A stretch of DNA of 64,000 nt. Origin: Aliarcobacter trophiarum LMG 25534. Lineage in GTDB: Bacteria; Campylobacterota; Campylobacteria; Campylobacterales; Arcobacteraceae. The notes below the pieces were generated by a model. That model saw nothing but the letters and a program-made list of their open reading frames with translations, ran no database searches and had not been told where the DNA came from. Made by a program: the position numbers and the translations under genes. Positions within the stretch are counted from its first letter, which is position 1, and each line of letters opens with the position of its first letter. Positions 1-64,000 of the stretch are shown here, one piece after another. Where the stretch lies: assembly GCF_003355515.1 (NCBI RefSeq), contig NZ_CP031367.1, positions 1,240,001 through 1,304,000 of the forward strand. The letters run 5' to 3'.

Positions 1-363
1 ACTATTTATACTTGTATATGAATCTGGATAGTTTAAATCCTTTGGTTTTATATTTAAAACATTTGAATTTGAAGGGTTAAACTCCCCTGCTCCAAAATCT
101 TTAAAAGTAGCATCCCTACTTGATAATTTTCCCATAAATACATATCCAGCATGATTTGTACGGCTAATATCACTATTTATAGCTAATTTTCCAAAGTTCA
201 TTCCATCTATAAAATCACTATTTGTTTTTGCAATATCTATATTAATCTTCTGTTTTTGTAAATCCTTGCTATTTTCAATAGCCTGATTTAGAACCTCTTC
301 AAAGCTTATAGTTTGAGCAAAGCATAAGTGTGAGCTTAATAATAATAGATATAATTTTTTCAT
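1..363 (-). CDS. TolC-family outer membrane efflux protein, N-terminal part (cut by window edge)
   Basis: The reverse strand reads from an ATG at 363 with no stop to the window edge, giving 121 residues. The first ~16 residues (MKKLYLLLLSSHLCFA) are a signal peptide. They are followed by TISFEEVLNQAIENSKDLQ, the first helix typical of outer membrane efflux proteins, in which a 'sleeping' alpha-helical barrel subunit begins with an LxxAxxxN-type pattern. Such proteins form the outer membrane channel of tripartite exporters (RND, MFS or ABC). The periplasmic and inner-membrane partners would lie to the left, outside the window, so the exported substrate cannot be told. Assignment is from the N-terminus alone. 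Confidence 0.72.
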   Translation of the reverse strand, partial: MKKLYLLLLSSHLCFAQTISFEEVLNQAIENSKDLQKQKINIDIAKTNSDFIDGMNFGKLAINSDISRTNHAGYVFMGKLSSRDATFKDFGAGEFNPSNSNVLNIKPKDLNYPDSYTSINS

Positions 364-469
364 AAAATTCCTAAGATAATTTAATGAAGAGATTATAGCC
401 AAAAAAATATATTTTTCAAACTATAATTATAAAATATTGTAATATTTTAAATATGTAGTAAAATAAGTT

Positions 470-2422
470 TTAATTATATATATCTTTTAAACTATCTTTA
501 ATTTTTAGGATTTCATCAAGGTTTTCAAATAAAATATCTACAAGCTTTGGATCAAAATGTTTTCCTTTTTCACTTTTTATATACTCTAAAACCTTATCTT
601 GTTCCCAAGCTTTTTTATAACATCTATCACTACTAATTGCATCAAAAACATCTGCAATAGCTGTAATTCTTCCAAAAATTGGTATATCCTCACCTTTCAA
701 ACCATTTGGATAACCTGTTCCATCATATTTTTCATGATGAGTTAAAGCTATTTCTGCAGCAACTTGAAATAGAGGTCTTGAAGAGACATTTAACATCTCA
801 AAACCTTTTTGTGCATGTGTTTTCATAATCTCAAACTCTTCAAAAGTTAGCTTTGCTGGTTTATTTAAAATTTCATCAGGAATAGCTATTTTTCCTATAT
901 CATGCATAGGACTTGCAAGTTCAAGCATTGAGACATCCTCTTTTGATAAACCATAAGCTTTTGCAAAAAGTTTAGAGTATTTTGCAACTCTTTTTACATG
1001 CTCTCCTGTCTCTTTACTTCTACTTTCAGCAATACTCCCCATAGTAAAAATAATCTCTCTTTGAAGCTCTTCTATATCCTTATTTGCTGTGATATCTTCT
1101 CTTATTGCAAAGTAGCCAATATGCTTATTATTCTCATCATATTCAGGTTCAAAATCAGCAACTACCCAATAATATGAGCCATCTTTTCTAAGATTTTTTA
1201 TCTCTACAGTTACTCTTTTTTTCTCTTTTATTTCACTCCAAATATGTTCAAAAAGCTCTTTTTGCATATCAGGATGCCTTACAATACTATGTGGTTTTCC
1301 TACTAACTCTTTTTTACTATATCCACTGATTTTGCAAAAAGCACTACTTGCATGTGTTATAACACCTTTTAAATCAGTCCTTGAAAAAATTACATTTTTA
1401 TCATAAATATCTAAAAGTTTTGACATTTTCTTTTGCTGATTTTTTATGCTTTTTGTTTTCTCTTGAACCTCTTTATTTAAACTTTTTGCATAGATAGTTT
1501 TTAAAAGATATAAAAAGATTAAACCGTAAATTAGTAAAAATGTTATTAAACCTGTAAGATAAATATTTTTAAAACTATTTATCTCATTTTTATCTAAATT
1601 TTTTATATCAAAAAACATTATAAATAGAGCTAAGTCTTCGCCTCTTGTATCATTTAATTTTATATTTGTAACTAAATAATTATCCATTAAAATATAGTCA
1701 TCTATTTGTATAAAACTATCTATATTTTTTCTTTCTATAAGTTCTAAAATCTCTCTGTTTGCATTTATATTTGCAATATAGTTATCTTTGATAAATATTT
1801 TAGAAAATGGCTCTTTTAATTTTTTACTTTTATCTTTACTAAGTATAAAGATAGGTTCTACCTTCTCTTTTTTTAAATTTATTGCAATAGAATTTAGTTT
1901 TGAATTTATCTCAATAAAACCTAAAAAATTGTTGTTATTATCATAAATAGGTTGTATAGATTTTAAGCTCAAATCATATAGTCCTGCACTTAAACTTTGC
2001 ATTGCTTTTGGTTCTTTTAAAAGCTCTTCTATATCCTCTCTTGAACTTAAAATTTCATCACCTTTTTTATTTGTCCATGATCTATAAAAGCTATTTCCAT
2101 TTTTATCAATTACATGTATCCATAAATTCTTATAATAACCATTCTCTCCAAGATAGTCTAAAATATTTTTGTAATCTAATTTTTCACTATTTCCTCTACT
2201 TAAAGCATCTATTAAAGTACTATCTTGGCTTAATAAAAAGGCCATAGTATTTGTACTTTCTTGCTTCTTTTTAAGTTCATCAAAAAAGAGAGTTTTAAGA
2301 GTGTATGTTTTTTCTAAATATAGTTCTTCTGTTATCTTTTTTATATTTGGAGTATAAAAAAGAGTCTGAAAAATTAACAATAAGAATATAAAGCCTAAAC
2401 TAAAGTATAAAATTTTTTTCAT
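470..2422 (-). CDS. Membrane-bound PAS/HD-GYP domain protein, probable c-di-GMP phosphodiesterase
   Basis: 650 residues. An N-terminal membrane helix (about 4-22) and a second (about 285-308) bracket a Cache-like periplasmic sensor region. A PAS/PAC domain follows (about 345-450, with SRTDLKGVITHAS and a DGSYYWV PAC motif), then an HD-GYP domain (about 455-640). The HD pair is visible in MHDIGK, and the defining HHExxDGxGYP motif is present as HHEKYDGTGYP, so the hydrolase should be active on c-di-GMP. The gene lies 27 bp downstream of fliP on the same strand and may be cotranscribed with it, which would fit a role in motility or surface switching. The ligand is unknown. Confidence 0.9.
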   Translation of the reverse strand: MKKILYFSLGFIFLLLIFQTLFYTPNIKKITEELYLEKTYTLKTLFFDELKKKQESTNTMAFLLSQDSTLIDALSRGNSEKLDYKNILDYLGENGYYKNLWIHVIDKNGNSFYRSWTNKKGDEILSSREDIEELLKEPKAMQSLSAGLYDLSLKSIQPIYDNNNNFLGFIEINSKLNSIAINLKKEKVEPIFILSKDKSKKLKEPFSKIFIKDNYIANINANREILELIERKNIDSFIQIDDYILMDNYLVTNIKLNDTRGEDLALFIMFFDIKNLDKNEINSFKNIYLTGLITFLLIYGLIFLYLLKTIYAKSLNKEVQEKTKSIKNQQKKMSKLLDIYDKNVIFSRTDLKGVITHASSAFCKISGYSKKELVGKPHSIVRHPDMQKELFEHIWSEIKEKKRVTVEIKNLRKDGSYYWVVADFEPEYDENNKHIGYFAIREDITANKDIEELQREIIFTMGSIAESRSKETGEHVKRVAKYSKLFAKAYGLSKEDVSMLELASPMHDIGKIAIPDEILNKPAKLTFEEFEIMKTHAQKGFEMLNVSSRPLFQVAAEIALTHHEKYDGTGYPNGLKGEDIPIFGRITAIADVFDAISSDRCYKKAWEQDKVLEYIKSEKGKHFDPKLVDILFENLDEILKIKDSLKDIYN

Positions 2423-2449
2423 ATTATTTACCTAAATCAATAATCTACT

Positions 2450-3181
2450 TTATTTAAAGGATTGTGCAAGATTCCCAATTATTAAAGGCCATCCATCAAC
2501 TACAATAAAAAATATTATCTTTATGGGCAAGGAGATCATAACAGGGGGAAGCATCATCATACCCAAACTCATAAGAATAGAAGCAACAATAATATCTATG
2601 ATTAAAAATGGTAAAAAGATTAAAAATCCTATTTCAAATGCAGTTCTAAGTTCACTTACAATGAATGCTGGCATTAAAATTATCATAGAAACTTCTTCTA
2701 TATTTTTAGGATTTGGCTCTTTTTTTATCCTATAAAATAGAGCTAAATCACTCTCTCTTGTATTTTTTATCATAAAATCTTTAAAAGGTGCAACACCTTT
2801 TGAAATAGCCTCTTGATACGATATTTTTTCATCCATATAAGGAACAATACTTTCATCCCAAGCTTTTTTTCCATATGGTTCCATAATAAAAAGTGTCATA
2901 ATAAGTGCTAAAGATATTATTATTTGAGTTGGTGGAGATTGTTGAAGTCCTAGTGCTTGTCTTAAAAGGGCTAAAACTATTATAATTCTTGTAAAAGATG
3001 TAACCATCAATAATAAAGATGGTGCAAGAACCATAAGAGCTAATATAATTGCTATATTTATAGTTTTTACAAATTGTATCGGCTGATCAATTGCTGCAAC
3101 AGATAGATTTATCATTGGTAATGGGTCTTGAGCTGCAAAGCCAAAAATTGATAAAAAAAGTATTAAAAAAACTATCTTCAA
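2450..3181 (-). CDS. fliP: Flagellar type III export gate protein FliP
   Basis: 243 residues, the usual FliP length. A cleavable signal sequence (MKIVFLILFLSIFGFAAQ) is followed by the FliP hallmark MVLAPSLLLMVTSFTRIIIV and by LLRQALGLQQSPPTQ. Further membrane helices carry FLIIDIIVASILMSLGMMMLPP, the conserved C-terminal motif. FliP forms the core of the FliPQR export gate in the inner membrane at the base of the flagellum. fliQ and fliR are not adjacent, consistent with the scattered flagellar genes of Campylobacterota. The ATG is followed directly by a normal signal peptide, supporting the start. Confidence 0.96.
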   Translation of the reverse strand: MKIVFLILFLSIFGFAAQDPLPMINLSVAAIDQPIQFVKTINIAIILALMVLAPSLLLMVTSFTRIIIVLALLRQALGLQQSPPTQIIISLALIMTLFIMEPYGKKAWDESIVPYMDEKISYQEAISKGVAPFKDFMIKNTRESDLALFYRIKKEPNPKNIEEVSMIILMPAFIVSELRTAFEIGFLIFLPFLIIDIIVASILMSLGMMMLPPVMISLPIKIIFFIVVDGWPLIIGNLAQSFK

Positions 3182-3233
3182 ATATAAATCCTAAATTAAA
3201 TGGCTATCATTTTATCTAATATATGATTAAACC

Positions 3234-5012
3234 TTACTCTAATTCTGTAATATACCCTAGTTCATAAAGTTTATCAAAAATCCTACTAGCAACTCCACCA
3301 GTAGCACTTCCTCCTCCACCTCCGTGTTCTTGTACAATAGTTACTACATATTTTGGATTTTTATATGGACCATATGCTGTAATCCAAGCATGTGATCTTT
3401 GAAAATACTCCAATTCACTCTCTTTCATCCTTACTTTTTCACTTTGAGGAATTGATACAACTTGAGCTGTTCCTGTTTTTGCAGCTATTTTTACTTTTGA
3501 GTTTATATATCTTCTAGCTGTTCCAGATGGTGAGTTTGCAACATCAAACATACCTTCTTGCATAAGTTTTATATGCTCTTTTTTAAAATCCAACTCTTTT
3601 GGTTCCTCATAAGCCTCTTTTGCAAAATGTGGTTTTGGAAGTTTTCCACTTGCAAAAAATGCTGTAAATCTTGCAATTTGAAGAGGGGTTGTAAGCATAT
3701 TTCCTTGACCAATAGAGCTAATAACAGTTTCACCAATATACCAAGGTTTTTTTAATCTTTGTTCTTTCCACTCTTTATTTGGATTAATTCCTATAAATTC
3801 ATTGTGTAGATCTACTCCTGTTTTTTGTCCAAAACCTAATTTATCTAAGGTTGCAGACATCTTTCCAATTCCTATTTTTAAGCTCCCTTTATAATAAAAA
3901 TCATCACAACTTTGCTCAATTGAACTTCTAAATCCTATATGTCCATGACCTGTAGTTTTCCAACATCTGAAATTTCTATTTCCTATTGGTAAAGACCCAC
4001 TACATTGAACTGTAAATTTATCACTTATTCCATTTTCCAAAAAAGATAGTGCAACTCCCATTTTTACAACAGAGCCTGGAGGATAAAGACCATTTATAAT
4101 CTTATTTGTAAATGGATGATTAAAATCATTTCTCATAATATTCCACTCATCTTGAGTAATTCCTCTTGCAAAAAGGTTACTATCATATTCAGGAAAAGAT
4201 GCAGCTGCTAATATCTCACCATTATTTGCGTCCATAACTATAACTGAACCTGCTCTATCAATAAATAGCTCTTGAATATATTTTTGAAGATTAACATCTA
4301 TTGTAATTCTTACATTGTTATCATTTGAGGGCTCTTTTTCATCTATAATTTCAATCTCTTTATTTAAAGCATTCACTTTTGTATCTTTAAAGCCCAATGT
4401 TCCTTGAAGCTTATCATTATAGTATCTCTCAATTCCACTTTTCCCTACAACTCCACTATATTTTGCAATTTCATTATTTGCAACATCTAATTTTGAAGCT
4501 CTACTTACATACCCAATAACATGTGCTGCTAACTCTTTGTGCGGATAATATCTTTTTGAAGATGATTCAACTCTTATATCCTCTTGTGTTGCCAAAAATG
4601 TATATCTTGAAAAAATATCCTCATAAGGAACATAATCTATAATTTTTATAAACTCATGATTATATGGTGAGTCTTCTCTTAAATAATCTTTTATTAGTTT
4701 ATTTTTATCATATTGAGGAAACTGTTCTACAACAATATCAATAAGTTTTTCTAATTTCTCTCTATATTTATCAGCCCTTAAATGTGGTTTTATAAGGATT
4801 GAAAAACCTATTTGGTTTAATGCCAAAGGCTCACCATTTCTATCTTCTATAACCCCTCTTGTAGGTGCTAAATATGTCTTTTTTATATAGTTATTTTTTG
4901 ATAACTCTTCATAATATGTATTTGATTTAATAGATAAGAAATATACTCTTGAAAGTAAAACTACTGCAATAAATCCAACAAATATATATATGAAAGTTAA
5001 TCTATAATTCAT
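3234..5012 (-). CDS. mrdA: Penicillin-binding protein 2 (elongation-specific transpeptidase)
   Basis: 592 residues. One N-terminal membrane anchor (about 7-27) precedes the class B PBP dimerisation domain (APTRGVIEDRNGEPLA at about 49-64). The transpeptidase motifs are SVVK (S314), SCD (S368) and KTGTAQ (K512), all intact. The enzyme crosslinks lateral-wall peptidoglycan together with the glycosyltransferase RodA, which is encoded about 6.5 kb away on the other strand. Its start overlaps the stop of the upstream MreD-like gene by 4 bp. C. jejuni has the same neighbour pair (Cj0651/pbpC), from recalled synteny. Confidence 0.95.
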   Translation of the reverse strand: MNYRLTFIYIFVGFIAVVLLSRVYFLSIKSNTYYEELSKNNYIKKTYLAPTRGVIEDRNGEPLALNQIGFSILIKPHLRADKYREKLEKLIDIVVEQFPQYDKNKLIKDYLREDSPYNHEFIKIIDYVPYEDIFSRYTFLATQEDIRVESSSKRYYPHKELAAHVIGYVSRASKLDVANNEIAKYSGVVGKSGIERYYNDKLQGTLGFKDTKVNALNKEIEIIDEKEPSNDNNVRITIDVNLQKYIQELFIDRAGSVIVMDANNGEILAAASFPEYDSNLFARGITQDEWNIMRNDFNHPFTNKIINGLYPPGSVVKMGVALSFLENGISDKFTVQCSGSLPIGNRNFRCWKTTGHGHIGFRSSIEQSCDDFYYKGSLKIGIGKMSATLDKLGFGQKTGVDLHNEFIGINPNKEWKEQRLKKPWYIGETVISSIGQGNMLTTPLQIARFTAFFASGKLPKPHFAKEAYEEPKELDFKKEHIKLMQEGMFDVANSPSGTARRYINSKVKIAAKTGTAQVVSIPQSEKVRMKESELEYFQRSHAWITAYGPYKNPKYVVTIVQEHGGGGGSATGGVASRIFDKLYELGYITELE

Positions 5013-5437
5013 AAAAATATTCCAACTAAGATTAAATCTATCATTAAATTTATAATTAGAATATAACTAAAGAATGATTCAAAATTAAAAAAAACATACC
5101 ATATAATTCCTAAAACAAAATAGAAAAAAAGTATATTTAAAAGTATACTTATTTGATTTTGCTCATATCTTGGAATAATAAAAAGATATATAAAATATGA
5201 CAACAAAGAGAGTGAAAATGGTTTTAAACCCATATTTAACTCAATAAATAAAAAGGAGAGAACGACTAAAGCAAAAGAGTAGTAATACTTTTGTTTTAAT
5301 GTTCTATAAAAAACAGTTGAAAGAACTCCAGCAAATAAAATAACTACAAAATGAGTAGATGCTAAAAAATTTATACTAACAGAAAAAAGTAGCAAAAATA
5401 TTAGAAAAACTGGATTATCTATACTATTTCTTACCAT
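5009..5437 (-). CDS. Small MreD-like inner membrane protein
   Basis: 142 residues, almost wholly hydrophobic, with four or five predicted membrane segments and no soluble domain. Overlap with mrdA (4 bp) and the size and pattern of helices suggest an MreD-type component of the elongasome, the complex of MreB, MreC, MreD, RodA and PBP2. Sequence motifs for MreD are weak, so this is a contextual call. It corresponds in position to the integral membrane protein upstream of pbpC in Campylobacter. Confidence 0.6.
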   Translation of the reverse strand: MVRNSIDNPVFLIFLLLFSVSINFLASTHFVVILFAGVLSTVFYRTLKQKYYYSFALVVLSFLFIELNMGLKPFSLSLLSYFIYLFIIPRYEQNQISILLNILFFYFVLGIIWYVFFNFESFFSYILIINLMIDLILVGIFL

Positions 5438-5445
5438 AATACTTC

Positions 5446-6687
5446 CTAGATGTTAAACAAATCTTTTGGATCTATATGAGCACTATCTTTTGTAACTTGA
5501 AAGGTTAAATTTTGATTTACTCTTCCAACCACACTACCTTTTTGTACCCATTTACCAACAACTAAAGTTGGAGCAATATCATCTAAGTGTGAATAAACCG
5601 TATGAATTCCACCTTCGTGTTGAATAATTACAACGTTTTCAAGCATTCCAGCATTTTTCTTTGCATAAACAACTTTCCCATTTAAAACTGCTACCACTTT
5701 TGAATCTCTCTCATTTGATTGCAAAACAACAGATTCATTAAAAAGTTTTATTTTGTAAACAGGGTCATAATATGTTCCAAAATTTTTTACAATTTTAAAT
5801 GATTTTAAAGGAGCTATTGTCTTTACCCCTTTATATTTTACAATTTGAACTCCATCTGTTGAAGAACCAATTTTTTTAACATCAAGATCCAAATCTTTTG
5901 CATATTTCTGATTTCTTACATTTGTTGTTTGTACTTGCTGATTATCTGCTACTTTTTGTTCTTGTGCTTTTCTTAGCTCTTGCTGTTTTACAATTTTTAA
6001 ATCAGATAGTATTTTGTTTAAAGAGTCTTGTTGCTCTATAACTTTTTTTAGCTCAGCTTGATAGAGTTTATGCTCCTTTTCTAAAGTTGCCAAAGAGTTT
6101 GTATGCTTAATTTGCAGAGCTTTATAGTTTTCTTTAGTCTTTAGCCTATCTTTTATATAACTATTTAGTTTATTTATCTCTTGTTGATTCGCTTTTGTAT
6201 TTTCTGTTAATCTATTATAATTTTCATTTAGCTTTAAAACTTTTTGTTTTGCATTTGTTGAGAGAAGATTAAACATCTCATTATCTATAAGTTCTTGTAG
6301 AGACTCTTTTGAAGCTAGTTGTAGTGCTAAAGATGTAGAAAATTGTTCTACTATTGTATTTATTATCTCCTCTTCACTACTATTTTTCTCTTTTATTAAA
6401 TCACTTGATTTAGTTTGAAGCTCATTTAATTTTGTTTGAGAACTTTCTAAAAGTTTTTGATGTTGTTCTATATCTTCATTTATTTTTATAATATCCTCTT
6501 CAAGCTTTGATAAATTTGTATTTGAAACCTCTATTTTATCAGCTATCTCTTTTATTTTAACAGTTGCACTATCTTTTGTTTTTTTACTACTTTCTAAGCT
6601 TTTTTGATTTTGTTCAATTTTTTTATCTATTGCTGAAGCAAAGATAAAATTTATAGCTAAAAATAGAGTAAAAATAGATTTAATCAT
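5446..6687 (-). CDS. EnvC-like murein hydrolase regulator with degenerate LytM (M23) domain
   Basis: 413 residues. A signal peptide (about 1-17, ending at AINFIFASA) leads into a long coiled coil (about 20-245), then a C-terminal M23/LytM fold (about 285-413). Active LytM enzymes need HxxxD, a YxH histidine and an HxH pair. Here the first motif reads NESVV and the last reads NLTF; only the YSHL histidine remains. It should therefore not cut peptidoglycan itself but activate an amidase, as EnvC does for AmiA/AmiB under FtsEX control. It lies directly downstream of ftsX, overlapping it by 8 bp, exactly where the FtsEX partner is expected (Cj1275c position). Confidence 0.85.
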   Translation of the reverse strand: MIKSIFTLFLAINFIFASAIDKKIEQNQKSLESSKKTKDSATVKIKEIADKIEVSNTNLSKLEEDIIKINEDIEQHQKLLESSQTKLNELQTKSSDLIKEKNSSEEEIINTIVEQFSTSLALQLASKESLQELIDNEMFNLLSTNAKQKVLKLNENYNRLTENTKANQQEINKLNSYIKDRLKTKENYKALQIKHTNSLATLEKEHKLYQAELKKVIEQQDSLNKILSDLKIVKQQELRKAQEQKVADNQQVQTTNVRNQKYAKDLDLDVKKIGSSTDGVQIVKYKGVKTIAPLKSFKIVKNFGTYYDPVYKIKLFNESVVLQSNERDSKVVAVLNGKVVYAKKNAGMLENVVIIQHEGGIHTVYSHLDDIAPTLVVGKWVQKGSVVGRVNQNLTFQVTKDSAHIDPKDLFNI

Positions 6688-7498
6688 TGTTTATCTTATA
6701 TTTAAAAAGTACACCAAAAATAGTAAATACAGAGATACAAAAAGATAGAATAAAGATTTTTAAAATCTCTATCTCAACATTTATATTTACATTAACTATC
6801 TCTTGTAACTCTAATGGAAAAAGTAGTTCAATATTGCTTGATACATATATCAAAAAAAGAGAAGAGATTAAAAAAGCCATAAAGGAGCTTATTAATGCAT
6901 ATTTTAATACAGAAGATGCACTATAAATAATAGAGGCACCATGAAGCCTTAAAATAGAGATTTTTATATTATGTTCATGAAACCAAAGCTTTATCTGTTT
7001 TGCAATAATTATAATTGCAAAAATTGTAATTATAAAAAACAGTATAAAAGAAACACTATTTAAAATAAGTAGCAATAAATATATTTGATTGTGATTTTTA
7101 TAAAAAACCTCCACATTTTTTACATCTTTATTTGAAAGTAGAGTCTTTTTAATAACTTCTAATTCACTACTTGTAGGAAAAATTTCAAGATATATTTGAT
7201 AAAAATATGGCAATTTTTGCCTTAAAAGCTCAATTGAGTTATCAGATAAATTTGATTTAATATTTTCAATTATCTTCTCATTTGGTAAGAGTTGAATATT
7301 TTCAACTTTTATTCCAGCTAACTCATTTAAAGACTCTTTTTTTATAGGACTTGTTGCAACCAAAACAATACTATAATCTCTTGATATTTTCTTTTTATAG
7401 TTATCTACAATATTATCAATAATTAAGAATATACAAAAAGTAATAAGCATTGCTAAAAGCGGTACAAAAAAGGCAAAAATGGCTTTAAGAGACTTCAT
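6680..7498 (-). CDS. ftsX: Cell division protein FtsX
   Basis: About 272 residues from MKSLKAIFAFF. An N-terminal helix (about 6-30), a periplasmic domain (about 35-135) and three C-terminal helices with the FtsX permease fold match the family. FtsX couples ATP hydrolysis by FtsE to activation of a periplasmic coiled-coil protein, here the EnvC-like product next door. I chose the ATG at 7498 because GGGA lies six bases upstream; an in-frame ATG at 7510 is also possible and would add four residues. Either start overlaps ftsE. Confidence 0.9.
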   Translation of the reverse strand: MKSLKAIFAFFVPLLAMLITFCIFLIIDNIVDNYKKKISRDYSIVLVATSPIKKESLNELAGIKVENIQLLPNEKIIENIKSNLSDNSIELLRQKLPYFYQIYLEIFPTSSELEVIKKTLLSNKDVKNVEVFYKNHNQIYLLLLILNSVSFILFFIITIFAIIIIAKQIKLWFHEHNIKISILRLHGASIIYSASSVLKYALISSFMAFLISSLFLIYVSSNIELLFPLELQEIVNVNINVEIEILKIFILSFCISVFTIFGVLFKYKINND

Positions 7499-8147
7499 AA
7501 ATAATCCCATCTTCTATTGAGAGTTGTCTGAAATTTATTCCTAAATTCTTTGGAACTCTATGAGTAACTACAACAACTGTAATTCCTAGTTGTTCATTTG
7601 CACCTTTTAGTAAATTCCAAACTACATCAGCATTAAAATCATCTAAATTACCTGTTGGCTCATCTGCAATAATAATTTTTGGATTATGTGCCAAAGCTCT
7701 TGCAACTGCCACTCTTTGTTGCTCTCCACCACTTAATTGATTTGGATAAAAACCTTTTCTATGAGATAGTTTTACATGCTTTAAAAGATTATCAGCTTGA
7801 AGTCTTGAAACTTCATCTGAATAGTTATTTATCTTAAGAGGAATCATAATATTTTCTTCAATAGTATAATCATTTATAAGTTTATAGTCTTGAAAAATAA
7901 CACCAATATCTTTTCTTAAGTATCTAAGATTATTCCCTTTTATTTTAAAAACCTCTTGATTTGCTATTTTTAAACTTCCATGCTTTATTGGAATATCTCC
8001 ATAAAAAGATTTTAAAAGTGTTGATTTTCCACTTCCAGAGTTTCCACCAATAAATACAAATTCTCTCTCTTTTATAGAGAAATTTCCTCTTTTAATTATA
8101 TACTTATTGCTATCATAAGTAAGATATAAGTCCTTTGCATTTATCAT
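7485..8147 (-). CDS. ftsE: Cell division ATP-binding protein FtsE
   Basis: 220 residues, normal for FtsE. It shows Walker A (GGNSGSGKST, about 34-43), the Q-loop in GVIFQDYKLI, the ABC signature LSGGEQQRV and Walker B IIIADEPTGNLD, with the switch histidine in VVVTHR. It forms the cytoplasmic ATPase of the FtsEX complex. The gene overlaps the end of trmB by 4 bp and the start of ftsX by 14 bp, so translation is coupled. Confidence 0.95.
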   Translation of the reverse strand: MINAKDLYLTYDSNKYIIKRGNFSIKEREFVFIGGNSGSGKSTLLKSFYGDIPIKHGSLKIANQEVFKIKGNNLRYLRKDIGVIFQDYKLINDYTIEENIMIPLKINNYSDEVSRLQADNLLKHVKLSHRKGFYPNQLSGGEQQRVAVARALAHNPKIIIADEPTGNLDDFNADVVWNLLKGANEQLGITVVVVTHRVPKNLGINFRQLSIEDGIIYEVS

Positions 8148-9337
8148 TTAGCCAAAATCTCTTTTAATTTTTTATCAGCTTCTATATTTGAGCTAGTAGG
8201 AAGTGGTTCACCTTGATAATAAGAGATTTTTCCATCTATTACTAAAAGATATTTAGTAATTGGTCTATCAAAATTTCCCATAGTAACTTTAATAAGACCT
8301 GAATTATCTCTATTTAATATCTTATAAAACTCCTCAATGTGTACAAAAAAGTTTTTAATTATAAGAGCTTTTGAAAAAACATTTTTTATAAAATTATCAA
8401 AATTTATAGAAAAATCAAAACCAAAATCATAATTAATCTCTCTTTTTTTATCTTCTCTTTGAGAAGTTAAAATTACATCATAGATATTTTTACCTTGTTT
8501 TTTCCATCTATCTTCATATTTACTAATAACTTCTAAATCCCTATTTACATCGATTTTAATCGAAGCTTTATCTAAATTTGTTAGTAAATCTACACAAAAA
8601 TCAAAATAGTTTCTACTATCTGTTCTTAGTTCCAAAGTTCCATCAACTTTTAAAACTCTTAAAGCCTCAAAGATAAACTCATTTGAATATATTCTTCTAT
8701 GTGGTTTCTTATCCCAAGGAACTGGAAAATGTACAAAAATTTTTCCCACTTGATTTGACTCTACAAACTCCATAAAAAGTCTTGCATCATAATTTACAAC
8801 TAAAACATTTGTAATATTTTGAAGTTCCAACTGTTTTAAAAGTTGCTCAATAGAAGGATAATGTATTTCAAGACCTATAAACTGTATATTTGGATTTTGT
8901 TTTGCTTGGTGCAATAAATGTCTTCCACTTCCAAAACCAATCTCAATTTGAATCTCTTTATCACTTTTAAAATCTTCTACAAAAAAATCAATATCCTTTA
9001 GATATCTATTTTCTTGCTCTTTTTTCTCTTTTAAATTTGTAGTATTTTTAAATACAATTTTTGATTTATTTTCCAAAACATAAGAGTTTAAAGCATCTTT
9101 TATATATGAAACAGGTGATATTCTTGTTGTTTTATCTGATTTTATTAAGTAATTATCATCTTTCTCTTTTATTCCTAACAAAAAATCCACATTTCTATTT
9201 TTTGTTGCTATTTTATACTCAATCTTTCTATTTTTATCTTCTGGATGATAAGATACTGCTGTAAATAAAAACTCAATCTCTCCTTTTTTTAATGGAGTTT
9301 CAAGTAAATTATTTTTTTCAAAAACTATATGAGGCAT
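8144..9337 (-). CDS. trmB: tRNA (guanine-N7-)-methyltransferase, long Campylobacterota type
   Basis: 397 residues, much longer than the ~240 of E. coli TrmB. The methyltransferase core is at about 125-300: the SAM motif IEIGFGSGRHLLHQA, the acidic motif FIGLEIH, and the family marker FVHFPVPWDKKPHRR followed by LELRTDSRNYFDF. It makes m7G46 in the tRNA variable loop. The N-terminal ~115 and C-terminal ~90 residues lie outside the core and match what is known for epsilonproteobacterial TrmB (Cj1278c-like). It overlaps ftsE by 4 bp. Confidence 0.93.
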   Translation of the reverse strand: MPHIVFEKNNLLETPLKKGEIEFLFTAVSYHPEDKNRKIEYKIATKNRNVDFLLGIKEKDDNYLIKSDKTTRISPVSYIKDALNSYVLENKSKIVFKNTTNLKEKKEQENRYLKDIDFFVEDFKSDKEIQIEIGFGSGRHLLHQAKQNPNIQFIGLEIHYPSIEQLLKQLELQNITNVLVVNYDARLFMEFVESNQVGKIFVHFPVPWDKKPHRRIYSNEFIFEALRVLKVDGTLELRTDSRNYFDFCVDLLTNLDKASIKIDVNRDLEVISKYEDRWKKQGKNIYDVILTSQREDKKREINYDFGFDFSINFDNFIKNVFSKALIIKNFFVHIEEFYKILNRDNSGLIKVTMGNFDRPITKYLLVIDGKISYYQGEPLPTSSNIEADKKLKEILAK

Positions 9338-9338
9338 A

Positions 9339-10622
9339 CTATATTCTTGTATTAGGAAGAGTTAGTTTTGCCTCATCACTTTTTGCAGAAAGAACACCAA
9401 ATTCATCTATTGCTTGAACACTATAGTAGTAATCAACTCCTTGTACAATATCATGGTCTTCAAATCTTAAAGTAGTTATATTATTAAATTTTACTGTATC
9501 TGAAAAAAGCCAATATTTTTTCACTCTTTTGTAAACATTATAAGATGTTGTTCTATTATCTCCTGCTTGCCAATTCAATATAGCTTTGTTTCCTTGTATC
9601 TGAGCTAAAGTTAATATTGGTTTTGAAGGAGGAGCTAGTGTTATACCTTTTGTAGAATCAACATCTGAAGTACTTTCAAGATTATCTTTATCAACTGCTA
9701 AAACTTTGTAGTAGTACTCCTTTTTATCAGCATTTATCTCATCTGTATATTCTAAAGTATCTGAGTTTACAGCTGCTATATTACTATATCCAAAAGATTG
9801 GTAGCTACTTCTATAAATTCTATATTGAACTACATCAGATGTTGGTGAAGCACTCCATGTTATATATACTTTTTTTGGAATATTATTTGAACTTCTTACA
9901 TTTGTTGGTGAAATAGGAAGTGGTTTTGTTTTTGCTTCTAATACTTTTGTAGGAGCTGATTCAACATCGCTAAAAGAGAAAGCTTTTATTCTATACTTAT
10001 ATGTAGTATTGTTATCTAAGCCTGTATCTATAAACTCTGCACTTAATCTATTTTCTATCTTAGAAGCAGATGCCCAAACCCACTCTTTCAAAAATGTATT
10101 ATACTTTTCAACTCTATAGTAACTAACTCTAGGATCAGGATGTGGTTGCCAAACTAATTTTACTTTTTTTGGAAGATTTGATATAGCTTGTGCAAAACTA
10201 ACAGCAACAATTCTAGGGAGTGTTTCAACTATATAAGCTTGTGTTGTAGCTGATTCGCTACCATCATTTAATCTAGCAGAGATTTGATAAGCATATCTTG
10301 TTTTTGGCTCTAAACCTTTATCTACATAATGTGTTACATATCTACTATCTGTTGCTTTGATTAGCTTTAAAGTATTTCCACCTTGATCTAGTTCTGTTCT
10401 ATAAAAATTATACCCTACAACTCTATGGTCATCAATCTTTTGCCACTCAAAACCAATTGAATTCATATCTGGAATAGATTTTATTGAAGAGTAATCTACC
10501 GTTTGGAAATTTTGATTAACCTTTGGTGAAGTTGTTGTACTTAAGCTATCTAAAACATTTGAACAACCACTAATTATTAAAATTAAAATACTCAAAGAGG
10601 CTAGAAGTCTCAATTTTTTCAT
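9339..10622 (-). CDS. flpA: FlpA-like fibronectin type III domain lipoprotein
   Basis: 427 residues from MKKLRLLASL. The signal peptide ends with the lipobox LIISGC, so the mature protein is an outer-membrane-anchored lipoprotein. At least three FN3 repeats follow, with recurring YYxVxAVD and SYYRVEKY strands between about 50 and 425. It sits between the pseudouridine synthase and trmB, the position of the C. jejuni fibronectin-binding adhesin FlpA (Cj1279c). An upstream in-frame start at 10652 is less likely, because AAGGAGAG lies just before the ATG at 10622 and that start gives a clean lipoprotein signal. The gene start overlaps the end of the neighbouring gene. Confidence 0.85.
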   Translation of the reverse strand: MKKLRLLASLSILILIISGCSNVLDSLSTTTSPKVNQNFQTVDYSSIKSIPDMNSIGFEWQKIDDHRVVGYNFYRTELDQGGNTLKLIKATDSRYVTHYVDKGLEPKTRYAYQISARLNDGSESATTQAYIVETLPRIVAVSFAQAISNLPKKVKLVWQPHPDPRVSYYRVEKYNTFLKEWVWASASKIENRLSAEFIDTGLDNNTTYKYRIKAFSFSDVESAPTKVLEAKTKPLPISPTNVRSSNNIPKKVYITWSASPTSDVVQYRIYRSSYQSFGYSNIAAVNSDTLEYTDEINADKKEYYYKVLAVDKDNLESTSDVDSTKGITLAPPSKPILTLAQIQGNKAILNWQAGDNRTTSYNVYKRVKKYWLFSDTVKFNNITTLRFEDHDIVQGVDYYYSVQAIDEFGVLSAKSDEAKLTLPNTRI

Positions 10623-11556
10623 ATATTCTCTCCTTATCAAAATTACTTTCACAAAAATCTTGCATATCTTTTGGAAGTTTTGCAGTAAAGCTCATCTTCT
10701 TTTTTGTCCTAGGATGAGTAAATACTAAGCAAAATCCATGCAAAAAAAATCCATTGATATTATCAAAATTGCCCTTAAATCCATATAAAACATCTCCTAA
10801 AATATGTCTATTTATATTATTTAAATGAACTCTTATTTGATGTGTTCTTCCAGTAAAAAGCTTACAAGCTATTAGTTCATATTTTGAATTATTACTAAGT
10901 TCGATTTTACAAAAAGAGGTTCTTGCATATCTTCCATCTTTTTGTATAGCCATTTTAAGCCTATTATTTGGATTTCTAGCTATTGGTGCTTCTACTTCAA
11001 TATTATCTTTTAAAGGCAAATCAATTACTGCTAAGTAATACCGTCCTGCTTCTCTTCTTTCTAGCTGTTTTGATATTTCAATATGAGCTTCATTTGTTTT
11101 TGCTACTATTAAAATACCACTAGTTCCTTTATCCAATCTATGTACAATTCCATGTCTCTCTTCTCCACTTATAGTTGATAAACTTATATTTTGAAGTTTC
11201 AACCAATCAACCAAAGTAGCATCTTTTACACTAGGAGCATCGTGAACTGTAAGCCCTCGTGGCTTATTAATAATTAAAATATCACTATCTTCATAGATTA
11301 TCTCTATCTCTTTATCTTTTAGTGAATCTTTTATAAATTCACTATCTTTCTTATCAAATGTTTTTGCTTCTGGGAAAAAAACATCTATTTGCTGATTTAA
11401 TTTTAGTTTTAAGCCATTTTTATTTGTAGTTTTTCCATCTACTTTTACAAACTCTTTTTCAATTAGTTGCTCGATTTGATTCCTTGAAGCATCTATTTTT
11501 AAGCTTAAAAACTTATCTAATCTAATCTCTTCATCTACAATAAAATTTTTATACAT
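10570..11556 (-). CDS. RluA/RluD-family rRNA pseudouridine synthase
   Basis: 328 residues. An S4 RNA-binding domain (about 10-70, RLDKFLSLKIDASRNQIEQL) precedes the pseudouridine synthase domain (about 85-300). The catalytic aspartate is in HRLDKGTSGILIVAKT, and GRTHQIRVHL, the other family motif, is present. Such enzymes isomerise uridines in 23S rRNA. It heads the flpA/trmB/ftsE/ftsX operon and overlaps flpA by 53 bp. Which 23S site it modifies cannot be told from sequence; it corresponds to Cj1280c. Confidence 0.9.
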   Translation of the reverse strand: MYKNFIVDEEIRLDKFLSLKIDASRNQIEQLIEKEFVKVDGKTTNKNGLKLKLNQQIDVFFPEAKTFDKKDSEFIKDSLKDKEIEIIYEDSDILIINKPRGLTVHDAPSVKDATLVDWLKLQNISLSTISGEERHGIVHRLDKGTSGILIVAKTNEAHIEISKQLERREAGRYYLAVIDLPLKDNIEVEAPIARNPNNRLKMAIQKDGRYARTSFCKIELSNNSKYELIACKLFTGRTHQIRVHLNNINRHILGDVLYGFKGNFDNINGFFLHGFCLVFTHPRTKKKMSFTAKLPKDMQDFCESNFDKERIYEKIETSSLFEYFNFNN

Positions 11557-11575
11557 ATTATGCTACTCTTTCTTT

Positions 11576-12685
11576 ATGCGTTTACTTGATAAAAGAATTA
11601 TGTCACATTTTGATTATTTAATTTTAATCTTTATAGCTCCTTTGATAATACTCTCTTATGTATTAATAGAAGAGGCAAATGAGGCATTAGCAAGTAAACA
11701 AGTTTTTTATTATAGTGTATCTTTATTTATATTTCTTTTAGTTTTTATGCTTCCAATTAGAAAGAATTTAAGGTTAGTACCTATTTTATACTGGCTTGGT
11801 GTTTTTTTATTAATTTTAGTTGAATTTATTGGAGTTACAAAGTTAGGAGCAAAAAGATGGATACATATTCCACTTTTTGATACAACTATTCAACCATCAG
11901 AGATAGTAAAACCAATATATATATTAATGTTAGGTTACTTAATTCAGAGAAAACCACCACCAATTGGTGGATATGGATTAAAAGATTTTGGATATTTTTC
12001 AATATATATTTTTATACCATTCATTTTAATAGCAAAAGAGCCAGACCTAGGAACTGCTCTTGTTATGCTTCTTTTAGGATATGGAATACTTTTTATAATT
12101 GGTGTAAATTGGAAGATATGGTTAGGAATTGGCTTTATTTTATCTATATTTTTACCATTTTCATACAATTATGTTATGAAAGATTATCAAAAAAAAAGAG
12201 TTCATGATTTTATAGTAGCAGAAAAGCCTAGTTACCATGTCCAGCAAAGTATTATAGCTATTGGTTCAGGAGGACTTACTGGAAAAAAGAGTGAAGATGC
12301 AACTCAAACTCAACTTAAGTTTTTACCAATTGCTACAAGCGATTTTATTTTTGCTTTTTTAGTAGAAAGGCATGGTTTTTTAGGGGCTTTTGGATTAATT
12401 CTTTTATATGTAATTATAATTTTACACCTATTTACAATAAACTATTTTTTTAAAACAGATTTTGTAGTAAAAGCCTTTTCTTCAGGTCTAGCCTTACTTA
12501 TCTTTTTAAATATGAGTATAAATATTTTGATGGTTATTGGTTTTGCTCCAGTTGTTGGTATTCCTTTACCTCTTTTTTCTTATGGGGGAAGCTCTTTTAT
12601 AAACTTTATTATAACTTTTGCAATTTTAGAAAATCTTATAGCTTTTAGATATATGGATATGTATAATTATGAAAGAAAGATGTAG
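11576..12685 (+). CDS. rodA: Rod-shape peptidoglycan glycosyltransferase RodA
   Basis: 369 residues with about ten membrane helices and the SEDS-family motifs: the GAKRWI motif, EPDLGTALV (catalytic aspartate region), and the C-terminal GIPLPLFSYGGSS. It polymerises lipid II during elongation with PBP2 as partner. The gene starts 19 bp from the divergent pseudouridine synthase and ends three bases before the convergent tonB stop. The start codon is the first ATG (ATGCGTTTACTT). Confidence 0.93.
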   Translation: MRLLDKRIMSHFDYLILIFIAPLIILSYVLIEEANEALASKQVFYYSVSLFIFLLVFMLPIRKNLRLVPILYWLGVFLLILVEFIGVTKLGAKRWIHIPLFDTTIQPSEIVKPIYILMLGYLIQRKPPPIGGYGLKDFGYFSIYIFIPFILIAKEPDLGTALVMLLLGYGILFIIGVNWKIWLGIGFILSIFLPFSYNYVMKDYQKKRVHDFIVAEKPSYHVQQSIIAIGSGGLTGKKSEDATQTQLKFLPIATSDFIFAFLVERHGFLGAFGLILLYVIIILHLFTINYFFKTDFVVKAFSSGLALLIFLNMSINILMVIGFAPVVGIPLPLFSYGGSSFINFIITFAILENLIAFRYMDMYNYERKM

Positions 12686-12688
12686 TAT

Positions 12689-13474
12689 TTAATAATTTCT
12701 ATAAAATACTTTAAATCTAAGTTTTGTTGGTTCACTAGGCTTTGGATACTCTTTATATGCTATTTGTATTAACTCTAAAGAGTAATCATCTAAAATAGTA
12801 TATCCACTTGAATTAATTATTTTAAGACCACTAATATCTCCATTTGGATGAAACATAAACTCTATAATATTAATCCCACCTATTCCTAATTTTGAAGCTA
12901 ATTTTGGATAACCCATACGATTTAAAACTCTTTGTGTAATTACTTGAAAATTATTTAAGTTTTTTTCTAAATATGCTTTTTGAACCTTTGTAAAATTATC
13001 ATACTCTTTTCCATAAAGTTGTTGTAACTCATTTAAAACCTCTTGATTTATAGGGGACTTTTGAGATAAAAATTTTTCTAAAGTATTTTCTTGAAACGTG
13101 CTACTCTCTTTTAAGATATCTTTTTGTACTTTTTTTGCATTGTTTATATCTATCTGTTTTTTACTATTTGTATCTTTTGTAACAACTTTGGGACTATCTA
13201 TCTCTTTTGTCTTTTTAGGGCTTACTTTTTCTATTTTTTGCTCAACTTTTTTTTCTACTACAGATTTTTGCTCTATTTGTGGTAAAGTTTCAATAGCTTT
13301 AATATTTTGCTCTTGTTGTGGTCTATCTTCTACTAATTTAACAAACTTAATATCACTTTTTTCAGAATGCTCTTTCTCTTTTGGTTCAATATCCTCTTTT
13401 ATAAAACTATAGTTTAAAAATAGCAAAATATGTAGCAACAGTGATATTAAAAAGGCTAAGTATAGTTTTTTCAT
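12689..13474 (-). CDS. tonB: TonB-like energy transducer
   Basis: 261 residues. It has an N-terminal membrane anchor (about 3-22), a charged spacer rich in Lys, Glu and Gln with several proline-bearing stretches (about 25-130), and a C-terminal TonB domain (about 175-261) with GGINIIEFMFHPNGDISG and LDDYSLELI. TonB carries proton-motive energy from ExbBD to outer-membrane receptors. No exbB or exbD is adjacent. A TonB-dependent receptor is encoded at 61-63 kb. The stop lies three bases from the rodA stop. Confidence 0.83.
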   Translation of the reverse strand: MKKLYLAFLISLLLHILLFLNYSFIKEDIEPKEKEHSEKSDIKFVKLVEDRPQQEQNIKAIETLPQIEQKSVVEKKVEQKIEKVSPKKTKEIDSPKVVTKDTNSKKQIDINNAKKVQKDILKESSTFQENTLEKFLSQKSPINQEVLNELQQLYGKEYDNFTKVQKAYLEKNLNNFQVITQRVLNRMGYPKLASKLGIGGINIIEFMFHPNGDISGLKIINSSGYTILDDYSLELIQIAYKEYPKPSEPTKLRFKVFYRNY

Positions 13475-13565
13475 TGGTCGAATTATAGTAAAAAAATTAT
13501 TGAATTTGGTTAAAATTTCATTAAAGTAATCTTTGTATCATTTTAAAACTAAAAAGGAGCAATAA

Positions 13566-14159
13566 ATGGGAGTTTTTAATGAAAAAAGAAGCCTAAATTT
13601 AAGGGTTTGGCACTGGCTTAATTCAATAGCAATTATAGGTTTAATCTTTACATGTATATTTAGAAGTACTTGGTTTAATAAGAATGATAATGCCTTAATT
13701 ATTCAAAATAAGTTAAGTGAATTTGGTTTATCTCTTACAAATGAAAATGCTGTAGTTATTGCAAAACTTTTAAGATCAGAGATGTGGAACTGGCACTATA
13801 TCTTTGGTTTTATTCTAGTTTTTTTGATTATTTTTAGACTTTTTGCATTTTTAAGTAGAAGTGAAACTGGAATTTTAACAAAAATAAAAGAGAGCAAGAA
13901 TATTCATCAAAAAGGTGCAAAAATTATGCACTTACTCTTTTATATAGTTACTTTTCTTGTTTGTTTAACAGGAGTTTTACTATATTTTAGAGATGATTTA
14001 AACTTAGCCAAAAGTTTTGTTGGCTTTATGAAAGATATGCATAAACAATCTTTTTTCTTCTATCTATTTTTTATAGCTACTCATCTTTTTGGAGTTATAG
14101 TAGCTGAAACTACAACGGATAAAGGATTAATTAGTGAGATGTTTAATGGTGGGAAATAA
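13566..14159 (+). CDS. Cytochrome b561/b6-type di-heme membrane protein
   Basis: 197 residues with four membrane helices. Candidate heme-ligating histidines lie in VWHWLN (about 16), WNWHYIFGF (about 78), KIMHLLFY (about 123) and ATHLFGV (about 166), the layout of cytochrome b561 or NiFe-hydrogenase b-type subunits. It would pass electrons between the quinone pool and an unidentified partner; no oxidoreductase subunit is adjacent. AAAGGAG stands seven bases before the ATG. A strong terminator follows, so it is probably monocistronic. Confidence 0.75.
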   Translation: MGVFNEKRSLNLRVWHWLNSIAIIGLIFTCIFRSTWFNKNDNALIIQNKLSEFGLSLTNENAVVIAKLLRSEMWNWHYIFGFILVFLIIFRLFAFLSRSETGILTKIKESKNIHQKGAKIMHLLFYIVTFLVCLTGVLLYFRDDLNLAKSFVGFMKDMHKQSFFFYLFFIATHLFGVIVAETTTDKGLISEMFNGGK

Positions 14160-14160
14160 T

Positions 14161-14184
14161 AAAATAGGCTTTAACGCCTATTTT
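14161..14184 (+). terminator. Rho-independent-type terminator after the cytochrome b gene
   Basis: Perfect 9-bp stem (AAAATAGGC / GCCTATTTT) with a 6-base loop, starting two bases after the stop codon and ending in a T-run. Its symmetry means it could also act on the other strand. Confidence 0.8.
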
Positions 14185-14362
14185 AAATTAATTCAATAAA
14201 CTTAACAAAGTTACTCTTTAATGATATTAAATCTACAAAACCCTCAATCTTTATAAAAACTTACAAAATTTATACAAACCTAAAAATACTCTAATAAACT
14301 ATTGCTTATATAGTTTATTGTAGAATATTTAAAATTTAAATAAATCAAGATTAGGAAAAAAT

Positions 14363-15655
14363 ATGTTTAAAAAATCTATAAAAGCCTACAAAGAAGCTTG
14401 TGAAGTAATTCCAGGAGGAGTAGATTCCCCTGTTAGAGCATTTAAAAGTGTAGGTGGAACTCCTCCGTTTATCAAAAAAGGAGAAGGTGCCTATCTATTT
14501 GATATTGACGGAAATGCTTATGTAGATTTTGTTCAAAGTTGGGGACCTCTTATTTTTGGACATTGCGATAAAGATATTGAAAAAGCTGTTATTAAAACTG
14601 TAAAAAAAGGTTTAAGCTTTGGTGCTCCAACTCTTCTTGAGACAGAATTAGCACAAGAGATAGTTTCTATGTATAAAAATATAGATAAAATTAGATTTGT
14701 AAGCTCTGGAACAGAAGCTACTATGAGTGCTATTAGACTTGCAAGAGGTGTTACAAATAAAAATGATATTGTAAAGTTTGAAGGGTGTTATCATGGACAT
14801 AGTGATTCTCTTTTAGTTCAAGCCGGAAGTGGAATGGCAACTTTTGGAAGTCCAAGTAGCCCTGGTGTTCCAGCAGATTTGACAAAACATACTCTTTTAT
14901 GTGAATACAACAATATATCTCAACTTGAAAAATGTTTTGAAGAGAGTAGCGACATAGCTTGTATAATTATTGAACCAATTGCTGGGAATATGGGATTAGT
15001 TCCTGCTACAAACGAGTTTTTAGAAAAATGTAGAGAGCTTTGCAATAAACATGGAGCACTATTGATTTTTGATGAAGTTATGAGTGGATTTAGAGCATCT
15101 TTAAAAGGAGCTAGTGGAATTTTAAATATACAAGCTGATATCTTAACTTTTGGAAAGGTAATAGGAGCGGGAATGCCAGTAGGTGCTTTTGCAGCAAGTA
15201 AAGAAATTATGAGCCACTTATCACCTGAAGGAAAAATTTATCAAGCAGGAACTCTAAGTGGTAACCCTGTTGCTATGGCAGCAGGATTAGAGAGTCTTAA
15301 AAAATTAAAAGCAAATCCAAAAATCTATGAAGATTTAAGTAAAAAAGCTATAAAACTTGTAAATGGTCTAAAAGAAGTAGCTACTAAAAATGGTATAGCT
15401 CTTCAAGTAAATACAAGAGGAAGTATGTTTGGATTTTTCTTTTGCGAAGAGGAGCCAAAAAACTTTAAAGAGGTAGGAAAATGTAATTTTGAAAGGTTTG
15501 CAACTTTCCATAGAGAGATGCTAAAACATGGTTTTTACTTTGCTTGTAGCCAATATGAAGCTGGATTTATATGTACAAAAATTACAAATAAAATGATAGA
15601 AAATTGTATAAAAACAGCAGATAAAGTTATGAAAGGTTTAAAAAACAATGCATAG
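14363..15655 (+). CDS. hemL: Glutamate-1-semialdehyde 2,1-aminomutase
   Basis: 430 residues, normal for HemL. It contains [15 protein letters not shown] near the N-terminus, [16 protein letters not shown], the cofactor pocket motif [12 protein letters not shown], and the PLP lysine in [16 protein letters not shown]. It makes 5-aminolevulinate from glutamate-1-semialdehyde, the C5 route of heme synthesis. It opens a compact operon: ppnP overlaps its end by 8 bp, then two small membrane-protein genes follow. About 200 AT-rich bases precede it and should hold the promoter. Confidence 0.97.
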
Positions 15656-15962
15656 TTTTAAAGGTGTTGAATTAATAAAAAAAGCAAATATCTATTTTGA
15701 TGGAAATGTTACAAGTAGAACATTTATAGATACAGACGGAAGTAAAAAATCTCTTGGAATTATGATGAAAGGAGAGTATCTCTTTGGTACTGTTGAAGCT
15801 GAAATAATGGAGATTATTGAAGGTCATGTTGAAGTAAAACTAAAAGGCGAAAAAGAGTGGAAAACATATAGAAGTGGAAGCTCATTTGAAGTTGTTGCAA
15901 ACTCTAGCTTTGATATAAAAGTATTAGAAATAACTGATTACTTTTGTAGCTATATAAAATAG
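15648..15962 (+). CDS. ppnP: Pyrimidine/purine nucleoside phosphorylase (PpnP family), copy 1
   Basis: 104 residues, the full length of this small cupin family (formerly DUF1255). Family markers [17 protein letters not shown] and a cupin core running into the C-terminal DYFCSYIK are visible. PpnP phosphorolyses several nucleosides to base and ribose-1-phosphate. It overlaps hemL by 8 bp. A diverged second copy is encoded at 49602-49916; the two share the FKGV..AN....GN.TSR and DGSKK.LGIM cores but differ elsewhere. Confidence 0.88.
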
Positions 15963-15974
15963 ATTGGAGTATTT

Positions 15975-16283
15975 ATGGAAGAGAGAAAAGATACTAAGCC
16001 AAAACATAGAGATAAGATTGAAGCTTTAGATAGTTTATCTGTTGGAATTTCTATGGTTGCCGCTATTGTAATAGGGGTTGGAATAGGTTTGGCTTTAAAA
16101 CACTTTACAGGATATACATGGACACTTTGGTTAGGTGTTTTTTGGGGTATTGCTGCAGCTGGCTTAAATGTTTATAAAGCATATAAAAGAGCTCAAAAAG
16201 TGTATGAAGGTATGGAAAATGATCCAAGATATGCACATAGAGCAAAATATGGTGATAAATCTTTTGATGATGAAGATAAGTAA
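15975..16283 (+). CDS. AtpZ/AtpI-family small membrane protein
   Basis: 102 residues with two membrane helices (about 24-44 and 50-66) separated by a short turn, then a charged tail. The first helix contains GVGIGLALKHFTG and the second WTLWLGVFWGIAAAGLNVYKAYKR, the pattern of the AtpZ/AtpI group that helps assemble or supply Mg2+/Ca2+ to F-type ATP synthase. No ATP synthase genes are adjacent. GGAG lies five bases before the ATG. It overlaps the next gene by 14 bp. Confidence 0.75.
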   Translation: MEERKDTKPKHRDKIEALDSLSVGISMVAAIVIGVGIGLALKHFTGYTWTLWLGVFWGIAAAGLNVYKAYKRAQKVYEGMENDPRYAHRAKYGDKSFDDEDK

Positions 16284-16815
16284 GCAAACTGTAAATTTTG
16301 CAAAGGTTTTTATATTTTTAAATCTTTGTTTAACTATATATGCCCTACTCTTTCAAAATAGTGTTTGGCTTTTAAATATTCAAGTTGCATTCTTTTCATC
16401 TTTATTTGTAACTCTTGCCTCTTTCTTATCTTATAAAAAAAATATACAAAATAGATTATCTTCTTATGATGAAAAACAAAAAAACTCAATTGAAGATAGA
16501 GATAAAATTGATGAAATAGATGACCCTTTTGATTTATATAGTGAATATGAAGAGGTTCCTAAAGAGCAATTGTCACCTGAAAAAATCAAAGAGATAATAG
16601 ATGAAGAGAGAAAAAGAGTGAAGCAAAATAGCTTTAAAAATACTCTTTTTAGCGCTGGTGGTTTTATCTCAATTTATAGAGTTTTGGGATATGGAATTTT
16701 AATTTTTGGTTTTTTTGCATTAAATAACAATAAAATTCTTATTCCTATTGCTTTTATTACTGGACTTAGTATTGTTCCTATTGGAGTTTTATTTACTAAA
16801 TTTTTGAACAAATAG
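16270..16815 (+). CDS. Conserved inner membrane protein of unknown function
   Basis: About 181 residues with four predicted membrane helices: two near the N-terminus (about 8-28 and 34-55), a charged cytoplasmic loop rich in Asp and Glu (about 65-120), and two near the C-terminus (about 132-180). I place the start at one of the two adjacent ATGs (16267 or 16270) inside the end of the previous gene. A longer in-frame ORF begins at 16168, but its first 33 residues are an out-of-frame reading of the AtpZ-like gene. Its place behind hemL resembles Cj0852c. Function not recognised. Confidence 0.7.
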   Translation: MKISKQTVNFAKVFIFLNLCLTIYALLFQNSVWLLNIQVAFFSSLFVTLASFLSYKKNIQNRLSSYDEKQKNSIEDRDKIDEIDDPFDLYSEYEEVPKEQLSPEKIKEIIDEERKRVKQNSFKNTLFSAGGFISIYRVLGYGILIFGFFALNNNKILIPIAFITGLSIVPIGVLFTKFLNK

Positions 16816-16827
16816 AGTAAAGATTTT

Positions 16828-16859
16828 ATCCCAATTTTTCTATTATATAAAATTGGGAT
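16828..16859. terminator. Bidirectional terminator between convergent genes
   Basis: An ATCCCAATTTT arm pairs with AAATTGGGAT across a loop of about ten bases. It lies between the end of the hemL operon (plus) and the end of the GGDEF-EAL gene (minus), with T-runs on both sides. Confidence 0.8.
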
Positions 16860-16866
16860 ATAGATA

Positions 16867-18855
16867 TTAATTTTTTTCTAAAGATTTATAAAACTCTTCA
16901 AACTCTTTTGCTTTTATTGGTTTAGAAAAATAGTAACCTTGATATAAATTACAATCTATAGATTTTAGATACTCAACTTGCTCTTGTTGCTCTACCCCTT
17001 CAGCTACTATTTTCATATGTAATGCCTGTCCCATTTTTACAATAGTTTCAATAAATACTTTTCCTTGTTCATTAAAAGAGTCATCAATAAAAGATTTATC
17101 TATTTTTAAATAATCAATAGGGTATTTTTTAAGATAAGATAAAGATGAATATCCTGTTCCAAAATCATCTAATGAAATACTAATACCAAACTTATTTAAT
17201 TTTCTAAGAGTCGCATATACACTATTATTTTGGTCAATCAAAATATATTCAGTTAGTTCTAAAATAATTCTATTTGGCTCTATTTTTTTACTATTTATTT
17301 TATCTATTAAATTTTTTGCAAAATTATTTTGTAAAAACTGTTTAGCTGAAATATTTATAGACATCACTATATCTATACCTTTACTTTTCCAATCTAAATA
17401 TTGATTTAATGCCTCTTCTACTATCCAATCTCCCAATTCTAGAATAAAATCATTCTCTTCAGCAAGAGGAATAAAATCAGAAGGGGGAATAAACCCTTTT
17501 TCCTTATCAATCCATCTAATTAGTGCTTCTACTCCTATTATTTTTGAATCTTTTAGGCAAACTTTTGGTTGGTAAAATAATTTATAATCACCATTTTTAA
17601 GAGCTGTTCGCATCTCTTTATTTAAGTTAATCACTTTTAAGATAGCTTCATTTAAATCTTTTGTAAAAAAATGATATCTATTTCTACCATGTTTTTTTGC
17701 TTCATACATGGCTATATCTGCACTTTTCATTAAAGATACATGATCTTCTCCATCTTGTGGGAAAATTGCTATTCCAACACTACAAGTTGTCTCAACAGGG
17801 TGAGTTTGAATAACCCAAGGTTTTGCTAGTTGTTTTTGTATTCTTTTTATAATATTTGTCAATTCAACAGTAGTTTTATAATCTTGAATAATTAATACAA
17901 ACTCATCACCTCCTACTCTTGCAATAAAATCATTTGGTCTTAACACTTGTTTTAATATAGTTGATATCTTTTGTAATAATTCATCACCAATATTATGACC
18001 CAAAGAGTCATTTATAGTTTTAAAGTGGTCTAAATCTAAAAATAAAAAAGCAAACTCCACTTTCTTTCTTTTTGCAGTTGGAATTAATCTATCTAAAAAC
18101 TCTTGTAGAGAGTTTCTATTTGCTAAACCGCTTAATGAATCTGTTCTTGCCATTAAAAAAAACTCTTTTTTCTCATTTTCTAATCGTGAAAAAGAATCAA
18201 CCATAGAGTGTCTAATAGACTCTAACTCTTTTATTTTAAAAGCTTTTGGAATTTTAGTGTTATAGTATGCCAATTGTCTCAGTTTTTCAAGAGGAATAGT
18301 AATATATTTTCTAAAAATATAGTACATAATTAAAACCAAGAATATAGGTAAAATTCCGAAATATACAAAAAACTCATATCTATTTTTTACAAAATAGGTA
18401 TTTATATACTCTTTATCAATTAAAAATACTAAATCTAACTTTTTTAATCTATTCTGTTCATAGTAGTTAATATCTTCTTGAATATAAGATATTTCTGATA
18501 ACTTTTCACTATATGTTTTTATATTAGTTAAGCTACTATTTCTCTCTATAGATACTACTTTTGGATCTGTTGTAAGTAAAAGTTCATTATCATCAAAAAC
18601 CAAAATTGCCTTTACAAATTGGCTATTTGCAGCAACATTACCTAAAAGTGCCATATAAAGTAATATATCATCTTTTTTTTCTATAGTTTTTGATATTGTA
18701 TAAGCTTTCTCTTTTACTTCATTTTCCATTGTAGTAAATATAACTTTTGAAGTATTCTCCACTTGATTTTTAAAATAGTATATAAATATAGAACTTAATA
18801 TAAAAATCACTACTAGAATAAGGGTTAAAACAAATCTTTGAATTGTAAAAATCAC
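16867..18855 (-). CDS. Membrane GGDEF-EAL receptor (c-di-GMP synthesis/hydrolysis)
   Basis: 662 residues. Membrane helices at about 7-28 and 160-182 enclose a ~130-residue periplasmic sensor. A GGDEF domain (about 235-400) has an intact GGDEF (315-319) and an RPND inhibitory I-site five residues before it. An EAL domain (about 410-655) has intact EALIRW (443-448) and the DDFGTGYSS metal loop. Both activities are therefore possible. The start overlaps the stop of the upstream binding-protein gene by 4 bp, so the two are translationally coupled. The layout is that of Vibrio cholerae nspS-mbaA, where a periplasmic binding protein controls a GGDEF-EAL enzyme. Confidence 0.93.
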   Translation of the reverse strand: MIFTIQRFVLTLILVVIFILSSIFIYYFKNQVENTSKVIFTTMENEVKEKAYTISKTIEKKDDILLYMALLGNVAANSQFVKAILVFDDNELLLTTDPKVVSIERNSSLTNIKTYSEKLSEISYIQEDINYYEQNRLKKLDLVFLIDKEYINTYFVKNRYEFFVYFGILPIFLVLIMYYIFRKYITIPLEKLRQLAYYNTKIPKAFKIKELESIRHSMVDSFSRLENEKKEFFLMARTDSLSGLANRNSLQEFLDRLIPTAKRKKVEFAFLFLDLDHFKTINDSLGHNIGDELLQKISTILKQVLRPNDFIARVGGDEFVLIIQDYKTTVELTNIIKRIQKQLAKPWVIQTHPVETTCSVGIAIFPQDGEDHVSLMKSADIAMYEAKKHGRNRYHFFTKDLNEAILKVINLNKEMRTALKNGDYKLFYQPKVCLKDSKIIGVEALIRWIDKEKGFIPPSDFIPLAEENDFILELGDWIVEEALNQYLDWKSKGIDIVMSINISAKQFLQNNFAKNLIDKINSKKIEPNRIILELTEYILIDQNNSVYATLRKLNKFGISISLDDFGTGYSSLSYLKKYPIDYLKIDKSFIDDSFNEQGKVFIETIVKMGQALHMKIVAEGVEQQEQVEYLKSIDCNLYQGYYFSKPIKAKEFEEFYKSLEKN

Positions 18856-19727
18856 AATAGATCCTTTATTGGGAAATTATGCTCTTTTAAGTTGAGCAGA
18901 ATATTTTGATTTGGATTATTATTCAACCATTTAATATTTGAGATACTATTTGTAAACTCTTCATAAGTAATCCCAAAGAGATAAACTTTTATTAGTTCAT
19001 AATATTGCTTTGGATCTTTTTCTATCTCAGAAATTGCAATATTTACTATCTTCTTAAGCTCTTTTAACTCATCTTTATATTTAACTAAAATATCATTTGT
19101 AGTAAACATGGCATCAATTATTAATAAATCTTTATTATCATTTGTACTCTCTAAAGTTATTAAACCTCTTTTTTCCAAAGCAATATTATATGGATTATAT
19201 GTAACTACAATAGTAGGATTTGTGAACTCTTTTAAATTTGCAATAAAAGATTGATCTTTATTTATATAATTAAAGTATTTTGTCTCTAATTTATATTTAG
19301 ATATAAACTCTTCAAATACAATAGAGTTAATAGAACTAAGTTCTAAATATACATCTATTTTATTTCTCTCTTCATAAAGCTCTTGTAGTGTTTTGTTAGA
19401 CATAACAACATCCCCACCATCTGACTTATTTAATAACATTATTGGAACAACTTGACTGTTTTTCATAGAACTCATTTTATACTCATATTGTGTACCCAAA
19501 AATATATCTGCATGATTTGAATTAAAAGTATAAAGACTCTCACTTAAAGAGACTACGCTTAAAAGTTCAATATTTAAGTTATCTAAAAGCCCTTTTTCTT
19601 TTGCATAGAATAATGGTGTATAACCTATCCAGTTAGATGTAACAATCTTTAATTTCTCTTTTTTATCTTCACCACATGATGTAAAAAATATAATTGATAT
19701 CAAACTTACCAAAATAACTCTAATCAT
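18852..19727 (-). CDS. NMT1/SsuA-like substrate-binding lipoprotein, probable partner of the GGDEF-EAL receptor
   Basis: 291 residues. A signal peptide ends in lipobox FFTSC (Cys18). The mature part has the type II binding-protein fold seen in nitrate, sulfonate and thiamine-precursor receptors, including VTSNWIGYTPLFYAKEKGLL near the start. No ABC permease or ATPase is adjacent; the only partner is the GGDEF-EAL gene, which it overlaps. I infer that it reports a periplasmic ligand to that receptor rather than feeding a transporter. The ligand is unknown. Confidence 0.82.
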   Translation of the reverse strand: MIRVILVSLISIIFFTSCGEDKKEKLKIVTSNWIGYTPLFYAKEKGLLDNLNIELLSVVSLSESLYTFNSNHADIFLGTQYEYKMSSMKNSQVVPIMLLNKSDGGDVVMSNKTLQELYEERNKIDVYLELSSINSIVFEEFISKYKLETKYFNYINKDQSFIANLKEFTNPTIVVTYNPYNIALEKRGLITLESTNDNKDLLIIDAMFTTNDILVKYKDELKELKKIVNIAISEIEKDPKQYYELIKVYLFGITYEEFTNSISNIKWLNNNPNQNILLNLKEHNFPIKDLL

Positions 19728-19850
19728 AAAACTCTCTCCTTAATTTATAGATTAATCCTTTTATTTTTTATTCAAGACTTGTGGCAACTCTTATAGTATT
19801 CTAAGATAAGAAAAATTCTTGCTTAATTCTTCTCCTTATATTTAAGCTTT

Positions 19851-19882
19851 AGCTTTAAGAGATTTAAGATCTCTTAAAAGCT
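19851..19882. terminator. Hairpin at the 3' end of the chemoreceptor gene
   Basis: AGCTTTAAGAGAT pairs with ATCTCTTAAAAGCT around a five-base loop, overlapping the stop codon of the minus-strand chemoreceptor. No clear U-tract follows on the minus strand, so terminator strength is doubtful. Confidence 0.4.
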
Positions 19883-21853
19883 TTCCCACTCATCACTATT
19901 AGAGTTATCTTTAATCTCTTTTACTTTAGAAGTGTTTGTATTTTGATTTGGTTTTACTGTCTTTTTAGCTGTAGAGTTTATTATATGCTCTTTTACCTCT
20001 TTCTTTAATCCTATCTCTTTAGCTTTTACCTCACTCTTACCTACAAACTCTTTTTGATTAGCATCTTCTACTATTAGTTTTGCTATCTCATCTGTACTTA
20101 GAGCAATATCATGTGATTGACTAGCTATCATAGCATTTTGTTGTGTCTGTTGGTCTAATTGATTTACTGCATCATTTATCTGTTCAATCCCTAATAGTTG
20201 CTCTTTTGAAGCATTCTCTATATCAGATATTAAATTCATTGTTGAAGAGATATTTGTATTTAAGTTTTTATATCCATCTATCATATTTGTAGCAATAGTT
20301 TTTCCTTCATTAGCTTTTACTGTTGCTCTTTCTACTATCTCTTTTATCTCTTTTGCAGCTTCTGCACTTCTTGTTGCTAGATTTCTTACCTCTTGTGCAA
20401 CAACTGCAAACCCTTTTCCTGCTTCCCCTGCTGTTGCTGCTTCTACTGCTGCATTTAGTGAAAGAATATTTGTTTGAAATGCTATATTATCAATTACTCC
20501 TATTGCCTCATTTACAAGATTTACTTGTGTATTTATCTCATCCATTGCAGTTGTTGTCTGATTTGCCATAGCTTGTCCTTCATTTACTGCTTTTGTAACA
20601 CCATTTGAAAGATGTGACATCTTTGCAATACTCTCTGTATTATTTCTTATATTTGAAGTTATCTCTTCTAATGCTGCTGCTGTCTCTTCTAGTGATGCTG
20701 CTGCTTCATTTGAACTTAAGTTTAATTTATCAACATTTGATAGAAGAATTTTTGAACTATCTTCTAGTGTTAAACCATTTGCCTTATTTTCACAAAGCAT
20801 TGAAGTAATAGAATCTCCTAAAGAATTTATTCCATTAGCCAAACCTAAAAGTTGCTCTTTTAAACCTTTTGTTGAAACTCTACCTACATAGTTATATGAA
20901 GAGTATTTCTCAAGAACATCTAAAATATTTTCAATATTTTTCTCTAAAACATCCCCCATACCATTTATCACTGTTGAAAGTTGCATTAAAGCTGGATTTT
21001 CTACTTTTGTATCTAATCTTTTACATAAATCACCTTGCTCAAACTCTCCTAAAACCTCTATAGTTTCACTAATTAATTTTCTATCCTCTTCTATACCTTT
21101 TTTAGTCTTTATAATATTCTCATTTACAACTTTTGACATCTGTCCAAACTCATCTTTTGAACTATCATCTAAAAGCTCACTATCTTTTTCCTCTCTATTT
21201 AAGTATGCAAAAAAACCTAAAAGTCCATCTTTAAATCTATTTACAGAATTTAAAATATTATTTGCTACAAAAGTTGAAATAGCTACAAAGAGAATTGAAG
21301 CAAATATTAAAATAATAGCAAGATTAGTGTCAAGGTTACTATATGCCTCTTTTTCTAACTCTACAGCTGAACTATTTATCTCATAAAGTTTATCTTCCAT
21401 CTCTAAACCTATATTTGCCATTTTTGTAATACTATCTTTTAGTGTTTCACTCTCTATTTCTATACCATTTTGTGTATTTTGTATTTTCTCTTTAGAAAAA
21501 GATTTAAAAAGTTCTGCATATTTATCTACTAAAATCAATGATTGATTCGCTAAATCTATATTTTTTTGGTTAGAAAAATCTTTTTTAGTATCTACTAGAC
21601 TATTTTCAAGATATTTCATATTTTCATCAACTATGTTTTCAGTTTCACTATTTGGATTTCTAAGAAACTGGTAAACAGATATTCTAGTCTTTGCAATATC
21701 TAAAACAAACTTCTCACTTGCTTGTGCCGCTGCATTTCTTTTATGGGCAATATCTATAAAGTATAAATATATACAACTTGAAGCAATTACTATTGCAATA
21801 AATAATATTGGGAAAAAGTATAACTTTTTTCTTGTGTTTAAATTTTTAAACAT
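19874..21853 (-). CDS. Methyl-accepting chemotaxis protein with C-terminal WESF tail
   Basis: 659 residues. Membrane helices at about 12-33 and 177-200 flank a helical periplasmic sensor (4HB-like, no recognised ligand motif). A long linker (about 205-360) leads to the signalling hairpin (about 365-600), whose tip [20 protein letters not shown] is intact. The last residues are DEWESF after a ~50-residue Lys/Asn/Ser-rich tether. This resembles the NWETF/NWESF pentapeptide that docks CheR and CheB in enterobacterial receptors. No other chemotaxis gene is adjacent. Confidence 0.92.
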
Positions 21854-22284
21854 GATTTTTCTACTCCTAATGATTCTTGTAAATTTTGTATTGTCTGTTT
21901 TTGCTAATAATTTTAGCTTATAAAGTTTATCTCAAATATATTTTTTGTCGAAACGACTTTAAAATTATCTTTATAGCTGAAAATTTCCTCTTCTAAAATG
22001 GTTATTAAATTAATTTCGATTTTATACAAGTACTCTATATCCACTACAAACTCCTATATAAATCAATAATAGTAAAATTGATTTTACTATTATTTTTATT
22101 GATTCTGGAAATAATATATAATATGCTCTTAATATAAACTTATAAATATTCGCAGTTAAATTTTTAGTTTAGTCATATATTAAGCAAAAGTAATTTTTTA
22201 AAATAATATTTTTATATTAACAAAGCTATTAAAGTTATATGAAATTTATTTAGTTATAATCAATCAAAAATTTAAAGGAAAAAT
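21854..22284. other. 431-bp AT-rich intergenic region between divergent genes
   Basis: It separates the chemoreceptor (minus) from the DUF302 gene (plus) and must carry both promoters. Apart from the palindrome at 22061-22104 I see no ORF of note, no tRNA, and no clear repeat. AAAGGAAAAAT precedes the DUF302 ATG. Confidence 0.6.
22061..22104. repeat. Interrupted palindrome in intergenic region
   Basis: AATCAATA (22061-22068) plus ATAGTAAAAT (22069-22078) reappear inverted as ATTTTACTAT (22081-22090) and TATTGATT (22097-22104). The inner arms are separated by only two bases, and the right side has a six-base bulge. It could be an operator or an RNA hairpin. Confidence 0.6.
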
Positions 22285-22662
22285 ATGCAGTATATTGAAG
22301 TTTCAAGTAAAACTGTACAGGAAGTAGTAAATAGTATTAAAGAGATAGCACCAAAATATAGTTTTGGAGTTCAACATATCCACAATCTAAAAGAGACATT
22401 AACATCTAAAGGGAAAGTTCTAAATGAAGATTGCCAAGTTATAGATATTTGTAATCCAAATGTTGCAGAAGTTTTTTTAAATGAGGATATTAGTCTATCT
22501 TCTATTATGCCTTGTAAAATAGCAGTTTATACAAATGATAATGAGACAAATATAACTTTAAACTCTTTAGTTCAACTAGTTGATGATATAAACCCTGAGT
22601 TAATCGAATTAGCACAAAGAGCTCAAGAGGAGCTTTTAAAAATAATAGAGGAAGCAAAATAG
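22285..22662 (+). CDS. DUF302 domain protein
   Basis: 125 residues covering a single DUF302 domain, with no signal peptide or membrane helix. The family-like features are SFGVQHIHNLKETLTSKG and VIDICNPNVAEVFL, followed by MPCKIAVYTNDN. Biochemical function is unknown; DUF302 proteins often lie near metal or redox genes, and here the neighbour across a terminator is a metal-exporting ATPase. The ATG has a good upstream AAAGGA. Confidence 0.8.
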   Translation: MQYIEVSSKTVQEVVNSIKEIAPKYSFGVQHIHNLKETLTSKGKVLNEDCQVIDICNPNVAEVFLNEDISLSSIMPCKIAVYTNDNETNITLNSLVQLVDDINPELIELAQRAQEELLKIIEEAK

Positions 22663-22679
22663 CTTTTCTAAAATTACTC

Positions 22680-22706
22680 TTTTAAGAAGATTTTATCTTC
22701 TTAAAA
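22680..22706. terminator. Bidirectional terminator between DUF302 and the P-type ATPase
   Basis: Perfect 12-bp stem (TTTTAAGAAGAT / ATCTTCTTAAAA) with a 3-base loop between convergent genes. It includes the stop codon of the minus-strand ATPase gene. Confidence 0.85.
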
Positions 22707-24759
22707 TTCTAAGAGTATTTAATATAGACAAAAGTGCAACTCCAACATCAGCAAATATAGCCTCTTTCATCCCAATAATAGCCTCAACACCTAAGATTAA
22801 AAATAGCACTTTTATAAAGATTATAAATATAATATTTTGATATACAATTTTTTTTGTTTTCTTTGCTATTTTTATAGCTTTTGCTATAGAGTTAAGATTA
22901 TCATTTAACACCACAATATCAGCATTTTTTATTGCAATTGAACTTCCAGCATCTCCCATTGCAAAACCAATATCACAAAGTGCTAAAGTTGGAGCATCAT
23001 TTATTCCATCTCCTACAAAGGCTGTTGTAGTTTTTGAACTATTTTTAATATCTTTGTAATGTTCTAGCTTTTCATGTGGTAAGAGTTCATATCTTGCCTC
23101 ATCTATATTTAGCTCTTTTGCTACACTGATAGCTATCTCTTTTTTATCTCCACTTAAAATATAAGTTTTTTCAAGCCCTAAATTTCTCAACTCCTCTATA
23201 AACTCTTTTGCATTTGATTTTATAGTATCAGTTAAAACTAAATACCCATCAAACTCACCATTTATAGCTACAAAAATAGTCCCATTTTCATAAACATTTT
23301 CTTCAATTTCTATACTATACTTTTCTAAAAGTTGTCTATTTCCTACTAAAACTTCTATATCTTCTATTTTTGCAGAAATTCCTAAACCACTTATCTCTTT
23401 TGTATTTGTAAGTAGTTTTAAATTTAAATCTTTTTTATAGCTGTTTACTATAGCTTTTGCTATTGGGTGATTTGAAAAACTTTCAGCTGTTGCAATAAGC
23501 TTTAAAAATTCATCTTCTTCTAGCTTAAAACTTTTGATTTTTGTTAGTTCAAATACTCCATTTGTAAGAGTTCCTGTTTTATCAAAAACAAAGTTTTTTA
23601 TCTCTGTTAGTTTTTCTATATAGTTTGCACCTTTTACCAAAACTCCCTCTCTTGATATTGCACCAATTGCACTAAAAAATGAGAGTGGCACAGATATAAC
23701 CAAAGCACACGGACATGAGATTACTAAAAATACTAATGCTCTTTTTATAAACTCTTCAAAAGTTGCTCCCTCAATAAGAAGAGGTGGGAAAATTGCAATG
23801 AATAGAGCCAAAAGCACCACTATTGGAGTATAAACTCTAGCAAATTTTGTTATAAACTTCTCTGCATTTGCTTTTTTTAAACTTGCATTTTCTATTAATT
23901 CAACTATTTTTGCCACTGTTGAATCTTTAAATAATGAAGTTGCTTTTATATAAATGCTCTCACCTAGGTTTATAAATCCGCTTAAAACATTTTCTTCTAT
24001 TTTGATATTTTTTGGAACACCCTCACCTGTAATTGCACTTGTATCAAAAAAACTAGTTCCTAAAGATCTAGAATCTGTTGGTACTTTTTGACCTTTTTTT
24101 ACAAGTAAAATATCACCTATTTTTATCTCTTCCACTCTTTTTTCTACTACATTCTCACCCTCTTTTACAAAGGCACTTTCAGGTTTTATATCTATTAGGG
24201 AATTTATACTATCTCTTGAGTTATTAACAGCAACTCTTTGGAACATCTCTCCAATAGAGTAAAAAATCATAACAGAAATTCCCTCTACAAAATCACCTAA
24301 TGCAAAAGCTCCCAAAGTTGCAACACTCATCAAAAAGTTTTCATCAAAGATTTTACCATTTAAAATGTTTTTAAATGCAGTAAAAAGAACCTCATAACCA
24401 ACTAGAAGATAAGCTACAAAATAAACAGAGATTTTGAAATAGCTATTTCCTATATAGTTATATGCAAGAATTGTTAAAAATATAGAAAGAGTTGTTGTAA
24501 AAAGAAGTTGTTTATCTAAATTCTGCCAAAAGTTTTTTTTCTCTTTTTTCTCTTTTTCTATACTTATATGTTTCTCTATTTTTTGTATCTCTTTTTCTAA
24601 AAAATCTAAAGATACACTATTGTTTTTCTCTTCAAATATCAAAGTTGAAGTAGAAAAATCTACCTTTACATTTTCTAACTCTTCAAGTTTATTTAAACCA
24701 TCCTCTAGTTTTATGGCACAAGAGCCACAATCTAAATTTTCTAGTTTTACTTTTTTCAT
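22693..24759 (-). CDS. Heavy-metal translocating P1B-type ATPase (CadA/ZntA type)
   Basis: 688 residues. An N-terminal HMA domain has LDCGSCAIKLE as its metal-binding CxxC. The transmembrane metal site is SCPCALVIS (CPC), the phosphorylation site DKTGTLTNG, and the hinge GDGINDAPTLA. The CPC motif, the single HMA and the adjacent ArsR/SmtB repressor point to Zn2+, Cd2+ or Pb2+ export rather than copper. The gene start overlaps the regulator's stop by 4 bp, forming a cadCA-like two-gene unit. Confidence 0.92.
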   Translation of the reverse strand: MKKVKLENLDCGSCAIKLEDGLNKLEELENVKVDFSTSTLIFEEKNNSVSLDFLEKEIQKIEKHISIEKEKKEKKNFWQNLDKQLLFTTTLSIFLTILAYNYIGNSYFKISVYFVAYLLVGYEVLFTAFKNILNGKIFDENFLMSVATLGAFALGDFVEGISVMIFYSIGEMFQRVAVNNSRDSINSLIDIKPESAFVKEGENVVEKRVEEIKIGDILLVKKGQKVPTDSRSLGTSFFDTSAITGEGVPKNIKIEENVLSGFINLGESIYIKATSLFKDSTVAKIVELIENASLKKANAEKFITKFARVYTPIVVLLALFIAIFPPLLIEGATFEEFIKRALVFLVISCPCALVISVPLSFFSAIGAISREGVLVKGANYIEKLTEIKNFVFDKTGTLTNGVFELTKIKSFKLEEDEFLKLIATAESFSNHPIAKAIVNSYKKDLNLKLLTNTKEISGLGISAKIEDIEVLVGNRQLLEKYSIEIEENVYENGTIFVAINGEFDGYLVLTDTIKSNAKEFIEELRNLGLEKTYILSGDKKEIAISVAKELNIDEARYELLPHEKLEHYKDIKNSSKTTTAFVGDGINDAPTLALCDIGFAMGDAGSSIAIKNADIVVLNDNLNSIAKAIKIAKKTKKIVYQNIIFIIFIKVLFLILGVEAIIGMKEAIFADVGVALLSILNTLRILRR

Positions 24760-25100
24760 TTTTTACCCTCTACTATATGTTCTAATCCCATATCAAATAT
24801 TTTTTGTATATGTAAATCGTCAAGAGAGTAAAAAATCCATTTACCCTCTCTTCTACTCTTTACAATTTTTGCATTTTTTAAAATCTTTAATTGATGCGAA
24901 ATGGCTGATTGACTAATATTTAAAATATCACTAATAGAGTTTACACAAAGTCTTTGATCTTTTAAAAGTGAAATTATCTTTATTCTAGTACTATCTGCAA
25001 ATGCTTTAAAAAGCTCAGCTACATAATATAAAACCTCTTCATCAACTAGATTTTCTATAATCTCTTCTTTATCTCTATCATTACAGCACAATTTTCCCAT
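24756..25100 (-). CDS. ArsR/SmtB-family metal-responsive repressor (CadC-like)
   Basis: 114 residues from MGKLCCNDRD. It is a winged-helix protein with ELFKAFADSTRIKIISLL before the recognition helix ISQSAISHQLKILK. Cysteines occur in the N-terminal KLCC and in DQRLCVNS, where CadC has CVC; the second cysteine here is Asn, so metal coordination differs from CadC. I prefer the ATG at 25100 over an in-frame one at 25127: AAAGGAA precedes it, and the upstream start would lie inside the operator. Confidence 0.87.
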   Translation of the reverse strand: MGKLCCNDRDKEEIIENLVDEEVLYYVAELFKAFADSTRIKIISLLKDQRLCVNSISDILNISQSAISHQLKILKNAKIVKSRREGKWIFYSLDDLHIQKIFDMGLEHIVEGKK

Positions 25101-25115
25101 ATCAATTCCTTTTCT

Positions 25116-25139
25116 ATATATGAACATATAATCATATAT
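25116..25139. promoter_or_regulatory. Probable ArsR/SmtB operator
   Basis: Perfect inverted repeat ATATATGA-N8-TCATATAT. With its centre it reads close to the 12-2-12 TGAA-type operators of SmtB/ZiaR/CadC regulators. It lies 16 bp upstream of the repressor start, where autorepression is expected. Confidence 0.7.
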
Positions 25140-25203
25140 GGAATTGTCTTAAAACATTATAAATAAATCTGCTATAATCTTAAAAAAAAATTTAGGAAAA
25201 TTT

Positions 25204-25671
25204 ATGATTACAAATTCTGAAATAGGCACAATTTCAAGTATGATTCAACTCTCTGTTGCTCCTGTTTTTTTACTAGCTGGAGTTGCTGGACTTTTAAATG
25301 TTTTTACAGGAAGATTAGTAAGAATAATAGATAAAGTCGATAAATTAGATAAATTTGAACTTGATAAAAAAGAGAAAAAGGAGATAAATAGTGAACTAAA
25401 AGCTATGATAAAAAATAGAAGAGATTTTTTAACTATGAGAATGAACAATACAAATAGAGCTATATTTTTTGGAACAACCACTGGACTTCTAGTAGCTTTA
25501 GTAATTATTACAATCTTTTTAAGCTCTTTTTTGGAGTTTTCTCATACCTCTTTTATTGCTATTTTATTTATCTTATCTATGAGTTCTTTAGTAATTTCTT
25601 TAATTTTATTCTTAAGAGAGCTTTTTTATACTACAAAATTTATAAACAATAAAGAGAGCTATATTCCATAA
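25204..25671 (+). CDS. DUF2721 family membrane protein
   Basis: 155 residues with an N-terminal membrane helix (about 15-33), a charged helical middle (about 38-75, RLVRIIDKVDKL) and two C-terminal helices (about 85-110, 115-138). This is the DUF2721 layout. Function unknown. It is divergent from the ArsR gene and is followed by its own terminator. The start has AGGAAAA upstream. Confidence 0.78.
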   Translation: MITNSEIGTISSMIQLSVAPVFLLAGVAGLLNVFTGRLVRIIDKVDKLDKFELDKKEKKEINSELKAMIKNRRDFLTMRMNNTNRAIFFGTTTGLLVALVIITIFLSSFLEFSHTSFIAILFILSMSSLVISLILFLRELFYTTKFINNKESYIP

Positions 25672-25680
25672 TATAGCTCT
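25655..25680. terminator. Terminator overlapping the DUF2721 stop codon
   Basis: Perfect 11-bp stem AGAGCTATATT / AATATAGCTCT with loop CCAT, followed by TCTTTTCTATTTT. It serves the plus gene and may also block read-through from the convergent chemoreceptor gene. Confidence 0.8.
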
Positions 25681-25686
25681 TCTTTT

Positions 25687-27909
25687 CTATTTTCCTTCAA
25701 ACGTTTTTTGGTTTACTTGATCCAAAATCTCTTTTGAAATCTCTAAAGTTTTTTGTGCAATATCATTTGCAATATTAGCATTTTGAGCATTTTTTTGAGT
25801 TATTTGGTCAAGACTATTAACTGCACTATTTATCTGTACCATTCCACTATTTTGCTCTTTTGAAGCAGTTGTTACATTTTGTATTAAATCTATAGTTGTT
25901 GAGATATTTTCATTTAATTCTGCATAACCCTCTATCATCTCTGTAGCTATCTGTTTACCATCTTTTGCTTTATCTTGAGCATTCTCAACTAACTCTTGAA
26001 TTCTTTTTGCAGCTTCAGCACTTCTATTTGCAAGATTTCTAACTTCACCAGCAACAACAGCAAATCCTTTTCCAGCTTCACCAGCTGTTGCAGCTTCAAC
26101 TGCTGCATTTAAACTTAGGATATTTGTTTGGAAAGCAATTTGATCAATTACAGTAATAGCTTCACTAATTGCCAATGCTTCACTATTTATATCATCCATA
26201 GATTTTACAGTTTTATTTGCTAAATCTTGACCTATAGCAATAGATGTTTTAACTCTTTGTCCATAATCAGACATTTTTGCAGTTGTTTGTGTATTATTTG
26301 TAATATTTGAAGTAATCTCTTCTAAAGAAGCTGCTGTCTCTTCCAAAGAAGCTGCTTGTGTATTTGCTGAGTTAGAAATATGTTTCATATTTTGACTAAG
26401 AATATTTGCATTATCTTGTAAAGTTAATCCTATTTTCTTATTATCTAATAAAGTTTTTGTTATAACATCTCTTAAAATATTTATATCATTCTCTAGCTCT
26501 TTTATAATACCTTCCAACTCGTTATCTTTTAATTTTGGTCTAAAATCTAATTTTGAGTAAGATGTAAGTACATTTAAAATATTAGAAATATTTGAGTTTA
26601 AAGTATTTAACATCTCATTTATAATATTTTTTAAATCATTTAGTGCTGGATTATTTGAACTAGCCTCTATCTCTTGATTTAAATACCCTTTATTTATACT
26701 ATTTGCAACTCTAATTGTATCAGCTATCAACGCTCTATCTTTTTGTATATTTGCTTTTGTATTTTCTATATTTTTATTAATAATTCTAGCCATATTTCCT
26801 AGCTCATCTTTTGAATTTACATCAATAAGCTTAATATCCTCTTTTTCAAAATTAATAAATGCAAAAAACTCTTCAACTCCAGCTCTTACACTTCCAACAT
26901 CAATCAAAATTGTAAATGCTATAGTTCTTGCAAGTATCATAGTAATAGCAACCCCAAAAACACTTAAAAGTGAAAATATTAAAAGATGAAAATTTGCTTC
27001 ACTTTTTTCACTCTCTATTTGATTTAAAAGGCTATTTGCTACAAAATCTTCAACCTCTTTTAAAAGTTCTATTTTATCTGTAATTGTAGAAAACCAATAG
27101 TTTGGATCTATTCCAAACTTCTCATCTATATTTGAAAAAAGAGCTACAGTTCTCATTCTTTCAACTTCATCTATTGCTTTTCCAACCACAGTTTTACTAT
27201 AAAAATCTTTTATATTTTGTGAAGCTATTTTTGAGAAAATATCCAAATATGCGATTTGTTCAGCTACTAAATTATAAAATTTAGCCTTTAACTCAGGTGT
27301 AAATTTATCTTGTGCAAAAGTATTTGTACCAACTGCTCTTTCAATTCCAGTTCTCTCTTTTGAGAGTAAGAAATTCATATAACTTGCTAACTCTTTTGTA
27401 ATATTTGAACTATTTGATTGTTTTACTATATTTCCTAAAATATTTAATAACAAGGTATTTGTATCTGTATAATATGCTATTGCTTTTGGTGCTGGAATAT
27501 CAAAAGCATTTACCTTTGCTCTAATCTCTTCTAAATCTTTTAGTTTTGTTAAACCATCATCTAGATTTTTTATAAAATCTGCACTATATAAATTTTTATC
27601 AAAATCTTTAAGATAAATATTTAAGTTTGCTAATTGTTTATTTACTTCATCTCTTTGTTTTGGTAATTCATCTTTAAACTTTGCGCCACGGCTTCCAATA
27701 AACCCAGCAGTCATACCTCTCTCTTTTTGAGTTTCATGAACTAAAGCTCCAACCTTTGTAGATAAAACAACAACTTTATCTAGTTTTTTAAGGTTTTCCA
27801 AACTGGCATATGAATCAAAAGCTAGTTTAGCAGCTAAAAGAATTACTATTAAAAGTGGTATTAGCATTATTAAAATCAGTTTTTGTTTTATTGATAGTGA
27901 AGATATCAT
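25687..27909 (-). CDS. Methyl-accepting chemotaxis protein with NIT sensor domain
   Basis: 740 residues. A first membrane helix (about 10-28) is followed by a periplasmic NIT (nitrate/nitrite-sensing type) domain at about 45-290, recognised by [21 protein letters not shown] second helix (about 303-325) and a long linker lead to the signalling domain (about 500-735) with tip [20 protein letters not shown]. It is a paralogue of the receptor at 19.9-21.9 kb in its cytoplasmic half but has a different sensor and lacks the WESF tail, ending in NQKTFEGK. It probably tunes taxis to nitrate, nitrite or a similar ligand; that is inferred from the domain name only. Confidence 0.93.
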
Positions 27910-28022
27910 AAATTTATCCTATTTTTTGAATTTAGGAGCAATTCTATCCAAAATAGATTTTTTTTCAAAGGCTATTTGTGTATAATTGTAATTAATTTAA
28001 TTTAATTATAAGAAAAAATGAT

Positions 28023-28814
28023 ATGAAAATAGATTTAGAATTTTTAAGCCTAATCGAATATAACGGCACTTTAAACCAAAAACAGTTTGATATTTTAGGT
28101 ATAAAAAAAGATGATGAAAATAATTGGAAAAATCTAGCAGTTTTACAAGATATTACAAAGAATAATAAAAACCTTCTAATGCTTTTAAAAGGTATAAAAG
28201 ATTTGGGCTCTCAAGAGCAAGTAATAAAAAATTACCATATGGTTTTACAATACAACAATATAGAAGCAAAAGTATATAAAAGTGTTGAGAGTAAAAAAAC
28301 AAATAGTGATATTTTGCAAATTTTTTGTGATGGAGCTAGTAAGGGAAATCCTGGAAATAGTGGAAGTGGTGTTGTTATTTTTTATAAAAATCAAAACCCT
28401 ACTTTGCTCTATGGAGATTTTAAGGAAGAAGCTACAAATAATATAGCAGAGCTAACTGCTCTTTTAAAAGCCCTAAAAATTGCATCTTTGAATATAACAG
28501 AAAATAAAATTACTATATATGCAGACTCAAAATATGCAATAGATTGTATAAGCACTTGGGCATATTCGTGGAAAAGAAATGGTTGGAGTAAAAAAGGTGG
28601 TGAGATAAAAAACCTAGATATTATTATCGAAGCTCATGAACTTTATCTAAAGATAAAAGATAGTGTAATTTTAGAACACATAAAAGGGCATAGTGGAAAT
28701 ATTGGAAATGAGTTAGCAGATATTATGGCGAATATCTCTATAAAAGAGAGAAGTATAGAGTATAAAGAGTTTGTTTATAAAAATTTAAATGATGTATTAA
28801 AAATAAAAATTTAA
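28023..28814 (+). CDS. RNase HI-family protein with N-terminal extension
   Basis: 263 residues. The C-terminal ~165 residues are an RNase HI domain with the acidic active site in place: FCDGASKGNPGNSG, the Glu in NIAELTALLKAL, the Asp in YADSKYAID, and the last Asp in GNELAD; the flexible-loop histidine is in IKGHSGN. The first ~95 residues are a separate module of unknown function (Asn/Lys-rich, no motif recognised). The enzyme degrades RNA in RNA-DNA hybrids. Whether it is the cell's main RNase HI or an accessory cannot be told here. Confidence 0.85.
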   Translation: MKIDLEFLSLIEYNGTLNQKQFDILGIKKDDENNWKNLAVLQDITKNNKNLLMLLKGIKDLGSQEQVIKNYHMVLQYNNIEAKVYKSVESKKTNSDILQIFCDGASKGNPGNSGSGVVIFYKNQNPTLLYGDFKEEATNNIAELTALLKALKIASLNITENKITIYADSKYAIDCISTWAYSWKRNGWSKKGGEIKNLDIIIEAHELYLKIKDSVILEHIKGHSGNIGNELADIMANISIKERSIEYKEFVYKNLNDVLKIKI

Positions 28815-28862
28815 TATATTCTTAGCTATTATAATCCATTGAAACTTTAAGGAAGAGAAATT

Positions 28863-29831
28863 ATGTTAGAAAAAAAAGGGACAATTTTAAGTGTGAGAGA
28901 AGACTTAAAAGTTTTTGACTGCACTATTAGAGATGGTGGATTAGTAAATAATTTTCACTTTAGTGATGAGTTCGTAAAAGCTCACTATGAAATGTGCATA
29001 AAAGCTGGTGTCGATTATATGGAGATAGGGAAAAATGTATCTCCTACTCTTATGAGTGAAGCAGAATATGGTCCTTGGAACTTTTGCAAAGAAGAAGATA
29101 TAAGAAGAATTGTGGGTGAAAATAATACAAATCTTAAAATTGCAGTTATGAGTGATATTGGAAGAAGCTTAAAAGAGGAGCTTAGACCAAAAAGTGAAAG
29201 TGTAGTTGATATGATTAGAATTGCAACATATATTCATCAAATTCCAGCAGCAATTGAACTAATTGAAGATGCCCATGCAAAAGGATATGAGACAACAGTA
29301 AATATTATGGCGATTTCAAAATCATTTGATGATGAACTTAATCAAGTTTTAGAACTTTTAGCCAAAACTCCTGTTGATGTAATTTACATAGCTGATAGCT
29401 TTGGCTCTTTTTATCCAGAACAAATAAGAGACCTTACAGAAAAATATCTAAGTTTTGCAGAAAAAAGTGGTAAAAAAGTAGGTATTCATGCACACAACAA
29501 TCTTCAACTAGCATATGCAAATACTTTAGAAGCTATGATTTATGGAGCTAGTTTTTTAGATGTTACAGTAAGTGGCTTAGGAAGAGGTGCTGGAAACTGT
29601 CCTTTAGAGCTTCTTTTAGGTTTTTTGAAAAATCCTAAATATAATCAAATGCCTGTATTTGAGTTTATAGAGAACCATATAGTTGAGCTAGAAAAAAAAC
29701 TTGATTGGGGATATAGTATTCCATATATGATAACTGGTCAATTAAATGAACATCCAAGAGCTGCTATGAAAGCAAGAGATGAAGGTGATACAAAATATAG
29801 GGAGTTTTATAAAAATATCCACATGGAATAA
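28863..29831 (+). CDS. DRE-TIM metallolyase-family aldolase
   Basis: 322 residues. The HMGL-like TIM barrel begins with VFDCTIRDGGLVNNFHF, the DRE-type motif (here D-C-T-I-R-D). The metal-binding HxH appears in KVGIHAHNN, and GLGRGAGNCPLELLL is the conserved loop of 4-hydroxy-2-oxovalerate aldolases and isopropylmalate/citramalate synthases. It lacks the C-terminal regulatory domain of LeuA. Likely an aldolase acting on a 2-keto acid; the substrate is unknown and no pathway genes are adjacent. AAGGAAGAG precedes the ATG. Confidence 0.8.
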   Translation: MLEKKGTILSVREDLKVFDCTIRDGGLVNNFHFSDEFVKAHYEMCIKAGVDYMEIGKNVSPTLMSEAEYGPWNFCKEEDIRRIVGENNTNLKIAVMSDIGRSLKEELRPKSESVVDMIRIATYIHQIPAAIELIEDAHAKGYETTVNIMAISKSFDDELNQVLELLAKTPVDVIYIADSFGSFYPEQIRDLTEKYLSFAEKSGKKVGIHAHNNLQLAYANTLEAMIYGASFLDVTVSGLGRGAGNCPLELLLGFLKNPKYNQMPVFEFIENHIVELEKKLDWGYSIPYMITGQLNEHPRAAMKARDEGDTKYREFYKNIHME

Positions 29832-29866
29832 TTTTCTGTTTCGTAATATTTATGTTATAATCAAAA

Positions 29867-31558
29867 ATGTTAATATCAAATGGAACTGCCCTAAATATAC
29901 TTTTAGCAAACAACAATAGAGTTTTAAATGATGCCCTAAAAGAGGTAGATAATAAGACTTTAAATAATCTTTTAAAACAAGATAGCTCTAGTTCTTCAAT
30001 AGACGCAAGTAAGGTTTTAAAAGAGGTTTTAAATGCTATCAAAGATGGTTCAAAATCTGCTTCTACTTTAGAAAATATTATAAAAAACTCAAATGTTTTT
30101 AAAGATTTAGGCACTATATCTACAAATATATCTTCTTTATTAGATAGTATAAAAGATGATGAAACTCTACAAAAATTCAAACCTCTTTTAGAAAATTTTT
30201 TAAAAAACATAAAAGATATAAATCCTGAAAATTTAAAAGAACAGATAAAAAATAGTGGAGTCTTTTTAGAAAATAAGCTTACACAAAATTCAAATATTAA
30301 ACTAGAAAATCTTTTACAAAATATCTCTAATCTCCTAAAAAACATTGATACACCTATAGCAAAAGAGATTACTCAAAGTGTTAATAATATTTTAAAATCT
30401 TTATCAAACAACACAAACAGTCCACAAACATCCATAAATGAACTTAAAAATCTTATTACAAATTTACAAAATCTTAGCAACTCTTTAACAAATAAAGAGT
30501 CTTTAAATCTAACATCTTTAGCAAATGAACTTAAAAACTTTATAAATAGTGGACAATTAGTAGAAGCTAAAATAGAAAGTTTATCAAAACAAAATTTACA
30601 ACAAAATGTAGAAAAACCTATTTTAAGTGAGCAGATTTTAAAAGAGAATATTGATATTAAAAATCTTATAAACAATCAAACAAAAGAGCTTTTATCACAA
30701 ATAAAACAAGAAATATCACAAAACCCATTACTTTTGCAAAATAGAAATATAGCCCCTATTTTAGATAAACTTTTAGCTATGCCTGATCTATTTTCAAAAA
30801 GTGAAGCTATTTTAAATAGTGTTCAAAATAGTAATATCTCAAATTTTTTAAACAATTTTTCTTCAAATTTAACTCCACTTTTAACTACTTTAAAAGAGAG
30901 TTTACACTCTTTGAATCCAAAGAATGAAGAGATTCTAAAAGAGTTAAACACACTTATTAAAAAAGTTGAAAATATTATTAATGATAATTTAAATAACCAT
31001 AATCTAAATAAAAATAGTCCAAAACTTGATGATGATTTTAAATCAATGCTTTTAAAAATGCAAGAGGAAGTTGCTTCAAAAACAGATATAAAATCTCAAG
31101 ATAGTCTAAAGAGCATAAATAATCTTTTAACTCAAATAGATATGCACCAGTTAGGCTCAATAGTTTCAAACTCTAATTTTGTATATATACCTTTCTTTTG
31201 GGAGATGTTAGAAGATGGCTCTATTGAAATAAAACAAAAAGATGAAGAGAAGTTCTTTTGCCAAATAAAACTAACTTTAAAAGATTTTGGAAAAATAGAT
31301 TTAATGCTATCTTTATATGATGAAAATAAACTAGATATCACAATTTATGCTCAAAGAGAGCATTTTAAAATAGCTCTTAGAGAAAACTTACAAAAACTAA
31401 AGTTGGCACTAAATGATGCGAATATTATAACCATGAATGTAAAACTTTTAGATATGAAAGATTATGACGAAAAGAAAGAGGACAAACCAAACAATATCTA
31501 TCAAAATCACTATAACAACGATATGTTTTCAAGTCAAAGAGTGGATATAAAGGTTTAA
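29867..31558 (+). CDS. FliK-like flagellar hook-length control protein
   Basis: 563 residues, very rich in Asn, Leu, Lys and Ser, with long low-complexity helical stretches (about 1-400). The C-terminal ~110 residues resemble the Flg_hook domain of FliK: IKLTLKDFGKIDLMLSLYDENKL followed by REHFKIALRENLQKLKLAL. FliK measures hook length and switches export specificity through the FlhB C-terminal domain. The next gene encodes a stand-alone FlhB-C-like protein, which supports the call. The symbol is withheld because the N-terminal part is not diagnostic. Confidence 0.75.
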   Translation: MLISNGTALNILLANNNRVLNDALKEVDNKTLNNLLKQDSSSSSIDASKVLKEVLNAIKDGSKSASTLENIIKNSNVFKDLGTISTNISSLLDSIKDDETLQKFKPLLENFLKNIKDINPENLKEQIKNSGVFLENKLTQNSNIKLENLLQNISNLLKNIDTPIAKEITQSVNNILKSLSNNTNSPQTSINELKNLITNLQNLSNSLTNKESLNLTSLANELKNFINSGQLVEAKIESLSKQNLQQNVEKPILSEQILKENIDIKNLINNQTKELLSQIKQEISQNPLLLQNRNIAPILDKLLAMPDLFSKSEAILNSVQNSNISNFLNNFSSNLTPLLTTLKESLHSLNPKNEEILKELNTLIKKVENIINDNLNNHNLNKNSPKLDDDFKSMLLKMQEEVASKTDIKSQDSLKSINNLLTQIDMHQLGSIVSNSNFVYIPFFWEMLEDGSIEIKQKDEEKFFCQIKLTLKDFGKIDLMLSLYDENKLDITIYAQREHFKIALRENLQKLKLALNDANIITMNVKLLDMKDYDEKKEDKPNNIYQNHYNNDMFSSQRVDIKV

Positions 31559-31559
31559 A

Positions 31560-31838
31560 GTGGAAAATGAAAATCAAAAAATACAAAAAGCAGTAGCTCT
31601 ACAATATGACAAAACTATAGATAATGCTCCAAAAATAACTGCAAAAGGAAAAGGTGAAACAGCAAATAATATAATAAAAATAGCAAAAGAGAACAATATT
31701 CCAATAAAAAAAGATGAAGATCTAGTAGAACTTTTATCACAAATTGATATTGACAAAGAGATACCAAACTCTATGTATAAGGCTGTTGCAGAGATTTTTG
31801 CTTTTATTTATGAACTTTCAAATAAGGATAAGCGATGA
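31560..31838 (+). CDS. flhX: FlhX: stand-alone FlhB C-terminal-domain protein
   Basis: 92 residues from a GTG start. It matches the cytoplasmic FlhB/YscU tail just after the autocleavage site: AVALQYDKTIDNAPKITAKG, KENNIPIKK and IPNSMYKAVAEIFAFIYELS. The NPTH cleavage motif and all membrane helices are absent. Similar FlhX proteins are known in Helicobacter and Campylobacter, where they can replace the released FlhB fragment. It starts right after fliK-like and overlaps the next gene by 4 bp. Confidence 0.88.
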   Translation: MENENQKIQKAVALQYDKTIDNAPKITAKGKGETANNIIKIAKENNIPIKKDEDLVELLSQIDIDKEIPNSMYKAVAEIFAFIYELSNKDKR

Positions 31839-32779
31839 TTTTAAAAAAGATTATTATAAAAGAGCAAAAAGAGCTTTATAGACATAAAAACTATCTCTTA
31901 ACTCTTGATTTAGAGTTTAATAATACAAAAAAAGAGTACTCAAATAGTAGTAATTTGAGCTTTGAAATTGAGTTTGAACTTATAGAATTTTTAAAAAACA
32001 ATAGTTTCTCTTTTACTATAGAGGAAGAAAAAATAACTGATTTCAAAAAGCAGATAACTGCAAAATATAAAATTTTACAAATAGATAAGAATAATCTTTT
32101 TATAGTAGAGAAACTAAGTAATTCAAAACTATATTTATTAAATCAAAATGAAAAAGCTATCAATATTTTAGATTTAAAGAAAACTCTTTTTAAATCTTAT
32201 AAAAAAGTAAAAAACTCCTCTTTTGAAGGAACTTTATCTCTAAATGTTTTAGAAATTTTAGCCTCAAATCAAGATGATTTTAAAGAGCTTTTTACAACTT
32301 TGGCTATTTTAGAGAATCATGATAGCCAAACTCTTCTTTATATAGAAAAATTGAAAAAGTTTAAATATGCTTGTATTGCAAAAATCAAACAAAAACAACA
32401 AGATATGTTTTTGTGTAACTGTGTTCCTAGCTTTTTCCCTGAAACAAAATTTTATATAAAAGGGAATAGAGTTTTTTCAGACTATACAGAGTTTTTTCTA
32501 AACTATGAGCAAGAGCTTAAAGTTTGGAAATATCTATACTCAAATAAAGAGCTAGTTGGAGTTTATAAAGAGCCTAGTTTATATGAACTTTTTATAGGAA
32601 GAAAAATCTATATTTTAGATGAATTTAAAAATAGAGTAAAAGTTGTTATAAAAAATGCTCAATTTCTAGAGAATAGAGGTATCAATATAACTCTATCAAA
32701 TGGAGTGTCAAGTCAAAAAATATCTCAAATATTTACAAAAGAGGAGCTTCTAAAAAGGGTTATAGAAGCTAGAGATTAG
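31835..32779 (+). CDS. Protein of unknown function in the fliK-flhX operon
   Basis: 314 residues, no signal peptide, no clear membrane helix, Lys/Asn/Phe-rich. I do not recognise a domain. It overlaps flhX by 4 bp (ATGA), so translation is coupled and a flagellar or export role is plausible by context alone. Cysteines in FKYACIAKIK and FLCNCVP are the only conspicuous residues. Its end overlaps the convergent GNAT gene by 4 bp. Confidence 0.65.
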   Translation: MILKKIIIKEQKELYRHKNYLLTLDLEFNNTKKEYSNSSNLSFEIEFELIEFLKNNSFSFTIEEEKITDFKKQITAKYKILQIDKNNLFIVEKLSNSKLYLLNQNEKAINILDLKKTLFKSYKKVKNSSFEGTLSLNVLEILASNQDDFKELFTTLAILENHDSQTLLYIEKLKKFKYACIAKIKQKQQDMFLCNCVPSFFPETKFYIKGNRVFSDYTEFFLNYEQELKVWKYLYSNKELVGVYKEPSLYELFIGRKIYILDEFKNRVKVVIKNAQFLENRGINITLSNGVSSQKISQIFTKEELLKRVIEARD

Positions 32780-33243
32780 AACTCTATATCCTTAACCATT
32801 GCTATTTCATTGCAAATTGGGAAAAGTTTACATCTAATACAATCAGCCCATATTTTTTGCTCTGGAATATCCTCTTTTGGAATTTCTCTAAAGCCACAAG
32901 ATAGGAAAAAGTCTTTTTCATAAGTTAAAGACAAAACTTGTTTTATACCATAAAACTTTGCCTCTTCTACACATTTCTCAACTAATTTTTTGCCTAAGCC
33001 TAAGCCTCTAAATTTTTCATTTACAATCAAACTTCTTACTTCTGCCATTCTAGGAGAGTGAATATGTGTTGCAGTGAATCCTGCCATCTCTCCATCTACA
33101 GTAGCTATAATATATGATCTAATTGTTGTAGCCATCTCATCTTGTGTTCTAAGAAGTATTATTCCTTTTTCAACTTCAGGCTTTACTAACTCTTGCATAA
33201 GAGGAATATCAAGAACTGTTGGTTTATAGAAATTAATTTCCAA
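32776..33243 (-). CDS. Short GNAT N-acetyltransferase, probable N-acetylglutamate synthase (ArgA-type)
   Basis: About 155 residues. The GNAT acetyl-CoA loop is RGLGLGKKLVEKC, preceded by AEVRSLIVNEKF. The C-terminal IWADCIRCKLFPICNEIAMV with its three cysteines is typical of the short N-acetylglutamate synthases that start arginine synthesis in many bacteria. I chose a TTG start at 33243 because GGAG lies seven bases before it. An ATG-less extension to 33276 would run deeper into engB. It ends against the convergent flagellar-operon gene. Confidence 0.72.
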   Translation of the reverse strand: MEINFYKPTVLDIPLMQELVKPEVEKGIILLRTQDEMATTIRSYIIATVDGEMAGFTATHIHSPRMAEVRSLIVNEKFRGLGLGKKLVEKCVEEAKFYGIKQVLSLTYEKDFFLSCGFREIPKEDIPEQKIWADCIRCKLFPICNEIAMVKDIEF

Positions 33244-33835
33244 ATAGATGCTCCGTAATTTTATTTTGAAGCTCAATTATACCTTGTTTTTTAAGGTTTG
33301 AAACAAAAATACCATCTGGATAGTCTCTTTTTAATTTTTGTAGTTCACTACTATTTAGCTTATCTATTTTTGTAAAAGCATTTATGATTATTTGGTCTCC
33401 TCTTTTTATATGATTTACAAACTCATCAACATTTTTATCAATATCAAGCTCTGGATGTCTTGAATCTATTAAATGAACAAATATTTGTAAATTTACTCTT
33501 TGTTCCAAATATCCTGTAAGATTTCTATTCCAAGCTGCTTTTAATGTCTTAGCAACTTTTGCATATCCAAAACCTGGTAAATCTACAAATCTAGCATAAA
33601 CATAAGGTGCTTCTAAATCTTGAGTTTTGAATTTAATCTCAAAATAGTTTATAAGTTGTGTTTTCCCAGGTGTTGAAGATGATTTTGCTAAACCTTTTTG
33701 CTTACATAAAGAGTTTAAAATAGATGATTTACCAACATTTGATCTACCTAAAAAAGCAACTTCTGCTACTGATGGAGGAGGAGAATCTTCTATACTTTGA
33801 GCCGATTGTAGAAATTTTGCATCTATTAAATTCAT
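33233..33835 (-). CDS. engB: Ribosome biogenesis GTP-binding protein EngB (YsxC/YihA)
   Basis: 200 residues. G1 is GRSNVGKSS, the G2 threonine region is STPGKTQLINYF, G3 is DLPGFGYA, and G4 is TKID. EngB assists assembly of the large ribosomal subunit. It starts one base after the lptA stop and overlaps the next gene's start. The order lptC/lptA/engB matches C. jejuni Cj0648-Cj0650. Confidence 0.95.
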   Translation of the reverse strand: MNLIDAKFLQSAQSIEDSPPPSVAEVAFLGRSNVGKSSILNSLCKQKGLAKSSSTPGKTQLINYFEIKFKTQDLEAPYVYARFVDLPGFGYAKVAKTLKAAWNRNLTGYLEQRVNLQIFVHLIDSRHPELDIDKNVDEFVNHIKRGDQIIINAFTKIDKLNSSELQKLKRDYPDGIFVSNLKKQGIIELQNKITEHLFGN

Positions 33836-33836
33836 A

Positions 33837-34337
33837 CTATTTTTTCTCGCCTCTCTCTACATTTATAATAAACTTCACAGGTTTATTTTCACTACCTTTT
33901 ACCTTCGCTTCACCTGTTAGCTGATTTATATAGATATTATCTCCATAAACTTTTCTATCATCATTTTTTTCATGAACAAAACCATTTCCTATGATAATAT
34001 ACTCCTCTTTTAAAGGAATATAGATAATTTTGTCACCTTTTCCAACATAGTGTTTATCTTTTGATACTACTTCAAAATCTGCATCCTTTGTAGCTTCATA
34101 CTTTGTTGCAACCTTGTTTTTACTATTTTTATCTGTTTCAAAAAATACATCAACTTGTTGTGCATTTAACTTATCTTCTCCCATTCTTATCTTTACATTT
34201 CCTGTAAAAGTTGAAATTCCTCTGTTATCATCAGCCTTAAAATCCAAAGCATCTATTATTAAAGTCTCACTTTTCCCAAGCAGAAGAGATGAACAAAAAA
34301 CCAAACCTGCTATAATCTTTATACTATTTTTTACCAT
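33837..34337 (-). CDS. lptA: LPS transport periplasmic protein LptA
   Basis: 166 residues with a signal peptide (about 1-21) and an OstA/LptA beta-jellyroll: LIIDALDFKADDNRGISTFTG, then NVKIRMGEDKLNAQQVDVFF and later VYGDNIYINQLTGEAKVKG. LptA bridges the periplasm to carry lipopolysaccharide or lipooligosaccharide from LptC to LptD. The adjacent lptC gene ends three bases upstream. Confidence 0.9.
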   Translation of the reverse strand: MVKNSIKIIAGLVFCSSLLLGKSETLIIDALDFKADDNRGISTFTGNVKIRMGEDKLNAQQVDVFFETDKNSKNKVATKYEATKDADFEVVSKDKHYVGKGDKIIYIPLKEEYIIIGNGFVHEKNDDRKVYGDNIYINQLTGEAKVKGSENKPVKFIINVERGEKK

Positions 34338-34340
34338 TTT

Positions 34341-34871
34341 TTACCTTTTTTCAATGTCTATCTCAAAGTGAGTATTTTTTGAATTTATAATATTTTTTTC
34401 AGTCTCTAAATATAGTTTTTCACCATTATATTTATGTTTATAATACTCAGCCTTGAAAGGAGAGCTATTTTTTGCAATTTTATTTAAATCATCATAAATC
34501 ATCTCTTGCGTATCAATCTTTATAAAATTATCTCTTTTATACTCTACATTATCTTTTAAATTATAAATTGCACCTTTTTTTACTATAAAATCTGCCTTAA
34601 TATTTTCACTCTTAAACTCTTTTCTAATATCCTGATTATTTACTGTTATATCACCAAAATACATCTCATCTCTAGTCTCATATCTTAATGCTTGTTTTGC
34701 TATTATTTTTTTGGTAACCATACTATCATTTAAACTATACATAATAGGATTTTCAAATATAAAAAGTGCTATATCCTCTTTCTTTAAATCTTTTTTTATT
34801 TTATCAACTGGTATAAAATAAAAAACTATTGATAAAAAAAGAGATAAAGAGACAAATATTTTTAAAGCCAT
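34341..34871 (-). CDS. lptC: LPS export protein LptC
   Basis: 176 residues with one N-terminal membrane anchor (about 4-21) and a periplasmic LptC/YrbK domain showing the AxxxxYxTRDEMYFGDITV and VEYKRDNFIKIDTQEMIYD beta-strand repeats. It passes LPS from the inner-membrane LptBFG complex to LptA. Sequence identity to E. coli LptC is low, but the fold pattern, anchor and lptA neighbour support the call. It overlaps kdsC by 10 bp. Confidence 0.82.
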   Translation of the reverse strand: MALKIFVSLSLFLSIVFYFIPVDKIKKDLKKEDIALFIFENPIMYSLNDSMVTKKIIAKQALRYETRDEMYFGDITVNNQDIRKEFKSENIKADFIVKKGAIYNLKDNVEYKRDNFIKIDTQEMIYDDLNKIAKNSSPFKAEYYKHKYNGEKLYLETEKNIINSKNTHFEIDIEKR

Positions 34872-35359
34872 TGATTTAAAAACTCCTCATATAAACTATC
34901 TTCTTTTAGTATATACTCTATCATCTCCCTTGCAGCTCCATTTCCACCACTCTTTTTGCAAACTACATTTACACTATTTTTTACTAATTCATGAGCATTT
35001 TGTGGAGCAAAAGATAATCCAACTTTTTTCAACATTTTTAAATCATTTAAATCATCTCCAATAGCAGCTGTTTGATTATAATTTAAACCCTCTTTTTTTA
35101 GAATATTATCAAGAACTGCTAGTTTATCCTTTACATTTTGATAAACATACTCTATTTTTAATTCATTTGCTCTATACTCAACAATTTTTGACTCTCTTCC
35201 TGTAATAATAGCCGCTTTTTTTCCTAAATATTTAGTCCAAAAAACAATAGCGAAACCATCATTTACATTAAAAGTCTTATACTCTTGAAGAACGCTTGAG
35301 TACATAATATCACCATTTGTTAAAGTTCCATCTACATCAAAGATTAAAAGTTCTATCAT
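34862..35359 (-). CDS. kdsC: 3-deoxy-D-manno-octulosonate 8-phosphate phosphatase
   Basis: 165 residues, a C0-type HAD phosphatase without a cap. Motif I is FDVDGTLTNG, motif II AIITGRES, and motif IV AAIGDDLNDLKMLK. The KdsC-like terminus KSGGNGAAREMIEYIL is present. It makes KDO for the LPS inner core, which suits the adjacent lptC and lptA. It overlaps hisB by 4 bp. Confidence 0.93.
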   Translation of the reverse strand: MIELLIFDVDGTLTNGDIMYSSVLQEYKTFNVNDGFAIVFWTKYLGKKAAIITGRESKIVEYRANELKIEYVYQNVKDKLAVLDNILKKEGLNYNQTAAIGDDLNDLKMLKKVGLSFAPQNAHELVKNSVNVVCKKSGGNGAAREMIEYILKEDSLYEEFLNQWL

Positions 35360-35928
35360 AAAACTCCTTTAGTACTAGGAACTCCTAGTTTCTCGTTTTT
35401 CACTAATGCTCTTCTAAGTGCAACTGCAAAGGCTTTAAATGTAGCTTCTATAATATGATGCTTATTTCTTCCTCTTTCAGAAATTAGATGAAGAGTAATT
35501 CCAGCATTTCCACTTAAAGCATGAAAAAACTCCTCTACAAGTTCAACATCAAACTCTCCAACTTTTCCACTAATATTTACCTCATAAACCAAAAATGGTC
35601 GATTTGATAAATCTAAAGCACAAGTAGTAGAAGCTTCATCCATAACAACTGTTGCATTTCCATACCGTTCAATAGCTTGTATTGGGAAAATTGCTTTTTT
35701 TAGTGCTTGTCCTAAAACTATTCCACAATCTTCAACTGTATGGTGTGCATCTATATGCAAATCACCTTTACACTCCAAATTTATATCAATTCCACTATGT
35801 TTGCTTAGAGCTTCAATCATATGGTCAAAAAAACCAACACCTGTATTTATAGAAAATTTTCCACATCCATTTAACTCTAAATTACACTTTATTTGCGTCT
35901 CTTTAGTATCTCTTTTTATCTCTACCAT
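35356..35928 (-). CDS. hisB: Imidazoleglycerol-phosphate dehydratase
   Basis: 190 residues, the monofunctional HisB length. The manganese-binding motifs are FFDHM, DAHHTVEDCGIVLG and the C-terminal NKHHIIEATFKA. It carries out the sixth step of histidine synthesis. It is isolated from other his genes and sits between kdsC and rlpA, where it interrupts the block order known from C. jejuni. Confidence 0.96.
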   Translation of the reverse strand: MVEIKRDTKETQIKCNLELNGCGKFSINTGVGFFDHMIEALSKHSGIDINLECKGDLHIDAHHTVEDCGIVLGQALKKAIFPIQAIERYGNATVVMDEASTTCALDLSNRPFLVYEVNISGKVGEFDVELVEEFFHALSGNAGITLHLISERGRNKHHIIEATFKAFAVALRRALVKNEKLGVPSTKGVL

Positions 35929-35937
35929 TTTAAATCC

Positions 35938-36834
35938 TTATTGAACTACAATTGCATTTGTTAAACTATTTTTTGCTTTAAAATTTTGTCCATCTTCATA
36001 AGATGAAAAACCTCTAATATATACTCTATAAATTCCACCATTTTCAACATACTCTATCTTTCTTGATGGAAACTTTAACTTATACTCATCTACAGTTTTA
36101 GAAGCTCCTGTTTGTAAACTAAAGGCTCCTACTTGAATGCTAAATTTGCTAGAACCTGAAGCTTTTGAAGACTGTTTTGAAGTACTAACTGGTGTTGCCA
36201 TACCAATATTTGTATTAATATTTGTAGCTACTATATCATCTTCAATAACTTCTATTCTTTCAACTTCTGGTTTTTGCTCTATAGAGTTAACATTTGGAGC
36301 ATTTTTATCATCAACTAAACCATTATACCCCAAAACTGTAACCCTAACATTTGCCGTACCCTTTCTAACCATATCAATTTCATGTGCAGCTTTATTTGAT
36401 AAATCTATAATTCTTCCAGCAACAAAAGGACCTCTATCATTTATACGTACAATAGTACTTCTTCCATTGTCCAAATTATCAACTCTTACAACTGTATTCA
36501 TAGGTAAGGTTTTATGAGCAGCTGTCATAGCATACATATTGTAAATCTCTCCATTTGAAGTCTTTTTTGCATGAAAATCTGGTCCATACCAAGAGGCAAT
36601 ACCTTTAAAATCATCTCCAACATTTGCAACAAATGGATAATATCTTATTCCAAAAACATTATAAGGCCGCATTGTAGCTCTATGCATAGCTTCGCTATTA
36701 TTTATACTTTTATCTCCTGTATCTTTACGATATGAACTATAATCATAACTTTGCTTAGTAGAACAACCTGTAAATAAGAATAGCGAAAAAAAGAGCGAAA
36801 AAGCTACAGTATAAATTTTATTTGTTAATCTCAA
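35938..36834 (-). CDS. rlpA: RlpA-like septal ring lytic transglycosylase lipoprotein with SPOR domain
   Basis: 298 residues. The lipobox is LFTGC. A double-psi beta-barrel (about 75-165) carries GIASWYGPDFHAKKTSNGE and VRINDRGPFVAGRIIDLS, including the conserved Asp of the RlpA active site. A Ser/Thr-rich linker precedes a C-terminal SPOR domain (about 225-298) that binds denuded septal peptidoglycan. It overlaps mltD by 17 bp and probably acts with it in daughter-cell separation. Confidence 0.93.
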   Translation of the reverse strand: MRLTNKIYTVAFSLFFSLFLFTGCSTKQSYDYSSYRKDTGDKSINNSEAMHRATMRPYNVFGIRYYPFVANVGDDFKGIASWYGPDFHAKKTSNGEIYNMYAMTAAHKTLPMNTVVRVDNLDNGRSTIVRINDRGPFVAGRIIDLSNKAAHEIDMVRKGTANVRVTVLGYNGLVDDKNAPNVNSIEQKPEVERIEVIEDDIVATNINTNIGMATPVSTSKQSSKASGSSKFSIQVGAFSLQTGASKTVDEYKLKFPSRKIEYVENGGIYRVYIRGFSSYEDGQNFKAKNSLTNAIVVQ

Positions 36835-38083
36835 TAATCTCTCCTATTTTCAACTTGCTAGTACTTTTTTTATTGTCAGTCTTAAGTTTTTTTACACTAA
36901 CTTTATATTTTTTTGAAATAGCTTCAAGAGTATCGCCTTGCTTTACCTTATATGCTATTTTATTTCTGCTTTGTTGAATATTATCTTTTTTTATATTTAA
37001 ATCACTATTTTTAGACTCTTTTTTTATATTTTCTAAAGTTGTTTTATCTTCAACAGAAACAAGACCTTGAATATTTGCAACTCTATTATTAAATAGTTCA
37101 ATCTTTGTATGAGGAATGTATAAATTATAACTATTTTTATCTGTTGGTATAATCTCTTTTAAAAGATGTTTATTTATAGTTTTTAACTCTTCATAACTCA
37201 TAGCAAGTGCATCTGCAATAGTTTTTAGCTTCAAGCCTTTATTTGCAACTACCTTTTCTAAATCATATTTTACTTTTCTATCTAAATATTTAAATCTATC
37301 ATTGCTTGCAAGAATTGAAAAAGTGATTAACATATTTATATAATTTGTACTTGTTTTTGGTAGATAATCTCTTCTAATATTATGTTTCAAAAGATAAGTA
37401 TAATCAAAATGACCATTTTTTATACCCAAATCTTTATATACAGTATATAAGTTATCAATTCCTGTTTTATTTTTTGCATAATCCAAAATATATAGATTAT
37501 AGATTTTTATAACCTTATCATGATACATATTTGGATTCTCTTCTAAATATTTATCCAAAGTAGCTCTTGCAACTCCGTGTATTATTCTTCCTTCACCTGC
37601 ATTATATGCCAAAACAGCCAAATACCACTTTCCAAATTTTTTATAATATTTTCTTAAATAATTTGTAGCAGCTTCTGTTGATTTAATTAAATCAAGCCTC
37701 TCATCTACAAACTCATTTCTTTTTAATTTAAGATTAGTTGCAGTCAAAGGCATAATTTGCCAAAGTCCAGAAGGTCCCTTTTTCTTTATTATATTTGTAT
37801 AGCTTGACTCAATTAAAGGTATAAAAAAAAGTGAATTTGGAAGTTGTTTTAACTCAAGCTCTTCTCTTACTATTTTTGCATTTAGTGATGATTTTTTAAT
37901 TAAATTATCATAATATTTAATTTTCTTTAAAGATGATAGCTCATTATATTTTAACTTAAAAGATGGTTCATTTAAAAAATCTTTAGGAAGATTTAACTCC
38001 TCTAGTATTTTTATATTTTGCTCAAGATTATTTGCAAAAATAGAAGTTATAAAAATTGTTACTACTACTAGAAATTTTCTCAA
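36818..38083 (-). CDS. mltD: Membrane-associated lytic murein transglycosylase (MltD-like) with LysM
   Basis: 421 residues. A signal peptide (about 1-18) is followed by an SLT domain (about 85-230) with FFIPLIESSYTN, in which the Glu is catalytic, GLWQIMPLTA, and YNAGEGRI. A C-terminal LysM repeat (about 372-418, YKVKQGDTLEAISKKYKVS) binds glycan; an earlier partial LysM-like segment lies near 275-320. It cleaves glycan strands to 1,6-anhydro products. It is the gene just before rlpA. Confidence 0.92.
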   Translation of the reverse strand: MRKFLVVVTIFITSIFANNLEQNIKILEELNLPKDFLNEPSFKLKYNELSSLKKIKYYDNLIKKSSLNAKIVREELELKQLPNSLFFIPLIESSYTNIIKKKGPSGLWQIMPLTATNLKLKRNEFVDERLDLIKSTEAATNYLRKYYKKFGKWYLAVLAYNAGEGRIIHGVARATLDKYLEENPNMYHDKVIKIYNLYILDYAKNKTGIDNLYTVYKDLGIKNGHFDYTYLLKHNIRRDYLPKTSTNYINMLITFSILASNDRFKYLDRKVKYDLEKVVANKGLKLKTIADALAMSYEELKTINKHLLKEIIPTDKNSYNLYIPHTKIELFNNRVANIQGLVSVEDKTTLENIKKESKNSDLNIKKDNIQQSRNKIAYKVKQGDTLEAISKKYKVSVKKLKTDNKKSTSKLKIGEIIEINK

Positions 38084-38118
38084 GGCTTCCTCTTCATTTT
38101 AGAATTCTTTGATTATAT

Positions 38119-38907
38119 CTAAGAAATATTAGAAAATTCTTTAAAAAGATTTTTAGCATTTTTTGTTGTTATACTTCGTATCTCATCATCATTTAAACCA
38201 AAAATTTCTGCCATTTTTAAAGATACATATTTTGTATAATATGGTTCATTTCTTACACCTCTAAATGGGTGTGGAGTAAGATAAGGGGCATCTGTTTCTA
38301 TTAAAAGCCTCTCTTTTGGAATTTGTGGCAAAATTTCAACTAACTTTTTAGCATTTTTAAAAGTAAGAACTCCTCCTATTGCAAAATAGAAATTCATATT
38401 TGATAAAGGGAGCAAATGAGGACTTGCATTAAAACAGTGTAAAACTCCACCCAAATCTTTTGAAGCATATTTTTCTAAAATCTCTCTTGAGTCATTTGAA
38501 GCTTCTCTTATATGGATAATAAGAGGTTTTTTATATCTCTTAGATAGCTCTATTTGAGAGATAAAAACCTCTTTTTGCTTTTTTATATTCTCTTTCTTTT
38601 CACTCTCATCATCTGGTAGTCTATAGTAATCTAAACCACACTCACCAATAGCTACACATTTTGGATGATTTACATATTTCTCTATAATTTTTTCATCATA
38701 TTTATCTATATCATAAGGATGAGTTCCTACAGCAAAAAAAACTTCACTATATTTCTCACTAAGCTCAATAGCTCTAGGAAGTGTATCAAAATCAGCTCCA
38801 GGGATTAAAAAAGCTTTAACCCCCTCCTCTTTTGCATTTCTTATAACACCATCTATATCACTTAAATATGCTTCGTTGTCTAGATGACAGTGTGTATCTA
38901 TAATAAT
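38119..38907 (-). CDS. tatD: TatD-family metal-dependent deoxyribonuclease/hydrolase, apparent ATT start
   Basis: 262 residues if translation begins at ATT (38905-38907). The frame is open from there to the stop and encodes IIDTHCHLDNE, AVGTHPYDI, AIGECGLDYYR, IIHIREA, GVLHCF and IETDAPYLTPHPFRG, i.e. the complete TatD metal-site set. No in-frame ATG, GTG or TTG occurs between the upstream TAA (38911-38913) and the HCH motif. AAAGG lies seven bases before the ATT. A simple ATG search gives only the last 111 residues (from 38454) and would wrongly suggest a truncated gene. Homologues normally begin MIIDTHCHLD, so the ATT stands exactly at the M. Confidence 0.85.
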   Translation of the reverse strand: MIIDTHCHLDNEAYLSDIDGVIRNAKEEGVKAFLIPGADFDTLPRAIELSEKYSEVFFAVGTHPYDIDKYDEKIIEKYVNHPKCVAIGECGLDYYRLPDDESEKKENIKKQKEVFISQIELSKRYKKPLIIHIREASNDSREILEKYASKDLGGVLHCFNASPHLLPLSNMNFYFAIGGVLTFKNAKKLVEILPQIPKERLLIETDAPYLTPHPFRGVRNEPYYTKYVSLKMAEIFGLNDDEIRSITTKNAKNLFKEFSNIS

Positions 38908-38917
38908 ACTTTAGCCT

Positions 38918-39223
38918 TTAAGATAAAAATCTTTTATTTAGAAGATTTATTAAATTATTAATTTGTGCAATATCTTCTTGTTTAATCCAAGCATCTATTC
39001 CAAAGTTTTTAAATGCATCATAATCGCTCTCATCATCTATTACAGCAACAGATACATATTTCTCTTTACAAACACTATGTTTATTCTCTTCATATTCAAA
39101 GATACTCTCTATATCTATAATAGCTACATCAGCTTTTTCTCCACCCTTTGAGTGAAAAGACTCAACATCAAACTCTGGATTAAAAAGAGACTCATCAATT
39201 TGACAAAAAGTTATGATTTTCAT
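38918..39223 (-). CDS. Small receiver-like protein of unknown function
   Basis: 101 residues, acidic. The pattern VAIIDIESIF, then VSVAVIDDESDYDAFKNFGIDAWIKQEDIAQINNLINLL, resembles strands 3-5 and the last helix of a CheY-like receiver, with a possible conserved Lys in WIKQ. The N-terminal acidic cluster and a clear phosphoacceptor are missing, so it may be a pseudo-receiver. It ends ten bases before tatD. Weak assignment. Confidence 0.5.
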   Translation of the reverse strand: MKIITFCQIDESLFNPEFDVESFHSKGGEKADVAIIDIESIFEYEENKHSVCKEKYVSVAVIDDESDYDAFKNFGIDAWIKQEDIAQINNLINLLNKRFLS

Positions 39224-39273
39224 ATATCCCCCATACTTTAAATAATTTTGTATTCTATCAAAATAGTATTAAA

Positions 39274-40602
39274 TTATAATATATATCTTGTTACATCTAT
39301 ATTATCAACTATTTTTTCTAACTTTTGTGTTACAAGTTCACTTGTTACAACTACTTTTGAACCTTTTTTGCTATCTGCTTCAAAAGATATATCTTCTATT
39401 ACTTTTTCAATAACAGTATGAAGTCTTCTAGCGCCTATATCTTCTGTTTTTTCATTTGCAGCAACACTATATTTTGCAAAAGCTTTGATAGCTTCATCAT
39501 CAAACTCTAAATCAACATCTTCAACTTTTAATAGAGCTTTATATTGTCTTAAAAGTGAATTTTTTGTATTTGTTAAGATTTTATATAGTGCATCTTCATC
39601 AAGACTTTCTAACTCAACTCTAAGAGGAAATCTTCCTTGAAGTTCTGGAATTAAATCGCTAGGTTTTGATACATGAAATGCACCAGCAGCTATAAACAAA
39701 ATATGGTCTGTTTTTATTTGACCAAATTTTGTTTGAACTGAACTACCTTCAACTATTGGAAGTAAATCTCTTTGAACACCCTCTTTTGATGGGTCACTTC
39801 CACTATTTTTCTTACTTGTTGCAATTTTATCTATCTCATCAATAAAAATTATTCCACCATTTTCAGCTCTTTTTATAGACTCTACTTTTATAGCTTCTGT
39901 ATCAAGTAAACCTTCACTAGCAACTCCTCTTAAAAGAACTTTTGCATCTTTTATGCTTACCTCTTTTTTTATCTTATCTTTATTTAGGCTTCCTAGCATT
40001 TTATTAAGGCTCTCTTGCATAGAACTCATATCAAAAGGAACATTTGAGTCAAGTATCTCAACATGAGCTTTTTTAGGAACTTCAATAGTTATTTTTTTAT
40101 CATCAAGTTCACCAGCTAAAAACTTTTTTTCCATAAGGTTATAAGTCTTTATAAATGACTCTTTTGCACTCTCACTAGCAGTTTCAGGAAGAGGTGGAAC
40201 AAGGTTTTCAACTATTCTTTTAGTTACTTCATCATCGATTTTATCTCTAATCTTATCTTCATACTCTTTAGTAACAAGATTAATACTCTCATATACTAAA
40301 TCTCTAACCATTGATTCTACATCTCTTCCCACAAATCCAACTTCTGTATATTTACTAGCTTCTACTTTTACAAAAGGAAGTCCCATCATCTTTGCCATTC
40401 TTCTTGCTATTTCAGTTTTTCCAACTCCTGTATTTCCAATCATTAGAATATTTTTTGGCATGATCTCTTCTTGTAAGATTGGTTCAACTCTCATTCTTCT
40501 ATATCTATTTCTTAAAGCTAATGCTATAGTTTTTTTGGCATCTTTTTGTCCAATAATATAATCATCTAAATACTCAACAATTTGCCTAGGTGTCATATCC
40601 AT
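39274..40602 (-). CDS. hslU: HslU ATPase subunit of the HslUV protease
   Basis: About 442 residues from MDMTPRQIVEYLDDYIIGQ, which aligns with the normal HslU start. Walker A is IGNTGVGKTEIARR, Walker B is GIIFIDEIDKIA, and the C-terminal EDIGARRLHTVIEK is present. It unfolds substrates for HslV. An in-frame ORF extends to 40659 but would overlap hslV by 49 bp and adds residues foreign to the family; I rejected it. Confidence 0.94.
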   Translation of the reverse strand: MDMTPRQIVEYLDDYIIGQKDAKKTIALALRNRYRRMRVEPILQEEIMPKNILMIGNTGVGKTEIARRMAKMMGLPFVKVEASKYTEVGFVGRDVESMVRDLVYESINLVTKEYEDKIRDKIDDEVTKRIVENLVPPLPETASESAKESFIKTYNLMEKKFLAGELDDKKITIEVPKKAHVEILDSNVPFDMSSMQESLNKMLGSLNKDKIKKEVSIKDAKVLLRGVASEGLLDTEAIKVESIKRAENGGIIFIDEIDKIATSKKNSGSDPSKEGVQRDLLPIVEGSSVQTKFGQIKTDHILFIAAGAFHVSKPSDLIPELQGRFPLRVELESLDEDALYKILTNTKNSLLRQYKALLKVEDVDLEFDDEAIKAFAKYSVAANEKTEDIGARRLHTVIEKVIEDISFEADSKKGSKVVVTSELVTQKLEKIVDNIDVTRYIL

Positions 40603-40610
40603 AATCTTAT

Positions 40611-41147
40611 TTAATCCTCTAGTTTTAATATTTTTATATTTTGGTTTGTATAAATACAAAGCTCACCAGCTATCATCAAACTTTCACGAACTAACTCTTC
40701 CTCATCAAGTTGTGAGTGCTTTGCCAAGGCTCGTGCAGCCGATATTGCGAAGTTTCCACCACTTCCAATACTTGCTATCTCTCCATCTTCTGGTTCAACT
40801 ACATCACCATTTCCACTCAAAATAAATATTTTTTCTTTATTTAATACTATCATCATAGCTTCAAGTCGTCGTAAATATTTATCTTTTCTCCACTCTTTTG
40901 AAAAAGCAATTACAGATTTTAATAAATCACCTTTACAAGCTTCTAAATGTGCTTCAAACATATCAAAAAGATTAAATGCATCAGCTGTACTTCCTGCAAA
41001 TCCAGCTAATATTTTACCTTGATATAGAGTTCTTATTTTTGTAGCATTCCCTTTTAAAACTGTATTTCCAAAAGATACTTGACCATCTCCACCAATTACC
41101 GCTTTATTTTTGCCTTTATAGGCTAAAATCGTAGTTGCATGAAACAT
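40611..41147 (-). CDS. hslV: HslV peptidase subunit of the HslUV protease
   Basis: 178 residues. A four-residue propeptide (MFHA) precedes TTILAYKG, whose first Thr should become the N-terminal nucleophile. The family motifs [10 protein letters not shown] and [11 protein letters not shown] follow, then [14 protein letters not shown]. The propeptide, longer than the single Met of E. coli, is what I recall for Campylobacterota. It starts three bases after rplI and is followed by hslU. Confidence 0.95.
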
Positions 41148-41150
41148 GTT

Positions 41151-41597
41151 TTAACCTGCAATTACATCAATTTTTAGTGTTGCATTTATTGAGTGTCCCA
41201 ATTTACAAGATACTTCAAAAATTCCTACATGTTTAATTTTATTATCAATACTTATATTTTTTTTATCAACCATAATAGAGAACTGTTTTTCAAGCTCTTC
41301 GCTAATCTCTTTATTTGTGATACTTCCTATTAATTGGTCATTTGCTCCAACTTTATGTCTAATTGTAAGTTTTGTAGAGTTTAATTTTTCTGCCAAATCT
41401 TTTGCATTTGCAATATCTTCTTCCTCTTTTGCTTTTGCTCTTTTTTGCTCAGCATTATGTTTTGCAAGAACTTCATTTGTTGCTTGAAGAGCTAAGCCTT
41501 TTCCTATTAAAAAATTTTTACCATATCCATCTGCTACCTCTTTTATCTCTCCAGCTTTTCCTAAACTTTTTACATCTTTTATTAATAATACTTTCAT
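41151..41597 (-). CDS. rplI: 50S ribosomal protein L9
   Basis: 148 residues. [31 protein letters not shown] is split here as N-terminal [16 protein letters not shown] and [14 protein letters not shown], the L9 signature, followed by a long central helix and a C-terminal domain. It binds 23S rRNA near L1. It heads the rplI/hslV/hslU operon, a common Campylobacterota arrangement. Confidence 0.96.
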
Positions 41598-41659
41598 TTT
41601 ATTCCTTTTTTTTAACTCAATATTCTACAATAATATTTTTAAAGCCATATAAAAAATAT

Positions 41660-42295
41660 CTAAATCTCTTTTTTATTACTTACAACTGCTCTTATGTCTC
41701 TTTTTCTTACATAACTATTTAAACCTATATGGTTGTTATATCCTAGAAGTTTTGCAATCTTTCTAACACTTAAGCCCATACCTAACAGCTCTTCTATCTT
41801 ATCTCTTTGCTCATCAAACTTAGATTTTTGAATAGTTCCTTTTGGCTTTCCAAGAGCAATTCCATCCTCTCTTTTTGCATTCAGAGCCTCTTTTGTTCGT
41901 AAACTTTGAAGCCCTTTTTCTAATTTTATTGTCATTTTTATAATATTTAAAATCATAAGTGTAAGCTTATCTTCATTGCTTAAAAGATCTAAATTTTCTT
42001 CAACTACAATTATTCTTATTTTATTTGATAATAAGAATTTTACAATCTCTAAAATTCTATCAATAGTTCTTCCAAAAACATTTAAATTTGCAACAATTAT
42101 TGTAGAGTTTTTTTCACAATTTTCTAAAAGTTGAATAATATTCTTCTCTTGTGATGGTCGATTTATCTCTATTTCAATATTTTTATAAATAGTGAGAGAA
42201 TTTTTCAAAACATAATTTGAAATCAACTTCTCTTGCTCTTTTGTATAGTTCATATTATTCTGATTTTTTCTAATGTATATAAAATTTTTTGACAT
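41660..42295 (-). CDS. Serine-recombinase-like protein lacking the catalytic serine
   Basis: About 211 residues from MSKNFIYIRKN; the ATG at 42295 has AAAGG eight bases upstream. The N-terminal half has the resolvase/invertase fold: FIYIRKN where active enzymes have YxRxS, then IIVANLNVFGRTIDRIL where they have LDRLGR. The nucleophilic Ser is Asn11, and the first active-site Arg of the second motif is Val. A C-terminal HTH (MGLSVRKIAKLLGYNNHI, about 173-190) is kept. This suggests a DNA-binding regulator derived from a recombinase. No inverted-repeat att sites or mobile genes flank it. Confidence 0.72.
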   Translation of the reverse strand: MSKNFIYIRKNQNNMNYTKEQEKLISNYVLKNSLTIYKNIEIEINRPSQEKNIIQLLENCEKNSTIIVANLNVFGRTIDRILEIVKFLLSNKIRIIVVEENLDLLSNEDKLTLMILNIIKMTIKLEKGLQSLRTKEALNAKREDGIALGKPKGTIQKSKFDEQRDKIEELLGMGLSVRKIAKLLGYNNHIGLNSYVRKRDIRAVVSNKKEI

Positions 42296-42458
42296 AGTAC
42301 ACACCTTTTTGTAATAGTTTTGTATATATAGATTTATACAAAATGTTATCTATTTAATATTTAATAAAAGCTTATACATATTCTATATCAAATAAAAGTT
42401 GAAGCTTTTATTTGATAATATTAAGCTTTTTATAATTAAAATTTATAAGAGGTAAATA

Positions 42459-43013
42459 TTGAGATTAACGGTTGGAATTTCAGGAGCTAGTGGAGTAAAT
42501 CTAGCTTTGAAGTTTATAAAACAAATACCAAAAGATATTGAAATTTTTGTTGTATTTTCAAAAAGCTCTAAAAAGGCTTTGAAACTTGAAAATGGTATAA
42601 AAACAAAGGAAATATTCAAAAATCACGAAAATATAACAATTTTTAAAGACAAAAATATTGGAGCTGCTTTGGCATCTGGCTCATTTAAAGTTGATAAAAT
42701 GATTATTCTTCCTTGTAGTTCAAATACTTTGGCAAAATGCAGTATAGGAATTGCTGATAGTTTAATTACTAGAGCTTTTTCTGTTATGTTAAAAGAAAAA
42801 AGAGAGATAATCCTAGCTCCTAGAGAGTTACCACTAAATACAATAATGCTAGAAAACATGCTAAAACTATCAAAGCTAGGAGTTGTAATCGCACCACCTA
42901 TTTTAGGATATTATAGCTCTCAGCAAACTTTAGAAGAGATGGAAAACTTTATTATTGGAAAGTGGATGGATTTATTAAAAATAGAAAATAAACTATATAA
43001 AAGATGGAAATAG
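42459..43013 (+). CDS. ubiX: Flavin prenyltransferase UbiX
   Basis: 184 residues from a TTG start with AGAGG six bases before it. Family motifs are TVGISGASGVNLALKF, the SxSS-type VVFSKSSKKAL, LPCSSNTLAKCSIGIADSLITR and APRELPLNTIMLENML. It makes prenylated FMN for UbiD-type decarboxylases. It opens a plus-strand run in which most genes overlap or abut. No ubiD is adjacent. Confidence 0.93.
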   Translation: MRLTVGISGASGVNLALKFIKQIPKDIEIFVVFSKSSKKALKLENGIKTKEIFKNHENITIFKDKNIGAALASGSFKVDKMIILPCSSNTLAKCSIGIADSLITRAFSVMLKEKREIILAPRELPLNTIMLENMLKLSKLGVVIAPPILGYYSSQQTLEEMENFIIGKWMDLLKIENKLYKRWK

Positions 43014-43510
43014 ATATGAAAAATAGCGATTATAACTATACAGGTTCTTATAAAAAAGCTATCTATAGTGGGACTTTTGATCCTATTACTATTGGTCACT
43101 TAGATATTATTGAAAGAGCAATAAAAGTTTTTGATGAAGTAATTATTAGTGTTGCAAAAAGTGAACTAAAAAAACCTATGTTTTCTCATGATAAAAGAGT
43201 AGAGTTTGTAGAAGCGGCTACAAAACATCTTAAAAATGTGAGAGTTGTCGGGTTTGATACTCTTTTAGTTGATTTAGCAAAAGATTTACAGATAAATACT
43301 ATAATCAGAGGATTAAGAGCTGTTAGTGATTTTGAATTTGAGCTTCAAATGGGATATGCAAACTCTTCAATAAATCACAATCTTGAAACAGTTTACCTAA
43401 TGCCAACACTAGACCATGCATTTGTAAGCTCTACTATTGTTCGAGAAATTATAAGATTTCAAGGAAAATTTGAGCACTTAGTTCCAAAAGAGGTTTTAAA
43501 ATGTATGTAG
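43004..43510 (+). CDS. coaD: Phosphopantetheine adenylyltransferase
   Basis: 168 residues. The nucleotidyltransferase motif is YSGTFDPITIGHLDI (T/HxGH), followed by NTIIRGLRAVSDFEFE and the C-terminal SSTIVRE. It makes dephospho-CoA. The start at 43004 overlaps ubiX by 10 bp; an in-frame ATG at 43016 is equally possible, because residues 1-16 are not family-conserved. It overlaps tmk by 10 bp. Confidence 0.95.
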   Translation: MEIDMKNSDYNYTGSYKKAIYSGTFDPITIGHLDIIERAIKVFDEVIISVAKSELKKPMFSHDKRVEFVEAATKHLKNVRVVGFDTLLVDLAKDLQINTIIRGLRAVSDFEFELQMGYANSSINHNLETVYLMPTLDHAFVSSTIVREIIRFQGKFEHLVPKEVLKCM

Positions 43511-44067
43511 CTATTGAGGGAATTGATACAGCAGGAAAATCAACACAACTAGATATTTTAAAAGGGAAATTCCCAAATGCAGTTTTTACAAAAGAACCAG
43601 GTGGAACAAAACTAGGATTAAAACTAAGAGAGATGATTTTAAATGGAGAAGCAAATAGTAGTTTAGCTGAAATGTTTATGTTTTTAGCAGATAGAGCTGA
43701 ACACACTAAAGAGATAATTGTAAAAAATCAAAATAAGCTAATTATTAGTGACCGTTCATTTATCTCTGGAATTGCCTATGCAAAAGATAAAAAGATAGAG
43801 GATTTAATAGAACTAAATCGTTTAGCAACATCAAATAATTTTCCTAAAAAAGTTATTCTACTAGAACTTACAAAAGATGAATTACAAAAAAGATTATCTA
43901 AAAAGCCAAATGATAGTATAGAAAAAAGAGGATTGGATTATCTTTTAGATATCCAAGCAAGACTAAGAGAGACAATTATAAAACTAGATATAGAGCATAT
44001 TTTTATAGATGCTAGTTTAAATATAAAAGATATAGAGAAAAAAATAGAGGATTTTATAAATGAGTAA
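43501..44067 (+). CDS. tmk: Thymidylate kinase
   Basis: 188 residues. The P-loop is IEGIDTAGKSTQ, the DR(Y/S) motif ISDRSFISGIAY, and the TKEPGGTKLG substrate motif is intact. It phosphorylates dTMP. It overlaps both coaD and hisS by 8-10 bp. Confidence 0.96.
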   Translation: MYVAIEGIDTAGKSTQLDILKGKFPNAVFTKEPGGTKLGLKLREMILNGEANSSLAEMFMFLADRAEHTKEIIVKNQNKLIISDRSFISGIAYAKDKKIEDLIELNRLATSNNFPKKVILLELTKDELQKRLSKKPNDSIEKRGLDYLLDIQARLRETIIKLDIEHIFIDASLNIKDIEKKIEDFINE

Positions 44068-45280
44068 TACAATTCAAAGCCTAAGAGGAATGAAAGACTT
44101 AACAGGAACAGAGAGTGAACTTTTTATATACTTTATAGAAAATGCCTCAAAGATTGCCCAAAAATATGGCTTCTCTTATATTGAAACTCCTCTTTTAGAA
44201 GAAACTGCTTTATTTAAAAGAAGTGTTGGAGAGAGTAGTGATATTGTAAATAAAGAGATGTATCAATTTATTGACAAAGGGCAAAATGATGTTTGTCTTA
44301 GACCTGAGGGAACTGCTGGAGTTGTAAGACATTTTGTTGAAAAAAAGCTAGACCGTGCTGGTGGAACTTATAAATGGTACTATTATGGTCCTATGTTTAG
44401 ATATGAAAGACCTCAAAAAGGAAGATTAAGAGAGTTTCATCAGTTTGGTTGTGAAGTTTTTGGTATATCAAGTGTTTATGAAGATGCAAATATTATCTCT
44501 TTAATCAAAGAGATTTTAGATTTCTTTGGTATTGGATTTACACTAAAACTAAACTCTTTAGGTTGTGCTGATTGTATGCCAAAATATAAAGAAAACTTAG
44601 TAAAACATATTTCAAATTTTAAAGAAAAACTGTGTGAAGATTGCAATAAAAGGCTTATGACAAATCCTATAAGAGTGCTTGATTGTAAAGTTGAGTCTTG
44701 TAAACAATTACTAGAAAATGCTCCAAAAATAACAAATAGTTTATGTAACTCTTGTAATAATGATTTTGAAAAATTAAAAGAGATTTTAGATTTTAATAAT
44801 ATATCTTATGAAGTAGATAGCAATTTAGTTCGTGGACTAGACTACTATAATAAAACAGCCTTTGAGTTTGTAAGCTCTGAAATTGGTGCTCAAAGTGCAA
44901 TAGCTGGTGGTGGAAGATATGATAGATTAGTTGAATTTTTAGGTGGTAAAAGTACATCAGGAATTGGTTTTGCAATCGGGATAGAAAGATTATTAGAGTT
45001 AGTAAAAATAAAAGAGAAAAAAGAGGATTTTATCTATATTGGTGTTTTAGATGAAATTAGTTTAAATCAGGCCTTTGAAGTAGCAATTAAAAAACGAAAA
45101 ACAATAAAAACTCACTTAGAGTACACTCCTAGAGGATTTGCAAAACATTTTGCTAATGCCCAAAAATTAGGATGTAATATTGTAGCACTTATTGGAGAAA
45201 AAGAGCTAAATGATGGCACTATTTACATAAAAAATTTAGATACAAAAGAAGAAGAAAATATAAATTTAGGGGATTTTTAA
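44060..45280 (+). CDS. hisS: Histidyl-tRNA synthetase
   Basis: 406 residues. Class II motif 2 is MFRYERPQKGRLREFHQFG, preceded by LRPEGTAGVVRHF. The histidine-specific motifs are LVRGLDYYNKTAFEF and GGGRYDRLVEFLGG. A short C-terminal anticodon-binding domain completes it. Four clustered cysteines (about 172-235, DCMPKY / CEDCNKR / LCNSCNN) lie in the insertion domain. Confidence 0.96.
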   Translation: MSNTIQSLRGMKDLTGTESELFIYFIENASKIAQKYGFSYIETPLLEETALFKRSVGESSDIVNKEMYQFIDKGQNDVCLRPEGTAGVVRHFVEKKLDRAGGTYKWYYYGPMFRYERPQKGRLREFHQFGCEVFGISSVYEDANIISLIKEILDFFGIGFTLKLNSLGCADCMPKYKENLVKHISNFKEKLCEDCNKRLMTNPIRVLDCKVESCKQLLENAPKITNSLCNSCNNDFEKLKEILDFNNISYEVDSNLVRGLDYYNKTAFEFVSSEIGAQSAIAGGGRYDRLVEFLGGKSTSGIGFAIGIERLLELVKIKEKKEDFIYIGVLDEISLNQAFEVAIKKRKTIKTHLEYTPRGFAKHFANAQKLGCNIVALIGEKELNDGTIYIKNLDTKEEENINLGDF

Positions 45281-45281
45281 T

Positions 45282-47093
45282 ATGAAAAATAGATATGGGA
45301 TAGATATTTGGAGTGATGATAACTTTTTTGTTGAAGATGGTATTGTAAAGGTAAACTACAAACCATATCCATCTTTAATAAAAATTGTAAAAGATGTAAG
45401 AAAACAGGGCTTCAAAGGACCTCTACTCTTAAGATTTCCACATATCACAAAAAAGCAGATTAAAACACTTTTTAATACTTTTAATGCAAGTATAAAAGAG
45501 TATGACTATAAAGGAAAATTCAATGCTGTTTTCCCTTTAAAAGTAAACCAGCTACCAAATTTTATTCATCCACTTATTAATGCTGGGAAAAAGTATAACT
45601 ATGGACTTGAAGCTGGAAGTAAAGCTGAATTAATAATAGCGATGACATACAACAATATGGGAAGCCCAATAACGATAAATGGTTTTAAAGATAAAGAGAT
45701 GATACATCTTTGTTTTATTGCGAAAGCTATGGGACATGATATTACAGTTATTATTGAAGGTTTAAATGAACTAGAGATGATAATTGAAGTTCTCAAAGAG
45801 ACAAAAATGGAAGCTCCAAATGTAGGTATAAGAGTACGACTTCATAGTGGAGGTAGTGGTGTTTGGGCAAAAAGTGGAGGAATTGATTCAAAATTTGGAC
45901 TAACTTCAACAGAGATTTTAGAAGCCTTTGAACTTATGCAAGAGAATAGTCTTGAAAATTTATTAACAATGATTCATTTTCATATAGGCTCTGCTATGAA
46001 TACTATTAAACCTTTGAAAAAAGCTCTTAGAGAAGCAGGACATATCTATGCAGAGCTTAAGAACTTAGGAGCAAAAGAGCTAAAAGCTATAAATATTGGT
46101 GGTGGTTTAAGTGTTGAATATAGTGCTTATGAACAATCAAGATTTTACTCTCTAAACGAATTTGCAAGTGATGTTGTATTTACTTTAAAAGAGATAGCAA
46201 GACAAAAAGGGGTTGAAGAACCAAATATTTTTACAGAATCAGGAAGATTTATAAGTGCTGCTTCAACTGTACTTATAACTCCTGTTTTAGAACTTTTTTC
46301 AGCTGAATATGAGCTAGATCACCTAAAATTAAAAGATAAAAATCCACCTTTAATTGAAGAGTTAAACGCTTTATTCAAAGATATGACAAAGAAAAAAGCA
46401 TATGAGTTTATGCATGATAGTATGGACCATTTAGAGTCACTTTTAACTCTTTTTGATTTAGGATATATAGATTTACAAGATAGATCAAATGCTGAAATTT
46501 TAACGCATCAAATTATCAAAAAAGCTATTTCACTTCTTCAAGTTGATGATTATGAAGAGCTTAGAAAATTTGATAAAAATATTCAAGAAAAGTATCTACT
46601 TAACTTCTCTTTATTCCAATCTCTTCCAGATTATTGGGGAATAGACCAAGAGTTTCCAATCATGCCAATAACTCATTTGGATAAAAAACCAACTAGAAGT
46701 GCATCTTTATGGGATATAACTTGTGATAGTGATGGAGAAATTCCTTTTGATATGAAAAAACCTCTATATCTTCACGATGTAAACCTAAATAAAGAGGATT
46801 ATTTCTTAGGTTTTTTCAATGTAGGAGCATATCAAGATACTTTAGGAATGAAACATAATCTTTTCTCTCATCCAACAGAGGTAAATGTTGTATTTAAAGA
46901 TGAAGAGGTAATTTTAGAAAAACTTTTAGAGTCTCAAAAAGTTATAGATATTTTAGATGATATTGATTATGACACTGAAGAGATTCAAACAATTTTAAGC
47001 AGAAGTCTTCCGCATGAGACATATGAGACATTAAAAAAGTACCTAGAAGACAATAGCTATTTAAAAACTATCTGGAGTTATTATGATGAGTGA
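45282..47093 (+). CDS. speA: Biosynthetic arginine decarboxylase
   Basis: 603 residues. The PLP lysine lies in FNAVFPLKVNQLPNF (about 83), HFHIGSAMNTI is the histidine loop, INIGGGLSVEYSAYEQ the phosphate-binding Gly motif, and PTRSASLWDITCDSDGEIPF the C-terminal active-site Cys region. It makes agmatine for putrescine and spermidine synthesis. It starts one base after hisS and overlaps cysE by 11 bp. Confidence 0.95.
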   Translation: MKNRYGIDIWSDDNFFVEDGIVKVNYKPYPSLIKIVKDVRKQGFKGPLLLRFPHITKKQIKTLFNTFNASIKEYDYKGKFNAVFPLKVNQLPNFIHPLINAGKKYNYGLEAGSKAELIIAMTYNNMGSPITINGFKDKEMIHLCFIAKAMGHDITVIIEGLNELEMIIEVLKETKMEAPNVGIRVRLHSGGSGVWAKSGGIDSKFGLTSTEILEAFELMQENSLENLLTMIHFHIGSAMNTIKPLKKALREAGHIYAELKNLGAKELKAINIGGGLSVEYSAYEQSRFYSLNEFASDVVFTLKEIARQKGVEEPNIFTESGRFISAASTVLITPVLELFSAEYELDHLKLKDKNPPLIEELNALFKDMTKKKAYEFMHDSMDHLESLLTLFDLGYIDLQDRSNAEILTHQIIKKAISLLQVDDYEELRKFDKNIQEKYLLNFSLFQSLPDYWGIDQEFPIMPITHLDKKPTRSASLWDITCDSDGEIPFDMKKPLYLHDVNLNKEDYFLGFFNVGAYQDTLGMKHNLFSHPTEVNVVFKDEEVILEKLLESQKVIDILDDIDYDTEEIQTILSRSLPHETYETLKKYLEDNSYLKTIWSYYDE

Positions 47094-47838
47094 AGAAATA
47101 ATTGAGCAAGAAAAAATCTCTCTATGGCAACAAATAAAAGAGGATTTCTCTGTTCCAAAGCTGAATGACCCAGCATTTGACTCAAATTTTGATATATTTT
47201 TTAACTACCCTGGTGTTTGGGCTATTATAAACTATAGAGTTGCAAATAGACTGTACAACAAAGGATTTGAAAAGCTTTCTCGTGCTATTTCTGGAATATC
47301 ATCTTTTTTCACAAAAACAGATATTCATCCAGCTGCAAAAATTGGAAGAAGAGTATTTTTAGACCATGCTATTGGAGTTGTTATTGGTTCAACTTCAATT
47401 ATAGAAGATGATGTTTTAATATATCAAGGTGTGACTTTAGGAGGAGTTAGTCTTAATAAAGGAAAAAGACACCCTACAATTAAATCTAATGTTGTTATTG
47501 GAAGTGGAGCAAAGGTTTTAGGAAATATTACAATTGGTTCTAACTCAAAAATTGGGGCAAACTCTGTAGTTGTAACAGATGTTCCTGAAAATTCAACTGC
47601 TGTTGGAGTACCTGCAAGAATTATTAGAAAAGATGCAAAAAAAGATAAATTGGCTCACAATGAGTTACCTGATATTAATAAAGAGATGTTTAAATACCTA
47701 ATTGAAAGAATCTCTATTTTAGAAAATAGTGTTAAAAAAGAGCAAGATTGTAATTGTGATATAAATGAAAAAAATGAAGTCTTAGAAAAAGAGTACAATG
47801 ATTTTATTGAAGCATTAATTGTTAATAAAAAAGGATAA
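47083..47838 (+). CDS. cysE: Serine O-acetyltransferase
   Basis: 251 residues. An N-terminal helical domain (about 10-75) precedes the left-handed beta-helix with TDIHPAAKIGRRVFLDHAIG, VTLGGVSLNKGKRHPTI and GSNSKIGANSVVVTDVPENS. It makes O-acetylserine for cysteine. The C-terminal ~45 residues are charged and Cys-bearing (DCNCD), an extension past the usual end. The start may be either of two adjacent ATGs. Confidence 0.93.
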   Translation: MMSEEIIEQEKISLWQQIKEDFSVPKLNDPAFDSNFDIFFNYPGVWAIINYRVANRLYNKGFEKLSRAISGISSFFTKTDIHPAAKIGRRVFLDHAIGVVIGSTSIIEDDVLIYQGVTLGGVSLNKGKRHPTIKSNVVIGSGAKVLGNITIGSNSKIGANSVVVTDVPENSTAVGVPARIIRKDAKKDKLAHNELPDINKEMFKYLIERISILENSVKKEQDCNCDINEKNEVLEKEYNDFIEALIVNKKG

Positions 47839-47840
47839 TT

Positions 47841-48581
47841 TTGGAATTTGAACTAATTGCATTTGGATTAATAACTGGCTTTACCTCAGGTTTTTTTGGA
47901 ATTGGTGGTGGAAGTATTTTAATTCCAATGCTTTTGGTTGCTGGATTTGCTATGAAAGAAGCTGTTGCTATATCAATTATGCAAATGGTTTTTTCATCTA
48001 TATATGGCTCTTTTTTAAACTCAAAAAAAATAAAAGGTCTATTTAGAGATGGTATAATCTTAGGTCTTGGTGCTAGTCTTGGAGGACTTTTTAGTGGTTA
48101 CTTTCTACCTTCAATTCCAGATATTTATCTTCAATATCTTTTTATTTTAGTACTTATTTATACAGTTTATACTCTATTTAAAGCCCCTGCTTCTCAAGAG
48201 GTAGTACAACCAGATAAAAATATATTTTTACTTGCATTTATTGGTTTTTGTGTTGGAATATTTGCTATGAGTATTGGGATTGGTGGCTCACTTATGCTTC
48301 TTCCAATCTTAGTTCAATTTTTAAAATATGATTTAAAAATAGCTACTGCTTTGGGGCTATTTTTTGTTATTTTTTCTTCTATTGGTGGATTTATATCAAC
48401 TTCAATTTATGGAAATATGCTCTATTATGAGGGAGCTATTATTGGGATTGGCTCTTTATTTGGAGTATATTTTGGAATAAAAATAAAAGAAAAAACACAA
48501 GCAACTAGCTATAAAAAATTTGTTTTACTTCTTAATCTTTTTGTTTTAGGAATTATGATTTATAAGACAGTAAATTTTTAA
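47841..48581 (+). CDS. TSUP-family (TauE/SafE) membrane permease
   Basis: 246 residues with about eight membrane helices in two homologous halves, each opening with a Gly-rich motif (GFFGIGGGSILIPMLL near residue 20, GIFAMSIGIGGSLMLLPIL near 140). The family exports sulfite, sulfoacetate or related anions. The cysE neighbour suggests a sulfur role, but that is only context. TTG start, with AAGGA six bases before. Its 3' end overlaps the convergent zinc-ribbon gene by 4 bp. Confidence 0.85.
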   Translation: MEFELIAFGLITGFTSGFFGIGGGSILIPMLLVAGFAMKEAVAISIMQMVFSSIYGSFLNSKKIKGLFRDGIILGLGASLGGLFSGYFLPSIPDIYLQYLFILVLIYTVYTLFKAPASQEVVQPDKNIFLLAFIGFCVGIFAMSIGIGGSLMLLPILVQFLKYDLKIATALGLFFVIFSSIGGFISTSIYGNMLYYEGAIIGIGSLFGVYFGIKIKEKTQATSYKKFVLLLNLFVLGIMIYKTVNF

Positions 48582-48934
48582 AACAAAATCTGAATACCAT
48601 ATTCTGAGTGTAAAATAGCAGTTTTATAGTACTCTTTTCTATCTTCATTTTTAAGTCCAAACTTTTTTTGAGTTTTTAATTTTATATTTATTTCACCTTC
48701 ACTTAAAAGCTCTCTTATCTCTTTATGTTTTAACCAATGCCCATATCGTCCAAGACTATTTTGCCAAATTTTAAAGCCACACTTTGAAGTAGATGTTAAT
48801 TCAAAAAATTCACCATCTTCTGTCGTCCAAGAAGCATTGCTACAAGCATAGAGTTCAACCTTTTTGCCCCTAACCTCTTTTTTTCTTACTTCAATCTCTC
48901 CATCATCACAATATGGACATTTTCCCAATAACAT
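48578..48934 (-). CDS. Small zinc-ribbon protein of unknown function
   Basis: 118 residues. CPYCDDGEIEVRKK followed by YACSN and SKCGFKIW forms a topoisomerase-type C4 zinc ribbon. The remainder, a charged segment with KHKEIRELLSEGEINIKLK, resembles the C-terminal repeat found behind topoisomerase zinc fingers. A free-standing DNA- or RNA-binding protein is likely, but no function is known to me. Confidence 0.7.
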   Translation of the reverse strand: MLLGKCPYCDDGEIEVRKKEVRGKKVELYACSNASWTTEDGEFFELTSTSKCGFKIWQNSLGRYGHWLKHKEIRELLSEGEINIKLKTQKKFGLKNEDRKEYYKTAILHSEYGIQILF

Positions 48935-49052
48935 CTAAATCACCTTTTATTTTTGTAAATTATACAAACATTCTTCGTAAAAAAGGGTAAACACTTAACT
49001 AAAAATTAACTAATTTTTCATATACTTATAAAATTTTTTAAAAGGGTAGATT

Positions 49053-49568
49053 ATGAGAAAAAAAGTTTTTATTTCAATGTTACTTTTAAGTACAACTATG
49101 TTTGCAATGGATCATTCAAACCACAATATGCAAAATCACAATACAAATCAGATTAATAGTGAGCACAGTAGTTTAACTATTCCACAAGATGCAAAATGTT
49201 CTGTTTGTGGTATGTTTGTAGCAAAATATGATAAATGGGTAGCTACTATACAAGTAGAAAAAGAGATTTTCTATTTTGATGGAGTAAAAGATATGATAAA
49301 GTTTTACTCTGAGCCAACAAAGTATATAAAAAATATTGATTTAAAAAATTCAATTATAAGTGTTATTGATTACTATACTCTTGAGCAAGTAGATGCAAGA
49401 AATGCATTTTTTGTAATTGGTTCAAATGTTATGGGACCTATGGGAAATGAGTTAGTTCCATTCAAAGATGAAAATAGTGCAAATGAGTTTTTAAAAGACC
49501 ATTTTGGAACTAAAGTTTTAAAATTCAACGAAATAAGTTTAGATATCTTACCAACAAAACATCATTAA
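49053..49568 (+). CDS. NosL-family copper-binding protein
   Basis: 171 residues. A signal peptide (about 1-18) is followed by a His/Asn/Met-rich stretch (HSNHNMQNHN), then KCSVCGMFVAKYDKWVA with the CxxCGM copper site and VMGPMGNELVPF, both NosL hallmarks. NosL delivers Cu(I) to nitrous oxide reductase in denitrifiers. No nos genes are adjacent, so it may serve another copper enzyme or lie apart from its cluster. A terminator follows. Confidence 0.87.
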   Translation: MRKKVFISMLLLSTTMFAMDHSNHNMQNHNTNQINSEHSSLTIPQDAKCSVCGMFVAKYDKWVATIQVEKEIFYFDGVKDMIKFYSEPTKYIKNIDLKNSIISVIDYYTLEQVDARNAFFVIGSNVMGPMGNELVPFKDENSANEFLKDHFGTKVLKFNEISLDILPTKHH

Positions 49569-49594
49569 ACAAATGCGATTTTTTCGCATTGTTT
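49567..49594. terminator. Terminator between nosL-like and ppnP copy 2
   Basis: AAACAAATGCGA and TCGCATTGTTT pair around a T5 loop, with one bulged A. It begins inside the nosL stop codon and separates two convergent genes. Confidence 0.78.
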
Positions 49595-49601
49595 AAACAA
49601 A

Positions 49602-49916
49602 TCAATCTTTAATAAAAGAGCAACAATAATCAACTAAACTATGAACTCTTAATCTAAATTTAGTATTTGCAGGAATAGTAAAAGATGCTGGTCCATCAAA
49701 CTCTTGCCAATCAGATGCAGGAAGCAACAAATCAATTTTTCCTCTTTGAATATCTATAATCTCTTTATTTACAGTATTAAGTTCATACTCACCAGCCAAC
49801 ATAATCCCTAAAGTCTTTTTACTTCCATCTTCAAATGTGATAGATCTACTTGTAATATTTCCTTCATATAAAATATTTGCAGCTTTTGCTATAGAAACAC
49901 CTTTAAAATATGACAT
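49602..49916 (-). CDS. ppnP: Pyrimidine/purine nucleoside phosphorylase (PpnP family), copy 2
   Basis: 104 residues. SRSITFEDGSKKTLGIML and the end DYCCSFIKD match the PpnP family. Its two adjacent cysteines, where copy 1 has FC, and a different middle (LLLPASDWQEFDGPASFTIPANTKF) make this the copy closer to the E. coli type. It is monocistronic, between a terminator and the adhesin promoter region. The two copies may differ in substrate. Confidence 0.88.
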   Translation of the reverse strand: MSYFKGVSIAKAANILYEGNITSRSITFEDGSKKTLGIMLAGEYELNTVNKEIIDIQRGKIDLLLPASDWQEFDGPASFTIPANTKFRLRVHSLVDYCCSFIKD

Positions 49917-50228
49917 TCTAGTCTCCTTAAAATTTATCGCAATATTATATCAAATCAATTATACGATATTTATGAAAATGATAAAAAAGTATCTAATCAA
50001 TTAAATTTTCAAACATCAAAATATTTTTTTCTTAACTTAATTTATAAAAATCTTTTAAATAAATTAGTTTTGCACTATTAATAACAAATAAAGTTTTATT
50101 TTTATAATATTCACAATTATATTTTTAAGGATGATTGTTTTATTTATACGACTAATTACTATGTACTTAATAAAACTTTTATTTTCAAAGTCTAAACATA
50201 AATAAAATAAATTATAAAGAGGTATAAG
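49917..50228. other. 312-bp intergenic region upstream of the adhesin pseudogene
   Basis: AT-rich, no ORF. It holds divergent promoters. A candidate -10 (TATAAT, 50103-50108) lies about 120 bases before the adhesin ATG. AGAGGTATAAG precedes that ATG. No repeat or RNA structure stands out. Confidence 0.4.
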
Positions 50229-51839
50229 ATGAATTTCAATAAAGAGTATAAAAATAGATTTAGAATACTAAAAGGTGGATTGGTATCTTTAGTTATTTCA
50301 AGTTGTTTGTATGGAGCACCAAGTGGAGGGAATGTAACAAGTGGTAATGCAAATATCTCAAAGAATGGTAATGTAACAAATATAGACCAGTTAAGTAATA
50401 AAGCTACAATAAATTGGAAAGATTTTTCAATAAATAAAAATGAGACAGTAAACTTTAATCAACCAAATAAGAATTCAATCACATTAAATAGAGTAATAGG
50501 GAATGAGAAATCAATAATAGATGGAGCCTTAAATGCAAATGGACAAGTATGGTTGTTGAACTCAAAAGGTACAGTGTTTGGGAAGAATGCAAAGATAAAT
50601 ACAGCAGGATTGCTAGTTACAACAAAAGAGCTTTCAGATGAGGATTTTAATAAAGGAAACTATAACTTTAAAGGTAAATCAAATGAGAGTATAGAGAATA
50701 ATGCAGATATATTATTGCAAGATAAGGCATACGCAGCATTCGTAGCAAATAGTGTAATAAATAATGGGAAAATAGAGATACATAAAGGAGTAATACACCT
50801 AGTTGGAGCAGAAGATGTAACAATAAGCTTGAATGATAACTCTTTAATATCATTAAAAGTGAATAAAGGTGCAATGAATGCATTAGTAGAGAATAATAAT
50901 ATGATAATTGCTAATGGAGGGAATGTATATCTAACAACAAACGCAAAAGATGAGATACTAAAAAGTGTAATAAACCAAAAAGGAGTAATAAAAGCAAACT
51001 CTTTAGATGATTTACAAAGTGAAGTAATTATCTTTGCCCATGGTGGAACTGCAAATATAGATGGAACAATAGAGGCAAAAGGTAGCTTTGTAGAAACAAG
51101 TGGAGATAGAGTAAAAGTAGCTGATGGATTTAAAGTATATGCAAATAAATGGTTAATTGACCCAACAGACTTTATAGTAGCTTCTAGTGGTGGAGATATA
51201 AGTGGAACTACTCTTTCTAATAATCTAAACTCTACAGATGTTATTATCCAAAGTATACTAGGAACAACACAAACAAATGGTAAAGGTAATATCTATGTAA
51301 ATGATGATATCTCTTGGAATAATAATAGTGCACTTGTTTTAAATGCTCAAAATGATATTTTTATAAATAATACAATAGTTGTTGGTGGTAATGGAAAACT
51401 ATTTTTAAAATATGGACAAAAAACAGCTGATGGAGGAGATAGTAACTACTATATAGATAGTAAGAATGGAGCAAAAGTAGAGTTATTTGGCACTTCAAGT
51501 TTCTCTACACAAAAAGGAAGTGATAGTAGTAATTTAAAAGATTACATTATAATAACTGATTTACAAGATTTACAAGATATCAGTTTAGACTTAAATAAAA
51601 ACTATGTATTAGGTGTTGATATACATGCTAATGCTACATCAGGTTGGAATGGTGGTTTAGGATTTATTCCAATTGGAAATGTTTCCAATCCATTTACAGG
51701 AATTTTTGATGGTTTAGGTAATACTATCTCAAATCTTTATATAAATAGAGAAAATAGTGTTGATGTAGGACTATTTGGATATGCCCGAGGTGCTACTATA
51801 AGAAATGTTGGATTAACAGATGTAGATATAAAAGGAAAT

Positions 51840-52480
51840 AAGTATGTTGGAGGGCTTGTTGGATTTAATGAAAACTCTTCTATATCTAACTCATATGCTA
51901 CAGGAACTGTAACAGGTAATACTTCTGTTGGAGGACTTGTTGGAAGTAATTATAACTCTTCTATATCTAACTCATATGCAACAGGAGATGTAAGTGGAGA
52001 AGATTATATTGGAGGTCTTGTTGGAGTAAATGAGAAAACTAATATAACAAATTCACATGCAACTGGAACTGTAACTGGAGAATATTATATTGGAGGTCTT
52101 GTTGGATTTAATTATAATAGCTCTACTATATCTAATTCATATGCAACAGGTAATGTAAGTGGAGAAGAAATGGTTGGAGGGCTTATTGGAGAAAATAAAG
52201 ACAACTCTAATATTTCTAACTCATATGCAACAGGAACTGTAACAGGTAATACTTCTGTTGGAGGACTTGTTGGATATAATCGAAACTCAGAGATAAAAGA
52301 TTCATATGCAACTGGAGATGTATTTGGAGAAGATTTTGTTGGAGGATTTGTTGGTTGGAACGATGCTGGAACTATTAAAAAAAGTTATTCAATAGGAGCT
52401 GTAAGAGGAATAGGAAGTTCTGTTGGAGGATTTGCTGGAACTAATGAGGGAGAGATATTTAGCTCTTTTTATAATAAAGA
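51840..52480 (+). repeat. Tandem GLUG-motif repeats in the adhesin
   Basis: About seven copies of a ~30-residue unit reading VGGLVGxNxxSxIxNSYATGxVxG. At the DNA level, about 60 bases at 51885 onward and 52215 onward are almost identical (one difference seen), much closer than the rest, suggesting recent duplication or gene conversion. Such repeats can change in number by recombination. Confidence 0.82.
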
Positions 52481-52805
52481 AAAATCAACTTAAACAAATG
52501 GTATAGGAAATAACCAATCAAATCAATCTTGGGTATATTCTAAAACAACTGATGAGATGGCAGATATAGAGCTTTATAAAAGCCATGGATGGACTATAAC
52601 TCTTGATGAAAATGCTCTAGATATTCCAACATTTGACTCAAATGGTAATTGGGTAATCAAACCTGTAGATACTCCAAGTGAAGTTGAAAAACCTAATAAG
52701 CCTAGCAAACCTAATAAATATGCTAAAGGTGATAAACATGGTGAAATTATAAAAAGTATCGCTTATAATAGTTTTATCTATAAAAAAGATAGATTTAATA
52801 TAGAT

Positions 52806-52809
52806 GATA
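52806..52809. repeat. Target site duplication, left copy (GATA)
   Basis: GATA immediately before the IS left end is repeated at 54099-54102 immediately after the right end. Removing one copy and the element restores the adhesin reading frame. Confidence 0.85.
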
Positions 52810-52899
52810 TGGAATGACCCCAAAAAAGTAGACAGAAATTTATTCAGTTAATTAAAATAACAATTTAGAGAAAATTGTAAACAATTGAAGGAATTAAAA

Positions 52900-53184
52900 A
52901 TGGCAAGAAGAGAATATAGTGAAGAGTTTAGAAGAGATGCTGTAAAACAAGTTATAGAAAATGGATATGGGGTTGTTGAAACAGCTGAGAGGTTAGGTGT
53001 CCATTATGATTCTTTGAGAAACTGGATAAAAAAATACAAATCACCAGAAGCTGAAGTAGAAATAAAAAAAACTCAAGATACAACAGCTGAAATAAAAAGA
53101 TTGCAAAAAGAATTAAAGAGAGTTACAGAAGAGAGGGATATTTTAAAAAAGGCCGCAGCGTACTTTGCAAACAACCCAAATTAA
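52900..53184 (+). CDS. IS3-family transposase OrfA
   Basis: 94 residues from ATG 52900, with AAGGA upstream (a TTG at 52885 is in frame but unneeded). The HTH REYSEEFRRDAVKQVIENG / ETAERLGVHYDSLRNWIKK binds the IS ends, and a leucine-zipper-like C-terminal helix (RLQKELKRVTEERDILKKA) allows multimerisation. The A AAA AAG near its end is the expected frameshift site for making OrfAB. Confidence 0.93.
   Translation: MARREYSEEFRRDAVKQVIENGYGVVETAERLGVHYDSLRNWIKKYKSPEAEVEIKKTQDTTAEIKRLQKELKRVTEERDILKKAAAYFANNPN
53145..53151 (+). promoter_or_regulatory. Programmed -1 frameshift slippery heptamer (A AAA AAG)
   Basis: In the orfA frame the codons are TTA AAA AAG. Shifting back by one gives an open frame through KGRSVLCKQPKLKYAFIKEY straight into orfB. 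This is the classic IS3-family mechanism for producing the OrfAB transposase. Confidence 0.8.
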
Positions 53185-53231
53185 AGTACGCATTTATAAA
53201 GGAGTATCAAATACAGTACACAATCAGAAGA

Positions 53232-54068
53232 ATGTGTACTGTATTGAAAGTTCATCCTAGTGGGTATTATAAATGGTTAAAACAACCTATTTCAAATTTA
53301 GAGATTGAAAATCAACAAATTTTACAAGAGATAAAAAAAGCATATAGAGAGTCAAATGGGATATATGGATATAGAAATATTCATAAAGATTTAAAGGCTT
53401 CAAATATACATGTAAATAAGAAAAGAGTTGCAAGATTAATGAAAGAAGCAAAACTTTGTGGAATAGGAAATTATAAAAGAAAACCAAAGCATAAGGCTGG
53501 TTCAATTCATAAAGCACATCCAAATCATTTAAAACAATGTTTTTTAACATATAAACCAAATGAATCTTGGGTTAGTGATATCACATATATCAGAACTTAT
53601 GAAGGATGGTTATATTTAGCTACAGTTATAGATCTTTATTCAAGAAAAATAATTGGTTGGGCAACAGGACATAGACAATCAACATCTTTAATTATTAAAG
53701 CTTTGAAAAAAACAACTCACAGAATTAAAAATCATAAAGTAATTCTTCATTCAGATCAAGGTAGCCAATATAGTTCTTATGAATACCAAACATTTTTAAA
53801 GCATCATAATATTATCCCAAGTATGAGCCGTAGAGGTAATTGTTATGATAATGCAGTAGCAGAGAGTTTTTTTAAGACATTAAAAAAAGAATTAGTTAGA
53901 AAAACTATATTTCATACAAGAGCAGAAGCTAGAGATAAAATATTTGAATATATAGAAATGTTTTATAACGCAAAAAGACGACATAGTTTTTTAGATTTTA
54001 TAAGTCCAAATGAATTTGAGAAAAGATACAATGATAGTGTTACTCAACCAAAGGTGTTAACTGATTAA
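53232..54068 (+). CDS. IS3-family transposase OrfB (DDE domain, normally made as OrfAB)
   Basis: 278 residues from the ATG shown, but the frame is open from the slippery site at 53145. An HTH_21-like region (YGYRNIHKDLKASNIHVNKKRVARLM) precedes the rve core: WVSDITYI (first Asp), HSDQGSQYSS (second Asp) and NAVAESFFKTLKKE (Glu). The DDE triad is complete. No inactivating mutation seen. Confidence 0.94.
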   Translation: MCTVLKVHPSGYYKWLKQPISNLEIENQQILQEIKKAYRESNGIYGYRNIHKDLKASNIHVNKKRVARLMKEAKLCGIGNYKRKPKHKAGSIHKAHPNHLKQCFLTYKPNESWVSDITYIRTYEGWLYLATVIDLYSRKIIGWATGHRQSTSLIIKALKKTTHRIKNHKVILHSDQGSQYSSYEYQTFLKHHNIIPSMSRRGNCYDNAVAESFFKTLKKELVRKTIFHTRAEARDKIFEYIEMFYNAKRRHSFLDFISPNEFEKRYNDSVTQPKVLTD

Positions 54069-54098
54069 AAAAGTGTCTACTAACTTGGGGTCATTCCA

Positions 54099-54102
54099 GA
54101 TA
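54099..54102. repeat. Target site duplication, right copy (GATA)
   Basis: Second copy of the GATA found at 52806-52809, directly after the IS right inverted repeat; it is part of the adhesin frame only once. Confidence 0.85.
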
Positions 54103-54292
54103 TAAACATAATTCATAAAAAAAGAGATACAAATATAGAGCTAAAAGATGGTGGAATTAAGTTACCAACCCAGGAACTAAGCCAAGTTTTTAACTCTTTT
54201 ATAGTTTCTAACTAGGAGATAAATAAGTTTTTATTGAAGCAAAAGGCTATAAACTTTTTGATATAATTCGGAAATTTAAATAAGGTGTAAAT

Positions 54293-54556
54293 ATGAGTAT
54301 CCAGAAAGAACTTAAAGATATAATAAATGACGAAGTTTTAGTTGAAATCGAAGAGTATATAGATGATATTTTTGAAATAATTGCTGCAAAGAAAGAGACT
54401 CCTGAGCTAAAAGAGGAGTTAGCAAATATGCAAGAGATGAAAAAAGAGTTTGAAGAGCTTTTAAATGATTTAGATGCAGGTGAGATAGATGATGAAGAGG
54501 CAAAAGAGATTTATGATGAAATAGTTGAGATGCTTGAAGGAATGGATGCAGATTAA
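54293..54556 (+). CDS. Small acidic helical protein upstream of recO
   Basis: 87 residues, over a third Asp/Glu, predicted to be nearly all alpha-helix and probably coiled coil (EIIAAKKETPELKEELANMQ and onward). No motif recognised. A GTG-started recO follows 13 bp later, so the two are probably cotranscribed. AAGGTGTAAAT precedes the ATG. Function unknown. Confidence 0.7.
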   Translation: MSIQKELKDIINDEVLVEIEEYIDDIFEIIAAKKETPELKEELANMQEMKKEFEELLNDLDAGEIDDEEAKEIYDEIVEMLEGMDAD

Positions 54557-54569
54557 AAAAGATTAAGAT

Positions 54570-55184
54570 GTGCAAGGCTATATTATTGATATAAAAGCTG
54601 TAAAAGATGATGATTTAATTGTCACTATTATATGTGAAAATGAACTTATTACAACATACAGATTTTATGGAGCAAGGCACTCAAATATAAATATTGGATA
54701 TAAAATAGATTTTGAGCTTGAAAGTACAAAATCTTCCATTGCAAGACTAAAGGATGTAATTCAGTTAGGCTTCCCTTGGATTTTGAATAGTCAAAAAATG
54801 TATGCTTGGCAAAGATATCTTAAGCTTTTTTATGTTCATTTAAAAGAGCTTCATGATTTAGAGCCATTTTACTTTTTTCTTCTAGAAAATTTAATTTCAA
54901 GAATAGAGAAACAAAATGTTTATAGAGCTATTTTAGAGTCATATCTATCGCTTTTAGAGCATGAAGGAAGACTTCATACAGATTTTGAATGTCTTATTTG
55001 TGAAGTTGCGATAGATAGTAATTTATCTATTGTAAGAGGTTTTTTACCTGTTCATAAAGAGTGTATAAGAGGTAAGGTTTTTGATTATAAAAAGATAAAA
55101 GAACTTTTCTCTACAAAAAAAGCTATAAATCTAAATGATGATGAAGTAGAAAATCTTTTCGAGATTCTACTTCTTGGACTTTAA
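54570..55184 (+). CDS. recO: Recombination protein RecO (short Campylobacterota type)
   Basis: 204 residues from a GTG start. An N-terminal OB fold (about 1-75, MQGYIIDIKAVKDDDLIVTI) is followed by a helical domain with FECLICEVAIDSNLSIVRGFLPVHKEC, which carries a zinc-like Cys pair and the VHKEC ending typical of the Campylobacter form. It works with RecR to load RecA onto gapped DNA. It ends eight bases from the convergent HDOD gene. Confidence 0.8.
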   Translation: MQGYIIDIKAVKDDDLIVTIICENELITTYRFYGARHSNINIGYKIDFELESTKSSIARLKDVIQLGFPWILNSQKMYAWQRYLKLFYVHLKELHDLEPFYFFLLENLISRIEKQNVYRAILESYLSLLEHEGRLHTDFECLICEVAIDSNLSIVRGFLPVHKECIRGKVFDYKKIKELFSTKKAINLNDDEVENLFEILLLGL

Positions 55185-55192
55185 AATAGCTT

Positions 55193-56017
55193 TTAAGATA
55201 ACTCTATTTTTCTTTTAAGGTTTTCTATAGTTTGAGATAATATTTTTACATCAAATCCATATTTTTTTGCTTTAACAATAGCCTCTTTTATATATTTTTC
55301 ACTCAAAGGTTCTTTTATATTTGCAACAGTTTTTATAACATTTAAGATTTTTGCTTTCTCTTTAAAATCTTCTGGAGCATTTTCTACATCATCTACAAAC
55401 TCTATAGCATTAACTAATTTTGGGCTTAATTTCCAATGCTTAAATATCTGAGCTGTTACAAATGAGCTAGAAAAACCTACAATCTCTTTTTCTACCTCTT
55501 CTATAGAGAAAATCCCCTCATCTATTTTTGCCTTAAACTCTTTTTGTTTATCCTCATTCATAACTATATCAGCAATAATATATTTTCCAATATCAAGTAA
55601 CAATGCAGGTAAAATAATCTCATCTCTAAGAGTTTCATCGATTTTTCCCAACCATAAACTTGCTAATACAGATGCAATATTTGAAGAGTTCATAAAATTA
55701 TCATTTGTAAGTCCGTAAGGAGCCAGAGTTGTTATCAATATTTTTTGGCTACTAGCAGATATTGCAACAGATATTGTAAAATTTATTCCCAACAAAGATA
55801 TCGCTCTAAGAGGAGTTTCAACTTTACTTCTAAATCCAAACATTGCAGAATTTGCTATTTTTAAGAGATTTGTTACAATTAGAGCATCTTTACTTATAAT
55901 ATCATGTAACTCACTTATCTCTTTTTCACTTTTTCTTCGATACTCTTCAATTAAAATAATAGTTCGTGGAAGAGGTGGAAGTGCATCAACCCTTCTTACT
56001 AATTCCTCAATTTCCAA
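55193..56017 (-). CDS. HDOD domain signalling protein
   Basis: 274 residues. The HDOD domain (about 10-210) opens with LPPLPRTIILIEE and contains ISKDALIVTNLLKIANSAMFG, the family's helix motif. The catalytic HD pair is absent, as is usual for HDOD. No receiver or EAL domain is fused. HDOD proteins bind signalling partners; Campylobacter homologues are linked to chemotaxis or energy taxis, and nothing here narrows it. It lies 30 bp downstream of ychF on the same strand. Confidence 0.85.
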   Translation of the reverse strand: MEIEELVRRVDALPPLPRTIILIEEYRRKSEKEISELHDIISKDALIVTNLLKIANSAMFGFRSKVETPLRAISLLGINFTISVAISASSQKILITTLAPYGLTNDNFMNSSNIASVLASLWLGKIDETLRDEIILPALLLDIGKYIIADIVMNEDKQKEFKAKIDEGIFSIEEVEKEIVGFSSSFVTAQIFKHWKLSPKLVNAIEFVDDVENAPEDFKEKAKILNVIKTVANIKEPLSEKYIKEAIVKAKKYGFDVKILSQTIENLKRKIELS

Positions 56018-56047
56018 AGCATTCTCCTATTAAGATTTTTAAAAACT

Positions 56048-57151
56048 CTAAACATTAAATCTAAAGTGCATAACATCACCATCTTGCACTATATAATCTT
56101 TTCCTTCAAGTCTTAGTTTTCCAGCATCTTTACATTTAGTCTCACCACCAAACTTTATATAATCCTCATAAGAGATTACCTCAGCTTTTATAAAACCTTT
56201 TTCAAAATCATTATGAATAACCGCAGCAGCTTGTGGAGCTTTTGTATTTTTTCTTATTGTCCAAGAACGCACCTCTACTTTTCCAGCTGTAAAATAGCTT
56301 TGAAGTCCTAATTTATCAAATGCTTTTTGAATAATTTGCTCTAGTCCAGACTCAGCAACTCCTAAATCATCCAAGAATGCTTTTGCCTCATCATCTTCAA
56401 GTCCAACAAGCTCTTCTTCTATTTTTGCACATAAAACTATAACATCTGAGTTTACACTTTTTGCATACTCTTTTACAATTTCAACATATTTGTTTGTTCC
56501 AGTTGTTAAAGTATCCTCATCTACATTTGCACCATAAATAACATCTTTATTAGATAAAAATCTAAGCTCTTTATCTAAACTTATAAACGCTTCATTATCA
56601 CAATTTTCAAATGTTTTAACAGGTTCTAACTCTCCAATGTGAGTATATAACTCTTCAGCAATTACAAGCTGAGCCGCTGCTTCTTTACTTCCCTTTGCTT
56701 GTTTTTTAAGTCTTTCAATCTTTTTTTCAAGTTGAGAGATATCTGCATAAATAAGCTCTGTTTCAATAATTTCTATATCTCTAAGTGGATTTACATCTCC
56801 TTCAACATGAGTAATATTTCCATCTTCAAAACATCTCACCATATGAAGTATCACTTCAACTTCTCTAATATTTGATAAAAATTGATTTCCTAAACCTTCA
56901 CCCTTACTAGCACCTCTTACAAGCCCAGCAATATCCACAAAGTCAATAGTCGAATGCTGAATTTTATCAGGGTTTACAATTTTTGCTAATTCGTCAAGTC
57001 TTTTATCTGGTACTGGTACAATAGCTTTATTTGGCTCAATTGTACAAAATGGATAGTTTTGTGCTTCTGCATTTTGTGCCTTTGTTAGAGCATTAAAAGT
57101 TGTACTTTTTCCTACATTTGGCAAACCTACTATTCCTACACCTAATCCCAT
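56048..57151 (-). CDS. ychF: Redox-regulated ATPase YchF (Obg family)
   Basis: 367 residues. The P-loop is GLPNVGKSTTFNALT, followed by NYPFCTIEPN, DIAGLVRGASKGEGLGN and the altered G4 motif typical of ATP-preferring YchF. A coiled-coil insertion (about 130-170) and a C-terminal TGS domain (about 280-367, VRSWTIRKNTKAPQAAAVIH) complete it. It binds ribosomes and affects translation and stress responses. Confidence 0.95.
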   Translation of the reverse strand: MGLGVGIVGLPNVGKSTTFNALTKAQNAEAQNYPFCTIEPNKAIVPVPDKRLDELAKIVNPDKIQHSTIDFVDIAGLVRGASKGEGLGNQFLSNIREVEVILHMVRCFEDGNITHVEGDVNPLRDIEIIETELIYADISQLEKKIERLKKQAKGSKEAAAQLVIAEELYTHIGELEPVKTFENCDNEAFISLDKELRFLSNKDVIYGANVDEDTLTTGTNKYVEIVKEYAKSVNSDVIVLCAKIEEELVGLEDDEAKAFLDDLGVAESGLEQIIQKAFDKLGLQSYFTAGKVEVRSWTIRKNTKAPQAAAVIHNDFEKGFIKAEVISYEDYIKFGGETKCKDAGKLRLEGKDYIVQDGDVMHFRFNV

Positions 57152-57448
57152 TTTTTTCCCTTTATTATGTTATTTTTAATGAAGTTTACATTTTAGCTAA
57201 ATATTTATAATTTTTCTTTTAAAGTTATATTTTATCTATTGTTCAATATTTCTTTAGATTATAAAGATTAATCTTTTTTTGTATCCATTAAAGCCTTATA
57301 TAAAATTTATAAAAACCACTCATAATTAAAATATAAAAATTGTTAAAAAATCAACATAAGCCTTTAAATAGCTTTTTTATTTAACTTTTATTTTATTTTT
57401 TTAAGAGTAAACTTAATGGTTTAAATTTTATAGAGAAAAGGATTTTGT
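57152..57448. other. 297-bp AT-rich intergenic region between ychF and cstA
   Basis: It carries divergent promoters. There is no ORF and I recognise no RNA. AAAAGGATTTTGT precedes the cstA ATG. Several T- and A-tracts occur at 57360-57410, but no defined operator. Confidence 0.5.
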
Positions 57449-59548
57449 ATGAACAAATTATTATGGGGTGCAATTGCCGTAATTGGAGCTGTCTGCTTTG
57501 GTTATTTGGCATTGCAAAAAGGAGAGACAGTATCAGCCATGTATTTGGTTGTTGCAGCTGTTTGTATCTATATGATTGCATATAGATTTTATGGAAGATT
57601 TGTAGCTTATACAGTTTTAGGTTTAGACAAAAATAGAGCAACTCCAGCACAAATTCATGATGATGGAAGAGATTTTGTTCCTACAAATAGATCTGTTCTC
57701 TTTGGTCACCATTTTGCTGCAATTGCAGGAGCTGGTCCACTTGTTGGTCCAATTTTGGCAGCTCAATTAGGATATTTACCTTCAATGCTTTGGATACTTG
57801 TAGGTGGAGTATTTGCGGGAGCAGTTCACGATTTTGTAGTTTTATTTATATCTTCAAGAAGAAATGGAAAATCTTTAGGTGAGATTATAAAAGAGGAGTT
57901 AGGAACTTTTACAGGTGCAGTAACAATGATTGCAATATTTGGAATTATGCTAATTATTATTGCAATTTTAGCAATGGTTGTTGTAAAAGCACTTGCAGTT
58001 TCTCCTTGGGGACTTTTCACTATTGCTATGACTATTCCAATTGCTATTTTTATGGGTCTATATATGAGATTTTTAAGACCTGGTAAAGTTGGAGAAGCTT
58101 CAATTATTGGATTTATCTTACTGATATTTGCAATTCATTATGGAAGTGTAATAGCAGCTGATCCAGTTTGGGCGGCTAGATTTACTTTTGATGCTGTTAC
58201 TCTATCATTTATTATGATGGCATATGGATTTATAGCTGCAATTTTGCCTGTTTGGTTCTTATTAGCTCCTAGAGATTATCTATCAACATTTTTGAAAATT
58301 GGAGTAATTGTACTTATGGCAATAGCTATTGTAATTGTAGCACCAGATATTCAAATGCCAAAAACAAATCCACAATATTTTGATGGAACAGGTCCAGTAT
58401 TCGCAGGTGCTATTTTCCCATTTTTATTTATTACAATTGCTTGTGGTGCTATTAGTGGATTTCACGCACTAATTTCAAGTGGAACAACTCCAAAAATGCT
58501 AGAAAATGAAACTCATGCTCTTTCTGTTGGATATGGTTCTATGTTAATGGAGAGTGCTGTTGCTATTATGGCTCTAATTTGTGCAACTATTTTACATCCA
58601 GGATTATATTTTGCTATAAACTCTGCACCTGCATTTATAGGAACTGATATAGTTCAAGTAGCTCAAACTATCTCTTCTTGGGGATTTACTGTAACTCCAA
58701 ATGAGATAATTGAACTTACAAAAAATATAGGTGAACAAACAATTTTATCAAGAACAGGAGGAGCTCCTACATTTGCTATTGGGGTTGCACTTGTACTTCA
58801 TGAGTTAATAGGTGGAATAGATATGATGGGATTTTGGTACCACTTTGCTATTTTATTTGAAGCTCTATTTATTTTAACTGCTGTAGATGCAGGAACTCGT
58901 GCTTGTAGATTTATGGTTCAAGATATTTTAGGAAATGTTTATAAACCTTTAGGAAATACAAATAACTATTTTGCAGGTGTTATCGCTACTTTTTTAAGTG
59001 TTGCTGGATGGGGATATTTCTTATACCAAGGAGCAATTGATCCAAAAGGTGGAATATATTCACTTTGGCCACTATTTGGAGTAAGTAACCAAATGTTAGC
59101 TGGTATGGCTTTACTTTTAGGAACAGTTGTTTTAATTAAAATGGGGAAAACAAGATATACATGGGTTACATTAATCCCTGCTGTTTTTGTATTAACTGCA
59201 ACATTAACAGGTGGAGTTCAAAAAGTACTTCCATATAAAGAGGGAGATAGAGTTCATAATGCTGTAAGCCACGTAGCTGTTGCTCAAATTCAATCAAAAA
59301 ATATAGAGAAATTTGAAGCTGAATTAAAACTTGTAACTACACCTGAAGAGAAAGCAAAACTAGAAGCTAGCATTAGCTCAGCTAGTAAAATTAAAATTTC
59401 AAATATAGTAAATGCTATCTTAGCTATTTTCTTTATGTTTGCAACTTCTCTTGTAATTATTTCTACAGTTTTAATAGCTATTGGAAAACTAAAAATTCCT
59501 CTAAAAGAAGAGCCTTATGTAGCACTTGATAGCCTTAAAAAGAGTTAA
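57449..59548 (+). CDS. cstA: Carbon starvation protein A, peptide/pyruvate transporter
   Basis: 699 residues with about 16 membrane helices. Conserved CstA stretches are RDFVPTNRSVLFGHHFAAIAG, GPLVGPILAAQLGYLPSMLW and ITIACGAISGFHALISSGTT. CstA takes up peptides (C. jejuni, Helicobacter) or pyruvate (E. coli homologue BtsT). A 65-residue partner gene follows two bases after its stop, as is usual. Confidence 0.95.
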   Translation: MNKLLWGAIAVIGAVCFGYLALQKGETVSAMYLVVAAVCIYMIAYRFYGRFVAYTVLGLDKNRATPAQIHDDGRDFVPTNRSVLFGHHFAAIAGAGPLVGPILAAQLGYLPSMLWILVGGVFAGAVHDFVVLFISSRRNGKSLGEIIKEELGTFTGAVTMIAIFGIMLIIIAILAMVVVKALAVSPWGLFTIAMTIPIAIFMGLYMRFLRPGKVGEASIIGFILLIFAIHYGSVIAADPVWAARFTFDAVTLSFIMMAYGFIAAILPVWFLLAPRDYLSTFLKIGVIVLMAIAIVIVAPDIQMPKTNPQYFDGTGPVFAGAIFPFLFITIACGAISGFHALISSGTTPKMLENETHALSVGYGSMLMESAVAIMALICATILHPGLYFAINSAPAFIGTDIVQVAQTISSWGFTVTPNEIIELTKNIGEQTILSRTGGAPTFAIGVALVLHELIGGIDMMGFWYHFAILFEALFILTAVDAGTRACRFMVQDILGNVYKPLGNTNNYFAGVIATFLSVAGWGYFLYQGAIDPKGGIYSLWPLFGVSNQMLAGMALLLGTVVLIKMGKTRYTWVTLIPAVFVLTATLTGGVQKVLPYKEGDRVHNAVSHVAVAQIQSKNIEKFEAELKLVTTPEEKAKLEASISSASKIKISNIVNAILAIFFMFATSLVIISTVLIAIGKLKIPLKEEPYVALDSLKKS

Positions 59549-59550
59549 AG

Positions 59551-59748
59551 GTGCTAGACAAGATAAAGGCATTTTATGAAAAATCTGAAAAGTTTTTTCA
59601 TCCCCTTGTGGGGCTTTCTAGCTATGAAAAATATCTTGAACATATGAAAAGAACTCATCCAGGAAGAGATGTTTTAAGTCGTGGAGAGTTTTTTAAAGAG
59701 AGCTTAGATAGAAAGTATAACACAGGCGGTTTTAAGAAGTGTTGTTAA
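59551..59748 (+). CDS. YbdD/YjiX-family small protein, CstA partner
   Basis: 65 residues from a GTG start. It has LSSYEKYLEHMKRTHPGRDVLSRGEFF, the conserved DUF466/YbdD core, and ends in KKCC. Such proteins are always next to cstA/btsT and are needed for its transport activity in E. coli homologues. A terminator follows. Confidence 0.9.
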   Translation: MLDKIKAFYEKSEKFFHPLVGLSSYEKYLEHMKRTHPGRDVLSRGEFFKESLDRKYNTGGFKKCC

Positions 59749-59781
59749 ACTTTTAAGAGTAGAGTTTCTACTAAACATAAA

Positions 59782-59810
59782 AAAAGCTAAGGTTTATAAC
59801 CTTAGCTTTT
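59782..59810. terminator. Bidirectional terminator after cstA and the PepSY gene
   Basis: AAAAGCTAAGG / CCTTAGCTTTT, a perfect 11-bp stem with a TTTATAA loop and T-runs both ways. It overlaps the stop of the minus-strand PepSY gene. Confidence 0.85.
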
Positions 59811-60947
59811 AACTTTTTCTTTTAAAGCTTTTGCTTTTTTTTTCTTCCATCTATCATAATATAACATATATCCAGTAATAGCAAAAAGTGCCATAAGAAA
59901 AGAGGATATAAAGTATGATAATTGTCCAAACCAACCAAAATACTCTCCACTATGAAGTGGCAACATACTAGCCATTAGTTGTTCATTTAATTTTTTATCT
60001 TCAAATTTTGTATCTTTTACTACTAAAGAGCTATTTGGGTCAATTTCCATAGAGTTTGTCTCTCTAAAGTGTGTTGCATTTGCATATAAATAAGAGATTG
60101 TATATATACCATCTTTTGAAGGAGTTAATCTTAAATTTGCATTTTTATACTCTTTTGCTACATTTTGCTTAAATATTTCAATAGATTTGCTTATATTATC
60201 ATAAACTATTGTTTGTGGCTTATTATTGGCTTCTACTTTTTGTGATACTCTTTTTGGCTGTTCTACTCCCATAACTGTAAACATTGCTCCCCTATACCAA
60301 TCATACGACCAGTAAAGCCCTGTAATACACATTATAATAAAAAATGGAACTACCCACATACCCAAAGAGCTATGAAGTATTGAGACAAATGCTCTCTTTT
60401 TATATTTAAAACTAAAGGTAAAACTTTTTAGAAAGTTTGCTTTAATTCGTGGCCAATATACAACTACTCCACCAATAGTTAAAAAAATAGCAACAATAGT
60501 TGAAATTGCAACAAGTTGTTTTCCTATCCACTGAGTATCACCTGAAAAGGTAAGCCATCTATGTAAAGAGAAGAAAAACATAAAAAAATCTTTTCCTACA
60601 ATTTGTGGTAAAACCTCAGCTGTATATGGATTTAAATATATATTCAAGCCTTTCCTAGCACCCTCTTTTTCTATATTTAAAACAATACTAGAGTTTTCTA
60701 AACTTGAAAAAGAGATACTATTTATCTTTGTATCTATATTATTTTCTTGATAAATTTTTAATACTTCACTTTGCTCTAATCTTGATTTATTATCTAGATT
60801 TTGTACATAATATGTATCTTTATTGATAAGATTTAATATCTCTTTTTCATAAGATAAAACTGCTCCACTAACTCCAATTAGTAATAGTAAAACTCCAAAA
60901 ATTGCTCCAAAAAACCAATGAAGCTGAAACCAAATCGACTTATGCAT
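59802..60947 (-). CDS. PepSY-associated membrane protein (iron-regulated, PiuB-like)
   Basis: 381 residues with four membrane helices: about 12-34, 135-158, 188-208 and 340-365. The first contains HWFFGAIFGVLLLLIGVSGAVLSYEKEI as HWFFGAIFGVLLLLIGVSG, the PepSY_TM start; FSLHRWLTFSG and ILHSSLGMWVVPFFI follow, and LPLHSGEYFGWFGQ is the conserved C-terminal motif. Such proteins are linked to siderophore uptake and may reduce ferric iron in the periplasm. It is downstream of a TonB-dependent receptor and has its own Fur-box-like site. Confidence 0.85.
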   Translation of the reverse strand: MHKSIWFQLHWFFGAIFGVLLLLIGVSGAVLSYEKEILNLINKDTYYVQNLDNKSRLEQSEVLKIYQENNIDTKINSISFSSLENSSIVLNIEKEGARKGLNIYLNPYTAEVLPQIVGKDFFMFFFSLHRWLTFSGDTQWIGKQLVAISTIVAIFLTIGGVVVYWPRIKANFLKSFTFSFKYKKRAFVSILHSSLGMWVVPFFIIMCITGLYWSYDWYRGAMFTVMGVEQPKRVSQKVEANNKPQTIVYDNISKSIEIFKQNVAKEYKNANLRLTPSKDGIYTISYLYANATHFRETNSMEIDPNSSLVVKDTKFEDKKLNEQLMASMLPLHSGEYFGWFGQLSYFISSFLMALFAITGYMLYYDRWKKKKAKALKEKVKS

Positions 60948-61013
60948 AAAGCTATACTCCTTTATTTTAGAAAAATCTTATCTAAGCAATTTTAACACTA
61001 CTTTAACAAGATT

Positions 61014-61032
61014 GATAATTGTTATTATAATA
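61014..61032. promoter_or_regulatory. Candidate Fur box upstream of the PepSY gene
   Basis: GATAATTGTTATTATAATA, read on the reverse strand, matches 14 of 19 positions of the consensus GATAATGATAATCATTATC by my count. It lies 67 bp before the PepSY start. Hand-counted, not scored. Confidence 0.55.
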
Positions 61033-61038
61033 TTAATA

Positions 61039-61074
61039 AAAAAGAGATAAGTAGTAATCTACTTATCTCTTTTT
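61039..61074 (-). terminator. Terminator of the TonB-dependent receptor gene
   Basis: AAAAGAGATAAGTAG and CTACTTATCTCTTTT pair perfectly around TAAT, with A/T-runs at both ends. It begins about 19 bp after the receptor stop on the minus strand. Confidence 0.85.
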
Positions 61075-61092
61075 GGAAAATTAAAATATATT

Positions 61093-63117
61093 TTAGAATC
61101 TCATATTCATACCAACAGTATATCTTCTACCCTCAAGAACAACATCATAATCATCATTAGTAATCTCTTTATTTGCAATATTATAAATACCAGCTTTTAA
61201 GCTTAAATCTTTTGTAGCCTTATATACAATTCCTGCATCAAAAGTACCATATCCTGGTGTTCCACTGCTCATAGAAGTTCTACTTAAATAGTCACTTGTT
61301 TTACCTCTATAATTATATTGTGTCCAAGCATTCCAAACCTTTGATATATCCCAATCAAGACCAGCATTTATCATATCCTTTGGCATTTTATTTAAAGCTT
61401 CTCCCTTAAAATCTCCACTTTTTTGCTCAGTTTTAGTATATGTATAACTTGTACTTGCAGTTAAATTCTCAAGTAAATCATAATCTAAACTAAACTCTAT
61501 ACCTTTCATTTCAGCATCATCAACATTTTCCATTTGACTAACAAATCTATAAGGTTTTCCATTTGCAGAACATTTCCATTGAGCTTGTGGTGAACCATTA
61601 TTAGTACCTGGAGAGTCACAAAGTCTGCTTTCAACAATCTTGTCCTTAAAATCTGATTGATAAAACATTAAACTACTAAATAATCCTATATCATCATTAG
61701 AATAGTTTATTCCAGCTTCATAACTAATACTTTTTTCAGGTTTTAAATCTGGATTACCAATAATTACAGCACTACCTTTTCCAGTTCTGCTACCAAAACC
61801 TTCTGAAATTTGGCTAATTGTTGGTTGTTTATACCCTGTACTTACACCACCTTTTAAAGTTAGATTATCTGTTAAATGATAAACTCCATAAATTCTAGGA
61901 GTTACTTCACTTCCAAAATACTCATCTTTATTGTATCTAGCTCCAGAAGTTAAAGCAAAACTATCTGTTATACTCCACTCATCTTCTGCATATAATGCTA
62001 AAAGCCATCTATCAAGTTCTGTTACTCCTGTTACACTAGCTAAACCATTTGTAGTATCTATAATTTTTTCTTTTTGATACTGTCCACCAACTGTTAAAGC
62101 ATGAGTTCCAATAAAGAATGAACCTTGAGTATTAAAAGTTTTTAACTCCTCTTTTTTTTCGTCTGTACCACCTAAGTCATACACTTTTTTTGTTGTTTCA
62201 TCTTGATAATAAGTGTTTACTATAAAATCATCATATTTTGCTTTATGGCTAACTGTATAAACATCTTTTTCATTTTCATTAGTTGAAGCTTGACTAGCAA
62301 CATCTACACTTTTACCTAATGTTGTTTTATACTCTTGTCTTATAAAGTCATATCTTAAGCCTAAATCATTGTGTTCATCAACATTCCAAGTAAGCTCACT
62401 TCCTATTTTTCTAACTTTCTTTTCAGACTCACTTGAACCAGATTTTTGCCCTTCTCCACCTACATAATCACTTTCATCAGTACCTTGAAAACTTCCATCT
62501 AAACTTAAAGATAATTTATCTTTGATTAGAGGACCTGTCAAAAACATACTTGCTCCATAATTATCATTTGAGTAATCATTTGCAGATTTTGTATATTCAG
62601 GAGTTATACTTCCTTTCCAAGTATCACTAGAAGCTTTTTTTGTAATAATATTTATAACTCCACCCATTGCATCACTTCCATAAAGTGAACTCATAGGTCC
62701 TCTTACAATCTCTATTCTTTCAATCATATCTATTGGCGGTAAATATGCACCAATTTTTCCACCATCTGTACCATTTCCATTTATAGCTCTTCCTGCACTT
62801 ATTGGCTTACCATCAATTAAATATTTTGTATAATTTGCTCCCATTCCACGAATTGTGATTTCTTGATTATTCCCACCACCAGCTACAGCAACACCTGGTA
62901 TATTTTTAACAGCATCTATAACATCTGTATATGATTTTTTTTGTAGTTCATCTGCTGTAATTACTGAAATTGAAGCTGGTGCATCAGCAACATTTTGCTC
63001 AAATCCAGAAGCAGTAGTTACAACTTGAATATCATCAAGTTTTGTAGTCTCATTTGCAAAAAGTAGATTTTGTGTAACTAAGATAGAAGCTACACTTAAT
63101 ACCATTTTTATTTTCAT
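61093..63117 (-). CDS. TonB-dependent ferric-siderophore receptor (FepA/CfrA-like)
   Basis: 674 residues. A signal peptide (about 1-21) and a TonB box region (DDIQVVTTAS) come first. The plug (about 40-155) has DAPASISVITADELQ and MERIEIVRGPMSSLYGSDAMGG, and the 22-strand barrel ends in GMNMRF with a terminal Phe for BamA. A Cys pair in an outer loop (CDSPGTNNG...WKC, about 500-516) resembles FepA/CfrA receptors of catecholate siderophores. The siderophore is inferred, not shown. Confidence 0.92.
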   Translation of the reverse strand: MKIKMVLSVASILVTQNLLFANETTKLDDIQVVTTASGFEQNVADAPASISVITADELQKKSYTDVIDAVKNIPGVAVAGGGNNQEITIRGMGANYTKYLIDGKPISAGRAINGNGTDGGKIGAYLPPIDMIERIEIVRGPMSSLYGSDAMGGVINIITKKASSDTWKGSITPEYTKSANDYSNDNYGASMFLTGPLIKDKLSLSLDGSFQGTDESDYVGGEGQKSGSSESEKKVRKIGSELTWNVDEHNDLGLRYDFIRQEYKTTLGKSVDVASQASTNENEKDVYTVSHKAKYDDFIVNTYYQDETTKKVYDLGGTDEKKEELKTFNTQGSFFIGTHALTVGGQYQKEKIIDTTNGLASVTGVTELDRWLLALYAEDEWSITDSFALTSGARYNKDEYFGSEVTPRIYGVYHLTDNLTLKGGVSTGYKQPTISQISEGFGSRTGKGSAVIIGNPDLKPEKSISYEAGINYSNDDIGLFSSLMFYQSDFKDKIVESRLCDSPGTNNGSPQAQWKCSANGKPYRFVSQMENVDDAEMKGIEFSLDYDLLENLTASTSYTYTKTEQKSGDFKGEALNKMPKDMINAGLDWDISKVWNAWTQYNYRGKTSDYLSRTSMSSGTPGYGTFDAGIVYKATKDLSLKAGIYNIANKEITNDDYDVVLEGRRYTVGMNMRF

Positions 63118-63199
63118 TTCTCTTTCCTTTTATATATTTTCTTTCTTTTTTAACTTTAATTGTTTTAAAATAGATTTTAGGAGAATCTATTTTATTTTT

Positions 63200-63218
63200 G
63201 ATAATCATTATTATAATT
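63200..63218. promoter_or_regulatory. Candidate Fur box upstream of the TonB-dependent receptor
   Basis: GATAATCATTATTATAATT, on the reverse strand, matches 15 of 19 consensus positions by my count and lies 82 bp before the receptor start. A second, weaker match occurs at about 63271-63289. Confidence 0.68.
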
Positions 63219-63314
63219 AACAAAAAGGAAATGAAATATTAATAGTTTTTTCTTAAAGTAAGGTAAAATTGATAGTGATTATTAAAATATTTTAAAAATA
63301 TGTAAGATAAAATC

Positions 63315-64000
63315 TTACATACTCATATTTTTATCTGCGATTTCTAGAATTTTATGAACTCTAATTGCTTGAGATGGGTTTGATAAAGATTGTTTTTGAT
63401 TTATAATTGCAATTCTAAAATGTTCTATACTATTATACAAAGCATCTTCTGGTTTTATATAAGGAGAATAAGTTCCAAACTCATTTGTTTTTACCAAATA
63501 GTTTTCATCCATAATATTTTGTCCGCTTACAACCTCCACACTTTTTTCATAAATTGTAAGTTTATTCTCTAATTTTAAATCTTCATAAACAAGCATTTTT
63601 TTAGAACCAATAATAGTTATATTTCGCTCTTTTATTGGGCTTAGCCAGTTTGATTCAAGATGTACAGAAAAGCTATCATACTTTAGATTTACAAAAGTGA
63701 TACTCTCTTTTGGATTGTAAAATTTTTCACCACTTGCTTTTATGCTTATTGGGTTTTTTCCATCCATTAAATAGTCTATTATAGATAAATCATGAACTGC
63801 TAAGTCCCACATAGAACTCACATCTTTTCTAAATTGTCCTAAACTTTTTCTAGTTGAATTTATAAATAAAACTTCCCCTATTTCACCACTAGAGATTATC
63901 TCTTTTATCTTTTTTATTGCTGGATGAAAAATCATAATATGATCTATATGTATGATTTTATTCTGTTTTCTTGCTAACTCTTCAAGCTCTTCTGCCTCTT
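63315..64000 (-). CDS. Gfo/Idh/MocA-family oxidoreductase, C-terminal part (cut by window edge)
   Basis: The frame is open from the stop at 63315 to the window edge (about 228 residues). An ATG at 63935 lies within the protein, not at its start: the upstream codons EELARKQNKIIHIDH continue the fold. HPAIKKIKEIISSGEIGEVLFI is the standard segment after the catalytic loop, and MWDLAVHDLSIIDYLM holds the HDL substrate-site motif. The N-terminal Rossmann domain is outside. The substrate, probably a UDP-sugar or inositol-like compound, cannot be told. Confidence 0.85.
   Translation of the reverse strand, partial: EAEELEELARKQNKIIHIDHIMIFHPAIKKIKEIISSGEIGEVLFINSTRKSLGQFRKDVSSMWDLAVHDLSIIDYLMDGKNPISIKASGEKFYNPKESITFVNLKYDSFSVHLESNWLSPIKERNITIIGSKKMLVYEDLKLENKLTIYEKSVEVVSGQNIMDENYLVKTNEFGTYSPYIKPEDALYNSIEHFRIAIINQKQSLSNPSQAIRVHKILEIADKNMSM

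Follow-up and report, generated by a model that had tools for sequence, protein, structure and literature searches.

A periplasmic binding lipoprotein and a GGDEF-EAL receptor with overlapping genes in Aliarcobacter trophiarum: a probable two-protein c-di-GMP sensor with a TauA/SsuA-type binding subunit

What is the role of a periplasmic solute-binding protein (SBP) whose gene overlaps that of a membrane-bound GGDEF-EAL receptor, when no permease gene adjoins the pair? The question arises from a locus of Aliarcobacter trophiarum LMG 25534, in a stretch of 64,000 nucleotides (the window) of a genome that consists of a single contig of 1,915,613 bases. The original prediction, made from the sequence of the window, regarded the two gene products as a periplasmic sensor that feeds c-di-GMP signalling. 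In our analysis, it is very likely that the pair is a two-protein periplasmic receptor that controls c-di-GMP, with a class of binding protein unlike that of NspS-MbaA. The basis for this reading is the coupling of the genes, the conservation of the pair, the folds, the intact catalytic motifs, the lack of a transporter partner, and the retention of SBP residues as outputs change.

The features of the locus are collected in Table 1. Both open reading frames and their predicted 4-bp overlap were found in place, with the tetranucleotide GTGA common to the two genes. In the promoter scan, scores at the locus were no better than, or under, the shuffle level. The one terminator-like site that was found lies inside coding sequence, and the Rfam scan of the window gave no match. 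The chemoreceptor gene upstream of the pair (window 19874-21853) was considered as a fixed part of the system and rejected, because the genes 5' of the pair vary from relative to relative. Two close relatives have another chemoreceptor gene, different from the first, between the latter and the SBP gene (L018:6004-7272 and L019:6660-7928). Four relatives from the same genus (L020-L023) have an ABC exporter-like gene 5' of the pair, and three of the four have one more gene there, which encodes an AI-2E family transporter where scanned (L021). Elsewhere in the window (25687-27909) there is a gene for a chemoreceptor with a NIT nitrate/nitrite-sensing domain.

Table 1. Features of the binding protein and receptor genes in the window.
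Feature	Position	Strand	Basis
SBP, putative NMT1/TauA-fold binding lipoprotein, 291 aa	18852..19727	-	ORF, fold model, profiles of relatives
Signal peptide of the SBP, residues 1-17	19677..19727	-	Sequence
Putative lipid-bearing Cys18 of the SBP	19674-19676	-	Conservation in relatives
WIGYTP motif, SBP residues 33-38	19614..19631	-	W33, G35 and P38 invariant in 85/85
NKSDGGD motif, SBP residues 100-106	19410..19430	-	S102 and D106 invariant in 85/85; aligns with DFSNGND of TIGR03427
Membrane receptor with GGDEF-EAL output, 662 aa, GTG start	16867..18855	-	ORF, Pfam, structural comparison
GTGA overlap, SBP stop TGA and receptor start GTG	18852..18855	-	Sequence
AAGGA, 6 nt 5' of the receptor GTG	18862-18866	-	Sequence
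Periplasmic domain of the receptor, residues 33-160, probably Cache/PAS-like in its helix/strand order	18376..18759	-	Model
GGDEF domain, receptor residues 237-393	17677..18147	-	Pfam
RPND I-site, receptor residues 306-309, inside the GGDEF domain		-	Sequence
EAL domain, receptor residues 414-646, full set of catalytic residues	16918..17616	-	Pfam and sequence
Shine-Dalgarno-like AAGGAGA 5' of the SBP gene	19735..19741	-	Sequence

The signal peptide of the SBP ends in FTS-C18. The cysteine is present in all 52 complete GGDEF-EAL pairs and in at least 90% of the 85 SBPs that were compared (87 paired SBPs, minus the near-duplicates L019 and L022). The Pfam scan of the window SBP itself gave no match, and searches of PDB sequences with the SBP, its profile and a profile of the receptor N-terminus returned matches at chance level only. 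Among the 85 SBPs, 40 match NMT1 (PF09084, E <= 0.01) and 28 match NMT1_2. An AlphaFold2 model of the SBP, built from 12 aligned sequences (pLDDT 89.1), was compared with known structures. The best matches were TauA (6ssy, Z 24.4, rmsd 2.8 A, 261 residues aligned), SsuA (3ksx, Z 24.0, rmsd 3.1, 260 aligned) and 3un6 (Z 23.0, rmsd 3.2, 262 aligned). The model thus confirms the predicted TauA/SsuA (NMT1) fold class and leaves a PotD-like class unsupported, and its fold, together with the profile matches of the relatives, places the protein in the NMT1 superfamily (PF09084/PF13379). Nine SBP residues (W33, G35, P38, T79, E82, S102, D106, E129 and P179) are invariant in 85/85 proteins, across all output types, and probably line the pocket. 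Two other NMT1 proteins of the same genome, L045 and L047, do not have these residues. In L045 (G000:C1, about 354400-356300), NMT1 domain and membrane histidine kinase are fused in a single protein, 646 aa counted from a TTG codon. This amounts to NMT1 sensing by one protein, in the genome that also has the window pair. From our reading of the sequence, the L045 gene is flanked by what we take to be purH-like and bioA-like genes.

The receptor has the RPND I-site and the catalytic residues of both GGDEF and EAL domains intact; the residues are those that we take, from the EAL and GGDEF literature, to be catalytic or part of the I-site. Judged by its residues, it should therefore qualify as a dual enzyme. 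The closest structure is that of PA0575 (5m3c, Z 37.9, rmsd 4.3, 422 aligned), and GGDEF/EAL chains fill the list of matches. Across the 52 complete GGDEF-EAL pairs, the phosphodiesterase residues are kept in all and the GGDEF residues in 51 or 52, with the I-site kept less often (Arg in 40, Asp in 44). Two hydrophobic segments flank residues 33-160, which are modelled as a long helix, a helix, two strands, a helix and two strands, and appear to resemble a single Cache/PAS domain. The NMT1/SsuA-like rather than PotD-like fold of the SBP, the intact GGDEF, EAL and I-site motifs and the periplasmic domain of the receptor, all parts of the original prediction, were borne out in this way.

The pair is not a peculiarity of A. 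trophiarum. A pattern scan of genome contigs that started from the window SBP alone detected no relatives, but an alignment-based scan did. In named genomes, the latter identified 47 loci, mostly in Sulfurimonas, Sulfuricurvum, Arcobacter-like bacteria and Nautiliaceae. Loci outside the Campylobacterota were present in Thiomicrorhabdus sp. ZW0627, Hydrogenovibrio sp. JE_KL2 and Cognaticolwellia sediminilitoris, and further ones in a Colwellia MAG, an Alteromonadaceae MAG and another gammaproteobacterial MAG. SBP relatives occur in 15 of the 60 genomes of the "relatives" set, the own genome counted, and in 64 of 398 genomes (25 of 87 genera) across the order. Of the 60 genomes of the "relatives" set, 12 have the receptor N-terminus (residues 1-234), and the SBP is present in all 12. 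Within the own genus, 9 of 31 genomes have both SBP and receptor N-terminus, and 22 have neither (Fisher 5e-8, if the genomes are treated as independent).

A census of Campylobacterota and Gammaproteobacteria gave 101 distinct SBP open reading frames, not counting repeats of identical proteins, frames open at a contig end, pieces shorter than 230 aa and, at L104, the second SBP, which is of the transport type. A gene for a transmembrane signalling receptor is located directly 3' in 87 of them, at distances from -137 to +52, and exactly -4 in 51 of the 87. The genome survey that had been proposed as a check of the pairing thus came out in its favour. The 14 unpaired frames include a split SBP with the receptor present (L025), three low-scoring cases (L031, L133 and L134, of which L031 and L134 are TIGR03427 transport proteins), three with only a shortened receptor N-terminus (L075, L088 and L173) and four at contig ends (L090, L114, L127 and L148). 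In one clade (L119, L123 and L124), the SBP is found without an overlapping receptor, and a GGDEF protein converges from the opposite side; the genes just 5' of the SBP are presumably an ftsW-like and murG-like pair, as named from the sequence. At L025, L075, L077, L125 and L173, either the SBP is split or the receptor is split or shortened, which may reflect decay or an assembly error.

The outputs of the 87 pairs, assigned by script with Pfam scans of examples, are varied. GGDEF-EAL is the most frequent (54), followed by longer or degenerate GGDEF-EAL forms (18, with GAF or PAS domains where scanned), GGDEF without EAL (9), histidine kinases (5) and a hybrid kinase (1). Some of the nine GGDEF-only cases may be shortened copies. 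A tree of the SBPs, made by a quick method, requires at least 11 changes of output when the transport rows are taken as one state. The gammaproteobacterial rows are nested within the Campylobacterota, with at least three changes, which is consistent with transfer of the pair.

NMT1-type folds are mostly found in transport proteins. The SBP could thus be an ordinary transport protein with permease and ATPase encoded elsewhere, and its position 5' of the receptor would then reflect co-regulation only. A possible permease exists in the genome: 12 matches to PF00528 were found, and the 10 that were typed are of the Opp, CysT/CysW, ModB, Pst and double permease types, apart from one SsuC/SaoP-like protein at 597442. 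However, the only TauC/SsuC-like permease among the typed matches comes with an NMT1-class binding protein of its own, and these matches include no permease/ATPase set of the TauC/SsuC class that lacks a binding protein. Permease searches gave no match at the 47 loci of named genomes, and in the signalling neighbourhoods they gave matches only at L031 and L134, the two TIGR03427 proteins. No SBP of the signalling clade has a permease directly beside it (0 loci). In one genome, G409, a permease is located about 2.9 kb past the receptor, inside a guanidine operon with its own TIGR03427 SBP. ATPases near some pairs belong to ABC exporters where scanned, or are set apart. As a control, 12 loci of the transport family TIGR03427 were collected from 199 genomes of the order; a TauC-like permease is found alongside in 12/12, and an ATPase also lies within the examined stretch in 11/12. 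Moreover, the pair is kept in many genera of the order while the surrounding genes vary, which again speaks against mere co-regulation. Transport is therefore a very improbable role for the SBP. The predicted absence of an ABC transporter partner held, and no orphan permease/ATPase set of the TauC/SsuC class that could have overturned it came to light in the genome; together with the pairing in 87 of 101 cases, this supports a two-protein periplasmic sensor as far as genome comparison can tell. It is also unlikely that the receptor senses a ligand of its own through the Cache/PAS-like periplasmic domain, with the SBP as a modulator or passenger. Cache domains do bind ligands directly in other proteins, and some relatives have recognisable ones (sCache_4 in the partner of L099, and dCache_1, below the cut-off, in L112 and L115). 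Yet such matches are rare among the receptor N-termini (dCache_1 in 3/85 and sCache_4 in 2/85), and conservation is lowest in the periplasmic domain, in contrast to the SBP with its nine invariant residues. Over the 52 GGDEF-EAL pairs, the median pairwise identity is 19% for the periplasmic domain, 42% for the SBP and 47% for GGDEF-EAL. A value as low as 19% is expected if the SBP does the sensing, and a conserved SBP with a freely diverging receptor domain fits ligand specificity that would be carried by the SBP. In a test of tree distances over the same pairs, the SBP follows the cytoplasmic half of the receptor more closely (r 0.84) than it follows the periplasmic domain (r 0.64), and hence there is no excess that would point to special co-evolution of the interface, although saturation at 19% identity may mask it.

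For the two-protein receptor, we infer ligand binding by the SBP, its docking and the direction of the switch as follows. The lipoprotein, anchored in the periplasm, would close on a small molecule. Either in the liganded or in the free form, it would dock on the translationally coupled receptor at its periplasmic domain. From there, the signal would cross TM2 and the conserved linker (residues 188-235), and shift the balance between synthesis by the GGDEF domain and breakdown by the EAL domain, so that c-di-GMP would change.

As to the small molecule, the original prediction listed sulfonates, nitrate and pyrimidines. The list was too narrow, as the nearest transport cousins belong to TIGR03427, a family linked to guanidine riboswitches. 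TIGR03427 is the NCBIfam family matched most often by the 85 signalling SBPs (41, against 14 for SsuA_fam), with scores far under the cut-off in the individual tables examined. The window SBP, at 18.5 bits against a cut-off of 333.9, lies outside the family. In a profile-profile comparison, the 85 SBPs align with 11 TIGR03427 proteins (from 11 of the 12 loci) over 271 columns (Prob 99.2, E 8e-20). WIGYTP is placed opposite YVGWMP and NKSDGGD opposite DFSNGND, so that GxxP and SxGxD motifs are common to both groups. A guanidine-I riboswitch is present directly 5' of 10 of the 12 TIGR03427 loci, and it is therefore most likely that these cousins import guanidine or a relative. An operon of this type is described in the available part of a report that cites Sinn et al. 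2021 for the guanidine carboxylase (PMC13296017). In G409, a signalling pair with a GAF-GGDEF-EAL receptor is followed by a complete guanidine-assimilation operon with a guanidine-I riboswitch, the TIGR03427 SBP, permease, ATPase, UAAP1, UAAP2, urea (guanidine) carboxylase (1860.7 bits) and allophanate hydrolase. The protein encoded between pair and operon (L207:10953-12173, 406 aa) reads as EAL/HDOD-like and has no NCBIfam match. Strong matches to the riboswitch model in 75 + 48 sources were limited to L134, a transport locus, and L104 (the same site as L194).

These data make guanidine or a guanidino compound a candidate ligand and the first choice for testing, but a tentative one; it is rather probable that the same two-protein mechanism serves a different ligand, such as a sulfonate, taurine, a pyrimidine or an unknown molecule. 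In favour of a guanidino compound are the predominance of TIGR03427 matches, the common motifs and the closeness of pair and operon in G409. The latter is found in one genome only, and we estimate that chance would bring the two so close together in one of the six genomes with both in about 1 of 20 cases. In favour of another ligand, most TIGR03427 proteins have other residues at the positions of W33, E82 and E129, and remote members match SsuA_fam as well as TIGR03427. No guanidine-I riboswitch was found in the own genome. There is also no link at the genome level. The riboswitch is present in 24 of 398 genomes of the order, and it occurs together with a signalling SBP in 6 of 398, no more than the chance expectation of about 3.7 (p = 0.24; 61 SBP genomes, after removal of G046, G199 and G220 as low-scoring matches to other binding proteins). 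It is conceivable, and put forward even more tentatively, that an SBP of the kind that serves guanidine uptake became a dedicated signalling subunit and was later joined to many outputs. Extracellular guanidine, or a guanidino compound, would then set c-di-GMP directly, and histidine kinase signalling in relatives, in Campylobacterota and some Gammaproteobacteria. Free guanidine is known chiefly as a riboswitch ligand and a nitrogen source. If the recruitment took place, there would be a membrane-based sense for guanidine besides the known riboswitches, and if guanidine is the ligand, it would in addition act as a cue for attachment to surfaces or for motility.

Irrespective of the ligand, the pair would extend the two-protein c-di-GMP receptors by a class that is widespread, as yet unnamed and built on a different type of binding protein. 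What is new is the breadth of the pair, a dedicated signalling clade that separates cleanly from the transport cousins, the exchange of outputs and a concrete candidate for a first ligand. In a general treatment of receptors stimulated by SBPs, at least 13 SBP families are said to act in this way, and NMT1 is named once, for its ligand class, in the accessible part of the source (PMC9602780). The genome of A. butzleri encodes 25 GGDEF/EAL proteins, and the part of the genome paper that was examined names no such pair (PMC2147049). Literature searches, with subscription papers mostly outside their range, found no work that joins NMT1, GGDEF and c-di-GMP, and nothing that joins Arcobacter, GGDEF, EAL and a periplasmic binding protein, or that deals with this pair.

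The nearest transport relatives found, TIGR03427 (ABC_peri_uca), have motifs in common with the window SBP, but they come with a permease and mostly under guanidine-I riboswitches, whereas no TauC-like permease or ATPase is located near the window pair. In the ScrB-ScrC system of Vibrio parahaemolyticus, a periplasmic binding protein reportedly acts on a GGDEF-EAL receptor, and ScrA is said to make the signal. The window pair is similar in its two components, but no ScrA-type gene is fixed near it. In the NspS-MbaA systems of Vibrio cholerae and Sinorhizobium meliloti, as far as the accessible text describes them, the SBP gene overlaps the GGDEF-EAL receptor gene by 16 bp and 3 bp, respectively (PMC9993111). 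The window pair shares the order of the genes, with the SBP gene directly 5' of the receptor gene and an overlap of 4 bp, and apparently also the separation of signalling from transport and the periplasmic domain flanked by transmembrane segments. It differs in that NspS, according to the same text, is a PotD/PotF-like polyamine sensor, whereas the window SBP has the predicted TauA/SsuA-type fold, and no polyamine SBP model is among the NCBIfam families matched by the 85 SBPs. Moreover, relatives of the window pair also have outputs other than GGDEF-EAL. In this respect they resemble PruR-DcpA and PruR-DTB, in which, in the portion of the report available, a periplasmic binder is coupled to a receptor with either GGDEF-EAL or sensor kinase output (PMC13259868). 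Here, too, a two-gene operon starts with the periplasmic binder, and the output is swapped in relatives (GGDEF-EAL, GGDEF, GAF/PAS forms and histidine kinase). The likeness is one of the way of working and not of membership, since PruR is described there as a SUOX-like pterin binder of about 170 aa and not an SBP, unlike the window binder with its TauA/SsuA fold. The pair thus belongs to none of the named two-protein systems that were tested, and by all indirect signs it would work in the way of NspS-MbaA and PruR-DcpA.
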